From positions 1-64,000 of the forward strand of contig NZ_WBIQ01000001.1 in assembly GCF_009749405.1 (NCBI RefSeq): 64,000 nucleotides of DNA, read 5' to 3'. Shown one piece after another: positions 1 to 64,000 of the stretch. Position 1 is the first letter of the stretch; every line of letters begins with the position of its first letter. Source of the DNA: Agromyces lapidis (GTDB lineage: Bacteria > Actinomycetota > Actinomycetes > Actinomycetales > Microbacteriaceae). Made by a program: the position numbers and the translations under genes. The notes beneath the pieces are model-generated. The model made no database searches. It worked only from the letters and a program-made list of their open reading frames with translations, and was not told the origin of the DNA.

Positions 1-172
1 TCGTACGGGTCGGGCTGGGTTTGCCCCACTCGGCGCCGACGACTGCGTCCGCGTCAGCTGAGAGGAGCGCGTTGATCATGGTTTGCAGCAGCTGCCGCAT
101 CAGATCCGGGGACGCGTCCGCGAGGGCATCGCCGAGCAGGCCGGCAGGGTCGACAATATGAGGAGCGGTCAT
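1..172 (-). CDS. IS256-family transposase, N-terminal fragment cut by window edge
   Basis: The reverse strand from an ATG at 172 reads MTAPHIVDPAGLLGDALADA and then a segment with SPDLMRQLLQTMINALLSAD and VVGAEWG. This is the usual start of actinobacterial IS256-type DDE transposases (mutator superfamily), which cut and join an insertion sequence. Only about 57 residues lie in the window, so the DDE catalytic core and the far inverted repeat cannot be seen, and intactness cannot be judged. It faces out of the window. Its neighbours to the right are gene scraps and a RES-domain gene of less GC-rich composition, which fits an insertion-prone accessory patch. The family call is from remembered family sequence. 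Confidence 0.85.
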   Translation of the reverse strand, partial: MTAPHIVDPAGLLGDALADASPDLMRQLLQTMINALLSADADAVVGAEWGKPSPTRT

Positions 173-488
173 CGTGATGACTCCATTCGAGTGAGAAGTA
201 GAGAGCTTTCTCGAAGGATCACACAGTGACCGCGTTTACGTCGTGAGCGACGAGGCCGGCCACCGCGCGCTACACCACTATGAGGGACTCAGCCTCCCTT
301 CCTTGGTACTTGCGCCGCCCTGAGAGCGCTGAAGCCCGGTTGGCGGTGGACGAACTGGACGATATTCTCAGGCGAGATCTTGAGACATGGACGCAAATTC
401 AGGGCCGTTGAACCGGACGTGATGGTGCATCGAGGCGAGGTGATAAGGCGCGCATGGCCTTTGCGATGGTTAGATCACGTCGCGCGAC
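173..488. other. Non-coding stretch with possible gene scraps between transposase and RES gene
   Basis: No full gene is visible. The near end of the insertion sequence, including its terminal inverted repeat, should lie in the first ~60 bases, but it cannot be delimited without the other end. A 43-codon frame at 280-411 (+) reads LAVDELDDILRRDLETW near its end and looks protein-like. An overlapping GTG frame at 243-320 gives EAGHRALHHYEGLSLPSL. Two neighbouring protein-like frames suggest a small frameshifted remnant. Neither has a clear ribosome-binding site. Composition is less GC-rich than the rest of the window. Confidence 0.4.
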
Positions 489-1397
489 CTATGCCGTTTC
501 GTAGTTGTGGAACTCGGGGAACCGAGAGGTCTGAAACGCACTGCCCATTTGGAACCATCGGAAATCTCGTTCACTCTCCGCGGGGCCTGGAGAGAACCCG
601 AATGCCTTGATCCCGGGGCCGAGCAGGCCGGTGCTTACCGCTTCGCAATAGGCCACTCCCACCACTCGGAGTACCTCGTGCGCTTTTACCGGACGGAAGG
701 CTGCGTTCACACCTCGTCCACGTGCAATCGAGGGAAAGCTCCACCCGTCGACAGCGCTATCCGGGAGGTCGAACCAGTCCTTCGCTACGCGGTTTGACAA
801 CACATACGTCAGGTCGTTCCTCCCGTCGAACTCTCGAGTAAAGACGTCCCGGTAGAACGCCACCACCGTCGCGTGTGTTGCGAAGAGTTCGGGCGGAAGC
901 CAGTCTGGAGGGGTGTCAGCGGCGATCTGCGTAAGGGTCGCGGCTCGTATCGTCTCATAGCGGATGAGCGCGAATCGTTCGCCACTCGGTACTCGTGCCT
1001 CGATCATTGCTACGACAGGGTCGCCGACGGAGCAGTAAAGCACAGACTCTCCGACTTGGTTTAGCCGGCCAGGACTACGTACATATGGCGTCGGTGCTTC
1101 CCAGAGATCGGCTTCCCGATTCATATCGGGAATAGCGGTGGTGCCGGCAGTGCGCCCTATTCGGCGCGCTCGCCACATTGTCTGAGCGGCCGGATAGTTC
1201 AAGGTGCCAATCGAATACGACGCTGAGACCACCTCTTGTGCATCGCGGACTGAGACTACGTCCAGGAAACGTTCGAGGACCGATTCGTTAGATTCGGGCG
1301 GCGCATCCCAGAACGCTCGCGCCCGCTGCGCGAATCTCTCAGTATCCAGTTCCTTGAGGTAGTTGATATAGGAGTCCTGAACGCTCGAATCGGGCAC
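489..1397 (-). CDS. RES domain-containing protein
   Basis: This 302-residue protein carries the RES signature: an arginine in MWRARRIG (about 74-81), GRLNQVGESVLYCSV (about 110-124) and a glutamate in VAMIEAR (about 129-135). RES proteins are NAD-degrading toxins or related enzymes, usually with an Xre/MbcA-type antitoxin. Here no adjacent antitoxin is visible, and the N-terminal ~70 residues are an extension not typical of the small RES toxins. The GTG start at 1397 is weak. The reading frame continues upstream through nine codons to a TAG and then another open segment, so the annotated start may be that of a truncated gene. Composition and transposase proximity suggest acquisition by transfer. 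Toxin activity is only inferred. Confidence 0.75.
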   Translation of the reverse strand: MPDSSVQDSYINYLKELDTERFAQRARAFWDAPPESNESVLERFLDVVSVRDAQEVVSASYSIGTLNYPAAQTMWRARRIGRTAGTTAIPDMNREADLWEAPTPYVRSPGRLNQVGESVLYCSVGDPVVAMIEARVPSGERFALIRYETIRAATLTQIAADTPPDWLPPELFATHATVVAFYRDVFTREFDGRNDLTYVLSNRVAKDWFDLPDSAVDGWSFPSIARGRGVNAAFRPVKAHEVLRVVGVAYCEAVSTGLLGPGIKAFGFSPGPAESERDFRWFQMGSAFQTSRFPEFHNYETA

Positions 1398-1424
1398 CTC
1401 AGCATCATGGCATCTGATTGCGGT

Positions 1425-1562
1425 CTATGAGCTGAGGCTAGCCACCTTCTGGTTCCCTTCGCCGATCTTGGGCGTGTCCACGGCATACTCCGGAAAGGCA
1501 GCTACGACATCGGCGTCATCGAACACGGGCGTCCTTCCTCCGGCACATTCAAGATTGGACAC
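1425..1562 (-). pseudogene. 45-codon fragment in frame with the RES gene
   Basis: From GTG 1562 the frame reads a protein-like segment including VFDDADVVAAFPEYAVDTPK then IGEGNQKVA and ends at TAG 1425-1427. It lies in exactly the same frame as the RES gene nine codons downstream. The GxGNQKVA part faintly recalls the glycine-rich loop and lysine at the start of a protein-kinase-like domain, but this is too short to prove. The simplest reading is the surviving 5' end of a larger gene whose middle was lost, leaving a stop before the RES part. A short independent peptide is possible. Confidence 0.35.
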
Positions 1563-1645
1563 TAGCGATTGATGATCGGCCCGGTATTGATTCGACTTGA
1601 CCCCAGTTCGGGGGTGGGGAATACTCCGACCGACGATGCGTTGAA

Positions 1646-1666
1646 CTTGAGCGAATCACACTCAAC
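1646..1666. promoter_or_regulatory. HAIR-type inverted repeat (HspR operator) upstream of the Clp ATPase gene
   Basis: CTTGAGC-GAATCAC-ACTCAAC matches the actinobacterial HAIR consensus CTTGAGT-N7-ACTCAAG at 12 of 14 arm positions with the right 7-base spacer. HspR binds HAIR to repress dnaK and clpB until heat shock. It sits 18 bases before the GTG start and just before the AGGAGG ribosome-binding site, so repression of the unfoldase gene is likely. Confidence 0.8.
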
Positions 1667-1683
1667 TTCAATCAGGAGGCCAG

Positions 1684-4290
<2,607 letters not shown>

Positions 4291-4347
4291 CCGCCTCGCG
4301 GCGTCGCTCGTAACCGTGTGAAGCAGCGGCCGTAGCCGGTCGAAGAT

Positions 4348-4382
4348 GAACGCCCGGCCCTCCTCGTGAGGGCCGGGCGTTC
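4348..4382. terminator. Intrinsic terminator between convergent genes
   Basis: A perfect 14-bp stem (GAACGCCCGGCCCT / AGGGCCGGGCGTTC) encloses a 7-base loop. It lies between the Clp ATPase stop (4290) and the stop of the opposite-strand gene (4384), so it can serve both strands. No long T-run follows, as is common in high-GC actinobacteria. Confidence 0.75.
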
Positions 4383-4383
4383 G

Positions 4384-4908
4384 TCATTCTCGCTCGGGGC
4401 GTTCGGGCGGAACGAATTTCTGCCCGGTGCCCGGGATCACGGCGTACCAACCGCCGTCCCCGCCGGTTGCCTGCCGTTCGGCAGCCTGCCGCGCCAGCTC
4501 GGCCCGCTCCGCCCTGGCCGCATCCGCCAGGGCCGTGAAGATCGCAGCGGCCTCGGGATTCGTCGGCGGCGTCGGTGAGCGGTAGCTCGCGTGTCGCGGC
4601 CCGAACCAGACACCGTGCGGCACGGCGAACTCGACCTCGAAGGCCGATCCGAGCTCGTCGCCGAGGCGATGCGCGAGCTCTTGTCGTTCCCGATCGACCC
4701 GAGCTGGCAGCTCGGGGGAACGCCACTCGAGGTCGTGATCGAGACCCTCGTCGTGCAGTCGCCCCCACGCTTGCAGGTCGGCGATCAGCTCGGGGCTGAG
4801 CCCGCTCTGCTCGTATCGAACCGGGTCGGGAAACCAGACGACCGACGAGGCATAGTCGTACATCAGTCGTACGACCTCGGTGTCGTACCGATACTCCTGC
4901 GCCCCCAT
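4384..4908 (-). CDS. Hypothetical protein
   Basis: This is a 174-residue soluble protein of unknown function, and I do not recognise a family. The N-terminal half is acidic and aromatic (EYRYDTEVVRLMYDYASSVV, WFPDPVRYEQSG) with a charged middle (ARVDRERQELAHRLGDEL). The C-terminal half contains an alanine-rich helix (ALADAARAERAELARQAAER) and ends GTGQKFVPPERPERE. No signal peptide or membrane segment is present. The ATG at 4908 gives a well-formed start, and codon use is typical of the window. It stands alone, convergent with the Clp ATPase gene and bounded by hairpins on both sides. Confidence 0.65.
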   Translation of the reverse strand: MGAQEYRYDTEVVRLMYDYASSVVWFPDPVRYEQSGLSPELIADLQAWGRLHDEGLDHDLEWRSPELPARVDRERQELAHRLGDELGSAFEVEFAVPHGVWFGPRHASYRSPTPPTNPEAAAIFTALADAARAERAELARQAAERQATGGDGGWYAVIPGTGQKFVPPERPERE

Positions 4909-4961
4909 GCCCTGATCCTACGAGCGTGGTCAGCCGGGGATGACGCGCCCGCGCGGTGGTG

Positions 4962-4988
4962 GCGAAGTGCCGAAGTGCCGAAGTGCCG
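4962..4988. repeat. Three tandem copies of a 9-bp unit
   Basis: The unit GCGAAGTGC/CGAAGTGCC is repeated three times with near identity, directly before the hairpin at 5001. It is too short for a regulatory assignment and most likely arose by replication slippage. Confidence 0.6.
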
Positions 4989-5000
4989 GGCGTCTCGACG

Positions 5001-5039
5001 CCGAACGCCCGGCCCTCGCGAAGAGGTCCGGGCGTTCGG
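5001..5039. terminator. Hairpin, possible terminator or repeat
   Basis: CCGAACGCCCGG and CCGGGCGTTCGG form a perfect 12-bp stem around a 15-base loop. The stem sequence is almost the same as that of the terminator at 4348-4382 (GAACGCCCGGCCC), so the two may be copies of one element. It lies upstream of the hypothetical gene and downstream of the decayed hydrolase, whose transcription it could end. Confidence 0.55.
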
Positions 5040-5094
5040 TGTCACGCGCGCCTGCTTCCGGCCCCGCCGCGCGGTGACCGCGACCTCGCAACCA

Positions 5095-5130
5095 GGTCTC
5101 GATACGGCGCTGGCGCGCCTACTCGACCGG
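5095..5130. repeat. Dispersed repeat copy 3, intergenic
   Basis: It begins GGTCTCGATACG, has a palindromic GC-rich centre (GCGCTGGCGCGC) and ends CTACTCGACCGG. It is the clearest intergenic copy and defines the element ends used to recognise the other copies. Confidence 0.7.
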
Positions 5131-5153
5131 CGAACGAACCGATGCGTGAGTCA

Positions 5154-5844
5154 CTACAGCGAGCCGACGTCCGTTCCGCGGTCGCGGGTCGCCGAGTCGA
5201 GGTGAGACAGAATCGCGCCCTCGACGTCGGCCGACGCCGGGTACGGGAAGACGTGGCCCACGCCGTCGAGCCAGAGGCCCGAGGCATCCGGAATCGACGC
5301 GGCGAGCCGGCGCCCGTGCTCGATCGGAAAGAAATCGTCGTCGGTGCCGTGCACCACGAGCGTCGGCATCGAGAGCGTCGCCAGCGCGGCTGCCCGAGGC
5401 CGCGTCGCGGCGACCGCGGCCTGGTGCTGGCGGAATGCCCGGAGGTTCAACCCCGGTCGGTTGCGCAGGTCGTACAACACCAGCGCGGCGTTCTCCGCGA
5501 CGTCGACCCCGTTCGGTCCGGACACGCTGATGATCTTGGCGACGCGCTCCTTGACGAGCGAACGCGGGTCGCCGCGAAGCCGGTACTTCAGCAGCGGCAG
5601 GCTGCGGATGGCGAGCAGCGCCAAGCGCCCGACCCTCGGCTCCGGCAGGGTGGGGTCGGTCGGATCGGGTGAGGTTGACATCAGCGTGAGCGAGGCCACA
5701 CGGTGAGGTTGCAGGATCGCCACCGCCGGCCGGAAGGCGCGGGCCGCCGAACCGCAGCCACGCGGCGACGGCCGCCAGGCCGGCGAGGAGACCGCCGATG
5801 ACGGCCAGCGTGGTGAGGGAGAACCGGCTGCTCCGTGTGCTCAT
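5154..5844 (-). pseudogene. Alpha/beta hydrolase, internally deleted
   Basis: The original start is ATG 5844, overlapping the glycosyltransferase stop in ATGA. Its first ~35 residues form a membrane-anchor-like segment (LAVIGGLLAGLAAVAAWL). Near 5725 the protein-like frame changes by one, and the text resumes as HRVASLTLMSTSP, which in intact alpha/beta hydrolases follows the nucleophile elbow. The cap region and the C-terminal PTLVVHGTDDDFFP (acid) and GVGHVFPYP (histidine) are present. The core strands and nucleophile serine are missing, so a catalytic enzyme cannot be made. A GTG at 5723 could start a 189-residue C-terminal piece. It was the third gene of the TetR/glycosyltransferase operon. 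Confidence 0.7.
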
Positions 5845-7061
5845 CGAGGTCGCGCCTCACTGAGGTCGCCGAGCTGCTCGATCGCCTGCAGCGCGGTGCC
5901 CGTTCCGTCTTCGAGGGCCATCCGGTCGCGTGCCGCGCGCACTGCGGCGCCGTAACCCGTGGCCGCGGTGATCGCGGCGGCGAGGCGTTCGGCGCTCAGC
6001 CGGTGCTGCGGAATGGGCGCCGGCCCGAGACCTCGGCGGTGCAGCATGGCGCCCCAGAACGGCTGGTCGGCGATGAACGGCACGACGACCGAGACGGTTC
6101 CGGCGGCGACAGCGGCCTGCACCGTGCCGATGCCGCCGTGGTGCACAGTGGTCGCGGCGCGCGGCAGCACGGCGGCGTGGTCGACGGAGCGCGTCACGAG
6201 CACGTCGTCGCCTCGCAGTTCGTCGGGCACCGCGACGCCGCCGAGCCCGGTGGTGACGAGCAGGCGCAGTCCGCACGCTCGAGCCGCCTCGACGAGCGCT
6301 CGGCCCCGTGCAGCGGGGTCGCCCGCCGCCATCGACCCGAACCCGGCGTAGGCGAACGGGCCGCCGCGCACGAAGGCGTCGACCGCGGGGTCGGGCGTCG
6401 CCGATTCGCTCACCGGGCCGCGCCACGGGCCGGTGAGCACCACCGATTCGGCCCAGTCGCTCGGGCGCGGCAGGATCGCCGGGCTGATCGGCAGGAGCGT
6501 CGCCGCCGGCGCCGACGAGTGGCGCGGGCGCCGCACGCCCATCACCTCGGCCGCCTCGTCGACCTCGCCGCGGAACATCGCACCGGCCGCCGCCGCGGCG
6601 CGGTAGGTGAGCGGGTTCAGCGGCCCCAGGCTGCGGGTCACCGTACCGGCGGCGGGGAACGCGCGCGTCGGGGTCATCGCGGGCACCGTCTCGACGAGCA
6701 CGTGCGGAACGCCGAGCGCGTCGGCGATGAGCGGCGCCGAGAGCACCTTCGGGTGCCACACGATGACCTCGGGCCGGAACTCGCGGGCCATGTGCGCCGC
6801 ATTCACGATCACGCCGCGCATCACCGGCCGCACGACCTCGCGCAGATTGCGCATCGCCGCCAGCGGCGACACGCCCTGCGACTCGATGACCGCCGTGAAA
6901 TCCACGCCCAGGCTCTGCAGGTCGACCCCGGTCGCATCGACGCCCGAGCGATCGGGCGCCGCCACGCGCACCGTGTGGCCGGATGCCGTCGCTCGGCGCG
7001 CCAACGCCACGAACGGTTCGACGTCGCCCCGCGACCCGGCGGTGATGATCAGCACCCTCAC
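5841..7061 (-). CDS. UGT/MGT-type glycosyltransferase
   Basis: This 406-residue GT1-like enzyme would transfer a sugar from a nucleotide donor to a lipid or small molecule. It starts VRVLIITAGSRGDVEPFVAL, the N-terminal glycine/aspartate signature of sterol and antibiotic glucosyltransferases. It carries the nucleotide-sugar motif TTVHHGGIGTVQAAVAAG and FIADQPFWG near the C-terminus. The GTG at 7061 overlaps the TetR stop by four bases (GTGA), implying translational coupling. The regulator upstream and the decayed hydrolase downstream (also overlapping) form one operon. The acceptor is unknown; inactivation of a drug by glycosylation is one possibility given the regulator, but that is inference. 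Confidence 0.85.
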   Translation of the reverse strand: MRVLIITAGSRGDVEPFVALARRATASGHTVRVAAPDRSGVDATGVDLQSLGVDFTAVIESQGVSPLAAMRNLREVVRPVMRGVIVNAAHMAREFRPEVIVWHPKVLSAPLIADALGVPHVLVETVPAMTPTRAFPAAGTVTRSLGPLNPLTYRAAAAAGAMFRGEVDEAAEVMGVRRPRHSSAPAATLLPISPAILPRPSDWAESVVLTGPWRGPVSESATPDPAVDAFVRGGPFAYAGFGSMAAGDPAARGRALVEAARACGLRLLVTTGLGGVAVPDELRGDDVLVTRSVDHAAVLPRAATTVHHGGIGTVQAAVAAGTVSVVVPFIADQPFWGAMLHRRGLGPAPIPQHRLSAERLAAAITAATGYGAAVRAARDRMALEDGTGTALQAIEQLGDLSEARPR

Positions 7062-7681
7062 CGTGACACCTCGGCGGTGAGCCCGGCGGCGGCGAGCAGG
7101 CGATCGTCGGTGGTGAGCCCGTGCGTGTAGAGCTCGGCGAGCGGCACGGAGATCCGCCGGAGCGCCTCCTCGGCGTCGCCGCCGGCCCACGCGGTCAATC
7201 GGTCGAGCATGAGGAACGGGGCGACGCTCACCAGCACCAGCGCCGCGGCCTGCGCCTCGGGGTCGAGGGAGGGACGGAGCCATCCGCTCGCCGCCCCGTC
7301 GGCGATCATCGCTCGCGCGACCGCGAGCAGTCGATCGAAGAGCACAGCGGATGCCTCGCCGCCACTGCCACCGCCAGCGCCGAGCATTCGGGCGAGGTAC
7401 GGGCCGAACACGCCGAGCACCTGGTTCAGCACCTCGGCGGGCGAGGTGGAGGCATCCTGCTTCTCGGCGATGAATCTCACGACGCGGGCGTCGCACTCTT
7501 CGCGCAGCGCCTGCTTCGTGCCGAAGTGATGGGTGACGAGGGCGGTGCTCACGCCCGCGTGGGCTGCGATGTCGCGCATCGTCGCCGCGTCGTAGCCGTG
7601 CACGGCGAACCGGTCGAGCGCGCTCGCGATGATGCGGGCCCGCGCGGTGAGGTCACCGGCAGGCGCGGGGGCTGTACTCAT
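7058..7681 (-). CDS. TetR-family transcriptional regulator
   Basis: This is a 207-residue repressor-type regulator. The N-terminal helix-turn-helix is plain: ASALDRFAVHGYDAATMRDI, AAHAGVSTALVTHHFGTKQA (about 16-58). The C-terminal ligand domain is helical with FDRLLAVARAMIADG. The ATG at 7681 is chosen because the codons before it fall in the likely operator. It is first in an operon with the glycosyltransferase, so it probably autoregulates the whole unit. The palindrome CTGTAC-TCAT-GTACAG overlaps its start codon, and a second GTACAG-containing half follows 13 bases upstream. The ligand is unknown. Confidence 0.85.
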   Translation of the reverse strand: MSTAPAPAGDLTARARIIASALDRFAVHGYDAATMRDIAAHAGVSTALVTHHFGTKQALREECDARVVRFIAEKQDASTSPAEVLNQVLGVFGPYLARMLGAGGGSGGEASAVLFDRLLAVARAMIADGAASGWLRPSLDPEAQAAALVLVSVAPFLMLDRLTAWAGGDAEEALRRISVPLAELYTHGLTTDDRLLAAAGLTAEVSR

Positions 7682-7708
7682 GTACAGGATTCTGTCGCTG
7701 TGTACAGC
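7672..7708. promoter_or_regulatory. TetR operator candidate over the regulator start
   Basis: The perfect inverted repeat CTGTAC-TCAT-GTACAG (7672-7687) covers the ATG, and GCTGTGTACAGC (7697-7708) repeats the same half-sites. Two sites at the 5' end of a TetR gene fit autoregulation. Confidence 0.55.
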
Positions 7709-7795
7709 GGTGCGCAAGACTGCCGGTCGGCGAATCAGCCACGCCGCGTCGGTGGTGAAGATGAACCCGACAAGCTCACGGACGCAGCGGCCGGT

Positions 7796-9181
7796 TCAAC
7801 CCGCCCCGGCGCCGCTCAACGCCGCGAGTCGCGCCGCCCCCGGCGCCGAGTGGGTCTGCAGGCGATCGAGGGTCTCATCGAGCAGGGCCGAGCGCGGGGC
7901 ATCCAGCGAGATGCGCGCCGGATTGATCGCGACCGTCGACGCCCACGACGAGATGTCGCGTTCCGCACCGAACGAGCCCGCGTTGCGGGCGCCCACCGCG
8001 GTCATGCGCGCCCACGCGGCCATCGAGTCGGGGTAGGGCGACGGCGGGCAGAGCCGGTTCTTCTCGACGTCGTCGCTGCGGGTGGCCTCGACGTAACCGG
8101 CGATCGCCGCGCCGAAGCAGGGAAAGCCCGCCCTGATCGGCTGGAGCGTCATCTCGCCGGGAGTCCAGACGGGTACGAGCGGGCGGGTGATCAGGCCCTC
8201 GCCGGCGCAGTGCACCACGAGGGTGCCCGCGGGGATCTCGATCGATCCACCGGTCAGGTCGATTCGGTCTCGCCCCACCCGGCGGATGCGCCCGAGACGC
8301 ACGACGCGCCCGATCGTGCGCAGCAGCTCGAGCTCCCAGACGGCCAGGGTGGGGGTTCTCGCCATCGTGGGCATCACCGAGCGGTCGATCCGCAGCATGA
8401 TGCCCGCGTCCTCCAACTGCAGGAACAGCTGCTCGAGCGACGTCGCCGACTCGGCGGCCTCCATCAGGTCGGCGACCATGCCGAGGAACACCTCGGGCAC
8501 GGGCTGCACGACCGCGCGGTTCAGCATCCACGGATCGCGGGGCCGAATCCAAGTGATCGCGCCGGGGTCGACGCCGCGCGCCAGCAGCCAGACGCACGCG
8601 TCGGTCGCCGTCTTACCCGAACCCACGATCACGTACCGCCTCGGCGGCTCGGCGAGGTGCGCGAGCTCGTTGACCGGCGTCACGCGGGCGCCGTCGACCA
8701 CCTCGAACGGCGGCGGCATCTCGGCGGGCACGCGCGGGGCGAGGTAGTGCGCGTCGACGACCCGGCAGCGCTCGGGCACGGTGAACCGCTCGCCCGAGAC
8801 CCGCGAGACGAAGCTGCGCTCGCCGAGGTACTCGCAAGCTGCGAAGAACTCGACCCGATCGGACTCGAGCATGCGGTCGAGGATGCCCTCGTAGTACGCG
8901 CCGATCTCGGCCTTCGTCGCCCGCTCCTGCAGCCCCGCCTCGGGCCCGCGGTGCTGCACGCGGCCGCCGCCGAGCAGGGTCGAGGCCACACCGTAGAGCG
9001 CGGAGGCCTGGTGCAGGCGCACGAAGGGATAGGCCTCGAGCCAGTGCCCGCCGACGCCGTGGCGCCGGTCGACGAGCGCCACCCGCACCTCGGGCGCATG
9101 GTCGATGAGGGCGTCGACGAAGGCCATTCCCATGGCGCCGGCGCCGACCACGAGGTAGTCGGCCTCGACCGGGGTGGTCAC
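7796..9181 (-). CDS. FAD-dependent NAD(P)-binding monooxygenase-like oxidoreductase
   Basis: This 461-residue protein has an N-terminal dinucleotide site (DYLVVGAGAMGMAFVDALI), the WLEAYPFVRLHQ segment seen in flavin-containing monooxygenase-like proteins, and a second Rossmann motif (RYVIVGSGKTATDACVWLL, about 205-223). This layout matches FAD/NADPH enzymes that oxygenate small substrates, or their non-catalytic relatives. The GTG at 9181 is the first start preceding the FAD motif. The SnoaL-like gene ends 11 bases upstream, so the pair is probably cotranscribed. The substrate cannot be deduced. The C-terminal ~40 residues are alanine-rich and poorly conserved in appearance. Confidence 0.75.
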   Translation of the reverse strand: MTTPVEADYLVVGAGAMGMAFVDALIDHAPEVRVALVDRRHGVGGHWLEAYPFVRLHQASALYGVASTLLGGGRVQHRGPEAGLQERATKAEIGAYYEGILDRMLESDRVEFFAACEYLGERSFVSRVSGERFTVPERCRVVDAHYLAPRVPAEMPPPFEVVDGARVTPVNELAHLAEPPRRYVIVGSGKTATDACVWLLARGVDPGAITWIRPRDPWMLNRAVVQPVPEVFLGMVADLMEAAESATSLEQLFLQLEDAGIMLRIDRSVMPTMARTPTLAVWELELLRTIGRVVRLGRIRRVGRDRIDLTGGSIEIPAGTLVVHCAGEGLITRPLVPVWTPGEMTLQPIRAGFPCFGAAIAGYVEATRSDDVEKNRLCPPSPYPDSMAAWARMTAVGARNAGSFGAERDISSWASTVAINPARISLDAPRSALLDETLDRLQTHSAPGAARLAALSGAGAG

Positions 9182-9192
9182 GACGACCCCGG

Positions 9193-9588
9193 CTACCCGA
9201 CCCGATCGGCGTGCCGGTGCACGACGCGCCAGCCGTCGTCGCCGCGACGGTACACCTGGGTGGCGCGCAGCGTGAAGCTGCGCGGCTCGCCGTCGATCGA
9301 GGCGGCGATCCGCTCGTAGCCCACGGTGTAGGCCATCGTGCCGAGCACCTCGAACGAGATCAGGTCGAACTCGTAGTCGGCGCAGTTCGAGAAGCTCGTC
9401 GAGAGCTCGTCGAACGCCTCGACGAGCTCGGCGTGGTTCGACACGTTGCGCCAGGCGCCGAGCACGGTCACCGGTTCGTCCTCGGCCCAGATCGCACGAC
9501 GCGGGCCCGCGTCGCCGTCGAACATCGCGCGCTCCGCCCGCACGAAGTCGCGCTGCAACCAAATCAAGAAATCCTCACGATCGGTCAT
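9193..9588 (-). CDS. SnoaL-like / nuclear transport factor 2-fold protein
   Basis: This 131-residue protein has an NTF2-like cone fold pattern: an N-terminal helix (FLIWLQRDFVRAERAMFDGD), a WAEDEPVTVLGAW strand pair, and a C-terminal VYRRGDDGWRVVHRHADRV typical of SnoaL_3/calcium-kinase-like domains. Such proteins are small-molecule isomerases or binding partners. It precedes the flavoprotein gene with an 11-base gap, suggesting a shared pathway step. The ATG at 9588 is supported by the onset of protein-like sequence. Activity is not predicted. Confidence 0.75.
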   Translation of the reverse strand: MTDREDFLIWLQRDFVRAERAMFDGDAGPRRAIWAEDEPVTVLGAWRNVSNHAELVEAFDELSTSFSNCADYEFDLISFEVLGTMAYTVGYERIAASIDGEPRSFTLRATQVYRRGDDGWRVVHRHADRVG

Positions 9589-9635
9589 GTTCTCAGGATC
9601 CTCCCGTCTGAGGTCGCGCACAATCACCGTCGCGC

Positions 9636-11456
9636 TCAGATCGAGCGCAGCAGCGCCCAGAAGCCGATGCCCGCGGCGGCACCGGTGCCGACGGCGACCT
9701 TCGCCCCCTTCGCCCGGCCGAGCTTCACGAGTCCGGTCGCGGCGAGCGCTCCGAGGCCGAGCAGCAGGGCCCACGCGACGGGTCGGAGCCCGACGAAGCG
9801 GCTCACCCCGTTGAAGAGGCGTTCGCCCCAGCCCGGTCCCGACTTCTCGGCGCCGGGCGCCGCGGCAGGCACCGCTGCCGGAGGCATCCCCAGCGGTGCC
9901 GTCGCCGTTGCCGGTGCGCTCGACGACGAGGCCGCCGTCGTCGGCGCCGACGACGCCCGGCGCGACGCGCGGTCCACCGCGACCGAATCCCGTGCCAGGT
10001 AGCCCGCGATCTCGCGCAACTGCTCCGGGCTCTTGAGCGCCGCGCCATGCCCTCCCGGTACCCGCCGGTGCTGGTCGATCGCGCGCCCCGAGATGTTCTC
10101 GAATCCGTCGACCCCGGCGGTGCCGACGTCGGCGCTGCCGAGTCCGCGCAGCCACGAGCAGAGGATGCCGACGGGCACGTCGCGGGTGGCGCGATCGATG
10201 CGCACCTCGCCGGCCTGCCACCCGGCATCGCCGCGATGGCCGATCTGCTCGTTCTCGAACACGCGCTGCCATTCGTATCGTCGCGGCAGCACCGTGCCGG
10301 CGAGGTAGATGCGCTTGAACCGCATCGCGGGCACGCGGTCGAGCGACTGCGCCATCATGTACGTGCCGTTCGAGTGGCCGGCGAAGACGAACTGCTCGGG
10401 GTCGCGCGTCGCATAGGCCTCGCCGTAGAGCCGCAGGAACTCGTGCACCTTGCGGCGGCGCGTGCCCGGCAGCGCGAACTCGAGCGCACTGAAGTACCCG
10501 GTGTCGGGATTGATGACGAGGGTCTCCTCATCGTCGGCATGCCCCGATGCCGCAGCGAAGTCGGCGCCCAGGTCTTCCACCCAGGTGCCGAGCGCCGAGG
10601 CCCGGATGCCGTGCAGGATGAACGCCGTCGGGCCCGACTTGCGGGTGAGCTCGTCGTCGAACGTCTCGTCGGGCCGGCCGAGGATGGCGTCCTTCAGCTG
10701 CCGGTAGCGACGATTCGGGTCGGGCGCCGCGTCGACCTCGATGAGCCCGCGATGGTCGGCGTTCGGGATCTCGTACACCTTCGTGTGCGGCATGAACTTC
10801 TGATCGATCACATCGGCGTGCGTCACGAGCGGGTCGGAGGTACCGAGAATCTGGATGACCCGTGGCCGGTCGGTCGCCGACCGGAAGGCCTCGAGCCAGC
10901 GGAGTCGGAGATCGGTGATCCAGTAGCCGCCCGCCATGACCTTCTCGAAGGTGAAGTCGAAGAACGGGGTGGCGAGGGCGTAGGCGAGGCGCCAGCGCAG
11001 GGGAGTCTTGCGGGCGTCGGTGCGGTACCCCGAGTTCGGGCTGCCGAGCAGCACGATCCGTTTCAGGAGCCCGGTCCACGGGTGCTCGTCGCGGTCGGTG
11101 TTCGTCGCGTCGGGCGCCGTCGCGTCGAGCAGGTAGGCCGCGCGCGCGAGGATGCCGCCGAAGCTGTGGCCCGCGATGATGATGCCGTCGGGCGGCTCGA
11201 TATCGGTCGACAGCTCGCCTGTCCAGTCGCGCATCTGGGCGGCGAGGCGGCGCACGACGTCGTCGAGATCTTCGCGCGAGGTCGCGGTGAGCTCGTGCTC
11301 GAACACCTCCACCCGCCAGGTCGGTTCGAGTTCGGTGCGCAGGCGGTCGACGAGGGTCTTCCACGGGGCCTGCGTCTTGAGGGCTCGCGGCGGCAGCCCC
11401 GGGATGAAGACGAAGAGCCCCTTCGACACCTCGCTGATGTCGGTGTATTCGGTCAT
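9636..11456 (-). CDS. Two-headed alpha/beta hydrolase with C-terminal membrane segments
   Basis: This 606-residue protein contains two lipase-like alpha/beta hydrolase units in one chain. The first (about 15-265) has FVFIPGLPP and the nucleophile elbow AGHSFGG with Ser98. The second (about 275-500) has AFILHGIRASALGTWV and AGHSNGT with Ser362. The first also shows LGTSDPL (acid) and NADHRGLIE (histidine). A histidine candidate in the second lies in VPGGHGAALKSPEQL. A low-complexity Ala/Ser/Pro linker leads to two hydrophobic stretches near 555-605, so the enzyme is probably membrane-tethered with cytosolic domains, as no signal peptide is seen. The substrate is unknown. Duplication or domain fusion is unusual for the family. 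Confidence 0.8.
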   Translation of the reverse strand: MTEYTDISEVSKGLFVFIPGLPPRALKTQAPWKTLVDRLRTELEPTWRVEVFEHELTATSREDLDDVVRRLAAQMRDWTGELSTDIEPPDGIIIAGHSFGGILARAAYLLDATAPDATNTDRDEHPWTGLLKRIVLLGSPNSGYRTDARKTPLRWRLAYALATPFFDFTFEKVMAGGYWITDLRLRWLEAFRSATDRPRVIQILGTSDPLVTHADVIDQKFMPHTKVYEIPNADHRGLIEVDAAPDPNRRYRQLKDAILGRPDETFDDELTRKSGPTAFILHGIRASALGTWVEDLGADFAAASGHADDEETLVINPDTGYFSALEFALPGTRRRKVHEFLRLYGEAYATRDPEQFVFAGHSNGTYMMAQSLDRVPAMRFKRIYLAGTVLPRRYEWQRVFENEQIGHRGDAGWQAGEVRIDRATRDVPVGILCSWLRGLGSADVGTAGVDGFENISGRAIDQHRRVPGGHGAALKSPEQLREIAGYLARDSVAVDRASRRASSAPTTAASSSSAPATATAPLGMPPAAVPAAAPGAEKSGPGWGERLFNGVSRFVGLRPVAWALLLGLGALAATGLVKLGRAKGAKVAVGTGAAAGIGFWALLRSI

Positions 11457-11550
11457 CGCGCCCCCTGACGCCGGTTCGGGCGCGCTCAGGATAGTGCCGC
11501 TCGGGCGCTCGGTCACCCGGGCCAGCACCGAACCTCGTCAGGCGGTTTCG

Positions 11551-12189
11551 TCAGGCCGCGGGTTGCCGCTCGACGGCGAGCTTGACGGCGAAGCCGGCCA
11601 GCACGGTGCCCGACACCCAGCGCTGCACCCGCATCGCCAGCGGCCTCGTGCGCAGGAACCCGGCGAGCCGGCCGGCGCTCACGACGACCAGGCCGTTCAC
11701 GGTGACGCCGACGACGATCTGCACGGCGCCGAGCACCAGGAACTGCGACCACACCGGCTTCGAGGCGTCGATGAACTGCGGCAGGATCGCGGCGTAGAGC
11801 AGCGCGATCTTGGGGTTGAGCAGGTTCGTGACGAGGCCCATGCCGAACAGCCGCGCGGGCCGGATCGGCGCGACCTCGGCCGGGTCGAACGCCGAGCGGC
11901 CACCCGGGCGCAGCATCTGCCAGGCCAGGTAGCCGAGGTAGACCGCGCCGGCGGTCTTCACCACGAGGAACGCCGCCGGCACGGCCGCGAACAGCGCCGC
12001 GAGGCCGAACGCGGCCGCAGCGAGGTACACCACGAACCCGACCGCGGTGCCCGAGAGCGCGACCAGCCCTGCGCGGGTGCCCTGGCTGATCGACCGCGCG
12101 GCCAGGTGCACCATGTTCGGGCCGGGCGTCAGGGCCATCCCCAGCTCGACGAGCGCCACACCGAGTACCGCCGCCCAGCTCACCAGCAT
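11551..12189 (-). CDS. LysE/RhtB-family amino acid exporter
   Basis: This is a 212-residue membrane protein with about six transmembrane helices and the family signature ELGMALTPGPNMVHLAAR near 15-32. It also has the conserved GTRAGLVALSGTAVGF and VYLGYLAWQMLR segments. LysE/RhtB proteins export basic amino acids, homoserine or threonine. The exact substrate cannot be inferred. Length is normal for the family. It is divergent from the FosX-type gene across a 68-base gap. No attached LysG-type regulator is visible. Confidence 0.9.
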   Translation of the reverse strand: MLVSWAAVLGVALVELGMALTPGPNMVHLAARSISQGTRAGLVALSGTAVGFVVYLAAAAFGLAALFAAVPAAFLVVKTAGAVYLGYLAWQMLRPGGRSAFDPAEVAPIRPARLFGMGLVTNLLNPKIALLYAAILPQFIDASKPVWSQFLVLGAVQIVVGVTVNGLVVVSAGRLAGFLRTRPLAMRVQRWVSGTVLAGFAVKLAVERQPAA

Positions 12190-12257
12190 GCCTCTCCTGA
12201 CGTCGAGGTCAATCGTATGGCGGGTCCCGCCGAAGGCGCCCCGGGTAGTCTGACGCG

Positions 12258-12707
12258 GTGACCAGCAGCGGCCTCAGCCATGTGACGTTCATCGTGCGCG
12301 ACCTCGACCGCATCGAGCGCATGCTGACCACCGTGCTCGGCGCGGTGCGCGTGTACGACAGTGGCAGCGACACGTTCTCGCTCTCGGAGGAGCGGTTCTT
12401 CCTCGTCGGCGAGGGCGACGACGCGACCTGGGTGGCGACCATGCGGGGTGACGGCGGGCTGCCGCGCAGCTACAACCACGTCGCGTTCCAGGTCGAGCGC
12501 GGCGACCTCCCCGCTCTGCGCGAGAAGATCGCCGCGCTCGGGCTCGACCTCCGTCCGCCGCGCTCGCGCGTCGAGGGCGAGGGCGACTCGATCTACTTCT
12601 ACGACGACGACGGCCATCTCTTCGAGCTGCACGCGGGATCGTTGCGCGAGCGGCTCGCGGTCTATGCGCCGCCGCCCGCTGCCGAGGAGTCACCGATGGC
12701 CGAGTAG
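12258..12707 (+). CDS. fosX: FosX-type fosfomycin resistance hydrolase (VOC family)
   Basis: This 149-residue vicinal-oxygen-chelate protein closely follows FosX: GLSHVTFIVRDLDR, FSLSEERFFLV, SYNHVAFQVE, then RVEGEGDSIYFYDDDGHLFE and LHAGSLRERL. The metal ligands should be His8, His74 and Glu123. Glu44 matches the general base that distinguishes the Mn-dependent, water-using FosX hydrolases from FosA/FosB thiol transferases. FosX opens the fosfomycin epoxide. The C-terminal ~15 residues (APPPAAEESPMAE) extend past the usual end. GTG start at 12258. Chromosomal FosX-like genes occur in soil actinobacteria, so this may be intrinsic. Resistance is inferred, not shown. Confidence 0.88.
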   Translation: MTSSGLSHVTFIVRDLDRIERMLTTVLGAVRVYDSGSDTFSLSEERFFLVGEGDDATWVATMRGDGGLPRSYNHVAFQVERGDLPALREKIAALGLDLRPPRSRVEGEGDSIYFYDDDGHLFELHAGSLRERLAVYAPPPAAEESPMAE

Positions 12708-12755
12708 CCGGCGTGCGTCGACGCGTGTCGAGACCCGGCGATGGTCTCTGCGCGG

Positions 12756-12798
12756 GCTCTGCCAGTTCCGCCTCACCGTGAGGCGGAACTGGCAGAGC
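12756..12798. repeat. 20-bp perfect-arm palindrome at convergent gene ends
   Basis: Two 20-base arms (GCTCTGCCAGTTCCGCCTCA and its complement) flank a 3-base centre. It can end transcription of the FosX gene and the opposite-strand membrane gene. The latter's last codons and stop lie inside the right arm. The AGTTCCGCCTCA core has the look of a dispersed palindromic repeat rather than an ordinary terminator. Confidence 0.7.
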
Positions 12799-13357
12799 TC
12801 TGGAGCGAAACTCCGTCAGCCCCGGACCGCGCGAGCCCCAGTGCCAGCGACCGCACGCGGGCGGCGTACACCGCGATCGCGAGGGTGGTGCAGGCGTAGA
12901 GCACGGCGGCCTGCAGCACGTAGGCGGGGTAGTCGATGACCCACAGCGGAGCCGTCGGGTCGCTCGCGCTCGCCGGATTGTCGTGCACGTACGGCACCGC
13001 CTCGCCGACGAGGTAGCCGATCGCCTGGCCCGCGCCGTAGACGAGCACGAGGGCGCCGAACGCCAGCCACGCCTGCCCGGTGCGGCGCCGCCACACCTTC
13101 CGGGTCGATCGCAGCGCGGTGCGCGCCTCCCAGTGGCCGGCGACCGGGGTCGCCAGCGCGCTCAGCACGGGCGCGAGCATGATCGCGGCCGCGAGCAGGG
13201 CGAGGAGCAGGAGCATCCCCACCATCAGCAGTGTTTCGCTGCCCGCGCGACTGCGCATGAGCTGGGGCGTGAGCATGAGACCGGCGAGCGGCAGGCAGCC
13301 GACGGCGACCGCCGCCCACCCGCGCAGGAACGTGACGAGAGACATATCTCGAGCCAA
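12773..13357 (-). CDS. Four-helix membrane protein, unknown function
   Basis: This is a polytopic protein of about 190 residues. Hydrophobic segments lie near 12-30, 40-66, 96-117 and 150-172 (VGMLLLLALLAAAIMLAPVL, LAFGALVLVYGAGQAIGYLV, YVLQAAVLYACTTLAIAVYA). I do not recognise a family. Start choice is between 13357 and the methionine at 13345 (SLVTFLRGWAAV); the latter gives a cleaner membrane start. The last eight residues (SSASSASR) and the stop come from the palindrome at 12756-12798, so the original C-terminus may have been replaced by that element. Confidence 0.7.
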   Translation of the reverse strand: MARDMSLVTFLRGWAAVAVGCLPLAGLMLTPQLMRSRAGSETLLMVGMLLLLALLAAAIMLAPVLSALATPVAGHWEARTALRSTRKVWRRRTGQAWLAFGALVLVYGAGQAIGYLVGEAVPYVHDNPASASDPTAPLWVIDYPAYVLQAAVLYACTTLAIAVYAARVRSLALGLARSGADGVSLQSSASSASR

Positions 13358-13415
13358 GCCGATGCGGGTGGCGGGCGGTATCGGGAGAACCCCCGAATGG
13401 GTGTGCCGGGCGCTG

Positions 13416-14069
13416 TCAGGCCGCGGCCGACCGCGCGTCGCGCCCGAACTCGGCGCCGAGGCGCCGTGCCTCGGCGTGGGCGGCGAGCCGCCCGGGCTCG
13501 GCGTCGGCGATCGCGAGGTTCGGCCGGAACTCGATCGAGTCGATCTCGTCGATGCCCGCCCATCGCAGCCAGCCCTCGAAGAACGGCTGCTGGAAGTCGG
13601 CGCCGAACGCGGGCGGCCGCCCCTCGCCGTACACCGCGCTCGTGTAGACGACCGCGGCGCGCTTGCCCTCGAGCAGGCCCGAGTAGCCGGTCTCGCCGTC
13701 GAAGTCGAACACCCAGCCAGGCTGGCTCACGACGTCGATGAACTGCTTCGCGATGTAGGGCACGCCCGAGTTCCACATCGGCAGGCTGAACAGGTAGAGG
13801 TCGGCGGCGGCGAATCGCTCGAACGCGAGCCGGGCGCGGTGCCAGGCGATCTCCTCGGCGCCTTCGGGCTCGTCGCCGGCGAACACCCGCATCTTCGCGC
13901 CGGCGCCGTCGGGGCCGAAGGCGGGCAGCGAGCCGTCCCAGAGGTTCCAGTGGTCGATGGATGCCTCGGGCGCGGCCTGTTCGAACGACTCGACGAAGCC
14001 CTGGGCGATCGCGAGCGAGTGCGAGGCCTCGCCGCGCGGCGAAGCGGAGAGGTGCAGGAGCGTGGTCAT
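13416..14069 (-). CDS. azoR: FMN-dependent NADH:quinone oxidoreductase / azoreductase
   Basis: This 217-residue flavodoxin-like protein begins TTLLHLSASPRGEASHSLAI, the FMN phosphate loop of AzoR enzymes. It has the flavin-contact segment FSLPMWNSGVPYIAKQFID (about 95-113) and the typical PGWVFDFDGETGYSGLLEGK. AzoR reduces quinones and azo compounds with two electrons from NADH, protecting against electrophiles. A MarR regulator is divergently encoded 94 bases away with two related palindromes between them. That fits a sensor/response pair for quinones or phenolics. Confidence 0.9.
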   Translation of the reverse strand: MTTLLHLSASPRGEASHSLAIAQGFVESFEQAAPEASIDHWNLWDGSLPAFGPDGAGAKMRVFAGDEPEGAEEIAWHRARLAFERFAAADLYLFSLPMWNSGVPYIAKQFIDVVSQPGWVFDFDGETGYSGLLEGKRAAVVYTSAVYGEGRPPAFGADFQQPFFEGWLRWAGIDEIDSIEFRPNLAIADAEPGRLAAHAEARRLGAEFGRDARSAAA

Positions 14070-14086
14070 GGCTCGATCCCTTCAAG

Positions 14087-14142
14087 TGTGTGCAGGCGCA
14101 CATAAACTGACGGGGCGAGTCTTGCATATGTGTGCGCACGCA
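14087..14142. promoter_or_regulatory. Two MarR operator candidates between azoR and its regulator
   Basis: TGTGTGC-AG-GCGCACA (14087-14102) and TGTGTGC-GCACGCA (14129-14142) share the same half-site. Paired sites in a divergent MarR/azoR intergenic region suggest control of both promoters. Confidence 0.55.
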
Positions 14143-14163
14143 CGCAACTGGTAGGGTCGGGGT

Positions 14164-14616
14164 ATGCCGAGTGATGCCGAACGCGCCTGGGAGTCCCTCT
14201 TGCGGCTGCATGCCGCCGTACTGCCGCGCCTCGAGCGCGCCGTGGCGAGCGAGGGCGGCCTGCCGCTCAGCTGGTACGACGTGCTGCTCGAGCTCAACGA
14301 CGGGGGAGGCCGGCTGACGATGGGCCAGCTCGCCGAGCGCGTCGTGCTGAGCCGCACCCGGGTGAGTCGGCTCGTCGACGAGCTCGTCGCCGCGGGGCTC
14401 GTCGCCCGCGAGGTCAACCCCGACGACGGCCGTTCGGCCTACGCCGTGCTCACCGCCGACGGTCGTCGCCGCTTCCTCACCGGGGCGCGAGCGTACCTGC
14501 CGGCGATCGATCGCGAGTTCGCGCCGGTCGGCGCCGACGGCGTGCGCGCGCTCGCCGAGGCGCTCGAGACGGCGCTCGTCGCGATCGACCCCGACGCCCC
14601 GATCCGCGGGCGATAG
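14164..14616 (+). CDS. MarR-family transcriptional regulator
   Basis: This 150-residue protein has a winged helix of the MarR type: LTMGQLAERVVLSRTRVSRL, VDELVAAGLVAREVNPDDGR, SAYAVLTADGRRRF. The N-terminal dimer helix contains LSWYDVLLELNDGGG. It is divergent from the azoreductase gene and most likely represses it until a phenolic or quinone ligand binds, as for other MarR/AzoR pairs. The start is ATG 14164. The kinase remnant begins 10 bases after its stop, so the two may share a transcript. Confidence 0.88.
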   Translation: MPSDAERAWESLLRLHAAVLPRLERAVASEGGLPLSWYDVLLELNDGGGRLTMGQLAERVVLSRTRVSRLVDELVAAGLVAREVNPDDGRSAYAVLTADGRRRFLTGARAYLPAIDREFAPVGADGVRALAEALETALVAIDPDAPIRGR

Positions 14617-14626
14617 CCTGACCCGG

Positions 14627-15243
14627 ATGTCCGACTCGACCGCACCCGCACCCGCACCCGTCGCTCCCGATGTCCAGCCGACCGCGGTGCTCGTCGTCGG
14701 CATCCCCGCGGCGGGCAAGTCGACAGTAGGCCGGCTGCTCGCCGAGCGGCTCGGCACCGCCGCGTTCATCGAGGGCGACGCGCTCTGGCAGATGGTCGTC
14801 TCAGGCCGTGAGGACATGGCCGAGCCGCCGTCGCCCGGGGCACTCGCCCAGCTCGAGCTGCGATACCGGCACGGCGCCATGCTCGCTCGCTCGTTCGTCG
14901 ATGCCGGCATCAGCGTCGTGCACGTCGACAACATCTACGGCGACGCCGTCGCCGAGCAGCTCGAGCGGATGGGCGTCGCCGCGCCCTCGTGGTGCTGCGA
15001 CCGGGCGTCGAAGCGGTCGTGCGCCGCGAGACCGAGCGAGGCACGGGCGCCTACGACGGCTGGCTCGGCGATGGCTCGCTGGTCGACGCGGTGCGCACCT
15101 TCGACGGATGGCTCGCCGAGACGCCGCGGGTCGGGCTCTGGGTCGACTCGACCGACCAGGCCCCAGACGAGACCGTCGACGCGATCCTCGCGCAGTGGGA
15201 TCGCGCCCTCGTCGACGACGAGTTCGCCGCGCGGGAGGTCTGA
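14627..15243 (+). pseudogene. P-loop kinase (AAA-like), single-base frameshift
   Basis: The first frame (from ATG 14627) has a Walker A, VVGIPAAGKSTVGRLLAERL, and continues sensibly to VEQLERMGVAA-type sequence near 14985. The protein then resumes in another frame as LVVLRPGVEAVVRRETERG, TGAYDGWLGDGS, and ends DDEFAAREV at 15243. The span is 617 bases (3n+2), so adding one base near 14980-14992 restores one ~205-residue kinase of the chloramphenicol-phosphotransferase/shikimate-kinase-like class. This is either a real mutation or a sequence error in a GC run. The substrate is unknown. Confidence 0.75.
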
Positions 15244-15249
15244 GGGGTG

Positions 15250-16710
15250 ATGGTCGACGTGGACGGACGCGACGAGCGCGCCCGGTCGGGGCGAGCGGCC
15301 CGCACCGAGCGACGGCGTGCAGCGCGCGCCCGGGTCGAGCGCGAGCTGGCCGACCTCCGCTTCGTCGAGGTGCCCGAGACCGGGCCGTCGGCTTTCGCCC
15401 GAACGGCGGTCGGCCTGTCGATCGCGCTCGCCGTCGGCACTGGCGCGACCTGGGCGACGCTGCTCATCGCCGCGATCGTCGGCGAGGAGGTGCTGTGGGA
15501 GCTGTCGAGCGAGCTCGGGTTCGAGGACCTGTTCCGCACGACCGTGCTGCCGCTGTTCGGACTGGCGGCGGGCCTCGCGCTCGCCATCCCACTGCTCGGC
15601 GCCCTCGGCGCCGCGACCTCCTTGCGACTGCTCGAACGCCACGCGACCGCGCACCCCGACGAGGTGCCATCGGCCGGGCAGCGGGCACGCCTCGTCGTGC
15701 TTCCCGCCCGCCATCTCCGCCGCGCAGTGCTGGCCGTCGCCGTGATCGCCATGGCGGTCGGCGGCTTCTGCCTGCTCTTCGCGCTCGCCGACGACGAGGG
15801 CCGTACCCCGCTCGTGTGGACGATCGTGGCCGTGTGTACGGTGCTCGTGGTCGCCTGGCTCATCGCGCGATCGATCCTCCTCGGAGTCGAGGAGGGGCAG
15901 GCAGCCCGCCGCGCCGAGCTCGAGGTCGGCTGGAGGCGTCCGCTCGCCGCCGCAGACCTCGCTGAGGAGCGCCGGCGCAAGGCATCCCCGGCCGACGACC
16001 CGCCCGCGATGCTGCGCCCCGGGTTCTTCGCCCGCATCGACCGTGCGCTCGCCGTCGCAACCGGTGCGCTCTTCCTCGTGGGCGCGGTCTGGTTCGTGTC
16101 GGTCTGGCTGCGACAGCCGTGCAAGCGGTGCGACGAGCGCTACTTCGACGACCCGGTCGAACGATTCATCGACGGGCTGAGCCTCTGGGGCGGCATCGGG
16201 ATCGTCTGCGCGCTCGCGATCGCGGGCGGGCTGTTCATCGCGCGGCTCGCGATGATGCGGCGCATCGAACTGGCCGCGGTGCGGTGGGTCGCCGACGGCC
16301 GCCCGCGGCGTGCGCCCGAAGAAGTGACCGACGCCCTGCTGCTCGACCCGCGGGCCGGGCTCTGGGCGTCGGGGGCGATCGTCGCCGCGGCGATGCCGAT
16401 CGCGCTGTTCGCCATCGCGGGAATCGCCGGATGGGCTCCGGGAGGCGCCGACCCCGGCCCCGGTTCGATCCCCGGCCCCGTGCTCGTCGTCGCGCTCGCC
16501 GTGGCCATCGCGGCGCCGGTGCTCGCGACCGTGCTCGGCATGGCCGATGTGCGCCGGGCGGCACACGAACGCAACCTGCTGCGCGCAGCTCTCTCGCCCG
16601 GCGACCCCGACGCGGCGTCGCTCACGGCTCGGCGTCTCGCCCAGCAGCGCCGACGCGCGAAGCGCGATCGACGCGCGCAGCGGCGGGGTCGCGCTGCACC
16701 GAAGGGGTGA
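15250..16710 (+). CDS. Polytopic membrane protein with extracytoplasmic CxxC (paralogue A)
   Basis: This ~486-residue protein has an Arg-rich N-terminus and about eight hydrophobic segments in pairs. It has a C-x2-C motif (Cys291, Cys294) in WLRQPCKRCDERYFDDP just after a membrane helix, followed by DGLSLWGGIGIV and RWVADGRPRRAPEEV. It ends with a basic tail. No family is recognised. The gene at 31750 encodes a clear paralogue: the same helix-CxxC-helix order, RWVADG.PRRAPE, and RNxLRAAxSPGDP near the end. The cysteines could hold a disulfide, metal or haem, but nothing proves which. It follows the frameshifted kinase closely (7 bases). Confidence 0.75.
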   Translation: MVDVDGRDERARSGRAARTERRRAARARVERELADLRFVEVPETGPSAFARTAVGLSIALAVGTGATWATLLIAAIVGEEVLWELSSELGFEDLFRTTVLPLFGLAAGLALAIPLLGALGAATSLRLLERHATAHPDEVPSAGQRARLVVLPARHLRRAVLAVAVIAMAVGGFCLLFALADDEGRTPLVWTIVAVCTVLVVAWLIARSILLGVEEGQAARRAELEVGWRRPLAAADLAEERRRKASPADDPPAMLRPGFFARIDRALAVATGALFLVGAVWFVSVWLRQPCKRCDERYFDDPVERFIDGLSLWGGIGIVCALAIAGGLFIARLAMMRRIELAAVRWVADGRPRRAPEEVTDALLLDPRAGLWASGAIVAAAMPIALFAIAGIAGWAPGGADPGPGSIPGPVLVVALAVAIAAPVLATVLGMADVRRAAHERNLLRAALSPGDPDAASLTARRLAQQRRRAKRDRRAQRRGRAAPKG

Positions 16711-16768
16711 GGGCCGGCGCCCGCCCAGGCGTCGAGCCGCCGCGCCGACCGTGGCCCCGAACTGCTGC

Positions 16769-17137
16769 CTAGGCAGCAGCAGGAATCTCGTCGAGCGAGT
16801 GATAGACCGGGATGCCGCGGCCGCGGGCGATCGCGACGTCCTGGTCCGCGCCGCGCGACTCGCCCGGCAGGCGCAGGACCGCATCGCAGTGCTGGAGGAG
16901 CCGCTCGGCCGCGGGATACATGACCTCGGCCGCGAGCGGATCGGACGGGCCGTCGGCCCCGGCGCTCGAGAGCACGGGGAGCGCGACCCACTCGCCGATC
17001 ATCGGCACGTGACCGGCCTGGAAGATGGGCCAGGCCGCCTCCTCGAGTCGCTTCAGGTTCTTCGCCATCAGTTCGGGGTCGCCGCCGGTGCCCGAGGCGT
17101 AGGGGCCGGCGATCAGGATCAACATGGGCTTGCTCAT
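16769..17137 (-). CDS. DUF4406 / nucleoside deoxyribosyltransferase-like protein
   Basis: This is a 122-residue Rossmann-like protein beginning PMLILIAGPYASGTGGDPEL, with HVPMIGEWVALPVL and a C-terminal GADQDVAIARGRGIPVYHSL. This layout matches DUF4406 and nucleoside 2-deoxyribosyltransferase-like proteins that bind nucleotide-type ligands. The exact reaction is unknown. It is divergent from a DeoR-type regulator 47 bases away with a GCAC-N4-GTGC palindrome between them, so it is the likely target of that regulator. The ATG at 17137 is the natural start. Confidence 0.75.
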   Translation of the reverse strand: MSKPMLILIAGPYASGTGGDPELMAKNLKRLEEAAWPIFQAGHVPMIGEWVALPVLSSAGADGPSDPLAAEVMYPAAERLLQHCDAVLRLPGESRGADQDVAIARGRGIPVYHSLDEIPAAA

Positions 17138-17142
17138 ATCTG

Positions 17143-17154
17143 GCACAATAGTGC
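17143..17154. promoter_or_regulatory. Operator candidate for the DeoR regulator
   Basis: GCAC-AATA-GTGC is a perfect inverted repeat (wider, TGGCACAATAGTGCA) in the short divergent intergenic region. It lies 6 bases upstream of the DUF4406 start. Confidence 0.5.
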
Positions 17155-17184
17155 AGAAACGTGAAAGAACAGGAAGGATGTCGA

Positions 17185-17952
17185 ATGCTCGCCGCTGCGC
17201 GCAAAGACCTGCTCCTCGAGCGCCTCCGCCGCGACGGACGCATCGTCGCGAAGGAGATCGCCCTCGAGCTCGGGCTGTCGGAGGACAGCATCCGCCGTGA
17301 CCTGCGCGAACTCGACGCGGCGGGCCTGGCCGTCCGCGTGTACGGCGGCGCCCTGCCGGCCTCCCCGGCCGTGGCCGACTACGCGAGCCGCACCGCGGTG
17401 GCCCCCGAGAGCAAGCGCCTCGTCGCGGCGACCGCCGTCGCACTCATCGAGCCCGGCGCCACCGTGATCCTCGACGGCGGCACCACCGCGCTCGCCATGG
17501 TCGACGCGCTGCCGACGACCCTCGAGTGCACGATCATCACGCACAGCCCGACCATCGCCTCAAGGCTCCTCGAGCACGCGGCCGAGGTGTTCCTCATCGG
17601 CGGCAGGCTGTTCAAGCACTCCGCAGTGGCCTGCGGGGCGGCCGCCGTCGAGGCCGCCGGCCTGATCAGCGCCGACCTGTTCTTCCTCGGGGTCACCGGG
17701 GTGCACCCCGAGGCGGGGCTGACGACCGGAGACGCCGACGAGGCCGCGATGAAGCGCACCCTCGCCTCGCGCGCCGCCGAGACCTACGTGCTCGCCAGCG
17801 CCGAGAAGATCGGCGCCGCCTCCCGCTACCCCGTCGTGCCGCTCGATGCCGTCGCCGGCATCATCACCGACGGCGAACGCGGCGGTGGGACGCTGGGCGA
17901 CCTCGCCGCAGCCGGCATCCCGCTCATCGCGGCCGGGTCGCCCGTGTCGTGA
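17185..17952 (+). CDS. DeoR-family transcriptional regulator
   Basis: This 255-residue regulator has an N-terminal winged helix (RKDLLLERLRRDGRIVAKEI, LGLSEDSIRRDLRELDAAGL) and a DeoR/GlpR sensor domain with ILDGGTTALAMVDAL, which normally binds a sugar phosphate. It also has FFLGVTGVHPEAGLTTGDAD and AMKRTLASRAAETYVLA. ATG 17185 follows AGGAAGG and gives the better start; a GTG at 17161 is less likely. It is divergent from the DUF4406-type gene, its probable target. The ligand is presumably a phosphorylated sugar or nucleoside derivative. Confidence 0.85.
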   Translation: MLAAARKDLLLERLRRDGRIVAKEIALELGLSEDSIRRDLRELDAAGLAVRVYGGALPASPAVADYASRTAVAPESKRLVAATAVALIEPGATVILDGGTTALAMVDALPTTLECTIITHSPTIASRLLEHAAEVFLIGGRLFKHSAVACGAAAVEAAGLISADLFFLGVTGVHPEAGLTTGDADEAAMKRTLASRAAETYVLASAEKIGAASRYPVVPLDAVAGIITDGERGGGTLGDLAAAGIPLIAAGSPVS

Positions 17953-17971
17953 TTCGGGCTGCCGACCGACG

Positions 17972-20125
17972 TCAGCCCGTCACCGCGAGCCGTTCGAGGA
18001 TCGCCGCCTCGCGGCGCTCGTCGTGCACCGCGCGGGCGAGGTCGAGCGCTTCGCGGAGAATGGCGCGCCGCTCGGCCTCCGACGCGCTCTCGGCCTGCAT
18101 CAGCAGCGTGCGGATCCAGCAGCGGGCGTCGCCGAAGCGCCGGAACTCGTGCGCGAGCTCGTCGAGTTCGAGCGCGGCGTCTATTCGACCGATGAGGTGC
18201 TGCACCATCGCGGCGTGCGCGAGCTCGTGGTCGTTGTGCGAGGCCCGCGCGTAGTCGACGCACTCCGCGGCGAGCTCGGCCGCCCGAGCGAGGTCGATGC
18301 CCGACTCGGCCGAGGTCAGCGCGATCATGTATCTCGCGTTGTTGACGTGCATCGCGTCGCCCGCGCGACCGTAGTCGTGCATCGCGGCCGCGAAGTCGAC
18401 CATCGCCAGTTCGGGCGAACTGCGGCGCAGCGCGACGCCGCGCATCTGCCGGGTCGCCGCGAGCTCCCAGCGGTCGTGAAGCGCCTCGGCGAGCTCCTCG
18501 GCGTCGCCGAGGCGTGCGAGCGCGATCGCCTCGTGGTCGAGGTACGCCGCCGCCATGCCGGCGAGGTGCAGCGCGGCGAGTCGTTCGCGGTCGTCGCCCG
18601 CGATCTCGAGGGCGCGCTCGGCGAGCTCGGCGACGGCATCGAGGTCGAGGAACGTCAGGGCGGTCCCGAGTGCGAGCAACTGCTGCGGCGTGGCATCCGC
18701 GATCAGCTCGGGGTCGTGCGCGACCGCCGCGAGCGTGCGCACGCTGTCGATGTCAGAGCCGTACTGCTCGATGCCGATGCCGAGCGACGACGCCAGGTTG
18801 AGGGCGCTCGGATGCCTCGTGGCCCGAGCCCATCGCACCGCCGCGTTCACCTCGGGGCAGAGGATCTCGGAGGCGTGCATCGCCTCGAGACTGTCGTCGA
18901 GCCGCGCGCGGTTCGCGAACGGCACCACGATCGCCTCGATGAACGTCGCGTGCCGTTCGAGCACCTCGCGGGCCAGCTCGTCGTCGGTGCGGGCGCGTAC
19001 GAAGTCGCGAAGCACCTCGAGCAGCCTGAACCGCCGCGGCGAACCCCCGATCGCGACGATGAGCGACTGGTCGAGCAGCCGCACGACGGTGCCGTCGGCG
19101 CCCGGGTGGGTGACGGCGAGGGCGAGGTCCATGTCGAAGGTGCGTGGCAGGGCGGCGAGCCGGCGCAGCACCTCCTGCTCGTCGGCGTCGAGCAGGTCCC
19201 AGCTCCACTCGAACGCGGTCTCGAGGGTGCGGTGCCGCCCGCCCGGAGCGGCGCGATCGAGCGTCGCGAAGTCGCGTTCGAGGCGCTCGGCGAGCTCGGC
19301 GAGCGAGAGATGGCGGGCAACGGATGCCGCGAGCTCGATCGCGAGCGGAAGGCCGTCGAGCCGGGCGCAGATGCGGGCGGCCTGCTCGTGCTCGGCCTCG
19401 CTCGGCGGCTCGGTGACCGCGCCGGGGCCGAGGCGTTCGAGGAACATGGCGACGGCGGGGGAGCCTGCGCCGTCGGTCGGCAGCGGGGCGAGTGCGACGA
19501 CGTGCTCGCCCGCCTCGCCGATCGGGGTGCGCGAGGTCGTCAGCACCCGCAGATCGGGAGCGCCGGCCGTCGCGCGTGCGACGACCTCGCCGACCGCGGC
19601 GCCGACGCGGTCGACGTTGTCGAGCACGAGCAGGTACGGGCGGGTGCCGAGCGAGGTCGCGACGGCGCCGAGCGCGTCGACGCCCGTGGTCGATTCGAGG
19701 TCGAGCGACCGCGAGATGCGCGCGACGACGTCGACCGGTTCGGCGTGCTCGAGTTCGACGACGACCGGCACGCCCGCGAAGGTGCGCGCGAACTCGAGGG
19801 CGAGCCGGGTCTTGCCGACGCCGCCCGGGCCGGTCACGGTCACCCAGTGCCGGGTGCCGACCGCGTCGCCGAGACCGTCGAGTTCGGCGTCGCGCCCGAC
19901 GAAGGCGTCGTCGGGCACCCGCACGGAGGTCTCGCGCAGGCCGATCGACGCGGCGACGAGTTCGGCGCGCGTCTCGGCGGCGAGCTTGCGGCGCAGGCTC
20001 GCGACATGGCTTTCGACCGTGCGCACCGAGATGAACAGCTCGCTTGCGATCTCGGGATTGCTCATTCGTCGCTCGATGGCGGCGAGCACGGCGCGTTCAC
20101 GGGGTGTCAGACGGGGGTTCGACAC
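17972..20125 (-). CDS. LuxR-type regulator with STAND/NB-ARC ATPase, HTH at the N-terminus
   Basis: This 717-residue regulator has a LuxR/GerE helix-turn-helix at residues 5-57 (LTPRERAVLAAIERRMSNPE, IASELFISVRTVESHVASLR). A nucleotide-binding domain follows, with GPGGVGKT at 99-106, YLLVLDNVD near 165 and LTTSRTPIG near 193. Next come GLPLAIELAA and a winged-helix region, and the C-terminal half is TPR-like helices with many Ala-Glu repeats. Most STAND regulators of this type carry the LuxR domain at the C-terminus. It starts at GTG 20125. A small frameshifted gene and a methyltransferase lie upstream on the same strand and may be its targets. The inducer is unknown. Confidence 0.85.
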   Translation of the reverse strand: MSNPRLTPRERAVLAAIERRMSNPEIASELFISVRTVESHVASLRRKLAAETRAELVAASIGLRETSVRVPDDAFVGRDAELDGLGDAVGTRHWVTVTGPGGVGKTRLALEFARTFAGVPVVVELEHAEPVDVVARISRSLDLESTTGVDALGAVATSLGTRPYLLVLDNVDRVGAAVGEVVARATAGAPDLRVLTTSRTPIGEAGEHVVALAPLPTDGAGSPAVAMFLERLGPGAVTEPPSEAEHEQAARICARLDGLPLAIELAASVARHLSLAELAERLERDFATLDRAAPGGRHRTLETAFEWSWDLLDADEQEVLRRLAALPRTFDMDLALAVTHPGADGTVVRLLDQSLIVAIGGSPRRFRLLEVLRDFVRARTDDELAREVLERHATFIEAIVVPFANRARLDDSLEAMHASEILCPEVNAAVRWARATRHPSALNLASSLGIGIEQYGSDIDSVRTLAAVAHDPELIADATPQQLLALGTALTFLDLDAVAELAERALEIAGDDRERLAALHLAGMAAAYLDHEAIALARLGDAEELAEALHDRWELAATRQMRGVALRRSSPELAMVDFAAAMHDYGRAGDAMHVNNARYMIALTSAESGIDLARAAELAAECVDYARASHNDHELAHAAMVQHLIGRIDAALELDELAHEFRRFGDARCWIRTLLMQAESASEAERRAILREALDLARAVHDERREAAILERLAVTG

Positions 20126-20210
20126 GGGAACATCTTCGACGCACTGGCGGCGGGCGGCATCAGTGCTCACCCTGTACTGATGCCGCCAGCCCGTGGCGCG
20201 CGGTCGCCGG

Positions 20211-20476
20211 TCAGTGCGCCGGCCGCGGTCCGTTCGCCGGCGGCCAGCCGTGGCCGAGCCGGTCGAGCAGGGCACGGAGGCCCCGGAGGCCCGCCGATCC
20301 GGCGGGTGCGCCGGAGTGCGTGGGCGCGGAGGCATCCGCCGCGCGTCGCGCGTGCGCCGCGGCGGCGCGCGTTTCGGCGATGCGCTCGAGCCGCGGCGCT
20401 GCTCGAGGCGGCCGGCGAGCGTCGCCTCCCGGGCGAGGTTGAGGTCGTGCATCTGGTGATGCTCGCTGAGATTCAC
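20211..20476 (-). pseudogene. Small ~88-residue protein gene with a one-base frameshift
   Basis: From GTG 20476 the frame reads MNLSEHHQMHDLNLAREATL and AGRLEQRR. Near 20392-20398 coding continues in another frame as ERIAETRAAAAAHARRAADA to a proline-rich end PANGPRPAH at 20211. The 266-base span is 3n+2. One extra C in CGCCGC(C)GGCTC would give EQRRRLERIAETRA, so the frameshift is a single-base deletion or sequence error. I know no function; short proteins starting with this His-rich motif occur in actinobacteria. It lies between the methyltransferase and the LuxR-STAND regulator. Confidence 0.6.
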
Positions 20477-20517
20477 GGTGGTTCCTTCATGCGGATCGGT
20501 GTGCGGCGGCCCGGAGC

Positions 20518-21360
20518 TCAGCGCCGGGTCGCGGTGACGAGCAGGTACTCCCACTCGAGGGTGCGGCTCGCGTCGCCCGCCAGCTGCTCGTCGCCGAGCG
20601 CCGCGAGGGCGTCGTCGAGCGCGCGGACGGCGTCGGCGTCGTCGGCGATGCGGCGGTAGACCGCGATCGTCGGGCCGTAGTGCGACTTGAAGTAGTCGCG
20701 GAACTCGGCGCCGCTCGCGAACCGGGTGATCGCGACGGTCTCGCGCACCGCGACCACGTCGTCGACCTCGTCGCCGAGCAGTGCGCGCACGTGCGCCTCG
20801 TCGCCCCACCGCGGCGCCGGCGTGGCGCCCTCGGGCAGCGGCGGCGCGAACGGCTTCATCACGCCGAACATGCGGCCGATGAACCCCTCTGGCGTCCAGC
20901 TCAGCAGGCCGATCCGGCCGCCCGGGCGCACGACCCGCAGCAGCTCGCTCGCCGCGGTCTCGTGGTGCGGGGCGAACATGATGCCGACGCACGAGATCGC
21001 CGCGTCGAACGCGGCGTCCTCGAACGGGAGGTCCTCGGCGTCGGCCTCGCGCCACTCGAGCGAGACGCCCGCTTCGGTCGCGTTGCGGCGCCCGACGGCG
21101 AAGAGCTCGGGCGCGAGATCGCTCGCGACCACCGCGGCGCCGCGCTCGGCGGCCGGGATCGCGGCGTTGCCGCTGCCGGCGGCGATGTCGAGCACCCGGT
21201 CGCCGTCGTGCACCCCGGCGGCGGCGACGAGTCGCGGCCCGAGGCTCCAGATGAGGTCGGCGGCGAGGGTCGGGTAGTCGCCCGAGGCCCACATGCTGCG
21301 GTGCTTGGCCTTGAGTTCGCGGTCGGCGTCGCTCGCCGTGATCGCGCTGGTGCTGCTCAT
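20518..21360 (-). CDS. Class I SAM-dependent methyltransferase
   Basis: This 280-residue enzyme has the SAM-binding motifs RVLDIAAGSGNAAIPAAERG (motif I, about 55-74), a following VVASDLAPELF, AEDLPFEDAAFDAAISCVGI (about 108-127) and LLRVVRPGGRIGLLSWTPEG. It resembles ubiquinone/menaquinone-type UbiE-like and small-molecule methyltransferases. The acceptor cannot be inferred. ATG 21360 is the only sensible start. It is followed on the same strand by the small frameshifted gene and the LuxR-STAND regulator. Confidence 0.85.
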   Translation of the reverse strand: MSSTSAITASDADRELKAKHRSMWASGDYPTLAADLIWSLGPRLVAAAGVHDGDRVLDIAAGSGNAAIPAAERGAAVVASDLAPELFAVGRRNATEAGVSLEWREADAEDLPFEDAAFDAAISCVGIMFAPHHETAASELLRVVRPGGRIGLLSWTPEGFIGRMFGVMKPFAPPLPEGATPAPRWGDEAHVRALLGDEVDDVVAVRETVAITRFASGAEFRDYFKSHYGPTIAVYRRIADDADAVRALDDALAALGDEQLAGDASRTLEWEYLLVTATRR

Positions 21361-21472
21361 GTCGTGCTCCTCGTGTCGGTGATGACGTTGGAGCGAGTGT
21401 CGCCGCGGCGGGCGGGTGCCGCATCCGTGCAGCGCACGGAGATCCGTACGGAGTCCTGATGCGCCGCGTGCG

Positions 21473-22141
21473 TCAGGGGCTCGAGGCGGGCGGCCCTGAA
21501 ACCGGCTCGGCGCGCACGAGCGTCGCGTCGAGCCCCGCGATGAGCGCTTCGAGGCCCTGCTCGAAGGTCTCGAGCTCGCGCATGCCGGTCACCTCGGGCG
21601 GGGCGGCGTCTGCCCCGGGCCGGCGCTCCGCCGCCTGGCTGCGCGCCCACACCACGAGGAAGCCGGTGGCGTAGGCGTCGACGATGCCGAGGATCTGGCG
21701 GGCCTCGGCCGTGCCGAGTCCGCCGCTCTCGAGGCACGCGACGGTGCCGGCCAGGTGCGGGGCGACGGGCGAGGTGTCGTACGGGGCGAGGGCGAGCAGC
21801 TCGAAGCTGTGCGGCAGCTGCACCGCGAGGTCGCGGTAGGAGCGCATGATGCGTCGCACGACCTCCTGCCACGACTCGCCGGGGACCTCGCGGAGCCCGA
21901 GGCGCTCGATGAGCCGGGCCACGATCGCGTCGACGAGGTCGTCGCGGCTGCGCACGTGCGTGTAGAGGCTCATGGGCGCCCGGTCGAGTTCGGCGGCCAA
22001 GCGGCGCATGGTCAGGGCGTCGAGCCCATCGCGTTCGACGAGCGCGATCGCGGCCTCGGTGAGGTCGTCGCGGCTCACCGTGCGGCGCAGTGCAGCCTTC
22101 CTGCCGGATGCCCCGGGGTTTGCCTCTTGACGTGACGCCAT
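21473..22141 (-). CDS. TetR-family regulator (TetR_C actinobacterial type)
   Basis: This is a 222-residue repressor. The helix-turn-helix is SRDDLTEAAIALVERDGLDA, LTMRRLAAELDRAPMSLYTH (about 23-62), and the C-terminal domain resembles TetR_C-type with MRSYRDLAVQLPHSFELL. It is divergent from the amidase/permease genes. A 38-base near-perfect palindrome begins 15 bases from its start codon, so it very likely represses both directions. The ligand may be an amide substrate or product, but that is inference. Confidence 0.88.
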   Translation of the reverse strand: MASRQEANPGASGRKAALRRTVSRDDLTEAAIALVERDGLDALTMRRLAAELDRAPMSLYTHVRSRDDLVDAIVARLIERLGLREVPGESWQEVVRRIMRSYRDLAVQLPHSFELLALAPYDTSPVAPHLAGTVACLESGGLGTAEARQILGIVDAYATGFLVVWARSQAAERRPGADAAPPEVTGMRELETFEQGLEALIAGLDATLVRAEPVSGPPASSP

Positions 22142-22155
22142 GGGTGCAAGAGTAT

Positions 22156-22193
22156 CTTCCGTACAGCGTACGGATCCGTACGGTGTACGGAAG
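22156..22193. promoter_or_regulatory. 38-bp near-perfect palindromic operator
   Basis: Two 19-base halves (CTTCCGTACAGCGTACGGA and its complement with one mismatch) centre at 22174/22175. The repeated core CGTAC..GTACG offers two stacked TetR dimer sites. It lies between the TetR and amidase starts. Confidence 0.8.
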
Positions 22194-22211
22194 GTCGAAA
22201 GGCACCACCAC

Positions 22212-23606
22212 ATGGAACTGTTCCGGCTCACCGCCACCGAGGCATCCGAGCTGATGCGACGTCGCGAACTCTCGCCCGTCGACCTGCTCGAATCGGTGAT
22301 CGCCCGCACCGAGGCGACCGAGCCCGCGATCAACGCGGTCACCGAGCAGTGGATCGATGAGGCTCGATCGGCCGCCGCCGCGTCGGAGGCGCGCTTCGCC
22401 GGCGGCGAAGCGCTGCGCCCCCTCGAGGGCATTCCGCTCATGCTCAAGGACGAGCATCCGATCGCGGGGCGCCTCCTCGAAGACGGATGCCTCCTCGAAC
22501 GCGGCAACACCGCCGACGAGACCCACCCGATCGTCGAGCGCATCCAGGCGGCCGGCGCCGTCGTGCACGGCCGCACCACCACTCCCGAGTACTGCTGCGC
22601 CCCCGTGACGCACACGAAGCTCTGGGGCGTCACGCGCAACCCGTGGAACCCCGACTTCACCCCCGGCGGCTCCTCGGGCGGCTCGGGCGCCGTGCTCGCG
22701 GCAGGGTCGACGCTGCTCGCGACCGGATCCGACATCGGCGGATCCATCCGCATCCCGGCGTCGTTCTGCGGCGTCGTCGGCTTCAAGCCGCCGTTCGCGC
22801 GCGTGCCCGGCATGGCGCCCTTCAACTCCGACACCTACTGCGCCGACGGGCCGATGGGGCGCAGCGTCGCCGACGTCGCCATGCTGCAGAACGTGATCTC
22901 GGGGCCGTGGGTCGGCGACGCCGCCTCGCTCCGCGAGATCGCGACCGTCTCGGGCGTCGCGGGTCCGCTCGACGGCCTGCGCGTCGCTCTCTGCCTCGAC
23001 CTCGGCGGCTACGACGTCGACCCGGTCGTCGAGGCGAACACCCGTGCCGTCGGCGCCGCGCTGGTCGCCGCGGGCGCGACCGTCGACCTCGTCGAACTGC
23101 CGTGGGGACCGGAGCGCACGGCCGAGACGGCCTGGCCGCACTTCGGCGCCGTGATGGGCCCGTTCATCGAGTCCATCGCCGAGGGCGACGCCGCCCGCGC
23201 CGAACAGCTCATGCCCTACACGCGCGCCTTCGCAGCGCAGGCCGCGGCGGGCGGCGACTACGTCGAGGGCCTCGTCGCCGAGTCGGCCTTCTACCGCCCG
23301 TTCGCCGAGCTCATGATCGACTACGACGTGCTCGTCTGCCCCACGGTCGCGACCACGGGCCTCGCCGCCGACGAACCCTGCACCGACAGCGCCGCGATCT
23401 TCTCGCAGCTCATGACGCTGCCCTTCAACGTGATCGGCCGCGTGCCCGTGCTCGCCGTGCCCTCGGGGCGTGCGCCGAACGGCGTGCCCACCGGCGTGCA
23501 GATCGTCGGCCGCAGCTACGACGACGCGACCGTGTTCCGCGTGGGCGCCGCGCTCGAGCAGGAGCTCGCGCTCTGGACCGACCCGGCCTGGTGGCCCGCG
23601 ATGTGA
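22212..23606 (+). CDS. Amidase-signature family amidase
   Basis: This 464-residue enzyme hydrolyses an amide to acid and ammonia with the Ser-cisSer-Lys triad. Lys79 lies in GIPLMLKDEHP, the cis-Ser is 154 or 155 in FTPGGSSGGSGAVLAAG, and the nucleophile Ser178 lies in GSDIGGSIRIPASFCG. Length is normal. ATG 22212 is chosen over an upstream frame that runs through the operator. The TetR gene is divergent, and the permease follows after a 123-base gap, so import and hydrolysis of an amide-type nutrient is a reasonable joint role. The natural substrate is unknown. Confidence 0.9.
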   Translation: MELFRLTATEASELMRRRELSPVDLLESVIARTEATEPAINAVTEQWIDEARSAAAASEARFAGGEALRPLEGIPLMLKDEHPIAGRLLEDGCLLERGNTADETHPIVERIQAAGAVVHGRTTTPEYCCAPVTHTKLWGVTRNPWNPDFTPGGSSGGSGAVLAAGSTLLATGSDIGGSIRIPASFCGVVGFKPPFARVPGMAPFNSDTYCADGPMGRSVADVAMLQNVISGPWVGDAASLREIATVSGVAGPLDGLRVALCLDLGGYDVDPVVEANTRAVGAALVAAGATVDLVELPWGPERTAETAWPHFGAVMGPFIESIAEGDAARAEQLMPYTRAFAAQAAAGGDYVEGLVAESAFYRPFAELMIDYDVLVCPTVATTGLAADEPCTDSAAIFSQLMTLPFNVIGRVPVLAVPSGRAPNGVPTGVQIVGRSYDDATVFRVGAALEQELALWTDPAWWPAM

Positions 23607-23650
23607 CACCCCCGGCCGGGGCGGGCCACCGCCCGCCTCGGCCGCCCCCG

Positions 23651-23695
23651 CTTCACCCGCTTCACCCGCTTCACCCGCTTCACCCGCTTCACCCC
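23651..23695. repeat. Five tandem 9-bp repeats
   Basis: The unit CTTCACCCG is repeated five times (the last ends CCC) between the amidase stop and the permease start. A 9-base period and perfect copies suggest slippage. It may act as a spacer affecting expression of the permease gene. Confidence 0.85.
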
Positions 23696-23729
23696 CTGCA
23701 GTCATCACCGTCGCTGACGAGGAGCACCC

Positions 23730-25238
23730 ATGAGTTCGACTCCCACCCCCACCCCCGACCAGCCCGTCGACGACCGCTCGGGCGGTCTCGCCCGCGGCAG
23801 GCTCGGCACCTTCGACATCTTCTTCTTCGTGGTCGCCGCGGCCGCCCCGCTCGCCGTGATGGCCGGGGCCGCCCCTCTCGCGTTCCGGCTCGGCGGCATC
23901 GGCGCGCCGGGCGCCTACCTGTTCAGCGGCATCGTCTACATCCTGTGCGCGGCCGGCTTCACCGCCTTCGCGAGGCACGTGCGCAACGCGGGCGCGTTCT
24001 CCGCCTTCATCGGGCGCGGACTCGGCCGCACGGCGGGTGGCGCCGCCGCGTTCGTCGCCCTGCTCTCGTACGCCCTCATCTGCGCCGGCTTCTACGGGTT
24101 CCTCGGCTTCTACGCCGCGAGCACATTCAACCCCATGATCGGCATCGAGCTGCACTGGTCGGTGTACGCACTCGCCGGGCTCGCCGTCGTCGCCGTGCTC
24201 GGCTATCGGCAGATCGACATCGGGGCGCGTGTGCTCGCCGTGCTCATGATCCTCGAGGTGCTCATCCTCGCGGTCATCGCCGTGGCCGTGCTCGCGACCG
24301 AGGGCACGTCGAACTTCTCGATCGAGCCGTTCGCCCCCGGCAACGTGTTCAATCTCGCGAGCGGCGGCATGTTCGTGCTCGCCCTCGGCGCGTTCATCGG
24401 CTTCGAGAGCACCGCGATCTACGCCGAGGAGGCCCGCAGTCCTGAGCGCACGGTGCCGCGCGCGACGTACTTCGCCGTCGGCTTCCTCGCCGTCTTCTAC
24501 GCGTTCATCGCCTGGATCGCGGTCGCCGCGCTCGACGTCGACGGGCTCGTCGAGTACTCGCTGTCCGATGTGTTCCAGGGGCTCTACTTCATGCTCGCCG
24601 AGTCGTACCTCGGGGCGTGGGCGAGCACCGTGATGGGCCTGCTCATCGTCACGAGCATCCTCGCCGCGACCATCGCCTTCCACAACGCGACCTCGCGCTA
24701 CCTGTTCTCGCTCGGGCGCGACGGATTCCTGCCCGCGCGGCTCGGCGTCACCCACCCGCGCTTCCGGTCGCCGGCACGGGCGAGCCTCGTCACCACGATC
24801 GTCTCGCTCATGCTCATCTCGCTCACAGTCACCTTCAGCGCCGATCCGTACCTGGTGCTGCTGCTCTGGACCAACGGCGTCGGCATCGTCGGCGTGGTCG
24901 CCCTGCAAGCGGTGTGCATGGTCGCCGTGATCCGCTTCTTCGCGCGCGACCGGCGCGGGCACGGCGTGTTCCGCGTGCTCGTTGCGCCGCTGCTCGGCGT
25001 GATCGGCCTCGTCGCGGGCCTCGTGCTCATGGTGACGAATCTCGAACTGCTCACCGGACGCACCGACTGGGTGAACTGGGCGCTCATGCTGTCGCTCGTC
25101 GTCGCCGCGGTCGTCGGCGCGTTCCGCGCACGACGGCTCGGCGGCGGCGGCGCGGGCGACGCAGGCGACGCGGAGCGCGCCGACGCCGAGCCGGGCGGCG
25201 AGCGACGCCGAGCGCTCGGCATGTCGACGAAAAAGTAG
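23730..25238 (+). CDS. APC-family amino acid/amine permease
   Basis: This is a 502-residue permease with about twelve transmembrane helices. Family features include the start GRLGTFDIFFFVVAAAAPLA, FIGFESTAIYAEEARSPERT (TM6 region, about 223-242) and FHNATSRYLFSLGRDGFLPA in the middle. The first ~20 residues are a Pro/Thr-rich cytosolic tail. APC permeases import amino acids or amines with H+ or Na+. Placed after a TetR-controlled amidase, it may bring in that enzyme's substrate. The start follows GAGGAGC eight bases upstream. Confidence 0.9.
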   Translation: MSSTPTPTPDQPVDDRSGGLARGRLGTFDIFFFVVAAAAPLAVMAGAAPLAFRLGGIGAPGAYLFSGIVYILCAAGFTAFARHVRNAGAFSAFIGRGLGRTAGGAAAFVALLSYALICAGFYGFLGFYAASTFNPMIGIELHWSVYALAGLAVVAVLGYRQIDIGARVLAVLMILEVLILAVIAVAVLATEGTSNFSIEPFAPGNVFNLASGGMFVLALGAFIGFESTAIYAEEARSPERTVPRATYFAVGFLAVFYAFIAWIAVAALDVDGLVEYSLSDVFQGLYFMLAESYLGAWASTVMGLLIVTSILAATIAFHNATSRYLFSLGRDGFLPARLGVTHPRFRSPARASLVTTIVSLMLISLTVTFSADPYLVLLLWTNGVGIVGVVALQAVCMVAVIRFFARDRRGHGVFRVLVAPLLGVIGLVAGLVLMVTNLELLTGRTDWVNWALMLSLVVAAVVGAFRARRLGGGGAGDAGDAERADAEPGGERRRALGMSTKK

Positions 25239-25247
25239 TCTGGGCCC

Positions 25248-25772
25248 ATGCTCATTCGGCGCGCGGAGTTCGACGACGCAGACGCGTTGGCCGCTGTCCT
25301 GAACGGGGTCATCGCCGAGGGCGGCAAGACTGCGATCGACACGCCCCTGACCGGTTCGGAGTTCGCAGAATGGTTCATCACCGGAAGTCACTGCATCAGC
25401 TGCGTGGTGGCGGTCGCCGACGACGGGGCGTTCCTGGGGTTCCAAGCGCTCGAGAGATTCCACGAGGAGCTTCCCCCGGGGGTCGCGGACATCGCCACGT
25501 TCGTCACTGCGGTCAGTAGGGGCGCCGGCGCGGGTCGGGGCCTGTTCACTGCCACGGCGGCCATCGCCGAGGAGGCGGGACTGCGGTGCCTCCGCGCGGT
25601 GATCCGTCGATCGAACGAAGACGCGATCCGCTACTACCGAGCCATCGGATTCGGCGACGAGGGGAGTGTCGCGACGGACGAGTCGGTCATCCTGATTCGG
25701 CCCGTGACGCCTGCGGGCACGCCGGCCGACAGAGAATCCGAGCGCGTGGCAATCCAGGAGGACACCGGCTGA
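25248..25772 (+). CDS. GNAT-family N-acetyltransferase
   Basis: This 174-residue protein matches phosphinothricin-type GNAT enzymes: MLIRRAEFDDADALAAVLNG, FLGFQALERFHEELPPGVAD, the acetyl-CoA loop GAGAGRGLFTATAAIAEEAG, and LRAVIRRSNEDAIRYYRAIG. The usual R/Q-x-x-G-x-G/A pyrophosphate loop is present as GAGAGRG. The substrate is unknown. It begins 9 bases after the permease stop, so cotranscription is likely. Codon use is a little less GC-biased than its neighbours. Confidence 0.8.
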   Translation: MLIRRAEFDDADALAAVLNGVIAEGGKTAIDTPLTGSEFAEWFITGSHCISCVVAVADDGAFLGFQALERFHEELPPGVADIATFVTAVSRGAGAGRGLFTATAAIAEEAGLRCLRAVIRRSNEDAIRYYRAIGFGDEGSVATDESVILIRPVTPAGTPADRESERVAIQEDTG

Positions 25773-25962
25773 AGGTCGATCCTCTCCGTCGGACACGCTG
25801 CTCGGGCCTCTCGGCTCGCGGCATCGGTACCGAAGTACCGAGAGATGTCGGACTGGAAACACCGCCGGCCGACGCCGAGCCCGAGTCGGAGCCATCACCC
25901 CGCAGACGATCCGGCGGTCACGCTGCGTGGCACGTCCGCGTCGCGCGCGACGCGGGCAGGCG

Positions 25963-27183
25963 TCAGGCGGATGCCTCGGGCGACCCGCCGTCCACGTGCG
26001 ATCCGCCGAGCGACGTCGGCGCGGCGAGCGATGCGCGGGCGGCGGTCGCCCCACCCCCGGCAACGGCCTCGGCGCCCGAGAAGCGGTCGAAGCGGAACGG
26101 CTCGAGGTCGACCGGCGGCGTCTCGCCCTCGGCGAGGTCGGCGACCACCAGGCCCATGAGCGCCGAGAACTTGAAGCCCTCGCCCGAGTCGCCGCACGCG
26201 ACGGTGACGCCGGGCAGCGGGGTGCCGATGACGAAGCGGCCGTCGGGGGAGTCCGTCCAGGTGCAGACCTTCGCGTCGACGACCTCGGCGCCGCGCATGC
26301 CGAGCTCGGTGCGCGCGTAGTCGAGCAGCATCGCGGTGCGCGCGGCGTCGGGCGTGCGGTCGTCGTCGACGCCCCACTCCGCGTCGCGCAGCGGCGCGTC
26401 GAGTCCGAGCTTGAAGCCCACCCCCGGCGTCGTCATCGCGTACAGCGTCGGCCGGTCGCCGGCCGCGATGTCGATGAGGTCGGGCAGCTCGTCGAACGGC
26501 TGCGCCGGGTCGGCGATGTGCACGACCTGCTCGAGGTGGGGATGCAGCGGCACGTCGAGCCCGAGACGCTCGAGCAGCGCGGACGCCCCTGGGCCGGCCG
26601 CGACGACGAGCGCATCGGCCTCGAGCGTCTCACCGCCGGCGAGATGCACCCGGCGCGGGCCGTCGCCCGAGGCATCCGCGTCGACGTCGACGACGTGCGC
26701 GATGCGCAGCGTGCCGCCGGCCTGTTCGAAGCGTCGCAGCTGCGCCCGCAGCGAGACCTCGGCGAGCACCGGGCCCGCCTCGGAGGTGTAGATCGCGCCG
26801 CGCCCGTCGGGCACGAGCCCGGGGAAGCGGGCGCCGACCCGGTCGGCGTCGAGGCGCAGGTGGGGGAGGCCCTCCATCGCGAGGGTCCACTCGAAGGCGT
26901 CGAGCGCCGCGGGCGAGTCGCGCCACACGAGGCCGCGTCGCAGGAACACCGGTTCGCCCGCGATCTGCGAGAGCCGCTCCATCGCCGCGAGGCTCTGCCG
27001 GGTCATCCGGATCTTCGCGGGGTCGGGGTCGGCGAGCCGCCAGATGCGGGTCGGTCCGTGCGACGACGACAGCGGGTTGGCGGGCCCGTACCGGTCGACG
27101 AGGGTGACCCGGTGGCCGCGCTCAGCGAGCTCGGCGGCCGCGGGCAGCCCCCAGGCGCCCGCGCCGATGACGATGATCTGCAT
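25963..27183 (-). CDS. FAD-dependent amine/N-methyl amino acid oxidase-like protein
   Basis: This 406-residue member of the DAO family (sarcosine oxidase / N-methyltryptophan oxidase group) starts MQIIVIGAGAWGLPAAAELA, the dinucleotide motif. It has SSSHGPTRIWRLADPDPAKI, the typical HG..R..R segment after the FAD site, and CGDSGEGFKFSALMG near 345. In sarcosine oxidases the corresponding part reads SGHGFK, often after a flavin-linked cysteine; the Gly-Glu-Gly here departs from that. It would oxidise a secondary amine or amino acid to an imine with H2O2. The neighbourhood gives no substrate. The last 30 residues are low-complexity. Confidence 0.85.
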   Translation of the reverse strand: MQIIVIGAGAWGLPAAAELAERGHRVTLVDRYGPANPLSSSHGPTRIWRLADPDPAKIRMTRQSLAAMERLSQIAGEPVFLRRGLVWRDSPAALDAFEWTLAMEGLPHLRLDADRVGARFPGLVPDGRGAIYTSEAGPVLAEVSLRAQLRRFEQAGGTLRIAHVVDVDADASGDGPRRVHLAGGETLEADALVVAAGPGASALLERLGLDVPLHPHLEQVVHIADPAQPFDELPDLIDIAAGDRPTLYAMTTPGVGFKLGLDAPLRDAEWGVDDDRTPDAARTAMLLDYARTELGMRGAEVVDAKVCTWTDSPDGRFVIGTPLPGVTVACGDSGEGFKFSALMGLVVADLAEGETPPVDLEPFRFDRFSGAEAVAGGGATAARASLAAPTSLGGSHVDGGSPEASA

Positions 27184-27357
27184 GGTTCCATCCTCGCCCG
27201 ATGCTCGGGCGGGGGCGAACCGCGTGACGGAGCACGTCCGCCACGGGTTCGGACAGCCGCCCGACACCGCCTGTTCACCCGCGCGTGGGATTCGCGTCAC
27301 CGCGGCCCGGTCGAGTGGCTCCCGACCCCCGCACCCGCCCGCGTCAGGAGCGCCAGC

Positions 27358-29955
27358 ATGCCCGTGCAGCACCCGAACCCATCCACCACCCCGCGCCGGC
27401 GCGTGCCCGCGATGCTCGCGGTGCTCGCCGTCGCGGCGTCGGGCCTCGCGGTCGCCGCGAGTCCGAGCCTCGCCACCGCCGCCGAGGCTGGCGTCGTCGT
27501 CAACGAGATCGTCTACGACGATGTCGTCGCAGGCCAGGTCGACGCGATCGAGCTGTACAACGCCGGCACCACGAGCGTGGATGTCTCGGGGTGGAAGGTC
27601 TTCGACGACAAGCGCGAGGAGGCCGGCGTGATCCCCGCCGGGACGAGCCTCGCGGCGGGCGGGTTCCTCGTGCTCGAGAAGGACGGGTCGCCCCTCGGAT
27701 TCCCGTTCGGGCTCGGCAAGGGCGACGCGGTCACGCTCGTCGACGCGGCGGGCGCCGAGGTCGACTCGTACGCCTACGCTGCGACGGCGCCCCTCGGCGA
27801 CTGGTCGCGCTGCGCCGACGGTGGCGAGTGGGCGCACGGCACCGCGCTCACCCTGGGTGCGCCGAACACCTGCGAGACCGCGGCCGTTCCCGGAACCATC
27901 GTGCTCAACGAGGTCGATTCGGGTCCCGCCGACTGGATCGAGCTCATCAACCCGGGCGACGCGGCCGTCGACCTCGCGGGCGTCGAGATCCGCGACAACT
28001 CCGACGACCACCGCTGGTTCTTCGCGGCCGGCGCGACCCTCGCCGCGGGTGAGCGGCTCGTCGTCGACGCCGAGACCGAGGGCGTCGACGTGAACGGAGC
28101 CCCGCAGCAGTTCCAGGCCGCGATCGGCATCGGCGGCTCCGACTCGATCCGCGTGTTCGGCGCCGACGGCACGCTCGTCGACGAGACCTCGTGGACGGGG
28201 CATCCGGCCGTCGACGGCGACGAGGCGGCCGCGAGCTTCGCGCGCTGCCCCGACGCGACGGGCGAATTCGCGCTCGCCCGGGTCACGCCCGGCGCGGCCA
28301 ACGACTGCGTGCTGCCGGCCCTTGCGATCAACGAGGTCGAGTCGAACGGCGACGCCACCGACTGGGTCGAGGTCGTGAACACCGGCGAGGCGCCGATCGA
28401 TCTCTCGGGCTGGACCGTCATGGACAGCGACCCCGCCGGGCACGCGGCCGACGTCACGCCGGTCGCGGCCGGCACCATGCTCGCGCCTGGGGCCTTCTTC
28501 GTCTTCGACGGCGGCAGCCACTTCGCCTTCGGGCTGGGCGGCGCGGATGTCGCGACCGTGCGCAACGCGAGCGGCCTCACCGTCGCCGAGTACACCTGGA
28601 CCGAGCACGCCGCCGTCACCTGGGCGCGCTGCCCCGACGGCACCGGCGACTTCGCCGATGCGAAGGCCGCCACGAAGGGCGCGACGAACTGCGGCGACGG
28701 CACCGGTGAGCCCGGCGGACCCGAGGAGCCCGTCGCGAAGGCATGGCCCGGCTCGGCCGAGGTGACCGTGCTCGACGAGACCGCGATGTTCCTCGAGGAC
28801 TCCTCTGGCCTCGACGCGCAGGCGACGCCTGACGGCACCGTGCTCTGGGCCGTCGACAACGGCACCGGCACCTTCTGGAAGCTCGACGTCGACGCCGCCG
28901 GTACCGCCGCGTTCGCCGACGGCTGGGCCGAGGGCAAGCGCGCCCGGTTCCAGCGCGACGCCGGGAACCCGGCCGCGGCCGGACCCGACGCCGAGGGCAT
29001 CACGGTCGACGGCGACGGGCGCGTCTACCTCGCCTCCGAGCGCGACAACTCGAAGAAGGGCGTGAACCAGAACGTCGTGCTCGCCGTCGACCCCGACGCG
29101 CCCGGCCCCGACGTCGTCGCCGCCCAGGAGTGGGACCTCACCGCCTCACTGCCGCAGGTCGCCGCGAACACCGGGGTCGAGGCCGTCGAATGGGTGTCGG
29201 ATGCCTCGCTCGCGGGCCTGCTCGTCGACCGGAGCACCGGCGCGCCCTACGAGCCGGCCGACTACCCCGGCCACGGTGACGGGCTCTTCTTCGTGGCCGT
29301 CGAGGACAACGGATTCGTCTACGCCTACGCGCTCGGCACCGACGGTTCCATCGCGCAGGTCGCGGAGATCGGCCCGGGCCTGGGCGGCGTCATGGCGCTC
29401 GACTACGACACGGTGCTCGGCGAGCTCTGGGCGGTCTGCGACGACGGCTGCGAGGGCCGCTCGGCCCGCATCGCGTTCACCGGCGAGGCTCCCGAGATCA
29501 GCCTGTTCGCCCGGCCCGAGGGCATGCCCAACCTCAACAACGAGGGCTTCGCGACGACGCCCGCGGCGCTCGAGGCCGGCGCCTCGGTGCGTTCGGCCTC
29601 GGCCGTCGTCGCGGCGGATGCCGCTGCCGAGCGGCCCGTGTGGTGGTTCGCCGACGGCGAGCAGCCCGCCGCCCTCCGTGCGGGCACACTGCCCGCCGCG
29701 GCGGGGGAGCCGGGCGGGGAGCCCGGGCCGGGCGACGGCGGTGACGGCGGTGACGGTGACGGCGGCACGGGCGGCGGCGACGGGACGGACGGCACCGGCT
29801 CGCAGTCCGCTGCGTCCGACGGCCTCGCCGAGACCGGCGTCGACGCGGGACTGCTCGCGCTCGCACCGCTCGCCGTGCTCATCGCGGGACTCGGCGCTGC
29901 CCTGCTCATCGCGGCCCGCCGGCGCCGTCGCGCCGGGGCGTCAGCGGCCGAGTAG
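27358..29955 (+). CDS. Secreted multi-lamin-tail protein with sortase-like anchor
   Basis: This 865-residue surface protein starts with a signal peptide (LAVLAVAASGLAVAASPSLA, cleavage near ATA-AEA about 42). Three lamin-tail domains follow, each starting like VVVNEIVYDD, IVLNEVDSG or LAINEVESNGDATDWVEVV. Then comes a propeller-like region with DGTVLWAVDNGTGTFWKL and DAEGITVDGDGRVYLASERD, an esterase-like-phytase/SdiA-regulated type domain. A GD/GG-rich linker leads to LAETGVD (about 823), a hydrophobic helix and an RRRRR tail. This is a variant LPxTG sorting signal. The start follows CAGGAG. It is probably displayed on the cell wall. Binding or phosphoesterase activity is only a guess. Confidence 0.85.
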   Translation: MPVQHPNPSTTPRRRVPAMLAVLAVAASGLAVAASPSLATAAEAGVVVNEIVYDDVVAGQVDAIELYNAGTTSVDVSGWKVFDDKREEAGVIPAGTSLAAGGFLVLEKDGSPLGFPFGLGKGDAVTLVDAAGAEVDSYAYAATAPLGDWSRCADGGEWAHGTALTLGAPNTCETAAVPGTIVLNEVDSGPADWIELINPGDAAVDLAGVEIRDNSDDHRWFFAAGATLAAGERLVVDAETEGVDVNGAPQQFQAAIGIGGSDSIRVFGADGTLVDETSWTGHPAVDGDEAAASFARCPDATGEFALARVTPGAANDCVLPALAINEVESNGDATDWVEVVNTGEAPIDLSGWTVMDSDPAGHAADVTPVAAGTMLAPGAFFVFDGGSHFAFGLGGADVATVRNASGLTVAEYTWTEHAAVTWARCPDGTGDFADAKAATKGATNCGDGTGEPGGPEEPVAKAWPGSAEVTVLDETAMFLEDSSGLDAQATPDGTVLWAVDNGTGTFWKLDVDAAGTAAFADGWAEGKRARFQRDAGNPAAAGPDAEGITVDGDGRVYLASERDNSKKGVNQNVVLAVDPDAPGPDVVAAQEWDLTASLPQVAANTGVEAVEWVSDASLAGLLVDRSTGAPYEPADYPGHGDGLFFVAVEDNGFVYAYALGTDGSIAQVAEIGPGLGGVMALDYDTVLGELWAVCDDGCEGRSARIAFTGEAPEISLFARPEGMPNLNNEGFATTPAALEAGASVRSASAVVAADAAAERPVWWFADGEQPAALRAGTLPAAAGEPGGEPGPGDGGDGGDGDGGTGGGDGTDGTGSQSAASDGLAETGVDAGLLALAPLAVLIAGLGAALLIAARRRRRAGASAAE

Positions 29956-29979
29956 CGGGCAAGGACCCCACGACAGACC

Positions 29980-30010
29980 GGCCGGGCGACTCCACCAGGG
30001 GCGCCCGGCC
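29980..30010. terminator. Terminator hairpin after the lamin-tail gene
   Basis: GGCCGGGCG and CGCCCGGCC pair in a 9-bp stem with a 13-base loop, starting 25 bases after the stop. Confidence 0.6.
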
Positions 30011-30020
30011 GCGCTGTTCC

Positions 30021-30049
30021 GACATTGAGTCGCTCAGTGACTCAGTGTC
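30021..30049. promoter_or_regulatory. Inverted repeat, operator candidate
   Basis: GACATTGAGTC and GACTCAGTGTC are complementary at 10 of 11 positions with a 7-base spacer. It lies after a terminator and about 120 bases upstream of the next gene, so a regulator site is more likely than a terminator. No cognate regulator is adjacent. Confidence 0.4.
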
Positions 30050-30096
30050 AGAGTCGCGGGGAGCGCCCACCGCCGGTCAGAGGGGTGGCGGCGGGG

Positions 30097-30132
30097 GGAT
30101 CGATGTGTTATACCCGGAGGGGGTATCGATCC
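30097..30132. promoter_or_regulatory. Nested palindrome resembling a CsoR-type metal operator
   Basis: An inner ATACCC-N5-GGGTAT (30110-30126) is nested in outer GGATCGAT / ATCGATCC arms. G/C-run sites of the form TACCC..GGGTA are bound by CsoR/RcnR-family copper or persulfide sensors. It lies 37 bases before the next gene. No csoR gene is visible in the window. Confidence 0.4.
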
Positions 30133-30168
30133 TCGGCATCCCCGAAGCTCGTGCAAGGAGGCGCAGCG

Positions 30169-30765
30169 ATGAACCGAACCGACCACGCGGCCCCGACCGC
30201 GACCGACGGTACGGCCGTCACGACCCCACCGCCATCCATTCCGCTCATCGTCGTCGCGCTCGCCATCGGCGTGGCCAGCGGTATCGGGCTGCTGTTCAGC
30301 GGCTACCCCGAGGCGCTCAGCGCGACCGTGCCCATGACCGCGCTCGGCATCGCCACGCTCTGCTACCTCGCGGCGGCCGTCACCGGGCTGCGTTGGGTCG
30401 CCTGGCTCGTCGTGGGCGTCGGCACCGTGCTCGTCTTCGGCGCCGAACTGCTCGATGTGCCGCGCTGGGCGGCGCTCACGGGGGCGGGAGTCGTGCTCGT
30501 CGTCGTCGGGCTCATCCGGCGGCCGCGGGTCACGACGCCGCAGGCGCTCGCGATGCTCGCCTACTTCGGCGTCGCCGTCGTCGCCCTCGCGCTCGAACCG
30601 CGCATCGGGCTCGCGCTCGCCGGTGCCGCGCTCGCCGCGCACGCCGCCTGGGACTTCGTGCACTACCGCCGCAACGAGGTCGTCGGGCGATCGCTCGCCC
30701 TCTGGTGCATGGGGCTCGACCTGGCGCTCGGATTCGTCTGCATCGGCATCGCGATCGCCGGGTGA
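30169..30765 (+). CDS. Six-helix membrane protein, unknown function
   Basis: This 198-residue protein has a Thr/Pro-rich cytosolic N-terminus of ~25 residues, then about six to seven closely packed hydrophobic helices (PLIVVALAIGVASGIGLLFS, AVTGLRWVAWLVVGVGTVLV, ALALEPRIGLALAGAALAAH). A conserved-looking AAWDFVHYRRNEVVGRSLAL loop near 157-176 could be a functional site. No family is recognised. A strong AAGGAGG ribosome-binding site precedes the ATG. The nested CsoR-like palindrome upstream hints at metal or sulfur-stress control. Confidence 0.75.
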   Translation: MNRTDHAAPTATDGTAVTTPPPSIPLIVVALAIGVASGIGLLFSGYPEALSATVPMTALGIATLCYLAAAVTGLRWVAWLVVGVGTVLVFGAELLDVPRWAALTGAGVVLVVVGLIRRPRVTTPQALAMLAYFGVAVVALALEPRIGLALAGAALAAHAAWDFVHYRRNEVVGRSLALWCMGLDLALGFVCIGIAIAG

Positions 30766-30767
30766 CC

Positions 30768-31583
30768 TCAACTCACGCGAACCGTCGGCGGCGTCGCCGA
30801 CGGCGTCGCGTGCCAGAACGTCGGCAGCCCCCTGCGTGCGATGAGCCACTCGGCGACGACGAGGTTCGGCACCCAGCAGAGGAACGGCACCGCGGCGTAC
30901 GCGTTCGCGAAGACGGCGTCGAAGTCGAAGTCGCCGGTCGCGAAGGGGAGCTGCGCGACGATGAGCAGCGGCAGCCAGATGCGGAGCGCGACGGCCGCGT
31001 AGGTCAGCGCGAAGTTGCGCATCATCCAGGCGCGGTGGCTCGCGACATCCCGCCGCCGGATGGCACGGTAGCCGAGCCAGCCGGTGACGAGCCAGAGCAC
31101 GCCGAGCGAGCCGAAGCCGAACAGGCCGACGAGCCCCGCGTCGTTCACCGGGGCGATCACGAGGCCGGCGACGCCGGCGATGCCGACGGCGACGAAGTAG
31201 CCGCGGCCGGTCCAGCGATGCACTCGCGGATGCCTCGTGCGGAGGCCGCGCCAGAACTGCAGCGGGCCGACGACGAGTGCGAACCCGCCCGCGACGATGT
31301 GCGCGTAGAACGCGAGCTGCACGGGCCACGGCTGCTCGGCGTAGTTGCCGGCGAGCCCGCCTGAAGGTGTCTCGGCGAGGGTGCGCAGCGGGGCCGTGAG
31401 GTAGGGCACGACGATGAACGCGGCGATGCCGAGAGAGGAGAGGAGCACCCACGTCCACCCGATGCGGGTCGCGGCGGTGCGGCGGCGCGCGGGGGCGGGC
31501 GGCGATGCAGGGATGGCGGCGCTGTTTGCGGCGTTCGCGGCGGAATCGGCCGGGGCGGCGACGGGATCGGTGAAGGAGGGCAT
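30768..31583 (-). CDS. DUF2306 family membrane protein
   Basis: This 271-residue protein has an Ala/Pro-rich N-terminus and about seven membrane helices. It carries the DUF2306 hallmark FYAHIVAGGFALVVGPLQFW with HPRVHRWTGRGYFVAV and the later SHRAWMMRNFALTYAAVALR. The paired histidines (HIVAGG, HRWTGR, HRAWM) resemble haem- or quinone-linked membrane proteins, but no activity is established. It is convergent with the preceding gene with only a 2-base gap. Confidence 0.85.
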   Translation of the reverse strand: MPSFTDPVAAPADSAANAANSAAIPASPPAPARRRTAATRIGWTWVLLSSLGIAAFIVVPYLTAPLRTLAETPSGGLAGNYAEQPWPVQLAFYAHIVAGGFALVVGPLQFWRGLRTRHPRVHRWTGRGYFVAVGIAGVAGLVIAPVNDAGLVGLFGFGSLGVLWLVTGWLGYRAIRRRDVASHRAWMMRNFALTYAAVALRIWLPLLIVAQLPFATGDFDFDAVFANAYAAVPFLCWVPNLVVAEWLIARRGLPTFWHATPSATPPTVRVS

Positions 31584-31749
31584 GGCCGCACGCTACGAGC
31601 CTCGGCGTGGCGCGGTCATCGGGTGAACCCCCGGATCGATGCGGGGGTCGAGCGCCACCCGCCCCCGGGTCGCAGCGCCCGCTAGAGTCGGCAGGGCACC
31701 CGCGCGGCATCCGAGCTGCGTCGCGCGGAACGATCCCGGAGGCCGCGAC

Positions 31750-33114
31750 TTGTCCGAACCCGTCTGGCACCGCCGAGACCGCCCGCCTGTCGAGCGGCCG
31801 AAGGCGGGCAACCCCGCCCTTCACTTCGCCGAGCCGCGGCCCGGCGCTGCGGCGCTGCCGCGGGCGGTCGGCGACGCGTGCGTCGGGTTGCTCTTCGGGC
31901 TCGTCGCGGTGTTCCTCCTCGGGCTGATGACCGGCATCGTCGGTGAGGAGGCGCTGGGTCCGCTGAGCCGCGAGCTCGAGGCCGACGCGACACTTCGCGG
32001 TTCGTTCGGCTCGCTGTTCGTCGTCGTGCCGGCCGCGATGGCGCTGCTCGGCGTCGCCGGGGGCGTCGAGCGACTGCTGTGGCCGCGGGCGCTCTCGCGC
32101 CAGCGCCGTGACGAACCCGATGCGGTGCCGCCCTCGCGCGTTCGCCGACGCCTGCGCACGACGCCCGGCGCGATGTTCGGGCGCGTCGCGCTCGGCATCG
32201 GCCTCGTCGGCGTCGCCGTCTCGCTGCTGATGCTCGGCATCCTCGCGACCGATTCGGGCAGCACCGACGACGCGGTGACGTGGATCGTGCTGCTCGGCGG
32301 CCTCGTCGGGGCCGCCGGCTGGCTGCTCGCCCGGCGTCTGTGGAGGGCGCTCGATCGTTCGTGGAACGAGCGGCTCGTCGCCGCGCGCGGACGCCGCGGC
32401 GACGTGACCCGCGCGCTCGATGCCGAACGCGAACGACGCGAGCGCGCTTCGCCCGACGACGGCCCGCCGATCCTCGGCCCCGCGGCCGACCGGCGGCTCC
32501 GGCGCGTGACGGGAATCGCGGCGATCCCGTTCGCCCTCGCATGTGTGGCCTGGATCGTGTCGGTCTACGCCCGCCAGCAGTGCCGGGGCTGCGATCCGGT
32601 GAGCTACGACCAGCCCATCGAGCAGGCGATCGACGCCGTGAGTCTCGCGGGCGGCATCGCGGTGCTGCTCACGTCGGCCGCGCTCGCCGCCTGCGGGCTC
32701 GGATGGCTCGTGCTCGCCGCCATGCGCCGGTCGGCCGCCGCCCGCTGGGTCGCCGACGGAGTGCCGCGCCGCGCCCCGGAGGATCGCCTCGAGTGGTTGC
32801 TGCTCGGTGACACCGCCGCCGTCGGGGTCGCGCGGCTGCTCGCGGGGGTCGCCGCGCTGCCCCTCATGCTCGCGTTCACAGGTGTCCCGCTCTTCGACAT
32901 CGACTACACGGTGTCATGGATCGACGTCGGCGCCTGCCTCCTCACCGCGGGCGGGCTGCTTCTCGCCGCGGTCGTCGTCTCGCTCGTCGATGCGTCGCGT
33001 GCGGTGCGCAGCCGCAACCGGCTGCGCGCGGCGTGCTCACCGGGTGATCCCGAGATCATCCACCGGGCCGGACGATCCGAGGAGCGAGTCGAGTTCGACC
33101 GCGGCGGCGACTGA
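31750..33114 (+). CDS. Polytopic membrane protein with extracytoplasmic CxxC (paralogue B)
   Basis: This 454-residue protein has the same plan as the gene at 15250: a charged N-terminus, paired hydrophobic helices (VGLLFGLVAVFLLGLMTGIV, AMALLGVAGGVERLL), a CxxC (Cys278, Cys281) in ARQQCRGCDPVSYDQPIEQA, then DAVSLAGGIAVL, ARWVADGVPRRAPEDR and RSRNRLRAACSPGDPE. The TTG start at 31750 is set by GGAGG eight bases before it and by the onset of coding sequence. Function is unknown. Conservation of the CxxC and following acidic/aromatic residues in two diverged copies shows they matter. Confidence 0.75.
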   Translation: MSEPVWHRRDRPPVERPKAGNPALHFAEPRPGAAALPRAVGDACVGLLFGLVAVFLLGLMTGIVGEEALGPLSRELEADATLRGSFGSLFVVVPAAMALLGVAGGVERLLWPRALSRQRRDEPDAVPPSRVRRRLRTTPGAMFGRVALGIGLVGVAVSLLMLGILATDSGSTDDAVTWIVLLGGLVGAAGWLLARRLWRALDRSWNERLVAARGRRGDVTRALDAERERRERASPDDGPPILGPAADRRLRRVTGIAAIPFALACVAWIVSVYARQQCRGCDPVSYDQPIEQAIDAVSLAGGIAVLLTSAALAACGLGWLVLAAMRRSAAARWVADGVPRRAPEDRLEWLLLGDTAAVGVARLLAGVAALPLMLAFTGVPLFDIDYTVSWIDVGACLLTAGGLLLAAVVVSLVDASRAVRSRNRLRAACSPGDPEIIHRAGRSEERVEFDRGGD

Positions 33115-33124
33115 CCCGCCCGCC

Positions 33125-33832
33125 TCAGATGACGACGTCGATCTCGTCGTCGGCGTGCGTGCCGACGTACTGCGCGTCGATGAGGATCGGCAGGTGGTCG
33201 CTCGACCCGCGCGGCAGCGTCTCGACGCGGCGGATCTCGAAGTCGGCCGAGGTCGCGAAGTCGAAGTGGCCGCGGAAGTACTTGTAGCGCGTGTAGGTGC
33301 GGCTGTCGCTGAGGGTGAGCTCGTAGCCGGCGTCGCGCACCTTCTCGGCCAGATTGTCTTTGAAGACGGGGTAGTTGTAGTCGCCCACCATGAGGGTCGG
33401 CAGGTGCGGGCCCATCAGCTGCAGCGAGCCGAGCGCCGAGTGGATCTGGTGCCGCCGCAAGGAGTTGAGGGCGGTGAGCGGCGCAGCGTGGAACGACGCG
33501 ATGATCACCTCGCGGTCGTGCTGCAGGTCGACGAGTCGTGCACCGAGCAGCCGCTCGTGCGCGGGGCGCAGCAGGCGGTCGTGCAGCGACTTCTTGAGGG
33601 CGAAGGCGCGGATGTCTCGCGGCGTGAACCGGTCGGGCCGGTAGTAGAGCGCGAGCCCGAGCCGGTTGCCGGTCGTCGAGTGCGCGAGCCGCAGCCGTGC
33701 GACCTCTTCGGCGAGGTCGGTGGTGTCGCACTCCTGCAGGCAGAGCACGTCGGGAGAGTAGCGCTCATCGAGCGCCGCGAGCTCGGTGATCGCGCGGTGC
33801 TTGCGGAGGTTGTAGCTGATGACCAGCATCAC
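33125..33832 (-). CDS. Endonuclease/exonuclease/phosphatase family protein
   Basis: This 235-residue protein has the EEP fold motifs: LVISYNLRKH (Asn), VLCLQECDTTDLAEE (catalytic Glu), TGNRLGLALYYRPDRF, PTLMVGDYNYPVF (GDxN), and the terminal RGSSDHLPILIDA (SDH catalytic His). All metal and catalytic residues are present, so it is probably an active phosphodiesterase on nucleic acid or a phospholipid headgroup. No signal peptide is seen, so it is cytosolic. It is convergent with the CxxC membrane gene. Confidence 0.88.
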   Translation of the reverse strand: MMLVISYNLRKHRAITELAALDERYSPDVLCLQECDTTDLAEEVARLRLAHSTTGNRLGLALYYRPDRFTPRDIRAFALKKSLHDRLLRPAHERLLGARLVDLQHDREVIIASFHAAPLTALNSLRRHQIHSALGSLQLMGPHLPTLMVGDYNYPVFKDNLAEKVRDAGYELTLSDSRTYTRYKYFRGHFDFATSADFEIRRVETLPRGSSDHLPILIDAQYVGTHADDEIDVVI

Positions 33833-33881
33833 CTCAGCCTAGGCGTTCAGGGTGAACGTGAGCCGTGGATGACGTGACGGG

Positions 33882-34826
33882 TCATGCCGCGCTCGCGGCG
33901 AGCGCCGCCCGCACCTCCTCCTCGACGAGGTCGGCGTTGATCGCCGCGCCCGCCATGCTGCCGGCAGCCATCGCGTACGGCACCGAGGAGCGCGGATCGG
34001 TCACGTTGCCCGCTGCCCACACCCCGGGCACGCTCGTGCGCCCCATCGCGTCGACCGCGGCGAACTCGCCGCCCATCGGGTGCGCGGCCCGGTCGGCGCC
34101 GAGTTGCCGCAGCACGGGGTCGTTCGGTTCGGGCGCAGGTCCTGCGAAGATCGCGTCGCTCGCGAGCTCGGTGCCGTCGTCGAGGCGGATGCCGCGGAGC
34201 GAGCCCCGCTCGTCGGCGAGGATCTCCGCGACGGCGCGCTCCTCGATCTCGATGCCGCGGGCGAGGAGGCCGGCGCGCGCCTCGTCGGGAAGCTCGACGC
34301 CGTGCGCGAAGACGGTGACGCGTGCGGTGAGCTGCCGCATGAGCTGGGCCTGGTGCACCTGCGCGGCGCTCGCGGCGAGCACGGCGACGCGCCGATCGCG
34401 CGCCTCCCAGCCGTCGCAGTAGGGGCAGGCGAACGCCCCTCGTCCCCACTGCTCGGCGAGCCCGCGAATGGACGGCAACGCGTCTCGGAGGCCGCTCGCG
34501 ACGAGGAGCCGCCTGGCGTGCAGGCGCTCGCCGTCGGCGAGTTCGATCGTGAAGGCGGGCGCCGAGCCGTGCGCGGCGACCACGACGCCACTGCGTACCG
34601 CCACGCCGTCGTAGCGCTCGAGCTCGGCGCGCCCGTCGGCGAGGAGGGCGAGCGGCGAGCTGTGATCGCGGCCGAGCACGCCGTGCATGTGGCCGGCGAA
34701 TCGGTTGCGCGGGCGGCCTTCGTCGAGCACGAGGACTCGCCGGCGGGAGCGGCCGAGCATGAGCGCGGCGCTGAGTCCGGCGCTGCCGCCGCCGATGATG
34801 ATGACGTCCCAGGTGGTCTGCTGCAT
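33882..34826 (-). CDS. Thioredoxin reductase-like FAD/NAD(P)H oxidoreductase
   Basis: This 314-residue flavoprotein starts TTWDVIIIGGGSAGLSAALM (FAD motif) and has AFACPYCDGWEARD (about 133-146), with the redox-active CxxC as C-P-Y-C rather than C-A-T-C. It also has VAVLAASAAQVHQAQLMRQL as the NAD(P) Rossmann segment and GVWAAGNVTDPRSSVPYAMA near the end. It would pass electrons from NAD(P)H through the CxxC to a small redox partner. The usual TrxR dimer arm is short. It is divergent from an XRE-cupin regulator across a perfect 18-base palindrome and is its likely target. Confidence 0.85.
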   Translation of the reverse strand: MQQTTWDVIIIGGGSAGLSAALMLGRSRRRVLVLDEGRPRNRFAGHMHGVLGRDHSSPLALLADGRAELERYDGVAVRSGVVVAAHGSAPAFTIELADGERLHARRLLVASGLRDALPSIRGLAEQWGRGAFACPYCDGWEARDRRVAVLAASAAQVHQAQLMRQLTARVTVFAHGVELPDEARAGLLARGIEIEERAVAEILADERGSLRGIRLDDGTELASDAIFAGPAPEPNDPVLRQLGADRAAHPMGGEFAAVDAMGRTSVPGVWAAGNVTDPRSSVPYAMAAGSMAGAAINADLVEEEVRAALAASAA

Positions 34827-34855
34827 GTCCCGATCCTCGAGGTGCCATGATGGAA

Positions 34856-34873
34856 CGGCAAATGAGTTTGCCG
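34856..34873. promoter_or_regulatory. Palindromic operator between reductase and XRE-cupin regulator
   Basis: CGGCAAA-TGAG-TTTGCCG is a perfect inverted repeat between the two divergent starts (34826 and 34893). It is the expected site for the XRE-cupin protein. Confidence 0.7.
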
Positions 34874-34892
34874 AAACCGCAAAGGATGCCCC

Positions 34893-35483
34893 ATGCCCGA
34901 CGATCCTGCCGGCCAGCCGCTGGACCGCATGCTCGACGGCGTCGCTCCGCGGCTGCGAGCGCTCCGCACCCGTCGCGGGCTCACGCTCGCCGAACTCTCG
35001 GAGGAGACCGGCATCTCGGCGAGCACGCTCTCGCGGCTCGAGTCGGGCGGTCGACGTCCGACGCTCGACCTGCTGATCCGGCTCGCCGCGGTGTACCGGG
35101 CGAGCCTCGACGACCTCGTCGGCGCCCCTCAGATCGCCGACCCGAGGGTGCACCCGAAGCCGTTCTACCGCGACGGCACGGCGATCATCCCGCTCACCCG
35201 CAGCAACCCCGACGTGCACGCGTTCAAGATGGTGCTGCCGGGGCATCCGCCCGATGCGCCGGTGCCGCAGCGCGCGCACGAGGGCTACGACTGGGTCTAC
35301 GTGCTGAGCGGACGGGTGCGCCTCGCGCTCGGCGACGACGAGATCCTGCTCGACGCCGGCGAGGCGGCCGAGTTCGACACGCGGGTGCCGCACGGCACCG
35401 CAAGCGCGTCGCTCGAGCCCGCCGAGGTGCTGAACCTGTTGAGTGCGCAGGGCGAGCGGGTGCACGTGCGCGCGACGCGCTGA
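34893..35483 (+). CDS. XRE-family regulator with cupin sensor domain
   Basis: This 196-residue protein has an N-terminal helix-turn-helix (LRALRTRRGLTLAELSEETG, ISASTLSRLESGGRRPTLDL) and a C-terminal cupin. The cupin includes the HEGYDWVYVLSGRVRLALGD motif (about 127-146) and AAEFDTRVPHGTASAS. Such regulators sense a small ligand through the cupin and often control a linked oxidoreductase. The divergent thioredoxin reductase-like gene and intervening palindrome fit this. The ATG follows AAAGGATG within normal spacing. Confidence 0.88.
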   Translation: MPDDPAGQPLDRMLDGVAPRLRALRTRRGLTLAELSEETGISASTLSRLESGGRRPTLDLLIRLAAVYRASLDDLVGAPQIADPRVHPKPFYRDGTAIIPLTRSNPDVHAFKMVLPGHPPDAPVPQRAHEGYDWVYVLSGRVRLALGDDEILLDAGEAAEFDTRVPHGTASASLEPAEVLNLLSAQGERVHVRATR

Positions 35484-35537
35484 TCGCTCGCCGGGGTCGG
35501 CCGACCGCAGCGACCGTCCGGCTCTAGGCTGACGCCC

Positions 35538-35909
35538 ATGGCCTTCGTGTTCACCATCCTCACGCTCGCCGCCATGGTGTACGCGCTGGTCGACATCATC
35601 ATGCGCGACGACTCCGAGGTGAAGCACCTGCCGAAGCTCGGCTGGATCCTCCTCGTCGTGCTGCTGCCGCTCATCGGCACCATCCTGTGGTTCGCGGTGG
35701 GCCGCGAGCGCTCCTCGGCGGGCCGCCGCGGCGGGGTCGCCCCGGCCGCTCCGGCCGCCCCGCAGGCGGTCGTGCCGCAGAGAGCGCCCGGCGAGGCACG
35801 CTCGACCGAGGAGCAGCTCGCCGACCTCGATCGCGAGATCGAGTACTACGAGAAGCGCGCCGAACTCGAGCGGCGGAGGCGGGAAGTCGGGGGAGAAGCG
35901 CCCGGGTAG
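35538..35909 (+). CDS. PLDc_N-domain membrane protein
   Basis: This 123-residue protein has two N-terminal helices (FTILTLAAMVYALVDIIM and LGWILLVVLLPLIGTILWFA) separated by RDDSEVKHLPK, the phospholipase D nuclease N-terminal (PLDc_N) domain. It then has a Pro/Ala linker and a charged coiled coil (EEQLADLDREIEYYEKRAEL). No phospholipase catalytic HKD motif is present, as is usual for these short actinobacterial proteins. It may be a membrane scaffold; the role is unknown. It starts 54 bases after the XRE-cupin stop. Confidence 0.85.
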   Translation: MAFVFTILTLAAMVYALVDIIMRDDSEVKHLPKLGWILLVVLLPLIGTILWFAVGRERSSAGRRGGVAPAAPAAPQAVVPQRAPGEARSTEEQLADLDREIEYYEKRAELERRRREVGGEAPG

Positions 35910-35953
35910 CCCGACGGCGGATCGGTCGGAAGCGGTTCGATCCGCGCGAAGGC

Positions 35954-36244
35954 TCAGACTCCGACGATGCCGAGACGCAGCTCGACGGTGTCGCCGATCT
36001 CGAGCGACTCGGCCGTGCGCACCCAGCCCTTCACGGGCACGATGTATCCGCCATCCTTCGGCCAGAGCGCGGTCGGCCATTCACTGCGCCCGATCCGCAC
36101 CGTCGCCGGCACCATGCCCCAGCCGTAGCTGACGAGCGGTGCGACCTCCGCGATGGCCTCGCACTGCGCGTCGGGCACGGAGACGAAGTGCCAGGGCGCC
36201 GGCCCGCGCCAGAACCACAGTTCACCGCTGAATGCGAGTTCCAT
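35954..36244 (-). CDS. DUF1905 domain protein
   Basis: This 96-residue protein matches DUF1905: MELAFSGELWFWRGPAPWHF at the start, YGWGMVPATVRIGRSEW, and TALWPKDGGYIVPVKGWVR near the end. The domain forms a small beta-barrel of unknown function, sometimes fused to YdeI/OmpD-associated proteins. It is encoded just downstream of the ECF41 sigma gene on the same strand (29-base gap) and may be cotranscribed. Confidence 0.85.
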   Translation of the reverse strand: MELAFSGELWFWRGPAPWHFVSVPDAQCEAIAEVAPLVSYGWGMVPATVRIGRSEWPTALWPKDGGYIVPVKGWVRTAESLEIGDTVELRLGIVGV

Positions 36245-36273
36245 CGGCTCAGGATACGACGGGCCGCACCCAT

Positions 36274-37200
36274 TCACTCCGCGCCGGTCGAGGGTTCGTT
36301 CCAGCGCTGCAGCTTCTCGGGGTTGCGCATGATCCAGACCTGCGAGATGCGCCCGGCGCGCACCTCGACGGCCGCGACCGAGTCGACGGTGCCGCGCTCG
36401 CCGAACGCGAGCACGAGCCCGTCGGCGGTCTCGTGCACCGCCCACTCGAGGGCCGGTCCGCGCCGCTCGAGGATGCCGGCGACGTAGCGGGCGACGTGAT
36501 CGGGACCGAGCACCGGCCGACGCGCCGCCGAGACGAGGCCGCCGCCGTCGGCGACGAGCACCACCTCGGGGTCGAGCAGCGCCACGAGCGCCTCGAGCCG
36601 GCCGCTTCCCGCGGCGGCGACGAAGGCGCGCACGACCTCGTCGTGGCGCTCGCGGCTGACCGTGCCGGCGCGACCCTCGCGCACGCGGCGTCGCGCCGTG
36701 GAGGCCAGCCTGCGGCATGCCTCGGGCGTGCGTCCGAGGGTCTCGGCGATCTCGGCGAACGGCACCGCGAACACCTCGTGCAGCACGAAGGCGACGCGCT
36801 CGGCCGGGGTCAGCGTCTCGAGCACGACGAGGAGCGCGGTCGACACCGACTCGTCGAGCATCGCGAGGTCGAGCGGATCGTCGGCGGCGCGCACGGCGAA
36901 GCGGGCGACATCGGCGGTCGGCAGCGGTTCGGGCAGCCACTCGCCGACGTACGACTCGCGCCGGGCGCGGGCCGAGCCGAGCAGGTCGAGGCAGACCCGG
37001 CTCGTGACCCGCATCAGCCACGCCCCCGGGTTCTCGATCGCCTCGCGCTCGACCGGAGTCATCCGGTACCAGCGCGCGTACCCCTCTTGAACGGCGTCCT
37101 CCGCATCGGCGACCGTGCCGAGCAGGCGGTAGCCGAGCCCGAGGAGCCTCGGGCGCTCGGCCTCGAGTGCGGCTGCTTCCGCAGCGTCGTCGCGGGTCAT
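36274..37200 (-). CDS. sigJ: ECF41-type RNA polymerase sigma factor (SigJ family)
   Basis: This 308-residue sigma factor has region 2 (PRLLGLGYRLLGTVADAEDA, VQEGYARWY) and region 4 (LTPAERVAFVLHEVFAVPFA, EIAETLGRTPEACRRLA). A C-terminal SnoaL-like extension includes DPEVVLVADGGG and RNPEKLQRW, the counterparts of the DGGG and NPDKL motifs of ECF41. In this group the extension controls sigma activity instead of an anti-sigma factor. ECF41 factors usually control one neighbouring carboxymuconolactone decarboxylase, oxidoreductase or epimerase gene from a TGTCACA-N16-CGTC promoter. The divergent NmrA-like gene with such a site fits exactly. Confidence 0.9.
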   Translation of the reverse strand: MTRDDAAEAAALEAERPRLLGLGYRLLGTVADAEDAVQEGYARWYRMTPVEREAIENPGAWLMRVTSRVCLDLLGSARARRESYVGEWLPEPLPTADVARFAVRAADDPLDLAMLDESVSTALLVVLETLTPAERVAFVLHEVFAVPFAEIAETLGRTPEACRRLASTARRRVREGRAGTVSRERHDEVVRAFVAAAGSGRLEALVALLDPEVVLVADGGGLVSAARRPVLGPDHVARYVAGILERRGPALEWAVHETADGLVLAFGERGTVDSVAAVEVRAGRISQVWIMRNPEKLQRWNEPSTGAE

Positions 37201-37234
37201 GCGCCAAGCCTCTCATCCCGTGCCGCCCGTCCCG

Positions 37235-37261
37235 CGTCACATTCCGGCGGGCTGCGTCGTC
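37235..37261 (+). promoter_or_regulatory. ECF41-type promoter for the NmrA-like gene
   Basis: CGTCACA (37235-37241), 16 bases, then CGTC (37258-37261) matches the ECF41 consensus TGTCACA-N16-CGTC at all but one position. It points at the GTG 37332, giving a ~65-base leader. The consensus is recalled from published ECF41 work. Confidence 0.65.
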
Positions 37262-37331
37262 GTCATGATGAGGGGGCGAGCGGATGCCTCGCCTGCGGCA
37301 TCCTGCCGCACCCGACGAGAGGAGCAGCACT

Positions 37332-38078
37332 GTGAGGATCGCCGTCGCCGGAGGCACCGGAACCGTCGGACGTCACGTCGTGGACGTCGCCCGCGAACAC
37401 GGCCACGTGGTCGTCATCCTGGCCCGCTCGGCCGGCGTCGACCTGATCTCGGGAGACGGGCTCGCCGAGGCCCTCGCGGGCGTCGACGCGGTCGTCGACA
37501 CCGCCAACATCGCGTCGATCGACCGCGAGGCCGCCGAGCGGTTCTTCACGACGAGCTCGCGCAATCTGCTCGCCGCGGAGGCGCGCGCCGGGGTGCGGCA
37601 TCACGTGCTGCTCTCGATCGTCGGCATCGACGCGGCGCCGTACGGCTACTACGAGGCGAAGCTCGCCCAGGAGCGCGTCGTCGAGCAGGGCGCGGTGCCG
37701 TGGACCATCCTGCGGGCGACCCAGTTCCACGAGTTCGCGGGCCAGATGGCCGGGCGGCTGCGCGTCGCGGGGGTGCAGCTCGCGCCCCGGATGCGCACGC
37801 AGCCGGTCGCCGCGCGGGAGGTCGGCGAACGCCTCGTCGAACTCGCCGAGCACCCCGCAACCGGTCGTGCGCGCGAGCTCGCGGGCCCGCGCGAGGAGCA
37901 GCTCGCCGAGATGGTGCGCCGCCTGGTCAGGGCGGAGGGGCGCCGCGGGCCCGTGCTGCCGATCGCGCTGCCGTTCAAGGGGATGAGCGAGATGCGTCAC
38001 GGCGCGGTGCTGCCGGGCCCCGAGGCGATGCTCGGACGCCAGAGCTTCGACGAGTGGCTCGCCTCCGTCCCGCGCTGA
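37332..38078 (+). CDS. NmrA-like / atypical SDR NAD(P)-binding protein
   Basis: This 248-residue Rossmann protein begins VRIAVAGGTGTVGRHVVDVA (NAD(P) motif GGTGTVG). It lacks a clear YxxxK catalytic pair; YGYYEAKLAQERVV near 98-111 may be the degenerate equivalent. The end resembles DUF-type SDR a5/NmrA proteins. It is the oxidoreductase/epimerase usually linked to an ECF41 sigma factor and has an ECF41-type promoter upstream. GTG 37332 follows GAGGAGC. The substrate is unknown. Confidence 0.8.
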   Translation: MRIAVAGGTGTVGRHVVDVAREHGHVVVILARSAGVDLISGDGLAEALAGVDAVVDTANIASIDREAAERFFTTSSRNLLAAEARAGVRHHVLLSIVGIDAAPYGYYEAKLAQERVVEQGAVPWTILRATQFHEFAGQMAGRLRVAGVQLAPRMRTQPVAAREVGERLVELAEHPATGRARELAGPREEQLAEMVRRLVRAEGRRGPVLPIALPFKGMSEMRHGAVLPGPEAMLGRQSFDEWLASVPR

Positions 38079-38147
38079 CGCGTCGCCCCGCCTCGCTAGG
38101 GTGGGTGGGCGCGCCCCGAAGGCGTCGGGCGCCTCGAAGGAGCTCAC

Positions 38148-39074
38148 GTGAAGACCATCGACCTCGCCGGCATCGCGGCGCCCAACGTCGTGCTCGGCCT
38201 CATGCGCATCGAGCAGCTGAACGACGACGAGGTGCGCACCCTCATCGGAACCGCGCGCGATGCGGGCATCGACTTCTTCGATCACGCCGACATCTACGGC
38301 GAGACGTTGCACGCGTGCGAGCGCCGCTTCGCCGAGGCGATGGCGCTCTCCTCGTCGGAGCGCGAGCAGGTCACCCTGCAGACGAAGTGCGGCATCGTGA
38401 AGGACGGCCCGTACTTCGACTTCTCGTACGAGCACATCATCACGTCGGTCGATGGGTCGCTCGCGGCGCTGCAGACCGACTACCTCGACATCCTGCTGCT
38501 GCATCGCCCCGACGCCCTCGTTGAGCCCGACGAGGTCGCGCGGGCGTTCGACGAGCTCGAGGCCTCCGGAAAGGTGCGCGCCTTCGGGGTCTCGAACCAC
38601 ACGCCGAGCCAGATCGAGCTGCTGCGCCGCTCGGTGCGCCAGCCGATCGTCGCGAACCAGCTGCAGCTGTCGATCACGCATGCGCCGATCATCGCTCAGG
38701 GAGTCGCGGCGAACATGCAGGGGCTCTGGCAGTCGACGATGCTCGACGGGGGCGTCGTCGACTACTGCCGCATGAACGGCATCACGATCCAGGCGTGGTC
38801 GCCTCTGCAGGCGGGGTTCTTCAGCGGGGTCTTCCTCGGCTCGGCCGACTACCCCGAGCTCAACGCGGCGATCGACCGGCTCGCAGAGAAGTACGGGGTG
38901 ACGCCGATCGCGATCGCCACCGCGTGGATCACCCGCCACCCCGCGAACATGCAGGTCGTGCTCGGCACGACGAACCCCGAGCGCGTCGCCGGCGCCGCGG
39001 CGGGCTCGGACGTGCCGCTCACCCGGCCGGAGTGGTACGAGCTGTTCCGCGCCGCCGGGTACCAGGTGCCCTGA
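38148..39074 (+). CDS. Aldo/keto reductase
   Basis: This 308-residue TIM-barrel oxidoreductase has GIDFFDHADIYGETLHACER (catalytic Asp and Tyr, about 38-57), KCGIVKDG (Lys near 80), and LLLHRPDALVEPDEVARAFD (His near 118). It then has GKVRAFGVSNHTPSQIELL and a C-terminal ITRHPANMQVVLGTTNPERV NADPH region. All four catalytic residues are present. It resembles the YdhF-type reductases. GTG start follows AAGGAG. It lies 69 bases after the NmrA-like gene and may be cotranscribed. The carbonyl substrate is unknown. Confidence 0.9.
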   Translation: MKTIDLAGIAAPNVVLGLMRIEQLNDDEVRTLIGTARDAGIDFFDHADIYGETLHACERRFAEAMALSSSEREQVTLQTKCGIVKDGPYFDFSYEHIITSVDGSLAALQTDYLDILLLHRPDALVEPDEVARAFDELEASGKVRAFGVSNHTPSQIELLRRSVRQPIVANQLQLSITHAPIIAQGVAANMQGLWQSTMLDGGVVDYCRMNGITIQAWSPLQAGFFSGVFLGSADYPELNAAIDRLAEKYGVTPIAIATAWITRHPANMQVVLGTTNPERVAGAAAGSDVPLTRPEWYELFRAAGYQVP

Positions 39075-39091
39075 GCACGGCCTCACGTCAC

Positions 39092-39161
39092 GGCTTCTGC
39101 AGGAGATTCGTCGCGATGTCCGCGCTCAGCCCATGATGTAGACCATTCTCCTGCAGAAGCC
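39092..39161. repeat. 70-bp element with 15-bp palindromic arms (copy A)
   Basis: The arms GGCTTCTGCAGGAGA and TCTCCTGCAGAAGCC flank a 40-base core. The element at 53509 has the same length, the same GCTTCTGCAGGAGA arms and a core matching at 22 of 39 bases. It sits between the convergent aldo/keto reductase and glycosylase-like genes. Confidence 0.75.
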
Positions 39162-39169
39162 GTCACGCG

Positions 39170-40039
39170 TCAGCGAGTGGGCACCGGCGCGAACGCGGCA
39201 TCCAGGATGCTGCCGCGCAGCGCGTTCGCACGTTCGGCGAAGCCGCGCTGCTGCCGCACGTACTCGGCCTTGCCCTCCGGCGTCTCGATGCGCACCGGTT
39301 CGCCGCCCCACGGCTCCATGTCGTAGGGCGAGGCCCGCATGTCGAGAACGCGGATGTCGCGGGCGAGCTCGAAGGCGTCGAGCAGCAGCTCGCCCGGGGC
39401 GAGCGGGCCGAGCTTCACCGTCCACTTGTAGACGTCCATGCCGGCGTGCAGGCAGCCGGGCTGCTCGAGCTCGGGCTGCGATTCGCGGGTCGGCTCGAAG
39501 CGATTGCGCGGGGTCGCCTCGGGGGTGAAGAAGCGGAACGCGTCGATGTGGGTGCAGCGCAGCTCGTGCGCCTCGACGACCTCATCGGTCGCCGCCTGCC
39601 CGAGCCGCAGCGGCACCGGGTGCCGGTGCTCGCGCTGCCGGTACACCATGGCCCACTCGTGCAGCCCGAAGCATCCGAACGAACCCGGCCGTGACGCCGT
39701 GAGCCGGAGCATGCGCTCGACGACGCCGAGCATCGCCCCCTTCTCGGCGGTCATCGTCGCACGGTCGACGACGAGCGAGTCGGGCTCTCCGCCCGGCGCG
39801 TACCAGCGCCACTCGGCGCGCGGGGTGCCTGCTGCGTCGGCGAGCTCGACGCCGGGGCCCGGGTGCCAGCGGCGCAAGAGGCTCGGCGAGTAGGAGTAGT
39901 AGGTGAAGAGGAAGTCCTCGATGGGATGCTTCTCGCCGCGCGCCGTCCGCTCGCGATGACCTGCGGTCAGCGCATCGGCCCGCTCTGCGTGCGCCTCGGC
40001 GCGGGCGCGCCAGGCGTCGGCGGAGAGGAGCGTGGTCAT
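39170..40039 (-). CDS. 3-methyladenine DNA glycosylase-like (annotation-family) protein
   Basis: This 289-residue conserved actinobacterial protein is often labelled 3-methyladenine DNA glycosylase. It includes HPIEDFLFTYYSYSPSLLRR, GVVERMLRLTASRPGSFGCF, GLHEWAMVYRQREHRHPVPL and RASPYDMEPWGGEPVRIETP. I see no helix-hairpin-helix or clear base-excision motif, so the enzymatic label is weak; histidine and aromatic conservation suggests some other enzyme. It is divergent from the LigB gene (42-base gap), keeping a possible repair link. ATG 40039. Confidence 0.7.
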   Translation of the reverse strand: MTTLLSADAWRARAEAHAERADALTAGHRERTARGEKHPIEDFLFTYYSYSPSLLRRWHPGPGVELADAAGTPRAEWRWYAPGGEPDSLVVDRATMTAEKGAMLGVVERMLRLTASRPGSFGCFGLHEWAMVYRQREHRHPVPLRLGQAATDEVVEAHELRCTHIDAFRFFTPEATPRNRFEPTRESQPELEQPGCLHAGMDVYKWTVKLGPLAPGELLLDAFELARDIRVLDMRASPYDMEPWGGEPVRIETPEGKAEYVRQQRGFAERANALRGSILDAAFAPVPTR

Positions 40040-40081
40040 CGTCCAAGGGTACGTGTCGGCGGCTGGTGCGAGACTGGGCGA

Positions 40082-41611
40082 GTGCTGATCGACGAGCTCG
40101 TCACCACCTCGGCGGCCGTGGCCGCCACCCGCTCGCGCCTCGCGAAGATCGACGCGCTGGCCGAACTGCTGCGCCGGCTCGAACCCGACGAGATCGCACC
40201 GGCCGTGGGGTTCCTCGTGGGCAGGCCGCGGCAGGGCCGGGTGGGCGTCGGGTGGCGCGGTCTCTCGGCCGCGGTCGAGACGACCGAGGCGGCCGCGTCG
40301 CCGTCGATCACCGTCGCCGAGCTCGACGCCGCGCTCGACCGCATCGCCGGCGCCGCCGGAACCGGCTCCTCGGGCGAGCGGGCGCGTGAACTGCGCGAAC
40401 TCCTCGCGCGGGCGACCGAGGGCGAGCAGCACCTCATCGCCGGAGTGCTGCTCGGCGAGGTGCGCACCGGCGCGCTCGCGGGCGTGCTCGCCGACGCCGT
40501 CGCCCGCGCGGCCGACCGCCCCGCCGAGGTCGTGCGCCGGGCTGCCATGCTCTCGGGCGACCTCGGCGAGACCGCCCGGGTGGCGCTCACCGGCGCCGCA
40601 GGCGAGCTCGAGGCGATCGGGCTCGTCGTCGGGCGAGCCGTGCAGCCGATGCTCGCGGCGACCGCGGGCACGCCGAGCGCGGCGATCGAGCAGACGGGCG
40701 AGGCATCCGTCGAATTCAAGCTCGACGGCGCGCGCATCCAGGTGCACCGCGCGGGCGACGAGGTGCGGGTCTTCACCCGCAACCTCGCCGACATCACGCA
40801 CCGGGTGCCCGAGGTCGTCGAGGTGGTGCGCGGGCTGCCGGTCGACCGGGTGATCCTCGACGGTGAGACGCTCTCGCTCGGCGAAGACGGGGCGCCCCGA
40901 CCGTTTCAAGAGACGATGTCGCGGTTCGGCGCCGAGAACGCCCGCGAGGCGGTGCTGCACCCCTGGTTCTTCGACGTGCTCCACGTCGACGGGCGCGACC
41001 TCATCGACGAACCGCTCGCCGCCCGCCTCGCCGAGCTCGAGCGCATCGCCCCCGGCCATTGCATCCCCGGCGAGGTGACCGCCGATGCCGACATCGCAGA
41101 ACGGGTCTCGCGCGAGGCGCTCGCCGCAGGCCACGAGGGCGTGGTCGTGAAGTCGATCGACTCGCCCTACGCGGCCGGCCGTCGCGGCGCGAGCTGGATC
41201 AAGGTGAAGCCGGTGCTCAGCTACGACCTCGTCGTGCTCGCCTGCGAGTGGGGTTCGGGGCGCCGCACCGGGCTGCTCTCGAACCTGCATCTCGGCGCGC
41301 TCGACCCGACCGGCGAGTTCGGAGAGCCGGGCGGCTACGTGATGGTCGGCAAGACGTTCAAGGGGCTCACCGACGAGCTGCTGCGTTGGCAGACCGAGCA
41401 CTTCCCCGAGATCGAGGTGCGGCGTACGGCGAACACCGTCTTCGTCGCGCCCGTCACGGTCGTCGAGATCGCGATCGACGGGGTGCAGCGGTCGAGCCGG
41501 TACCCGGGCGGCATCGCCCTGCGCTTCGCGCGCGTCAAGCGCTACCGCGACGACAAGGGGCCGGCCGAGGCCGACACGATCCAGACGCTGCGGGGGCTGC
41601 TGCGCGGGTGA
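40082..41611 (+). CDS. ligB: ATP-dependent DNA ligase (LigB-type)
   Basis: This 509-residue ligase has an N-terminal helical DNA-binding region (about 1-190), then the adenylation domain with nucleophile Lys213 in VEFKLDGARIQVHR (motif I). It also has VILDGETL (motif III region), HPWFFDVLHVDG, HEGVVVKSIDSPY (motif IV) and SWIKVKPVLSYDLVVLACEW (motif V). The OB-fold ends with PGGIALRFARVKRYRDDKGP (motif VI). It joins nicked DNA using ATP, likely in repair, beside the NAD-dependent LigA expected elsewhere. GTG 40082 gives a normal length. It is divergent from the glycosylase-like gene. Confidence 0.93.
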   Translation: MLIDELVTTSAAVAATRSRLAKIDALAELLRRLEPDEIAPAVGFLVGRPRQGRVGVGWRGLSAAVETTEAAASPSITVAELDAALDRIAGAAGTGSSGERARELRELLARATEGEQHLIAGVLLGEVRTGALAGVLADAVARAADRPAEVVRRAAMLSGDLGETARVALTGAAGELEAIGLVVGRAVQPMLAATAGTPSAAIEQTGEASVEFKLDGARIQVHRAGDEVRVFTRNLADITHRVPEVVEVVRGLPVDRVILDGETLSLGEDGAPRPFQETMSRFGAENAREAVLHPWFFDVLHVDGRDLIDEPLAARLAELERIAPGHCIPGEVTADADIAERVSREALAAGHEGVVVKSIDSPYAAGRRGASWIKVKPVLSYDLVVLACEWGSGRRTGLLSNLHLGALDPTGEFGEPGGYVMVGKTFKGLTDELLRWQTEHFPEIEVRRTANTVFVAPVTVVEIAIDGVQRSSRYPGGIALRFARVKRYRDDKGPAEADTIQTLRGLLRG

Positions 41612-41663
41612 GGCCCGGGGGCGCAGAGACGCGAACCTCCGCGTCGGACTTCGGGAGTCCGGC

Positions 41664-41987
41664 TCAGCGCGGCGTGATCGAATCGACGAAGGCGTAGGCC
41701 TCGCGGGCGACCTCGCGCCAACGGCCGACCCCGCCTTCGATGGGCACGACCGCCCACTCCCGCATCGGGCGTCCGCGCATCACCATGTTGTCGAGCCCCG
41801 ACTCCTCGATGCGGTCGGCGTCGAGCTTCACCACCAGGTCGCCGTGCGACGAGACGAACGCGAAGAGCTTGCCGCGCACCGACAACCCCTCCGACTCGAA
41901 CATCCGGCCGAACGCCACACCGGGTTCTGCGAGGAGTTCGGGCGCGAACTCCCCGAGGAGTGCGGATCCCGCTTCGCGCGCGCTCAT
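41664..41987 (-). CDS. TfoX/Sxy N-terminal domain-like protein
   Basis: This 107-residue protein has VAFGRMFESEGLSVRGKLFA, FVSSHGDLVVKLDADRIEE and a C-terminal helix REVAREAYAFVDS. The GRMF...G.KLFAFV...L.VKL pattern is that of TfoX_N/MmcQ-YjbR-like domains. In actinobacteria these stand-alone copies are not linked to competence, and their role is unknown. It is convergent with the ligase gene. Confidence 0.75.
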   Translation of the reverse strand: MSAREAGSALLGEFAPELLAEPGVAFGRMFESEGLSVRGKLFAFVSSHGDLVVKLDADRIEESGLDNMVMRGRPMREWAVVPIEGGVGRWREVAREAYAFVDSITPR

Positions 41988-42026
41988 GCGGGCCGGCCGC
42001 CCCGTTGCAGGCTGTTCAGCATCGCG

Positions 42027-42629
42027 TCACTCCATCGAGATTCCGGTCACCGGCACTCCGGCCCGGTCGTAGACCAGCCCGATCGCGCCGCTCGAATAAC
42101 TGCGGGCGGGCTCCGCCAGCGTGAACGAGGCCGGCTTCACCCCGTCGCGGAACATCCGCTTGCCGGTGCCGAAGGCGATCGGGTAGACGAACAGGTTCAG
42201 CCGGTCGACCAGGTCGTCGTCGAGCAGCGTCTGCAGGAGGTCGCCGCTGCCGATCATGTGGATCTCGTCGAATCGCTGCTTCACTCGGGGCAGCTCGGCG
42301 GCGGCGTCGCGCAGCACCGTGGTGCCGGCCCAGTCGGCGTCGCCGAGCGTGCGCGAGACGACGAACTTGGGCACGGCGTTGAACTTGTCTGCGATGGGGC
42401 CCGACTGCAGCGGCCAGTACGCGGCGAAGATGTCATAGGTCTTGCGCCCGAGCAGCAGCGCGTCGAGCCGGTCGATGCCCGCCATGATGTCGGCGCCGTT
42501 CTCGTCGTCGAGATACGGCGCCTGCCAGCCGCCGTAGGGGAAGCCGTGCTCCTCGTCCTCCTCGGGTCCTCCCGGGGCCTGATAGACCCCGTCGATCGTG
42601 ACGAACAGGTCGGCGGCGATGATGCCCAT
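42027..42629 (-). CDS. Dihydrofolate reductase family (RibD C-terminal-like) protein
   Basis: This 200-residue protein starts MGIIAADLFVTIDGVYQAPG, then has ADIMAGIDRLDALLLGRKTY, KFVVSRTLGDADWAGTTVL and IHMIGSGDLLQTLLDDDLVD, followed by RLNLFVYPIAFGTGKRMFRD. This is the RibD_C/DHFR-like fold common as stand-alone actinobacterial reductases. It probably binds NADPH, but the substrate is unknown. It does not look like true folate reductase. ATG 42629 has GGAGC eight bases upstream. Confidence 0.9.
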   Translation of the reverse strand: MGIIAADLFVTIDGVYQAPGGPEEDEEHGFPYGGWQAPYLDDENGADIMAGIDRLDALLLGRKTYDIFAAYWPLQSGPIADKFNAVPKFVVSRTLGDADWAGTTVLRDAAAELPRVKQRFDEIHMIGSGDLLQTLLDDDLVDRLNLFVYPIAFGTGKRMFRDGVKPASFTLAEPARSYSSGAIGLVYDRAGVPVTGISME

Positions 42630-42674
42630 GGTTCCGCTCCTTCGCATGCCGGGCAGCACGGCCGCCTCGGCACG

Positions 42675-42797
42675 TCATCGGCGGCGGGTCGCGAACGCGC
42701 CCGCACCGTGCCCATTGTTCGCCTCCGGGGCGGTGAACGGAACCCCCATCTCGGATGCCTCGCCGTACCCGGCGTCGACGCCGGTGGAGGATGTCAC
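42675..42797 (-). CDS. Possible 40-residue peptide gene
   Basis: A GTG-started frame reads VTSSTGVDAGYGEASEMGVP and ends GAGAFATRRR. Its codon pattern looks coding, and the region is otherwise empty. There is no clear ribosome-binding site and no family. It could be the remnant of a larger gene upstream of the DHFR-like gene. Confidence 0.25.
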   Translation of the reverse strand: MTSSTGVDAGYGEASEMGVPFTAPEANNGHGAGAFATRRR

Positions 42798-42865
42798 CGG
42801 CCCGGCGTAGCCTGTGCCGCGTGACCGGCTGCGACGCGGCGAGCCGGCGATGAGCGAACGGAGCC

Positions 42866-43294
42866 ATGATGGCGAACCTGGTCGTGCACTTCGAGATCCA
42901 CGCGAGCGAGCCGCAGCGGCTCGTCGACTTCTACACCGAACTCCTCGGGTGGCAGTTCACGCAATTCGGAGACTATCCCTACTGGATGATCCAGACCGGT
43001 GAGGGGTCGATCGGCAACACCGAGGCGTCGCCCGGGCTCGGCATCAACGGCGGGCTCACCCAGCGGGAAGGGCCGGCTCCGGCGCCGGGGGCGCCGGTCA
43101 ACGGCTGCAACATCGTGGTCGGCGTCGACGACGTCGATGCGACGTTCGCGCGGGCGCTCGATCTCGGGGCGACCGAGGCGGTGCCTCTCGAGGACACCGA
43201 GGGCGTGGGCCGCACCGGTGCGCTGACCGACCCCGACGGCAACCTCTTCGGGCTCATCTCGCCGGTCATGAGCGACGGCACCCGCGCGATGTGA
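42866..43294 (+). CDS. VOC family protein (glyoxalase/bleomycin-resistance type)
   Basis: This 142-residue beta-alpha-beta-beta-beta protein has LVVHFEIHASEPQRLVDFYT (metal His), WQFTQFGDYPYWMIQTGEGS, NIVVGVDDVDATFARALDLG and TGALTDPDGNLFGLISPV. The final metal Glu position is occupied by LFGL, so metal binding is doubtful. It may be a binding protein rather than a lyase. The start may be 42866 or 42869. Confidence 0.85.
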   Translation: MMANLVVHFEIHASEPQRLVDFYTELLGWQFTQFGDYPYWMIQTGEGSIGNTEASPGLGINGGLTQREGPAPAPGAPVNGCNIVVGVDDVDATFARALDLGATEAVPLEDTEGVGRTGALTDPDGNLFGLISPVMSDGTRAM

Positions 43295-43377
43295 CGCTCC
43301 CGCAGCCCCGAGCGGGCCGGTGGGGGAGTGCGGCTCCCTCGGCGCTCCTCCTCGGCCTGCGCAGGGTGCGGAAGGCG

Positions 43378-43845
43378 TCACCCGCTCGTGAGGAACTCCG
43401 CGATGCGGTCGAGGCCGGCCGGCCACACGGTCGACTCGAAGAAGTCGCGCAGTTCGGTCGCCGGGAACCCGGTCTGCTCCACCGTCACGAGCGTGCCCGT
43501 CTCGGTCTGCGAAAAGGTCATCGCGATGCGCGTCTCGAGGGTCGGCATGGTCTCACCGCCGATGCTCGACTCGCCGACGAGGTCGGTGACCACCCGGTTC
43601 GGACGGTCGATCTCGCGGTAGGTCTGCACGTCGTGCACGAGGGTCTGCGGGTTCGCGTGGAAGCGCGCCTCCCATCGGCCTCCGACCCGAAGGTCGACCG
43701 AGGTCTGCACGGCACCCCGTTCCGGACCGAGCGCCGACAACCAGACCAGCTGCTTGCCTGGGTTCGTGACCGCATCGAACACCTCCTCGGGAGTGCCGGG
43801 AAGCTCGCGTTGAACGGTGAGCCCGATGGGTGCGGGGGTGTCCAT
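43378..43845 (-). CDS. SRPBCC/AHSA1-like lipid- or ligand-binding protein
   Basis: This 155-residue protein has the AHSA1/START-like pattern LTVQRELPGTPEEVFDAVTN (N-terminal), SVDLRVGGRWEARFHANPQ, TRIAMTFSQTETGTLVTVEQ and the C-terminal helix FFESTVWPAGLDRIAEFL. Such proteins bind hydrophobic ligands or act in polyketide-like or detox pathways. A TetR regulator is divergent with two clear palindromes between the genes, so it is probably the regulated target. Confidence 0.88.
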   Translation of the reverse strand: MDTPAPIGLTVQRELPGTPEEVFDAVTNPGKQLVWLSALGPERGAVQTSVDLRVGGRWEARFHANPQTLVHDVQTYREIDRPNRVVTDLVGESSIGGETMPTLETRIAMTFSQTETGTLVTVEQTGFPATELRDFFESTVWPAGLDRIAEFLTSG

Positions 43846-43866
43846 GACGACTCCTTCGTCGCAAGG

Positions 43867-43898
43867 TACTACGTTCGTAGTAGAACTATGTTCATAGT
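43867..43898. promoter_or_regulatory. Tandem TetR operators
   Basis: TACTACG-TT-CGTAGTA (43867-43882) and ACTATG-TT-CATAGT (43885-43898) are perfect palindromes with centres about 17 bases apart. They lie between the SRPBCC gene and the TetR gene and can control both. Confidence 0.8.
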
Positions 43899-43921
43899 AG
43901 ACCCGAATGAGCGAGGTGTAC

Positions 43922-44482
43922 ATGCCCACGACCAGAGTTCGTGCCCTCGACGCGGCGCTCGAACTGCTCGGCACCGAGGGGGTGCGCGCCCTCACGCACG
44001 CCCGGGTCGACACTGCCGCCGCGCTGCCCGCCGGCAGCACCTCGAACTGGTTCCGCACCCGCCGGGCCCTCCTCGCCGGGTGCGTCGACCACCTCGCCGA
44101 GCAGGAGCGCGCCGAGTTCGACTCGTCGACGGCTTCCGCGGCCGCCCCGCGCAGCTCCGCCGAGTTCATCGAGGGGCTCTGCCGGATCCTCGAACTGCAG
44201 ACCGGCCCGTTCGCCGCAAGAACCCGTGCCAGGTACTCGCTGTGGCTCGAACTGGGCAGCGACCCCGAACTCGGCGAGCCGCTGCGGCGGCAGCGGCTCG
44301 AGTTCGAACGCTGGACGGAATCGCTCCTGGTCGGCATCGGCATGCCCCACCCGGCGACCGCGACGAAGACCGTGATGGCGCTCGGCGACGGACTGGTGCT
44401 GCACCGGCTCACGATCGACCCGGTACTCGACCCGCGCCCCCTCCTCGAGCGGGCGGTGCGCGCGCTCATGGCAGAGGCATAG
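43922..44482 (+). CDS. TetR-family transcriptional regulator
   Basis: This 186-residue regulator has TTRVRALDAALELLGTEGVR, ALTHARVDTAAALPAGSTSN and WFRTRRALLAGCVDHLAEQE as the helix-turn-helix. The C-terminal domain ends DPVLDPRPLLERAVRALMAE. The ATG at 43922 follows GAGGTG; an upstream ATG at 43907 would add five residues. The two palindromes just upstream and the divergent SRPBCC gene form a local repressor circuit. Confidence 0.88.
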   Translation: MPTTRVRALDAALELLGTEGVRALTHARVDTAAALPAGSTSNWFRTRRALLAGCVDHLAEQERAEFDSSTASAAAPRSSAEFIEGLCRILELQTGPFAARTRARYSLWLELGSDPELGEPLRRQRLEFERWTESLLVGIGMPHPATATKTVMALGDGLVLHRLTIDPVLDPRPLLERAVRALMAEA

Positions 44483-44544
44483 CGGCCGCACAGCCGCCGG
44501 CGAGGCATCCGGGCCATGCTCACTGCAGACGTGAGGAGCGAGAC

Positions 44545-45489
<945 letters not shown>

Positions 45490-45503
45490 CCGCTCATTCC
45501 CGA

Positions 45504-45550
45504 GAACGAGGATGCCTCGCGCCGACGTGCGGCACGAGGCATCCCCGTTC
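45504..45550. terminator. Bidirectional terminator
   Basis: GAACGAGGATGCCTCG and CGAGGCATCCCCGTTC form a 16-bp stem with one mismatch and a 15-base loop between convergent genes ending at 45489 and 45574. Confidence 0.75.
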
Positions 45551-45573
45551 GGTCAGGGCCGGAACCCCGCTGC

Positions 45574-47463
45574 TCAGGCCCTGCGGCGGCGAGCGACGAA
45601 GAACAGCGCGGCGCCGACGAGCAGCGCGAGGGCTGCGGCGGTCATCGGCACGAGGCCGGAGAAGCCGGTCTCGGCGAGATCGTTGCCCGAGTCATCCGGT
45701 TCGGGCGTCGGGGTGGGCGTGGGCGTGGGCGTCGGGGTCACCGGCACAGCGGTGTTCGTGACCGTCACCTCGACCGTCGTGCCGTCGGCGATCGTCACGG
45801 TCGACGCGCTGAGCTCTGGCGCGCCCCACTCGACGCCGTCGATCGCGGGCAGCTCGACCTCTTCGAAGCTGACGACCGTTCCGGCCGGCAGGTCCTGCGG
45901 GCCGTCGACGACCGTGCCGTCGGCGGGCAGCGAGAGCTCGCCCTCGACGGTCGCGCCGTCGAGCTCGTACGAGTAGGCGAGGGTGAACACCGTGTCGGTC
46001 GGCACCTGTCCGGCCGCGTCGCCCTCGACCTGCTTCGACGCAGAGAAGCCGCCCACCGAGTTGATGATCGCGTTGGCGGTGTTCGTCACGGTGATGCGAG
46101 TCACCACGTCGTCGCCGATCGTGATCTCAGGCTCGTCGATCTGGGGCTCGCCCCACTCGATGCCGTCGACGTCGGGCAGGTCGATCTCGGTGAAGCTGAC
46201 GACCGTGCCCACCGGCAGGTCGGACGGGCCGTCGACCGCGGTGCCGTCTGCCGGCAGCAGCAGCTCGCCCGACACGGTCTCGCCGTCGAGCTCGTACGTG
46301 TACTGGAGGGTGAAGACGGCGTCATCGGGTACGGCGCTCGCGCCGGAGCCGGTGATGACCTTCACGGCATCGAAGCTCGCGGAGCCGCAGTCGAAGGGGC
46401 CGCCGCCGATCCACGGGTAGTTGTGCTGCTCGTTGCCCTGGCCGCTCGTGGTGAGGTCGCCGCCGACGTGCAGGCGGCCGTTCGTCGAAGCCGTCACGGT
46501 GGCGTCTGCGGCGGGCGCGAGGATGGAGCCCATGACCTGGCTCGCCCCGCCGATCGTGACGGTGGTCGCGTCGGCGATGTTCCACATGATCTGCGATGCG
46601 GCATTGCCGAAGTTCGGCGACGAGAAGGCATCGACGCGCTCGCCGTTCAGGCTGAAGTAGCTCGGCGCGAACGCGAGCGGGCCGCCGGTCACGTTGACGA
46701 GGATCGGGGCGTTCTCGGGAATCCCCTCGAAGAAGACCTCGGTGATCGGGGCGAGTGCGGCCGCATCGATCGTGAACACCTGCATGCCGCTGCCGCCGCC
46801 CGTGAAGGTCGCGCGGATGCCCGACACCTGCGTGGTGCCGTTCGACGGCGTCGCGGCGAGCGCCGACGAGGCCTCGACGATGACGTCCTGGAAGTCGGCA
46901 TACGGAGCCATCGCGGTGGGCTGGCCGAGCCCCGTCAGGTATTCGGCGCCGTTGGTCTCGACCTGGCCGGCTCCGCCGCCGGCGGGGCTGCCCGTGCCGC
47001 CCACGTGCACGGCGCCACCGCCGTCGACGTTGTGCCCGACGTCGACGCGCGTCGGGGCGACGACGTCGAGCTCGCCGCCGACCGCGAGCATCGTGTCGCC
47101 GCCCGCGGGCGTGATGCCCGAGCCGACGCCGACGGCGCCGACGTTGAAGATGCCGCCCTCGATCTTGTCGAACGTGGCGTTGCCGCGCACGAGCAGCAGC
47201 CCTTCGCTCTCGGCGGCGGATCCGGCGGCGAGGTAGTCGCCGCCGGCATACACGGCGACGTTCGCGTCGGTGTAGCTCGGAAGATTGTCGATCGGCGGCA
47301 TGCCGCCGTCGGGCGGGCAGATCGGCAGCGGCTCGGCGGCGTTCGCGGGGGCGGCCGGGGCGGCCGTCGTGATCGCGACGGCGCCCAGCAGGGCGAGTCC
47401 GGTGATGGCGAGCAGGCTCGTGAACGAGCGGAGGCGCGGGGGGCGGGCGGCGTGAGAATGCAT
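45574..47463 (-). CDS. Choice-of-anchor A surface protein with DUF5979-type repeats and sortase-like signal
   Basis: This 629-residue cell-wall protein has a signal peptide (LLAITGLALLGAVAITTAAP, cleavage near NAA-EPL about 43). A choice-of-anchor A domain (about 50-340) starts LPSYTDANVAVYAGGDYLAA and includes QVMGSILAPAADATVTAS. Two repeated ~85-residue domains follow, each with DTVFTLAYSYELDGATVEGE or its counterpart and DLPxGTVVSF. A TP-rich linker leads to LAETGFSG (about 596), a hydrophobic helix and RRRRA. It is likely sortase-anchored and may act in adhesion or cell-wall interaction. The ATG at 47463 precedes the charged n-region. Confidence 0.88.
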   Translation of the reverse strand: MHSHAARPPRLRSFTSLLAITGLALLGAVAITTAAPAAPANAAEPLPICPPDGGMPPIDNLPSYTDANVAVYAGGDYLAAGSAAESEGLLLVRGNATFDKIEGGIFNVGAVGVGSGITPAGGDTMLAVGGELDVVAPTRVDVGHNVDGGGAVHVGGTGSPAGGGAGQVETNGAEYLTGLGQPTAMAPYADFQDVIVEASSALAATPSNGTTQVSGIRATFTGGGSGMQVFTIDAAALAPITEVFFEGIPENAPILVNVTGGPLAFAPSYFSLNGERVDAFSSPNFGNAASQIMWNIADATTVTIGGASQVMGSILAPAADATVTASTNGRLHVGGDLTTSGQGNEQHNYPWIGGGPFDCGSASFDAVKVITGSGASAVPDDAVFTLQYTYELDGETVSGELLLPADGTAVDGPSDLPVGTVVSFTEIDLPDVDGIEWGEPQIDEPEITIGDDVVTRITVTNTANAIINSVGGFSASKQVEGDAAGQVPTDTVFTLAYSYELDGATVEGELSLPADGTVVDGPQDLPAGTVVSFEEVELPAIDGVEWGAPELSASTVTIADGTTVEVTVTNTAVPVTPTPTPTPTPTPEPDDSGNDLAETGFSGLVPMTAAALALLVGAALFFVARRRRA

Positions 47464-47566
47464 GAGCGCGGTCTTCGTTTCGGGTGAGCGGGCAGGGGAA
47501 CGCGGGGTGTCGTCGGAGGCGGCACCTCCACTCAACCAGAGAGACGCCGGAATCGCGCGATCATGA

Positions 47567-47764
47567 TGCGACTTCGGCGCGTTTTTCAGGATTCCTTCCG
47601 AATCCCTCGATCGCCTTCGGGCGCTGGCGCTCCCCGACGCCTCCGTCTACGCCTTCGCCGTCGGCGAGTCGAAGCTCGCGACGGGTGCCCGCCGTCTCCT
47701 CGTCGACGAGCGCGGCGTTCCGAAGCGCAACGTGACGTTCTGCGGGTACTGGCGCGCCCACTGA
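47567..47764 (+). pseudogene. C-terminal remnant of a siderophore-interacting protein (SIP)
   Basis: An open frame after a TGA at 47564-47566 reads RLRALALPDASVYAFAVGES, KLATGARRLLVDERGVPKRN and VTFCGYWRAH. This is the conserved C-terminus of SIP-family FAD ferric-siderophore reductases (GESxLATGARRxLV..RGV....V.F.GYWR). The N-terminal FAD/NAD-binding three-quarters are absent and no start codon lies close, so this is a decayed end left next to the surface-protein gene. It is a reliable family match but not a functional gene. Confidence 0.8.
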
Positions 47765-47796
47765 TCCCGCCTCCCGTCGCGGCGTAGACTGCGGAA

Positions 47797-48324
47797 ATGG
47801 AGGCTCCGGCCAGCACCACACTGGTCGTCGTCGGAGATGAGACGACGGAGGCCATCCATGCGCTCGAGGGCTTCGCGAACGTGCGCGCTGCGACGCTTCC
47901 CGATGCGAGCGACACCGACGTCGCCCGGTGGTCTGCCGCGGCGGGGGCGCCCTACCTCGTGCACGACCATGATCCGCTCGCGCACGTCGCGGCCGCATGG
48001 GTCGAGTTCTTCGACGACCTCTCGACGTACGGGGTGCTCGAGCTCGAGATCGCCCGGGCGCTCGAGGCGGCGGGCCGGCACGACCTGACCGTGCCCGACT
48101 ACTACGTCGTGATCCACCCCGAGACGCTGCCAGTGACCTGGAAGCACTGGTGGCTCGGGGTGCTCGCGAGCGCGTCGCCGAGCCGGGTCATCCCGTGGCC
48201 CGCCGCCGACGCCTCGCTCGCGCAACTGCTGCGCCGGTTGCCTGCCGCGCGGGCGTGGCCCGAGGTCGACGCGTGGCTGCCGTCGGTCGCCGCAGCCGTG
48301 CCCGACCGGGTCGGGCTCGGCTGA
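47797..48324 (+). CDS. Hypothetical protein
   Basis: This is a 175-residue soluble acidic protein of unknown family. It has a Rossmann-like opening (TTLVVVGDETTEAIHALEGF), a conserved-looking HDHDPLAHVAAAWVEFFDD (about 57-75), and WKHWWLGVLASASPSRVIPW in the middle, ending AAAVPDRVGLG. No signal peptide, membrane segment or catalytic motif stands out. ATG 47797 has GGAAA upstream. Codon use is typical of the window. It is convergent with the WYL regulator gene. Confidence 0.75.
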   Translation: MEAPASTTLVVVGDETTEAIHALEGFANVRAATLPDASDTDVARWSAAAGAPYLVHDHDPLAHVAAAWVEFFDDLSTYGVLELEIARALEAAGRHDLTVPDYYVVIHPETLPVTWKHWWLGVLASASPSRVIPWPAADASLAQLLRRLPAARAWPEVDAWLPSVAAAVPDRVGLG

Positions 48325-48396
48325 GGTCGGGAATCCCCTGACCCCGCCCCGGCCCGGGTGCACCGTGCTCGGCGCACGGTCGCCGTACTGGCGGGC

Positions 48397-49350
48397 TCAG
48401 CCGTCCGCTGCCCGGGCGTACCGCTCCGAGTGGGTTCGCAGGACCGCGCGCAGCTCGGGCGGCGACTCGACGGTGAAGTCCATGCCGAGCATGCCGATGT
48501 ACGCGGCGATCGTCTCGAGGCTGTCGGCCCCCGTCACGAGCACCGATCGATGCTCGTCGACCGGTTCGACGACGCCGACCGCGGGGTTGATCCGCGCGAG
48601 CACCTCGTCGGCCGATGCGGCGATGCGGAGGCGCGCATGCACGTTCCAGCCGGTCGCGGCGATCGTGCGCATCGCGAACGCCGTGTGATCGCCGCCCGGC
48701 ACGGGCTCGGGGTCGAACCGCCGACGGGTCGGCATCCGCGGTTCGATCCAGTCGACGCGGTAGGTGCCCCAGTCGCCGCTGCGAGGGTCGCGCGCGACGA
48801 GGTGCCAGCGGCGCTGCCAGCTCAGCAGGCGGTAGGGCTCGACGAGCACGGGCTCGCCCCGGAAGTCGAAGCGCAGCCATTCGACGTCGCGGATCGCTGC
48901 GGCCACCGCCTGCAGCACGGCGGCGTCGACCTCGGGATCGGGGGCATCGGTGCCCGTGTTCTCGGGTGCCCGGTCGACCGTTTCGTGCAGCGCCGCGACG
49001 GTCGGCCGCAGGCGCGAGGGCAGCACCTGCTCGAGCTTCGCGAGCGCGCGGCTGCTCGATTCCTCGATGCCTGCGATGCCGGTGGCCGCCCGCAGCCCGA
49101 CGGCGACCGCGACGGCCTCCTCGTCGTCGAGCAGCAGCGGGGGCAGCTTGCCGCCGGCGCCGAGTCGGTACCCTCCGGTGCTGCCGCGGGCGGCGTCGAC
49201 CGGGTAGCCGAGCTCGCGCAGGCGTTCGATGTCGTTGCGGATCGTGCGCGTGGTGACCGCGAGTCGTCCGGCGAGCTCGGTGCCCGTCCAGTCGGGGCGC
49301 GACTGCAGCAGAGAGAGCAGGGCGAGCAGGCGGGAGGCGGTCTCGGACAT
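48397..49350 (-). CDS. WYL-domain transcriptional regulator
   Basis: This 317-residue regulator has an N-terminal DeoR-like helix-turn-helix (LLALLSLLQSRPDWTGTELA, RLAVTTRTIRNDIERLRELG) and the GGYRLGAGGKLPPLLLDDEE linker. A WYL domain (RFDFRGEPVLVEPYRLLSWQ, RRWHLVARDPRSGDWGTYRV) and a WCX tail follow. WYL domains sense nucleic acid or nucleotide signals or small molecules. The ATG at 49350 is preferred over 49371 because GGGAG is correctly spaced. It is divergent from the epoxide hydrolase gene, its probable target. Confidence 0.88.
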   Translation of the reverse strand: MSETASRLLALLSLLQSRPDWTGTELAGRLAVTTRTIRNDIERLRELGYPVDAARGSTGGYRLGAGGKLPPLLLDDEEAVAVAVGLRAATGIAGIEESSSRALAKLEQVLPSRLRPTVAALHETVDRAPENTGTDAPDPEVDAAVLQAVAAAIRDVEWLRFDFRGEPVLVEPYRLLSWQRRWHLVARDPRSGDWGTYRVDWIEPRMPTRRRFDPEPVPGGDHTAFAMRTIAATGWNVHARLRIAASADEVLARINPAVGVVEPVDEHRSVLVTGADSLETIAAYIGMLGMDFTVESPPELRAVLRTHSERYARAADG

Positions 49351-49412
49351 GTTTCGAGTCTCCCTGCTCATTAGGAACGATCTATTCCGCTATCGACCGT
49401 AGCGTCGGAGAT

Positions 49413-50585
49413 ATGGACACCACCACCGCTTCCACCGAGATCCGCCCCTTCCGCGTCGAGGTCGCCCAGGCCCAGCTCGACGACCTGCAGGAGCGCCTGG
49501 CGCGCACCCGCCTGCCGCAGCCCGCCCCGGTCGACGACTGGGATGCCGGTACCCCGAACGCCTACCTCCGCGAGGCGATCGACCGCTGGCGCACCGGCTA
49601 CGACTGGCGCGCCGTCGAGGCGCGCATCAATGCCGTGCCGCACTTCGTCACCGAGCTCGACGGCCAGCCCGTGCACTTCATCCACGTGCGCTCCCCGCAC
49701 CCCGGCGCGACGCCGCTGCTGCTCGCGCACACCTACCCCGGGTCATCCGTCGACTACCTCGACGTCATCGGACCGCTCACCGACCCGGTCGCGTTCGGCG
49801 GCAGCGCCGACGACGCCTTCGACGTCGTCATTCCGGATGCACCGGGCTTCGGCTTCTCGAACCCCGTCGCCGAGTCGGGGTGGACGACCGCGCGGGTCGC
49901 CCGCGCCTACGACGAGCTCATGCGCCGGCTCGGCTACACGGAGTACGGCATCCACGGCTCCGACAACGGCGCCCTCGTCGCGCGCGAGCTCGGGCTGCTG
50001 AACCCCGAGGGCTTCCTCGGCCTGCACGTGCTGCAGCTGTTCTCGTTCCCGTCGGGCGACCCCGCCGAGTTCGAGCGCCTCGAGCCGGCCGACTACGCCG
50101 GCCTCGAGCACATGCAGTGGTTCCAATCGGTCGGCGGCTACAACACCATGAACGCGAGCCGCCCGCAGACCGTCGCCGTGGGCCTCAGCGACTCGCCCGT
50201 CGGGCTGCTCGCGTACAGCGAGCTGTTCAACTCCTTCGGCAACGGCACCTCCCTCGTGCCGCTCGACGCGATCCTCACCGAGGTGAGCGTCAACTGGTTC
50301 GCGAACGCCGCCGCAGGCATGAGCCGGGCGTACCTCGACAACGCACGCGCCGCCGCGGCGGCGGAGGCCGCGGGGGAGCAGCCGCCGGTCAATGCCGCGC
50401 CGACCGGCGTCGCGGTCTTCGCCGACGACTTCCAGACCATCAAGGTCTTCGCCGAGCGCGACAACTCGAACATCGTGCACTGGAGCCGCTTCGAGCGGGG
50501 CGGGCACTACGCGGCGCTCGAGGTGCCCGAGCTCGTCGTCGGAGACATCCGGGCGTTCTTCGCGGGGCTGCGCAGCGAGGGCTGA
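49413..50585 (+). CDS. Epoxide hydrolase (EHN-type alpha/beta hydrolase)
   Basis: This 390-residue enzyme has the EHN N-terminal domain (IRPFRVEVAQAQLDDLQERL, ARTRLPQP) and an oxyanion strand HTYPGSSVDYLDVIGPL where most family members have HGWPGS. The nucleophile elbow YGIHGSDNGALVA has the Asp nucleophile in GSDNG rather than GGDWG. A lid and SRFERGGHYAALEVPELV (catalytic His) follow. The triad members appear present, so it should be active on an epoxide. The altered loops suggest a distinct substrate. It is divergent from the WYL regulator across 62 bases. Confidence 0.85.
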   Translation: MDTTTASTEIRPFRVEVAQAQLDDLQERLARTRLPQPAPVDDWDAGTPNAYLREAIDRWRTGYDWRAVEARINAVPHFVTELDGQPVHFIHVRSPHPGATPLLLAHTYPGSSVDYLDVIGPLTDPVAFGGSADDAFDVVIPDAPGFGFSNPVAESGWTTARVARAYDELMRRLGYTEYGIHGSDNGALVARELGLLNPEGFLGLHVLQLFSFPSGDPAEFERLEPADYAGLEHMQWFQSVGGYNTMNASRPQTVAVGLSDSPVGLLAYSELFNSFGNGTSLVPLDAILTEVSVNWFANAAAGMSRAYLDNARAAAAAEAAGEQPPVNAAPTGVAVFADDFQTIKVFAERDNSNIVHWSRFERGGHYAALEVPELVVGDIRAFFAGLRSEG

Positions 50586-50658
50586 GCGCGACGGCGGGTC
50601 GGATGCCGCGGGCCTGAGCTCGAGGCATCCGCGCGCGTCAGCGGCGTGGGCGACCGCC

Positions 50659-51152
50659 TCAGCGCGCTGTCGTGATCGCGATCGCGATGACGAGGAACAC
50701 CGACACGATCGGGAGCGCGATCATGCAGACCCCGCCGACCACTCCGGTGAGCGCAGCCCCTCGCCCGACTCCACCCAGTGCTCGGGCTCTGCTGAGTCCG
50801 ATCGATCCGAAGACGATCGCGAGGACGACGAGCACCAGCACGGGGAGGAACCCGACCCAGGCGACGATGGCGCCGATGGCCTGCAGCTGCGCATTCGGGA
50901 GCAGTGTGATCAGGATCGGAACGATCCAGAAGACCAGGCCGACCCCCAGCGCCCAGAAGAATGCGGTGCGGGCGCGGGTCGCGTACCGGTTCGTGGTGGG
51001 TGAACCTGGCCGATCCAGTTCGACGCGCCGAGCGGCTTGGGGGCGAACTCCGTCTCCGACCACTGCCGTCCGTCCCACCAGCGCAGGACGTCGGGCGCCT
51101 CGGGGTCCTCGTACCAGCCGCACGGCGCCTGCGCCGTCGGAACCTCGGTCAT
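50659..51152 (-). pseudogene. DUF2510 membrane protein with a one-base frameshift
   Basis: The N-terminal frame from ATG 51152 reads CGWYEDPEAPDVLRWWDGRQ, WSETEFAPKP (DUF2510) and runs into TASNWIG-type linker near 51012. Coding resumes in another frame as SPTTNRYATRARTAFFWALG, with membrane helices VGLVFWIVPILITLLPNA and FLPVLVLVVLAIVFGSIGL to the stop at 50659. The span is 494 bases (3n+2). One extra C near 51009-51012 (GGCC to GGCCC) restores NWIGPGSPTTNRYATRA, so the intact form is a ~164-residue DUF2510-plus-helices protein. Real mutation or sequence error cannot be told apart here. Confidence 0.75.
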
Positions 51153-51253
51153 CTGTGATCCTCCACGTCGGGTCGACTCTAGCCGGAACCCGAACGCGGC
51201 GAAGGCGCGGACCCGAGGGTCCGCGCCTTCCGCGCGTGGTGCGAGCGGCCCGG

Positions 51254-52096
51254 TCAGGCGGCCTGCGTCGCCTGCGCGCGCTCGGTCGCCCAGGCGAGCG
51301 CGTACTCGGCGACCTCTTCCCAGCCGTCCTGGCTGACGATGCGGTGCGTGCGGCCTGCGAACTCGCGCAGCTCGACGATCGCCGGGCTTCCGGTCGAGGT
51401 GTACTTCTTGACGATGGCGCGCCCGATGGCCGGCGGCACCACGTGGTCGATCTCGCCGGTGATGACGAGCAGCGGCGCGCGGTCGGCGCGGGCGTAGTCG
51501 ACGTGGGTGACCCCGCCCTTCTCGTTGATCGTCGAGGCGACGCCCTCGAAGAACACCCGGTTGTACGAGTTCACCGCGTACTCCTCCCAGAGACGGTCGG
51601 ATGCCTCACGGCCGAGGTCGTTGCCGAAGGTGAAGTGGAAGTGCGCCTTCGAGAGGGGCTTCGCACCGTTCTTGTCGAAGGGGTTGGCGAGGATCGGGAA
51701 GCCGGTGCGGAGGGTCGAGGGCGGCAGCGTCGTGATGCCGGCGGTCTGCCCGGGCTCGACGCCGACGTACGCGGCGCCGAGGCCGCGGTCGGCGAGCATC
51801 TGGGTGATCACGCCGCCGAAGGAGTGGCCCATGATGATCGGCTTCTCGGGGAGGGCGCGGATGATGCGCTCGTAGTGGTCGGCGATCTGCTCGAGGCCGA
51901 TGCCCTTGAGGGCCTCGGGGTTCGAGCGGATGTCGGCGACCTCGCGGTCGTCGATGCCGGGCCACCCCGGGACGATGACCTCGTGACCGCGGGCCCGGAA
52001 GTACTCGGCCCAGGTGTCCCAGCTCTTCGGGGTCATCCAGAGTCCGTGGACGAGGACGATGGTGGCCTTGCTGTTGTTCGCTCCGGTGGTGTTCAT
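51254..52096 (-). CDS. Alpha/beta hydrolase
   Basis: This 280-residue enzyme has an N-terminal strand and oxyanion loop (TIVLVHGLWMTPKSWDTWAE), nucleophile elbow IIMGHSFGGVITQML (Ser near 101), acid in LLVITGEIDHVVPP, and histidine in EFAGRTHRIVSQDGWEEVAE. All triad members are present. It resembles esterase/haloperoxidase-like hydrolases. A TetR gene is divergent, and the perfect palindrome TAGAACGATCGTTCTA lies between the starts, so it is inducible. The substrate is unknown. Confidence 0.9.
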   Translation of the reverse strand: MNTTGANNSKATIVLVHGLWMTPKSWDTWAEYFRARGHEVIVPGWPGIDDREVADIRSNPEALKGIGLEQIADHYERIIRALPEKPIIMGHSFGGVITQMLADRGLGAAYVGVEPGQTAGITTLPPSTLRTGFPILANPFDKNGAKPLSKAHFHFTFGNDLGREASDRLWEEYAVNSYNRVFFEGVASTINEKGGVTHVDYARADRAPLLVITGEIDHVVPPAIGRAIVKKYTSTGSPAIVELREFAGRTHRIVSQDGWEEVAEYALAWATERAQATQAA

Positions 52097-52150
52097 GGTT
52101 CCTGCTCCTTCTGGTGGTGCGATCCGGTGAGCGCTTCGTGATCTGAGAAG

Positions 52151-52235
52151 TAGAACGATCGTTCTATCTCTTTCTATTCCCAGACTGTACGCCCAGGGCG
52201 GAACGGATGTCAAGCAAAAAGAGAAAGATCGTTCT
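52151..52235. promoter_or_regulatory. Two TetR operator sites
   Basis: TAGAACGATCGTTCTA (52151-52166) is a perfect palindrome, and AGAAAGATCGTTCT (52222-52235) repeats the inner 14 bases with one change. One lies near each divergent start, fitting control of hydrolase and regulator by the same TetR. Confidence 0.8.
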
Positions 52236-52247
52236 ATCATCTTTGGT

Positions 52248-52829
52248 ATGGCTGCACGAACCACTTCCACGGGCGCCTCCGCGGCGCGCGAGCGACTGCT
52301 CCAGAGCGCGTCCGAGCTCTTCTACCGAGAGGGCATCCACGCCGTCGGCGTGGACCGCATCATCGCCGAGGCAGGGGTCACCCGCGCGACCTTCTACCGG
52401 CACTTCCCGAGCAAGGAGGACCTCGTCGAGGCCTACCTCGGAGTCGAAGACGCGAACATCCGCGGGGCGTTCGACGCGGCCGAGGCCTCGGGCGCCGAGC
52501 CGCGGCAGCTCGTCGGGCTCGTCATCGAGGGCCTCGCCGACGACGTCGCCCGCAACCACACCCGCGGCTGCCCCTTCATCAACGCGGCCGCCGAGTACCC
52601 CGACCCCGACAGCGGCGTGCGCCGGGCGGTTGGCGAGCACCGCGAGTGGTTCCGATCCGAGCTCGAGACGCTGCTCACCGCCGCCGAGGTCGAGGCGCCC
52701 GAGCAGGCCGCCGGCCAGCTCGTGCTGCTGCGCGACGCGGCGATGGTCGGGGGCTACCTCGACGGCTGGGAGCGGGTGCGCCCGGCATTCGTCGCCGCCG
52801 CGACGCGCACCGCCGGCCTCGAGGCCTGA
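52248..52829 (+). CDS. TetR-family transcriptional regulator
   Basis: This 193-residue repressor has RERLLQSASELFYREGIHAV, GVDRIIAEAGVTRATFYRHF and PSKEDLVEAYLG as its helix-turn-helix. The C-terminal domain contains RNHTRGCPFINAAAEYPDPD, typical of the TetR_C group that senses esters or quaternary-ammonium-type ligands. It is divergent from the alpha/beta hydrolase with a matching operator beside each start. Autoregulation is likely. Confidence 0.9.
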   Translation: MAARTTSTGASAARERLLQSASELFYREGIHAVGVDRIIAEAGVTRATFYRHFPSKEDLVEAYLGVEDANIRGAFDAAEASGAEPRQLVGLVIEGLADDVARNHTRGCPFINAAAEYPDPDSGVRRAVGEHREWFRSELETLLTAAEVEAPEQAAGQLVLLRDAAMVGGYLDGWERVRPAFVAAATRTAGLEA

Positions 52830-52905
52830 CGGTCACGCGAGGCATCCGCTCGAGGCTCGACCCGGCGACCCGGGTGACAGCAGCGGCCGGGCGCGGTAGC
52901 GTGCC

Positions 52906-53496
52906 GTGGTGGCCCCCGGCGAACTGATCAGCCAGGACGCGGTCGACGAACTCGGCCGCGAGCTGCTCGGGCGCGTGCGCGGCCGGGTGCTCGAGATCGG
53001 CGCCGGCGACGGCGAGAACTTCGGCGCCTTCGAACTCGGCGTCGAGTGGATCGGACTCGAGCCCGACGCGAAGCGCCGCGCAGAACTCGCCACCCGCGGG
53101 CGGGAATGGGGGCACCCGGCCGAACCGCTCGACGCGGTCGCCGAGCAGATCCCGCTGCCCGACCACTCCGTCGATGCCGTCGTCGGCACCTTCGTGCTCT
53201 GCTCGGTCGCCGATCAGGCGGCCGCGCTGGCCGAGGTGCGGCGGGTGCTCGCGCCCGGCGGCCGGGTCATCTTCGTCGACCACGTCGCCGCGCCCCGCGG
53301 CACGCTGAAGCGCGCGGTGCAGCGTGTCGCGACCCCCGTGTCGAGACGGTGGTGCCACGGATGCCACTGGGATCGCGAGACCGAGGCGGCCCTCCTCGCG
53401 GCGGGGTTCACCGCCGGCGAGGTGCGGCGCGTGCGCGCGAGATCGCTGCCGTTCGGCCCGGTGCCGATCCTGCTCTTCGACGGGCGGGCGCCCTGA
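52906..53496 (+). CDS. Class I SAM-dependent methyltransferase
   Basis: This 196-residue enzyme has VRGRVLEIGAGDGENFGAFE (SAM motif I), AEQIPLPDHSVDAVVGTFVL, CSVADQAAALAEVRRVLAPG and GRVIFVDHVAAPRGTLKRAV, the usual layout of phospholipid N-methyltransferase/UbiE-like proteins. A WCHGCHWDRE stretch near 148-157 adds two cysteines. The start is one of two adjacent GTGs (52906/52909). It ends 12 bases before the 70-bp repeat element. The acceptor is unknown. Confidence 0.85.
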   Translation: MVAPGELISQDAVDELGRELLGRVRGRVLEIGAGDGENFGAFELGVEWIGLEPDAKRRAELATRGREWGHPAEPLDAVAEQIPLPDHSVDAVVGTFVLCSVADQAAALAEVRRVLAPGGRVIFVDHVAAPRGTLKRAVQRVATPVSRRWCHGCHWDRETEAALLAAGFTAGEVRRVRARSLPFGPVPILLFDGRAP

Positions 53497-53508
53497 CCCG
53501 ACTTCCCC

Positions 53509-53578
53509 TGCTTCTGCAGGAGAATTGCGCCGAGCGGCGCTCACAGCCGGGGATGGGGCCTATTCTCCTGCAGAAGCA
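53509..53578. repeat. 70-bp element with palindromic arms (copy B)
   Basis: TGCTTCTGCAGGAGA and TCTCCTGCAGAAGCA arms flank a 40-base core that shares 22 of 39 aligned positions with copy A (39092). It overlaps the last codons and stop of the gene on the other strand. Confidence 0.75.
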
Positions 53579-54312
53579 GCGGCGACCGCATCGAGCGCCG
53601 AACGGGCGAGCATCGTCGACCCGGCGACCGCGGCCGGCATCGCGATCACGGCACCGAGCGGCACCATGAAGCAGAGCTGGGTCGCCACGCCGAAGCCGAA
53701 CAGCATCGGGCGCCTGCCGCGGAGCATCCGTCTGCGTGCCTCGCCGTGGAGCCCCCGCGCCGCGAAGGCGCGCGAGCTCAGCTCTGCGGCGAGCAGCCGC
53801 CCCGAGAGCACGACGCCGAGCACCGGCCCGACCACCGCGCCGACGAACGGGATGAGCCCGACGATTCCGACCCCGATCGCGATCACCGCGCCCATGCCGA
53901 TGAGCCCGAGCGAGTCGCCCACCGCACGCCAGAACCCGGGGCCGTGCTCGGGCACCTCGCCGCCGAGCTCGGTCTCGACGGCGCGCCAGATCTGCTCGTA
54001 GAAGGGGTCGCCGACGGCGAGCGTCACCGCCGTGAAGGTCACCGCGGCGAGTACGACCGCGGCGGCGAGCAGCACCGCCCCGATGGTGCCGCGCACGAGA
54101 CCGCGCCACGGCTCGGTCCAGTCGTCGGCGAACGGGGTGAGCCAGTCGGTCAGCGAGGGCAGGCCGAAGCCGAGTCCGACGAGCGCCGCCACGACGAGGA
54201 GGAACACGATCGCGGCGGGGATGAGACCGAGCAGCATCACCCGCGGGCGCTTCGCCCAGAACGCGAAGCCGCGCACGAGCATGCGCACGCCCTGCAGGAA
54301 GCCCTCGATCAC
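53560..54312 (-). CDS. EI24/CysZ-like membrane protein
   Basis: This 250-residue membrane protein of the EI24 domain family starts GFLQGVRMLVRGFAFWAKRP. It has about four helices and the conserved FYEQIWRAVETELGGEVPEH and GLIPFVGAVVGPVLGVVLSG. CysZ-type relatives import sulfate in proteobacteria, but in actinobacteria the role is unproven. It starts at GTG 54312. Its last few residues (SAGE) and TAG stop lie in copy B of the 70-bp element, so the element may have replaced the native end. Confidence 0.85.
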   Translation of the reverse strand: MIEGFLQGVRMLVRGFAFWAKRPRVMLLGLIPAAIVFLLVVAALVGLGFGLPSLTDWLTPFADDWTEPWRGLVRGTIGAVLLAAAVVLAAVTFTAVTLAVGDPFYEQIWRAVETELGGEVPEHGPGFWRAVGDSLGLIGMGAVIAIGVGIVGLIPFVGAVVGPVLGVVLSGRLLAAELSSRAFAARGLHGEARRRMLRGRRPMLFGFGVATQLCFMVPLGAVIAMPAAVAGSTMLARSALDAVAAASAGE

Positions 54313-54369
54313 GAGCCCAGCCTAGGCTGGGCGGACCGGCCGCAGGCCGGGTCGACGACGGAGGTTCGC

Positions 54370-55203
54370 ATGGCAGCAGGGCAGGACGTGAGGCTCGGTG
54401 ACGGTCGCGTGCTGCACGTCTACGACTCCGGCGCGGATGCGACGGCGGCGCTCACCCTCGTCTGGCACCACGGATCGCCGCAGACGGGCGCGCCGCTCCC
54501 GCCGGTCGCCGAGGCCGCCGCGGCCAGGGGCATCCGCCTCGTCTCGTACGCCCGACCGGGCTACGGCGGCTCGACGCCGCGCCACGGTCGCGACGTCGTC
54601 TCGGCGGCCGACGACGTCGTCGCGGTCGCCGACGCACTGGGCGTCGGGCGCTTCGCCGCGATGGGGGCGTCGGGCGGCGGCCCCCATGCGCTCGCCGGCG
54701 CGGCGCGGCATCCCGATCGCGTGATCGGTGCGGTGACGCTCGCGGGGATCGCGCCGTACACCGAGGCGTTCGACTGGTTCGACGGCATGCGCTCGCCGGA
54801 GGCGCTGCGGGCCGCCCGGCTGGGACGCGCGGCACGAGCCCGCTTCGCCGAGACCGAGGAGTTCGACCCCGAGCAGTTCCTTCCCGTCGACCTCGCGGCG
54901 CTCGAAGGACGGTGGGCGTCGCTCGGGGCCGATGCCGGCCATGCCGCAGATCTCGGCCCTGAGGGGCTCATCGACGACGACGTCGCCTTCGCGAGCCCAT
55001 GGGGCTTCGAACTCGCCGAGGTCGCCGCGCCCGTGCTGATCGTGCAGGGCGAGGGCGACCGGGTGGTGCCGCGGCGGCACGCGGCCTGGTTGTTGGCGCA
55101 CCTGCCGAACGCCTCCCTCTGGATGCGCCTCGACGACGGCCACGTCTCGGTGCTCGACACCGTGCCCGACGCCATGGACTGGCTGCTGGCACGACTCGGC
55201 TGA
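54370..55203 (+). CDS. Alpha/beta hydrolase
   Basis: This 277-residue enzyme has LTLVWHHGSPQTGAPLPPVA as oxyanion strand, RPGYGGSTPRHGR, the nucleophile elbow FAAMGASGGGPHALAGAARH (Ser near 99), acid in VLIVQGEGDRVVPR and histidine in MRLDDGHVSVLDT. All triad members are present. It lies convergent with the PLP-enzyme gene and divergent from the EI24 gene across 57 bases. The substrate is not predictable. Confidence 0.9.
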   Translation: MAAGQDVRLGDGRVLHVYDSGADATAALTLVWHHGSPQTGAPLPPVAEAAAARGIRLVSYARPGYGGSTPRHGRDVVSAADDVVAVADALGVGRFAAMGASGGGPHALAGAARHPDRVIGAVTLAGIAPYTEAFDWFDGMRSPEALRAARLGRAARARFAETEEFDPEQFLPVDLAALEGRWASLGADAGHAADLGPEGLIDDDVAFASPWGFELAEVAAPVLIVQGEGDRVVPRRHAAWLLAHLPNASLWMRLDDGHVSVLDTVPDAMDWLLARLG

Positions 55204-55220
55204 CGGCTCGCGGAGGTCGG

Positions 55221-56312
55221 TCAGCCGAGGAGGTCGAGGGAGTCGAGGGCGGTTCGGAGGTCGCGCCAGAGGTCGTCGACCTGCTCGATCCCGACCGACA
55301 GCCGCACGAGACCCTCGGGGATCGTGGGCTGCTCGGACGGCCACCGCCGCCGCCGCTCGAAGGTCGACTCGACGCCGCCGAGGCTCGTCGCGTGCACCCA
55401 CAACCCGGTCCCCCGGGTGAGCGCGTCTGCCGGTGCGGCGCCGCCGCGTACGACGATCGAGACGATCGCGCCGAAGCCCGGATAGCGCACCTCCTCGAGC
55501 GCGGGGTGGCCGTCGAGTCGTCGCACGAGCTCCTGCGCGTTCGCCTGCGCCCGGTCGAGCCGGACCGCGAGCGTGCGCATGCCCCGTAGCGCGAGGAACG
55601 CCTCGAGGGGCGCCGGAATAGCGCCGGCCAGGGTGCGCCGCTGCACGAGCGCGGCGGCGTGCTGCTCGCTCGCGGCGATCGCGGCACCCATCAGCACGTC
55701 GCTGTGGCCGGAGAGGTACTTGGTCGCCGAGTGCACCACGAGGTCGGCGCCGAGCGCGAGCGGTCGCTGGAGCAGCGGCGTGGCGAAGGTGTTGTCGACC
55801 GCGACGAGCGCTCCGTGCTCGTGCGCGGCGGCGGAGATCGCCGCGATGTCGGCGAGCTCGAGCGCCGGGTTCGTCGGCGTCTCGAACCACACCATCGCGG
55901 CCCCGACGCTGGCCGCGACGACCGCGGACGTGTCGGAGATGTCGACGAACTCGACCCGGAGACGCCCCTGCTGCGCTCGCTCCTCGAGCAGCGCGACCGT
56001 GCCGGTGTACGAGTGCCGCGGCGCGACCACGAGCCCGCCGGGTGCGACGAGATCGAGCACCGCCGAGATCGCGGCCATGCCCGAGGCGAACGAGACGCAC
56101 GAGCCGCCCTCGAGCGCGCCGAGCACCTCCTCGAAGGCGGTCCAGCTCGGATTGCCGTATCGCCCGTACCCGAGTTCGCCGCCGGCCACATAGGTCGAGG
56201 TGAGATGGACGGGCACGTTCATCGGCGCGTCGGGCGAGTGGGGCGGGCGGCCGGCCACCACGGCGACGGTCTCGGGGCGGAGGGCGGGGGCGTCGGCGGG
56301 GGTGTCGGGCAT
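55221..56312 (-). CDS. Cys/Met metabolism PLP enzyme (cystathionine synthase/lyase family)
   Basis: This 363-residue type I PLP enzyme has YGRYGNPSWTAFEEVLGALE near 49-68, CVSFASGMAAISAVLDLV and VWFETPTNPALELADIAAIS. It also has VAVDNTFATPLLQRPLALGA (Asp173) and the Schiff-base lysine 198 in HSATKYLSGHSD. It is at least 20 residues shorter than many cystathionine gamma-synthases but keeps all cofactor residues. It could act in transsulfuration or methionine degradation. The neighbours do not decide. ATG 56312. Confidence 0.9.
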   Translation of the reverse strand: MPDTPADAPALRPETVAVVAGRPPHSPDAPMNVPVHLTSTYVAGGELGYGRYGNPSWTAFEEVLGALEGGSCVSFASGMAAISAVLDLVAPGGLVVAPRHSYTGTVALLEERAQQGRLRVEFVDISDTSAVVAASVGAAMVWFETPTNPALELADIAAISAAAHEHGALVAVDNTFATPLLQRPLALGADLVVHSATKYLSGHSDVLMGAAIAASEQHAAALVQRRTLAGAIPAPLEAFLALRGMRTLAVRLDRAQANAQELVRRLDGHPALEEVRYPGFGAIVSIVVRGGAAPADALTRGTGLWVHATSLGGVESTFERRRRWPSEQPTIPEGLVRLSVGIEQVDDLWRDLRTALDSLDLLG

Positions 56313-56321
56313 GCCGACAGG

Positions 56322-57215
56322 CTAGTGGAGCGCCTCGCGCGCCGCGGCCGCCTCGTCGCGCGCCGACTCCGCCGCCCTGGCCGCCCGGTCGCGCTCGCGC
56401 CCCAGGCGCCGCTGCTCGCGGCCGTGCTCGCCGAGGCGATCCTCGACCTCGCGCAGCTCGGCGTCGAGTTCGTCGCGCCGTGCGCTGTCTGCGGCGATCC
56501 GTTCGGTGAGGCCCGTGAGTTCGTCCTCGAGTTCGTCGAGGGCGGCGGATGCCTCGGCCGCGCGCTGCTCGGCCTCGGCCGCCGCCTGCTCGCGCTCCGC
56601 ACGCTCGCGCCGTGCCTGCTCCTCGCGTTCGGCCGCTCCGTCGTCGCCGCTCCGCCGGCGGGCCCTCGCGCTCGGACGTGCGGACCGCGTCGTCGGTGTC
56701 GGGCCGCCCGGGCCGCCCGCGACCGCACCGTCGAGGTCGACCTCGAGCCCGACCGCCTCGAGGCTCCGCACGAGCCGTCCGCTGACGATCGCGTCGGCGG
56801 CGGAGGCATCCACCATGCCGGCGTTGAGCGTCTGCGCGACCTCGTCGAGCACCGGCTGCCGCACCGGGGAGCCGAGCTCTTCGGCCAGTTCGCCCGCCCC
56901 GCGGGCAAGGGCGGCGACGAGCCCGCGGCGCTGCTTGGCGAGCCGTGCCATCGTCGGCGCGTCGAGCTCGTTCTGGGCGGCGCGCAGTTCCGCCCCGAGC
57001 GCGAGCAGTCCGTCGAGCTCGTCGCGGCGATGGCGCACGAGCTGGTTCACGATCCACGCCGCCGGTGCGGGGCGACGCAGCGCGAGCACGTCGTCGGCCA
57101 TCTCGCGATCGTCGCCCCGCAGTGCTCGGCTGCGGTCGTTCCGGGCCGCGGTGAACTCGTCGGGCCGGAGCGCGTACAGCGCCGCCGCCTCGTCGATGAG
57201 CGCATCGCCCCCCAT
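56322..57215 (-). CDS. Hypothetical protein with C-terminal coiled coil
   Basis: This is a 297-residue protein. The N-terminal half (EAAALYALRPDEFTAARNDR, SRALRGDDREMADDVLALRR, PAPAAWIVNQLVRHRRDELD) is a compact helical domain conserved in actinobacteria but of unknown role. The C-terminal half is a Glu/Arg/Ala-rich coiled coil (EEQARRERAEREQAAAEAEQ onward). A Walker-like motif is absent. It is 9 bases upstream of the PLP gene on the same strand and divergent from the sirtuin gene (62-base gap). Confidence 0.75.
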   Translation of the reverse strand: MGGDALIDEAAALYALRPDEFTAARNDRSRALRGDDREMADDVLALRRPAPAAWIVNQLVRHRRDELDGLLALGAELRAAQNELDAPTMARLAKQRRGLVAALARGAGELAEELGSPVRQPVLDEVAQTLNAGMVDASAADAIVSGRLVRSLEAVGLEVDLDGAVAGGPGGPTPTTRSARPSARARRRSGDDGAAEREEQARRERAEREQAAAEAEQRAAEASAALDELEDELTGLTERIAADSARRDELDAELREVEDRLGEHGREQRRLGRERDRAARAAESARDEAAAAREALH

Positions 57216-57277
57216 AGGGCCATCCTGCAAGATCCCGGGCGATTCCGACAGCCGCCGCGACGTGGTCTCATGGATGC

Positions 57278-57973
57278 ATGCGGGTCGTCGTGCTGACCGG
57301 GGCCGGCATCTCGGCCGAGAGCGGGGTGCCGACGTTCCGAGACGCCGACGGGCTGTGGGAGGGGCATCGCGTCGAGGACGTCGCGACGCCCGAGGCGTTC
57401 CGGCGAGCCCCCGACACCGTGCAGCGCTTCTACGACGCACGTCGTCGTGCCGTCGCGCTCGTCGCACCGAATCCCGCGCATGCCGCGCTCGCTCGGCTCG
57501 AGCGCGAACTCGGCGACGAGCTGCTCGTCGTCACCCAGAACATCGACGCTCTGCACGAGTCGGCCGGCTCGACGCGCGTGCTGCACATGCACGGCGAACT
57601 CGGCACGGCCCTCTGCTCGTCGTGCGGCGCGAGGTCGCCCGCCGAGGGCGACCTCATCGGACGCCCGCCCTGCCCGGCCTGCGGCGATCGGATGCTCCGC
57701 CCCGACGTCGTCTGGTTCGGCGAGATGCCGTACGGACTCGACCGCATCGACGCCGCGCTCGCCGCCTGCGAGGTGTTCGTCGCGATCGGCACCTCGGGCG
57801 CCGTGTATCCGGCGGCGGGCTTCGTCTCGACCGCGAAGGCGAGGGGTGCGCGCACCGTGGAGCTGAATCTCGCCCCGAGTGAGATCACCGGCCTCTTCGA
57901 CGAGGTTCGGCAGGGCCCGGCGAGCACGGTGGTGCCCGCGTGGTGCGCAGAGGTACGGCGGTCGGCCGGGTAG
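57278..57973 (+). CDS. cobB: Sir2-family NAD-dependent protein deacylase (CobB-type)
   Basis: This 231-residue sirtuin has VVVLTGAGISAESGVPTFRD (NAD loop), VVTQNIDALHESAGS and catalytic His105 in VLHMHGELG. Zinc cysteines are 113, 116, 132 and 135 (CSSC, CPAC), followed by RPDVVWFGEMPYGLDRIDAA. Tyr52 and Arg55 in RFYDARRR match the class III (SIRT5/CobB) pocket that accepts succinyl or malonyl lysines. It probably removes acetyl and acidic acyl groups from metabolic enzymes. ATG 57278. It ends just before repeat copy 4. Confidence 0.93.
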   Translation: MRVVVLTGAGISAESGVPTFRDADGLWEGHRVEDVATPEAFRRAPDTVQRFYDARRRAVALVAPNPAHAALARLERELGDELLVVTQNIDALHESAGSTRVLHMHGELGTALCSSCGARSPAEGDLIGRPPCPACGDRMLRPDVVWFGEMPYGLDRIDAALAACEVFVAIGTSGAVYPAAGFVSTAKARGARTVELNLAPSEITGLFDEVRQGPASTVVPAWCAEVRRSAG

Positions 57974-57986
57974 CCGGCGTCCACGT

Positions 57987-58020
57987 CGTCTCGATATGCT
58001 CCTGCGTCGCTACTCGACCG
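57987..58020. repeat. Dispersed repeat copy 4, overlapping the NUDIX gene end
   Basis: It begins CGTCTCGATATGC and ends GTCGCTACTCGACCG. The ends match copies at 1990, 2251 and 5095. It lies at the junction of convergent genes and supplies the NUDIX stop codon. Confidence 0.6.
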
Positions 58021-58534
58021 ACGGGGGTCGCTCCTCGACCGACGGGGCGGCGAGCCGCGCCTCGAGCGCGTCGAGCACCTGCCGCTGACCCTTCGTGACG
58101 AGCGTGCGCGCCTCGTCGATCGCCACCCAGCGCGCGTCGTCGACCTCGGGGAAGGACTGGAGGCGACCAGATCGTGGAGGCCACTCGAGCTCGAAGGAGT
58201 TGCTCTCGACTCGGCCGATCTCGAACCCTGGCGCCTCGGCCGCGTAGACCCGGGTGAGCTTGCCGGTCGAGGAACGGAACTCGCCGAGGTCGGCGTAGTC
58301 GAGCTCGGGCGCGGCGACGCCGATCTCCTCGCCGAACTCGCGACGCGCCGCGAGCAGCGGATGCTCGGTGGCGGCGAGGTACTCGCCCTTCGGCACCGTC
58401 CAAGCGCCTTCGTGCCGGCGCTCCCAGTACGGGCCGCCCATGTGCGCGATGAACACCTCGAGCACGGGGGTCGTCGGCGCGGCGTCCACCGGCGTCGTCC
58501 GGTAGAGCAGGATGCCCGCGCTGGTCACCGCCAC
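58010..58534 (-). CDS. NUDIX hydrolase
   Basis: This 174-residue protein carries the Nudix box GEYLAATEHPLLAARREFGE plus EIG (G-x5-E-x7-REUXEE-like; E-F-G-E-E-I-G), with GAWTVPKGEY just before it and FPEVDDARWVAIDEARTLVT after it. It hydrolyses a nucleoside-diphosphate-X compound, and the LLYRTTP opening suggests DR1025/ADP-ribose-type members. GTG 58534 is chosen at the onset of coding sequence. A second GTG at 58528 is possible. The tail PSVEERPPSVE comes from an 18-base in-frame tandem duplication (58009-58047) within or beside repeat copy 4. Confidence 0.85.
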   Translation of the reverse strand: MAVTSAGILLYRTTPVDAAPTTPVLEVFIAHMGGPYWERRHEGAWTVPKGEYLAATEHPLLAARREFGEEIGVAAPELDYADLGEFRSSTGKLTRVYAAEAPGFEIGRVESNSFELEWPPRSGRLQSFPEVDDARWVAIDEARTLVTKGQRQVLDALEARLAAPSVEERPPSVE

Positions 58535-58600
58535 GGCGCCGGACCGTGCTCCGGCGACGGGGCCGGGTAGCGTGGGGCAGGAGACGCGAAGGAGTTCCGC

Positions 58601-59239
58601 ATGGCACGCATCGTACTCATCGGCGGGCACGGGAGGGTCGCATTGCGGCTCGAACGTCTGCTCGCGGCGCGCGGCGACGAGGTCGACGCGGTGATCCGCG
58701 ATCCCGCGCACTCCGACGAGGTCGCCGAGACCGGCGCGCACCCGGTCGTCGCCGACATCGAGACGCTCGACGTCGACGGCTTCGTCGAGCTCGTGCGCGG
58801 GCACGACGCCGTCGTGTGGTCGGCGGGCGCGGGCGGCGGCGACCCGCGGCGCACCTACGCCGTCGACCGCGACGCCGCGTTGCGCTCGATGGCCGCCGCG
58901 GAGTTGGCGGGGGTGCGACGCTACGTGATGGTCTCCTACTTCCGATCGCCCGATCACACCGTGCCCGAGGCCGACGCGTTCCGCGCCTACGCCGAGGCGA
59001 AAGCCGCGGCCGATGAGCACCTCATGACGATGCCGCTCGACTGGACGATCCTCGGCCCGAGCCGCCTCACCGACGGCGAGGGCACGGGGCGCATCGACAC
59101 CGAGGCATCCGAGAGCCTGACCGTCGACCGCGCGGATGCCGCGGCCGTCGCGGCCGCCGTGCTCGAGGAGCCCGTGACCATCGGCCGCACGATCCGATTC
59201 AACGCGGGCGCGACGCCGATCGCCGACGCGATCCGCTGA
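58601..59239 (+). CDS. NAD(P)-binding atypical SDR (YwnB-like) protein
   Basis: This 212-residue Rossmann protein has RIVLIGGHGRVALRLERLLA (GxxGxxG as GGHGRV), VADIETLDVDGFVELVRGHD, AVVWSAGAGGGDPRRTYAVD and RYVMVSYFRSPDHT. It also has PLDWTILGPSRLTDGEGTGR, a pattern of NAD(P)H-binding YwnB/YhfK-type proteins. The catalytic Tyr-Lys pair is not evident, so it may be a redox sensor or reductase of unknown substrate. It is divergent from the NUDIX gene across 66 bases. Confidence 0.85.
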   Translation: MARIVLIGGHGRVALRLERLLAARGDEVDAVIRDPAHSDEVAETGAHPVVADIETLDVDGFVELVRGHDAVVWSAGAGGGDPRRTYAVDRDAALRSMAAAELAGVRRYVMVSYFRSPDHTVPEADAFRAYAEAKAAADEHLMTMPLDWTILGPSRLTDGEGTGRIDTEASESLTVDRADAAAVAAAVLEEPVTIGRTIRFNAGATPIADAIR

Positions 59240-59263
59240 ACCTGCGGGGGAGCTCCCGCCGGA

Positions 59264-59374
59264 TCACTGCCCGCGGGGTCGTCGTATCAGCGCCCAGAGC
59301 GAGGCGAGCAGCAGCACCCCGCCCACTGCGCCGATCAGCCCCAGGATCGACCACAACATCGTCTCCGTCGACAT
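59264..59374 (-). CDS. 36-residue single-helix membrane peptide
   Basis: The short gene reads STETMLWSILGLIGAVGGVL then LLASLWALIRRPRGQ: one transmembrane helix and a short basic cytosolic tail. A strong GGAGGTGGG ribosome-binding site lies just before ATG 59374, much better than for random short frames. Function is unknown. It is divergent from the double-GNAT gene. Confidence 0.65.
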   Translation of the reverse strand: MSTETMLWSILGLIGAVGGVLLLASLWALIRRPRGQ

Positions 59375-59479
59375 CGCCCACCTCCGTGTCCGTGGCTTCA
59401 TCATGCCCGTGCGGCGACGCGAACTCCAGCATCCGGCCGAGGTCGGTCGCCGCCGGGCCGGGCATGGCAGGATCTGAGG

Positions 59480-60550
59480 ATGTCTGATCCGCGCCCCACC
59501 CTGTCGAGCCGGGTGGGCGCCGCGCCGGCGCCCGTCGTGCCCGAGCACCCCGAGGTCGCCCGCTGGCGTCCGGCCGTTCCCGGCGACCTCGACGAACTCC
59601 TCGCCTTCCACACCGATGTGGCTCGTGCCGACCACCCCAACTGGGTCGAGTCGCGCGACGAGATCCTCCAGGCCTTCGAGCTTTCGCACGTCGACCCCCG
59701 GCGCGACACCCTGCTCGGCTTCGCCGCCGACGGGCGGATCCTCGCGAGCGGATCGGTCGTCGTGCCGCCCGGGCAGGAGACCCTGGTACGCGCGATCGTG
59801 CTCGGGGCGGTGCGGCCCGAGGCGCGCGGCCGCGGTATCGGACGACTCCTGCTGGGCTGGGAACTCGCGCGCGCCCGCGAGCAGCTCGCGGCGAGCGAGA
59901 AGACGCTGCCGGGCTGGATCATGGCGTACGCCGAGGAGCGGGCACCCGACGCGCAGGCCCTGCTCGCCCGAGCCGGTCTCGAGCTGCGCCGCCACTTCTT
60001 CACCCTCGAGCGCGACCTCGCCCTGCCCGACGAAGTGGGCGCGGCCGCCGGGAGGTCCGACGTGCCGGGCGGCGACGTCGGCGCGTTCACGATCCTCCCG
60101 TGGTCGGCGGAATGGACCGAGTCGACCAGGCTCGCGCGCAACGCCGCGTTCGTCGACCACTGGGGCAGCCAGTCCGTGGGCACGGAGTCGTGGGCGCGAA
60201 TCGTCGGCAGCGAGCAGTTCGCACCCTCGCTCTCCTTCGTTGCTGTCGCGCCGCGCGACGGCCGCGACGAGGTGGTGGGCTTCGTGCTCGCGCTCCGCAA
60301 CGAGCAGGACTGGGCGGGTCAGGGGTTCAGCTCCTCGTACGTGCAGCTCGTCGGCGTGGTGCGGCCCTGGCGCGGTCGGGGCGTCGCCCGGCGCCTGCTC
60401 GGCCGGCATCTCGAGGCGTGCCGTGCGCAGGGGCTCGAGAAGGCGACGCTCGACGTCGATGCCGAGAGTCCGACCGGGGCGCTGGGCCTGTACACGGGAC
60501 TCGGTTTCGGGGTCGCCCACTCGCACCGGAGCTACGTGCGCGAGTACTGA
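59480..60550 (+). CDS. Double-GNAT-domain acetyltransferase (MshD-like)
   Basis: This 356-residue protein has two GNAT domains. The N-terminal one has LGAVRPEARGRGIGRLLLGW with the acetyl-CoA loop ARGRGIG. The C-terminal one has YVQLVGVVRPWRGRGVARRL with PWRGRGVA, then KATLDVDAESPTGALGLYTG and LGFGVAHSHRSYVREY. This tandem layout is that of mycothiol synthase MshD and related proteins. Actual MshD identity is unsure because such tandem GNATs are numerous in actinobacteria. It is followed by a small acidic protein gene. Confidence 0.85.
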   Translation: MSDPRPTLSSRVGAAPAPVVPEHPEVARWRPAVPGDLDELLAFHTDVARADHPNWVESRDEILQAFELSHVDPRRDTLLGFAADGRILASGSVVVPPGQETLVRAIVLGAVRPEARGRGIGRLLLGWELARAREQLAASEKTLPGWIMAYAEERAPDAQALLARAGLELRRHFFTLERDLALPDEVGAAAGRSDVPGGDVGAFTILPWSAEWTESTRLARNAAFVDHWGSQSVGTESWARIVGSEQFAPSLSFVAVAPRDGRDEVVGFVLALRNEQDWAGQGFSSSYVQLVGVVRPWRGRGVARRLLGRHLEACRAQGLEKATLDVDAESPTGALGLYTGLGFGVAHSHRSYVREY

Positions 60551-60641
60551 AGAGCGGCTGCAGCATCGGCCGTGCTGTCAAGCGGTTGACGGATGCCACG
60601 CGCCCGCGCACGCTCGAAGGATCGAGACGAGGGAGGGCACG

Positions 60642-60833
60642 ATGAGCGACGCGACGCGCGGCGGATCGGCAGCAGGAGGTTCCGAGCGGCCCGACGCGGT
60701 GCGCCTGGACCGCGAGGGCGAGCCGGTGGACGGCGGCCCGGAGCGCGGCGAGGACGCGAACGACGTCGAGGCGGACAACGCCGTCGAGGAGGACACGATC
60801 GAGACGGTCGACCCCGACAACGCACCGGCCTGA
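60642..60833 (+). CDS. Small highly acidic protein
   Basis: This 63-residue protein is rich in Asp/Glu (DREGEPVDGGPERGEDANDV, EADNAVEEDTIETVDPDNAP) with no hydrophobic core. It is likely disordered. The start ATG has GAGGGAGGG seven bases upstream. I do not recognise a family. It follows the double-GNAT gene by 91 bases and could be a separate unit. Confidence 0.6.
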   Translation: MSDATRGGSAAGGSERPDAVRLDREGEPVDGGPERGEDANDVEADNAVEEDTIETVDPDNAPA

Positions 60834-61008
60834 TCCTGCTGCGGCTGCCCGGCATCGGTGCCGGAAAGGTAAGGCAATCCTCAGAAGAAAGTCCCACTGA
60901 TCTGCGGAATTCCGTCCCGGTGATGCTGCGGGATCGCCCCGCGCGGGGTTAGCATCCAGATACCGAGCGGCCGTCTCGACGGAGCCGCAACCGCCAGAGG
61001 AGGTCACC

Positions 61009-61311
61009 ATGAGCATGACGCTCGACGAGTTGCCCGCAGTCGCCGAATGCTCGGTGGCCGGATGCTCCTACAACGACCATTCGCACTGCCACGCCGCCGC
61101 CGTGACGATCGCCGGTTCGGTCGGCGACGCCGAGTGTGCGACGTTCATCCCGCTGGGCAGCAAGGGCGGCCTCGACAAGGTGATCACCCACGTCGGTGCG
61201 TGTCAGCGCTCCGAGTGCGTGCACAACTCGAAGCTCGAGTGCACCGCGGCCTCTGTGCGGATCGGCGCCGGCACGGACGACGCCGACTGCCTCACGTACG
61301 AAGTCGCCTGA
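61009..61311 (+). CDS. DUF1540 double-repeat metal-binding-type protein
   Basis: This 100-residue protein contains two DUF1540 repeats. The first is AECSVAGCSYNDHSHCHAAA with a later AECATF, and the second is ACQRSECVHNSKLECTAAS with a later ADCLTY. Each repeat gives four cysteines in CxxxC...C...C spacing, suited to zinc or iron. Such proteins are small and cytosolic, with unknown partners. RBS GAGGAGG precedes ATG 61009. A very strong terminator follows, so it is transcribed alone. Confidence 0.88.
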   Translation: MSMTLDELPAVAECSVAGCSYNDHSHCHAAAVTIAGSVGDAECATFIPLGSKGGLDKVITHVGACQRSECVHNSKLECTAASVRIGAGTDDADCLTYEVA

Positions 61312-61320
61312 ATCGACGCG

Positions 61321-61354
61321 AACGGGCCCTGCCGAGTGATCGGCAGGGCCCGTT
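61321..61354 (+). terminator. Strong intrinsic terminator after the DUF1540 gene
   Basis: A perfect 15-bp stem (AACGGGCCCTGCCGA / TCGGCAGGGCCCGTT) has a GTGA loop, ending in TTTCGTCT. Confidence 0.9.
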
Positions 61355-61423
61355 TCGTCTGCGCCGTTCTGCTGTGAGCGGATCGCCCTGTCGCCCGCGA
61401 AGGCCCGCGATTAGCCTCGGGGC

Positions 61424-61897
61424 ATGGGCAAGGTCGTCGAGTTCCCGCGAGCACCCCGCGCTGCGAAGCCGCTCTGGCGCAACGAGCTCGGTGAGGTGCT
61501 CCGCGGCGAGCGACTCGCGCAGGAGCGCATCCTGACCGAGGTCGCCGGGGCGGCGGGCGTCTCGCCCCAGTACCTCTCCGAGATCGAGCGCGGTCGCAAG
61601 GAGCCCTCGAGCGAGGTGCTCGGCGCCGTGACCGAGGCGCTCGGGCTCGAGCTCGTCGAGGTCGTGCACCGGGTCGCCGAGTCGCTCGGGGCCCGACGCG
61701 AGCTCGAACGGCGCGAAGCCGAGCGGCGGGAACGCCTCGAGCGCGAGCGGTCGTTCGCGTTCCGCGCCGACGTGCCGGCGAGGCATCCCGCGCTCGGGGT
61801 CGACGGCGTACTCGTGCTCGACCTCGACGCGGCGACGGCCGCGGGCGGCGCGACCGTCGCCGCGCCCCCCGGAGACGTCTATCTGCTCGCCGCGTAG
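61424..61897 (+). CDS. PopR/ClgR-like XRE regulator of clp genes
   Basis: This 157-residue regulator has a helix-turn-helix, LRGERLAQERILTEVAGAAG, VSPQYLSEIERGRKEPSSEV, LGAVTEALGLELVEVVHRVA, closely matching ClgR/PopR (SPxYLSEIERGRKE.SSE). It is encoded convergently with the clpP pair, overlapping the second clpP end by 19 bases. The C-terminus is VAAPPGDVYLLAA; in Streptomyces PopR two terminal alanines are the signal for degradation by ClpP1P2, and this gene keeps the Ala-Ala. The middle is a charged coiled-coil-like stretch (ARRELERREAERRERLERER). It probably activates the clpP pair when main protease capacity falls. That is inference by analogy. Confidence 0.85.
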   Translation: MGKVVEFPRAPRAAKPLWRNELGEVLRGERLAQERILTEVAGAAGVSPQYLSEIERGRKEPSSEVLGAVTEALGLELVEVVHRVAESLGARRELERREAERRERLERERSFAFRADVPARHPALGVDGVLVLDLDAATAAGGATVAAPPGDVYLLAA

Positions 61898-62505
61898 GAG
61901 GTGCCCGCGCCGACCGCGACCTGTGCGGTGAGCACGTGGTCGGCGAGCCCGTACTCGACGGCGGCCGCGGCCGACAGGATGCGGTCGCGATCGGTGTCGC
62001 GTCGCAGCGTCGCCGCGTCGTGCCCGGTGTCGGCGGCGAGCGCCGTCTCGAGCTCGGCCCGCACGCGCACGACCTCGTCGGCGTGGATGATGAGGTCGGG
62101 GATCGAGCCCCGGCCCTGCGTCGAGGGTTGGTGCAGCACGACCCGCCCGTGCGGCAGGATCGCCCGCTGCCCCTTCGCCCCGCCCGCGAGGAGCACCGCG
62201 GCCGGCCCGGCGGCCTGGCCGACGCACGTCGTGGCGACATCCGGCCTGATGTGCTGCATCGTGTCGTAGACCGCGAGCGCCGCCCCGGGCGAGCCGCCGG
62301 GCGAGTTCAGGTAGAGGCTGATCGGCGTCTCGCTCGACTCGGAGGCGAGGTGGAGGAACTGCGCGATGAGCACGTTCGCGACGCCGTCGTCGATCTCGGT
62401 GCCGAGGTAGACGATGCGCTCCGAGAGCAGCCGGCTGTAGACGTCGAGCGAACGCTCGCTGTTGCCCCGCTTCTCGACGACGTAGGGGATGGTGTAGCTG
62501 GTCAT
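61879..62505 (-). CDS. ClpP paralogue lacking the catalytic serine (ClpR-like)
   Basis: This 208-residue ClpP-fold protein has SERIVYLGTEIDDGVANVLI, SLYLNSPGGSPGAALAVYDT and the RAILPHGRVVLHQPST block with the catalytic His125 kept, plus DTDRDRILSAAAAVEYGLAD with the Asp. The serine-containing GQAASM loop is GQAAGPAAVLLAGG, with Gly100 at the nucleophile position (codon GGG). So the subunit cannot cleave peptides by the usual mechanism and may shape or gate a mixed ClpP ring. ATG 62505 overlaps the preceding clpP stop in ATGA, which enforces stoichiometric translation. Confidence 0.9.
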   Translation of the reverse strand: MTSYTIPYVVEKRGNSERSLDVYSRLLSERIVYLGTEIDDGVANVLIAQFLHLASESSETPISLYLNSPGGSPGAALAVYDTMQHIRPDVATTCVGQAAGPAAVLLAGGAKGQRAILPHGRVVLHQPSTQGRGSIPDLIIHADEVVRVRAELETALAADTGHDAATLRRDTDRDRILSAAAAVEYGLADHVLTAQVAVGAGTSYAASR

Positions 62506-63122
62506 GCGGTCGCTCGCAATCCGGTCTGGGGGCGCTCGGCCCGGGGGAACATCTCGTCGAAGCCGCCGGCGATGCGGTCGATGAAGCCGTAGTCGACGGC
62601 CTGCGCGGCGGTGTACCAGCGGTCGCGCAGGGAGTCCTCGGCGATGCGCTCGAGCGGCTGGCCCGTGTTCGCGGCGGTGATGTCGAGCACGGTGTCGCGC
62701 ATGTGGCGCAGGTCGTCGGCCTGCAGCTCGACGTCGACGGCGGTGCCGCCGATGCCCGCCGAGCCCTGGTGCATGAGGATGCGCGCGTGCGGGAGGGCGA
62801 AGCGCTTGCCGGGCGTGCCGGCGCTCAGCAGGAACTGGCCGGCGCTCGCCGCGATTCCGTACGCGATCGTCGACACGTCGTTCGGGATCGAGCGCATCAG
62901 GTCGGCGATGGCGAGCATCGCCGAGACCGAGCCGCCTGGCGAGTTGATCCAGAAGCGGATGTCACGGCGCGGGTCGTCGGCCGCGAGGGTGACCAGCTGC
63001 GCGCAGAGGCGGTTGCCGCCCTGCTGGTCGAGCTCGTCGCCGAGCACGATGATGCGTTCGTGGAAGAGCCGGGCGGTGAGCTCGGCGTCGATCGGCTGGA
63101 TGGCCGGGGTCTGTTCGCTCAT
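62502..63122 (-). CDS. clpP: ClpP protease subunit (active copy)
   Basis: This 206-residue peptidase subunit has ERIIVLGDELDQQGGNRLCA, FWINSPGGSVSAMLAIADLM and the active-site serine 93 in YGIAASAGQFLLSAG. His118 lies in FALPHARILMHQG, and Asp163 lies in IAEDSLRDRWYTAAQAVDYG. It is first in a two-gene operon with the serine-lacking paralogue. A PopR-like palindrome lies 41-55 bases upstream. It is probably an accessory ClpP (Streptomyces ClpP3-like role), with the housekeeping clpP1P2 presumably elsewhere. Together with an AAA+ unfoldase it degrades stress or regulatory proteins. Confidence 0.93.
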   Translation of the reverse strand: MSEQTPAIQPIDAELTARLFHERIIVLGDELDQQGGNRLCAQLVTLAADDPRRDIRFWINSPGGSVSAMLAIADLMRSIPNDVSTIAYGIAASAGQFLLSAGTPGKRFALPHARILMHQGSAGIGGTAVDVELQADDLRHMRDTVLDITAANTGQPLERIAEDSLRDRWYTAAQAVDYGFIDRIAGGFDEMFPRAERPQTGLRATA

Positions 63123-63162
63123 GACCTCAGCCTGCGCGGCGGGGGCGAGGCGCGGGCCCGAT

Positions 63163-63177
63163 GCTGCCGAGGGCAGT
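63163..63177. promoter_or_regulatory. PopR-like operator upstream of the clpP pair
   Basis: GCTGCC-GAG-GGCAGT gives CTGCC and GGCAG arms around three bases. It differs at two positions from TCTGCC-N3-GGCAGA, recalled as the Streptomyces PopR site. It sits 41-55 bases upstream of the clpP start, on the only side from which the operon is transcribed. Confidence 0.6.
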
Positions 63178-63236
63178 GCTGCTGTGGGCGGAACCGCCGC
63201 CGGTCGAGACGGCGCCGGCGCCCCTCCGCGACCGGC

Positions 63237-63761
63237 TCAGCTCGCGAGCGTGCGGACGACCGGCCCCTCGCTGAACTGGCACGAGGTGGCCGAGAGCCGC
63301 TCGTCGGGGTCGAGCTTCGCGAGCACGGCGCCCGCGATGACGTAGAGCTGCTCGAGCTGCTCGGCGGTCAGCGCGTCGAACACGTTGGCGCGCACCGTGC
63401 CGACGTGCCCGGGGGCGGCATCGGCCATGAGCTCGAGCCCGGCCTCGGTGATCGTCGCGTTCGTCGCCCGTCGATCTTCGGGGCACGGGAACCGTCGGAT
63501 CAGCCCGCGCTCCTCGAGTCGGCGGGCGACGTGCGAGAGGCGCGGCAGCGTCGCGTTGGTGCGCGAGGCGAGCTCGGTCATGCGCATCGTGCGATCGGGG
63601 GCGTCCGCGAGGGCCATGAGCGCGACGTACTCGAAATGCGTGAGGCCCGCATCGCGGAGGAGCTGCGCGTCGAGCGCGCCGGGCAGCAGTTCGGCGACGG
63701 CGATGAGGCGCACCCAGGCCGCCGACTCCTCGGGGGAGAGCCAATGCGTTTCGTCTGCCAT
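63237..63761 (-). CDS. MarR-family transcriptional regulator
   Basis: This 174-residue regulator has FEYVALMALADAPDRTMRMT, ELASRTNATLPRLSHVARRL and EERGLIRRFPCPEDRRATNA, the MarR winged helix with the RR..C.EDRR wing. It is divergent from the F420-type reductase across 102 bases containing TTGT-CGAA-ACAA and GTTG..CAAC palindromes, so it likely represses that gene. The ligand is unknown. It lies upstream of the clpP pair on the same strand, separated by 114 bases with the PopR-like site, so separate transcription is expected. Confidence 0.88.
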   Translation of the reverse strand: MADETHWLSPEESAAWVRLIAVAELLPGALDAQLLRDAGLTHFEYVALMALADAPDRTMRMTELASRTNATLPRLSHVARRLEERGLIRRFPCPEDRRATNATITEAGLELMADAAPGHVGTVRANVFDALTAEQLEQLYVIAGAVLAKLDPDERLSATSCQFSEGPVVRTLAS

Positions 63762-63782
63762 GCCTCGATTCTAGCGCATTGG

Positions 63783-63828
63783 TTGACGCGACAACTGAAT
63801 TGGCCTACAGTAATGGTTGTCGAAACAA
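63783..63828 (+). promoter_or_regulatory. Promoter and MarR operator of the F420-type reductase gene
   Basis: TTGACG (63783-63788), 17 bases, TACAGT (63806-63811) form a sigma-A-type promoter. The palindrome TTGT-CGAA-ACAA (63817-63828) lies at the expected start of transcription, and GTTGACGCGACAAC (63782-63795) covers the -35. This placement suits repression by the divergent MarR. Confidence 0.65.
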
Positions 63829-63863
63829 GTAATCGCGTCGAACGGCGCGGAGAGGAATCGCAG

Positions 63864-64000
63864 ATGACGACCGTCAGCATCATCGGAAACGGCAACATGG
63901 GCAGCGCGATCGGCGGCATCGTCGCCGCAGGCGGCAACAGCGTCGAGGTCATCGGCCGCGACCTCTCGCAGCCGATCACGGGCGACATCGTCGTGCTCGC
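63864..64000 (+). CDS. NADPH-dependent F420 reductase-like protein (partial, window edge)
   Basis: The first ~45 residues read TTVSIIGNGNMGSAIGGIVA, AGGNSVEVIGRD, then SQPITGDIVVLA. The GNGNMGSA dinucleotide motif and GDIVVLA match the F420_oxidored family (NADPH:F420 or NAD(P)-dependent reductases). The rest lies outside the window. ATG 63864 has GAGAGGAA upstream. It is controlled by the divergent MarR. Confidence 0.8.
   Translation, partial: MTTVSIIGNGNMGSAIGGIVAAGGNSVEVIGRDLSQPITGDIVVL

Follow-up and report, generated by a model that had tools for sequence, protein, structure and literature searches.

An Accessory clpP Pair of Agromyces lapidis with a Probable Pseudoprotease Subunit and Probable PopR-Type Control

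Introduction

The closest described relatives of the locus treated here are the ClpP1P2 cores of Streptomyces and Mycobacterium tuberculosis and the Streptomyces clpP3-clpP4 operon with its activator PopR. Published statements are drawn throughout from portions of the cited articles. In M. tuberculosis, ClpP1 and ClpP2 form separate ring faces; ClpP2 is the docking platform, with the N-loop as a second docking element, while ClpP1 keeps one Tyr in its pocket and yet does not dock (PMC4416901). In Streptomyces hawaiiensis, the ATPases dock solely via the ClpP2 pocket, and the S131A mutant of ClpP2 retains full activity (PMC9765437). A review gives TCTGCC-3N-GGCGAATCTGCC-3N-GGCAGA, with a 15-bp repeat, as the motif through which PopR activates clpP3, and regards a pair of alanines at the C-terminus of ClgR-type regulators as what probably marks them for ClpP-dependent degradation (PMC9775585). 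ClpP-like subunits with altered triads have been reported outside the actinobacteria: ClpR of cyanobacteria and plastids lacks the catalytic triad and stands beside an active subunit (PMC4673316), and ClpP1 of the two-ClpP system of Listeria carries Asn in its triad (PMC9765437).

Organization of the Locus

The accessory pair described here lies on contig NZ_WBIQ01000001.1 of Agromyces lapidis (GCF_009749405.1), of which positions 1 to 64,000 were analysed; this whole stretch is called the window. The features of the locus are the following:

62502–63122, minus strand: first accessory clpP, encoding the catalytic subunit of ClpP1 type (ClpP3-like), 206 aa (from ORF, Pfam and tree)
61879–62505, minus strand: second accessory clpP, ClpP2-type, putative pseudoprotease subunit, ClpP4-like, 208 aa (from ORF, Pfam, tree and fold)
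62206–62208, minus strand: GGG codon of Gly100, where the second subunit would have its nucleophile (from ORF and alignment)
61424–61897, plus strand: PopR/ClgR-like regulator of the XRE family, 157 aa, ending in LLAA and oriented convergently to the operon
61886–61894, plus strand: C-terminal Leu-Ala-Ala codons, a probable ClpP degron by the precedent of PopR and ClgR (PMC9775585)
63164–63176, no strand assigned: exact PopR-type box CTGCC-N3-GGCAG, its start 54 bp ahead of the first clpP ATG
63179–63191, minus strand: second box CCGCC-N3-AGCAG, two mismatches, in 15-bp tandem spacing

The two clpP genes share a 4-base overlap (62502–62505), and the 3′ end of the regulator, whose stop codon is at 61895–61897, extends 19 bp into the second clpP. 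The overlapping genes and the convergent regulator were found where the initial annotation had placed them. The first clpP matches Pfam CLP_protease with an E value of 1.5e-60 and the regulator matches HTH_3 with 6.2e-11. A search of the genome (3.8 Mb, 15 contigs) returned four ClpP genes, the window pair and a pair on another contig. A MarR-family gene (63237–63761) lies just upstream of the operon in the same direction, with the boxes between the two, and a gene for a DUF1540 small protein (61009–61311) adjoins the regulator.

Catalytic Residues and Fold

The triad of the first subunit is Ser93 (62844–62846), His118 (62769–62771) and Asp167 (62622–62624), the Asp being placed by the E. coli triad numbering, which we take to apply here. 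The initial annotation had named Ser93 and His118 correctly and had chosen Asp163 as the third member; both residues are Asp, and it is Asp167 that aligns with the triad position. In the second subunit, Gly100 (GGG) stands in place of the nucleophile Ser, as had been annotated, with His125 and Asp174 kept. The Ser-His-Asp triad that an active ClpP requires is incomplete in this protein, and the fold is retained (Pfam CLP_protease, E = 1e-61). An AlphaFold model from an alignment of 18 sequences gave a confident ClpP fold (mean pLDDT 83.3, pTM 0.77), to which the nearest solved structures are ClpPs with a TM-score by target length of about 0.9. Evidently, the second subunit has a ClpP fold without the full triad, which is one of the traits of ClpR.

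Conservation in Agromyces

Sixty Agromyces genomes, that of the window included, were searched. An accessory second subunit was present in 50 of them and the other 10 had only two ClpPs. The nucleophile position is Gly in 50/50 of these second subunits, the window's included, while Ser and His are kept in 50/50 of the first-subunit partners. A normal Ser in close relatives, the finding that by the initial annotation would have refuted its reading, was thus not observed, and a sequencing error or strain-private change is rejected by the presence of Gly throughout the genus. The residue preceding the Gly varies (G 38, A 8, V 2, R 1, T 1). Both genes show signs of purifying selection: the median pairwise dN/dS (NG86) is 0.28 for the second gene and 0.35 for the first, and the second protein is the more conserved one in 1122 of 1225 Agromyces pairs, these comparisons being non-independent.

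Accessory Pairs across the Actinomycetes

In the sample of the window's family, an accessory second subunit was judged from the matches to be present in 36 of 249 genomes; 394 genomes of the class were also searched. In total, 180 accessory-pair records from actinomycetes were assembled from the best matches to the dead protein; some species may be represented twice, and the set gives no estimate of prevalence. Six duplicate loci (L058, L060, L061, L084, L192, L193) were set aside before counting, as were L178–L182, atypical stretches that adjoin other loci or match nothing. Another 13 loci (L162, L163, L166, L167, L169–L177) were set aside as housekeeping-type ClpP1P2 or partnerless, eight of them judged by tree and the rest by likeness; the paired ones among them are all Ser-His-Asp, so that with them the number of intact rows would rise. 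Only loci in which a live clpP lies directly upstream were counted. The live partner of every counted dead gene is accordingly no evidence, because the pairs were selected in this way.

The triad is complete in 180/180 first subunits. Among the 180 second subunits, Ser is lost in 126, His is lost with Ser kept in 20, only Asp is changed in seven and the triad is intact in 27. The 130 records other than the first 50 Agromyces loci give 76, 20, 7 and 27 in the same order. When the records were sorted into 63 genus bins, 43 had the loss throughout, 14 were intact throughout, three were mixed and three had only Asp changed; the bins may overlap, as one genus can stand in two, and one bin holds four plasmid records. 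As 27/180 second subunits keep Ser-His-Asp, the loss is tolerated or favoured rather than required.

Ser has given way to Gly, Ala, Trp, Phe or Glu. Gly and Ala occur in the window's family and in others, Trp in one Nocardioides and two genera of another family (f34), Glu in one genus of a further family (f27) and Phe in one genome. Loci of the f27 genus g135, such as L114, L119 and L120, combine Ser to Glu with a change of the triad Asp to His or Asn, a double loss. The eight Streptomyces records of the set (L188, L197, L200–L204, L207) retain Ser and have Gly instead of His in 8/8, unlike the window, where Ser itself is Gly. Three other His changes, to Asp, Ser and Gln, were seen in one genome each. 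The initial annotation had described the locus as being like Streptomyces clpP3/clpP4-popR with a loss of the active site. The likeness stands; the distinction was drawn too narrowly, as the second gene is changed in these eight Streptomyces records too.

Other ClpPs served as controls. Those kept from the genome scan have Ser-His-Asp in 63/63 cases. Among 30 genomes that carry a broken accessory copy, the triad of the best ClpP2 match is intact in 30/30 and that of ClpP1 in 30/30; two of these genomes have a second, weaker ClpP2-like match outside the count. Unlike the second subunit of the window, the housekeeping ClpP2 has an intact triad in 44/44 examined.

Ancestry and Number of Losses

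In a tree with the housekeeping ClpP1 and ClpP2, the first subunit groups with ClpP1 and the second with ClpP2, with an SH-aLRT support of 99 each; it is a quick tree with one long row, and three housekeeping-type pairs fall among its ClpP1 and ClpP2. From these groupings, the accessory pair probably goes back to a duplication of the entire clpP1-clpP2 operon. The window thereby has what is expected of a PopR-controlled clpP3-clpP4 operon, a second clpP pair paralogous to clpP1-clpP2.

A more carefully built tree, with 94 rows and with the columns of the triad masked, requires at least three changes of Ser, four of His and six of Ser or His. A single origin of all Gly, Ala, Trp and Phe copies was not rejected by the AU test (p = 0.317), and the separate losses may therefore number fewer than the best tree suggests. 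Nevertheless, at least three different inactivations are firmly established: that of Ser to Gly/Ala/Trp/Phe, that of Ser to Glu and, in Streptomyces, that of His to Gly. One event behind all losses is rejected, as the tree places the change of Ser to Glu and the losses of His apart.

Accessory clpP pairs were also found on plasmids of Streptomyces, Tsukamurella, Prescottella and Embleya (L188, L189, L190, L191), three of which have a convergent gene annotated as helix-turn-helix, and Ala-type copies from distant families sit among copies of the window's family on the tree. From these two observations, the module seems to move between genera.

A Probable PopR-Type Control Circuit

The CTGCC-N3-GGCAG palindrome that had been annotated ahead of the operon is exact at 63164–63176 and is the sole exact copy in the window (chance mean 0.13). 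Together with the two-mismatch box, it forms a tandem upstream of the operon with the 15-bp spacing of a PopR operon and of the published Streptomyces motif (PMC9775585). Across the set, an exact box lies within 200 bp in 52/180 operons and is absent in 128/180. With at most one mismatch, a box was found in 119/180 upstream regions versus 1/180 coding controls and 5/180 shuffles, and the 15-bp tandem in 95/180 operons versus 0/180 controls. A convergent regulator accompanies 164 of the 180 pairs and was not found in 16 within the DNA fetched; 149 of the 164 end in Ala-Ala and 134 in Leu-Ala-Ala. In four Agromyces loci (L010, L015, L027, L028), the distance between regulator and operon is larger than in the other Agromyces, and an insertion may exist between them.

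The adjacent ClgR-type regulator of the window, with its C-terminal Ala-Ala, is likewise what a PopR operon would have. Taken together, the boxes, the convergent regulator and the Ala-Ala tails indicate by likeness of sequence that the regulator is very probably a PopR. With the clpP1P2 paralogy, the analogy to PopR drawn in the initial annotation is strong. Gene order and gene overlap (the latter in the S. fungicidicus record) are shared with Streptomyces clpP3-clpP4 as well. That the regulator is ClgR itself was rejected, since it scores 72 bits against the ClgR equivalog NF041677, below the curated cut-off of 170 bits. The same genome contains a second ClgR-like gene (G000:C5:684649-684945), which reaches 99.7 bits against this model and is also below the cut-off.

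Further targets were sought genome-wide with the tandem box. The one perfect match, at the window, was discarded as circular because the pattern had been partly derived from the window. With three mismatches, 16 and 15 matches were obtained versus 116 and 129 for the reversed control; as the control exceeds the pattern, the three-mismatch pattern is uninformative on other targets.

Docking Pocket and N-Loop

The two subunits differ in the parts by which ClpP2 docks the ATPase. The docking Tyr is present in 180/180 second subunits, and an N-loop motif, read off these same second-subunit proteins, is found in 178/180 second and 0/180 first subunits. The third pocket position is F, H or Y in 179/180 second subunits and L, A or S in 155/180 first subunits. 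In the window's pair, the pocket residues include Tyr65 of the second subunit and Trp58 of the first. By analogy with the ClpP2-type ring on which ClpP1P2 is reported to dock its ATPases, the dead subunit is, on balance, best read as the docking ring. Against this stands that the pocket of the first subunit is not wholly lost, its second position being aromatic in 165/180 (W 115, Y 46, F 4), although the non-docking ClpP1 of M. tuberculosis likewise has one Tyr there (PMC4416901).

A Proposed Backup Core with One Cutting Ring

The gene content, the loss of catalytic residues, the paralogy to clpP1-clpP2, the signs of purifying selection and the conserved boxes and tail are best explained, and we think it likely, by a PopR-type backup core with one cutting ring and one pseudoprotease ring that docks the ATPase. 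The whole clpP1-clpP2 operon would have been duplicated to give a backup Clp core, in which the ClpP1 paralogue encoded by the first gene would do all the cutting. The ClpP2 paralogue encoded by the second gene would have become a pseudoprotease, its nucleophile lost and its fold, axial N-loop and docking pocket kept. By analogy with the ClpP1P2 of Streptomyces and M. tuberculosis, which has the same two subunit types, the core would consist of one ring of each; the Clp ATPase would dock on the dead ring, and the substrate would reach the live ring by way of it. The convergent activator would bind the tandem CTGCC-N3-GGCAG boxes and, as long as the housekeeping ClpP1P2 works, be destroyed via its Leu-Ala-Ala tail, so that the backup core would be made only if ClpP1P2 fails or is overloaded. 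The dispensability of the Ser of Streptomyces ClpP2 under mutation (PMC9765437) has its counterpart in the lost Ser of the second subunit.

Against this explanation count the 16 pairs in which no convergent regulator was seen and the 128 operons that lack an exact box. One published result weighs against it as well. When ClpPs of S. cattleya were produced one at a time together with ClpX in E. coli BL21, RelB had a shorter half-life with four of the six, two of these four being adjacent by locus tag (PMC4989188). The weight of this depends on whether one of the four is the His to Gly subunit, and the consulted portion of the paper leaves unstated whether the host lacked its own ClpP.

The initial annotation, whose interpretation is supported on the whole, had proposed a mixed ring with a structural subunit. 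By the paralogy to ClpP1P2, two unlike rings are the better reading, with "structural" taken as ATPase-docking. Mixing of dead and live subunits within one ring, which would reduce the active sites per ring, is unlikely in our judgement. It has a precedent in ClpR, which is reported to share a ring with ClpP3 in alternation, each Synechococcus ring being composed of three ClpP3 and four ClpR (PMC4673316), and the accessory genes overlap on one strand, so that joint expression is likely. Nevertheless, the subunits are paralogues of ClpP1 and ClpP2, which form the separate ring faces of M. tuberculosis (PMC4416901), and their differing N-loop motif and pocket fit one docking face and one other. 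On the tree, which carried no ClpR row, the dead subunit groups with actinobacterial ClpP2.

It is quite improbable that the dead subunit acts as a brake, joining housekeeping ClpP1 or ClpP2 and poisoning or redirecting the main Clp core. Such an action is conceivable in view of S. hawaiiensis, where ClpP-ADEP binds ClpP1 and breaks up ClpP1 complexes (PMC12607617). The triad of the live partner in 180/180 and a dN/dS well below 1 speak weakly against the brake, since the pair therefore seems to be kept as a protease. Very improbable is a second subunit that is still a peptidase, by another nucleophile or only in complex. Listeria ClpP1, also with a changed triad, is active only in complex (PMC9765437), and seven of the 180 copies differ solely at Asp; the change in Listeria is, unlike that of the window, at the Asp position only. 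With Gly, Ala, Trp, Phe and Glu all found at the nucleophile position, no common substitute nucleophile is apparent. That the second gene is a decaying duplicate without a role, of which the loss of a catalytic residue would be a plausible first step, is the least probable reading of all and is rejected by its full-length frame, its dN/dS, the confident fold, the invariant Gly and its greater conservation than that of the live partner.

Significance

The operon type is already known, and it is the catalytic loss in the second subunit of the accessory pairs that seems new. A search of titles and beginnings of abstracts, whose reach did not extend to the original PopR papers of 2000 and 2002, found no report that second subunits of accessory pairs from actinobacteria lose catalytic residues, and there is no mention of it in the consulted portions of PMC9765437, PMC12607617, PMC9775585, PMC8182300, PMC3258218, PMC4416901, PMC4673316 and PMC4989188.

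We consider it rather more probable than otherwise that half-dead backup Clp proteases are common in actinomycetes and include the classical Streptomyces ClpP3P4, the ClpP2-type ring having turned several times, by differing residue changes, into a pseudoprotease with ATPase docking as its sole role; the division of labour between the rings would then be evolutionarily hard-wired. If true, this would be an unrecognised and widespread family of bacterial pseudoproteases outside the cyanobacteria, and it would bear on the question of why bacterial Clp cores use two unlike rings. Evolution appears to have repeated the laboratory experiment of the active ClpP2 Ser mutant, in one subunit type only and in many genera. 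The roles of the two rings, cutting for one type and docking for the other, are thereby predicted, and the results suggest that Streptomyces ClpP4 should not be presumed to be a protease. Moreover, in such a natural core with one active ring, the coupling between the number of active sites and ATPase docking could be studied.
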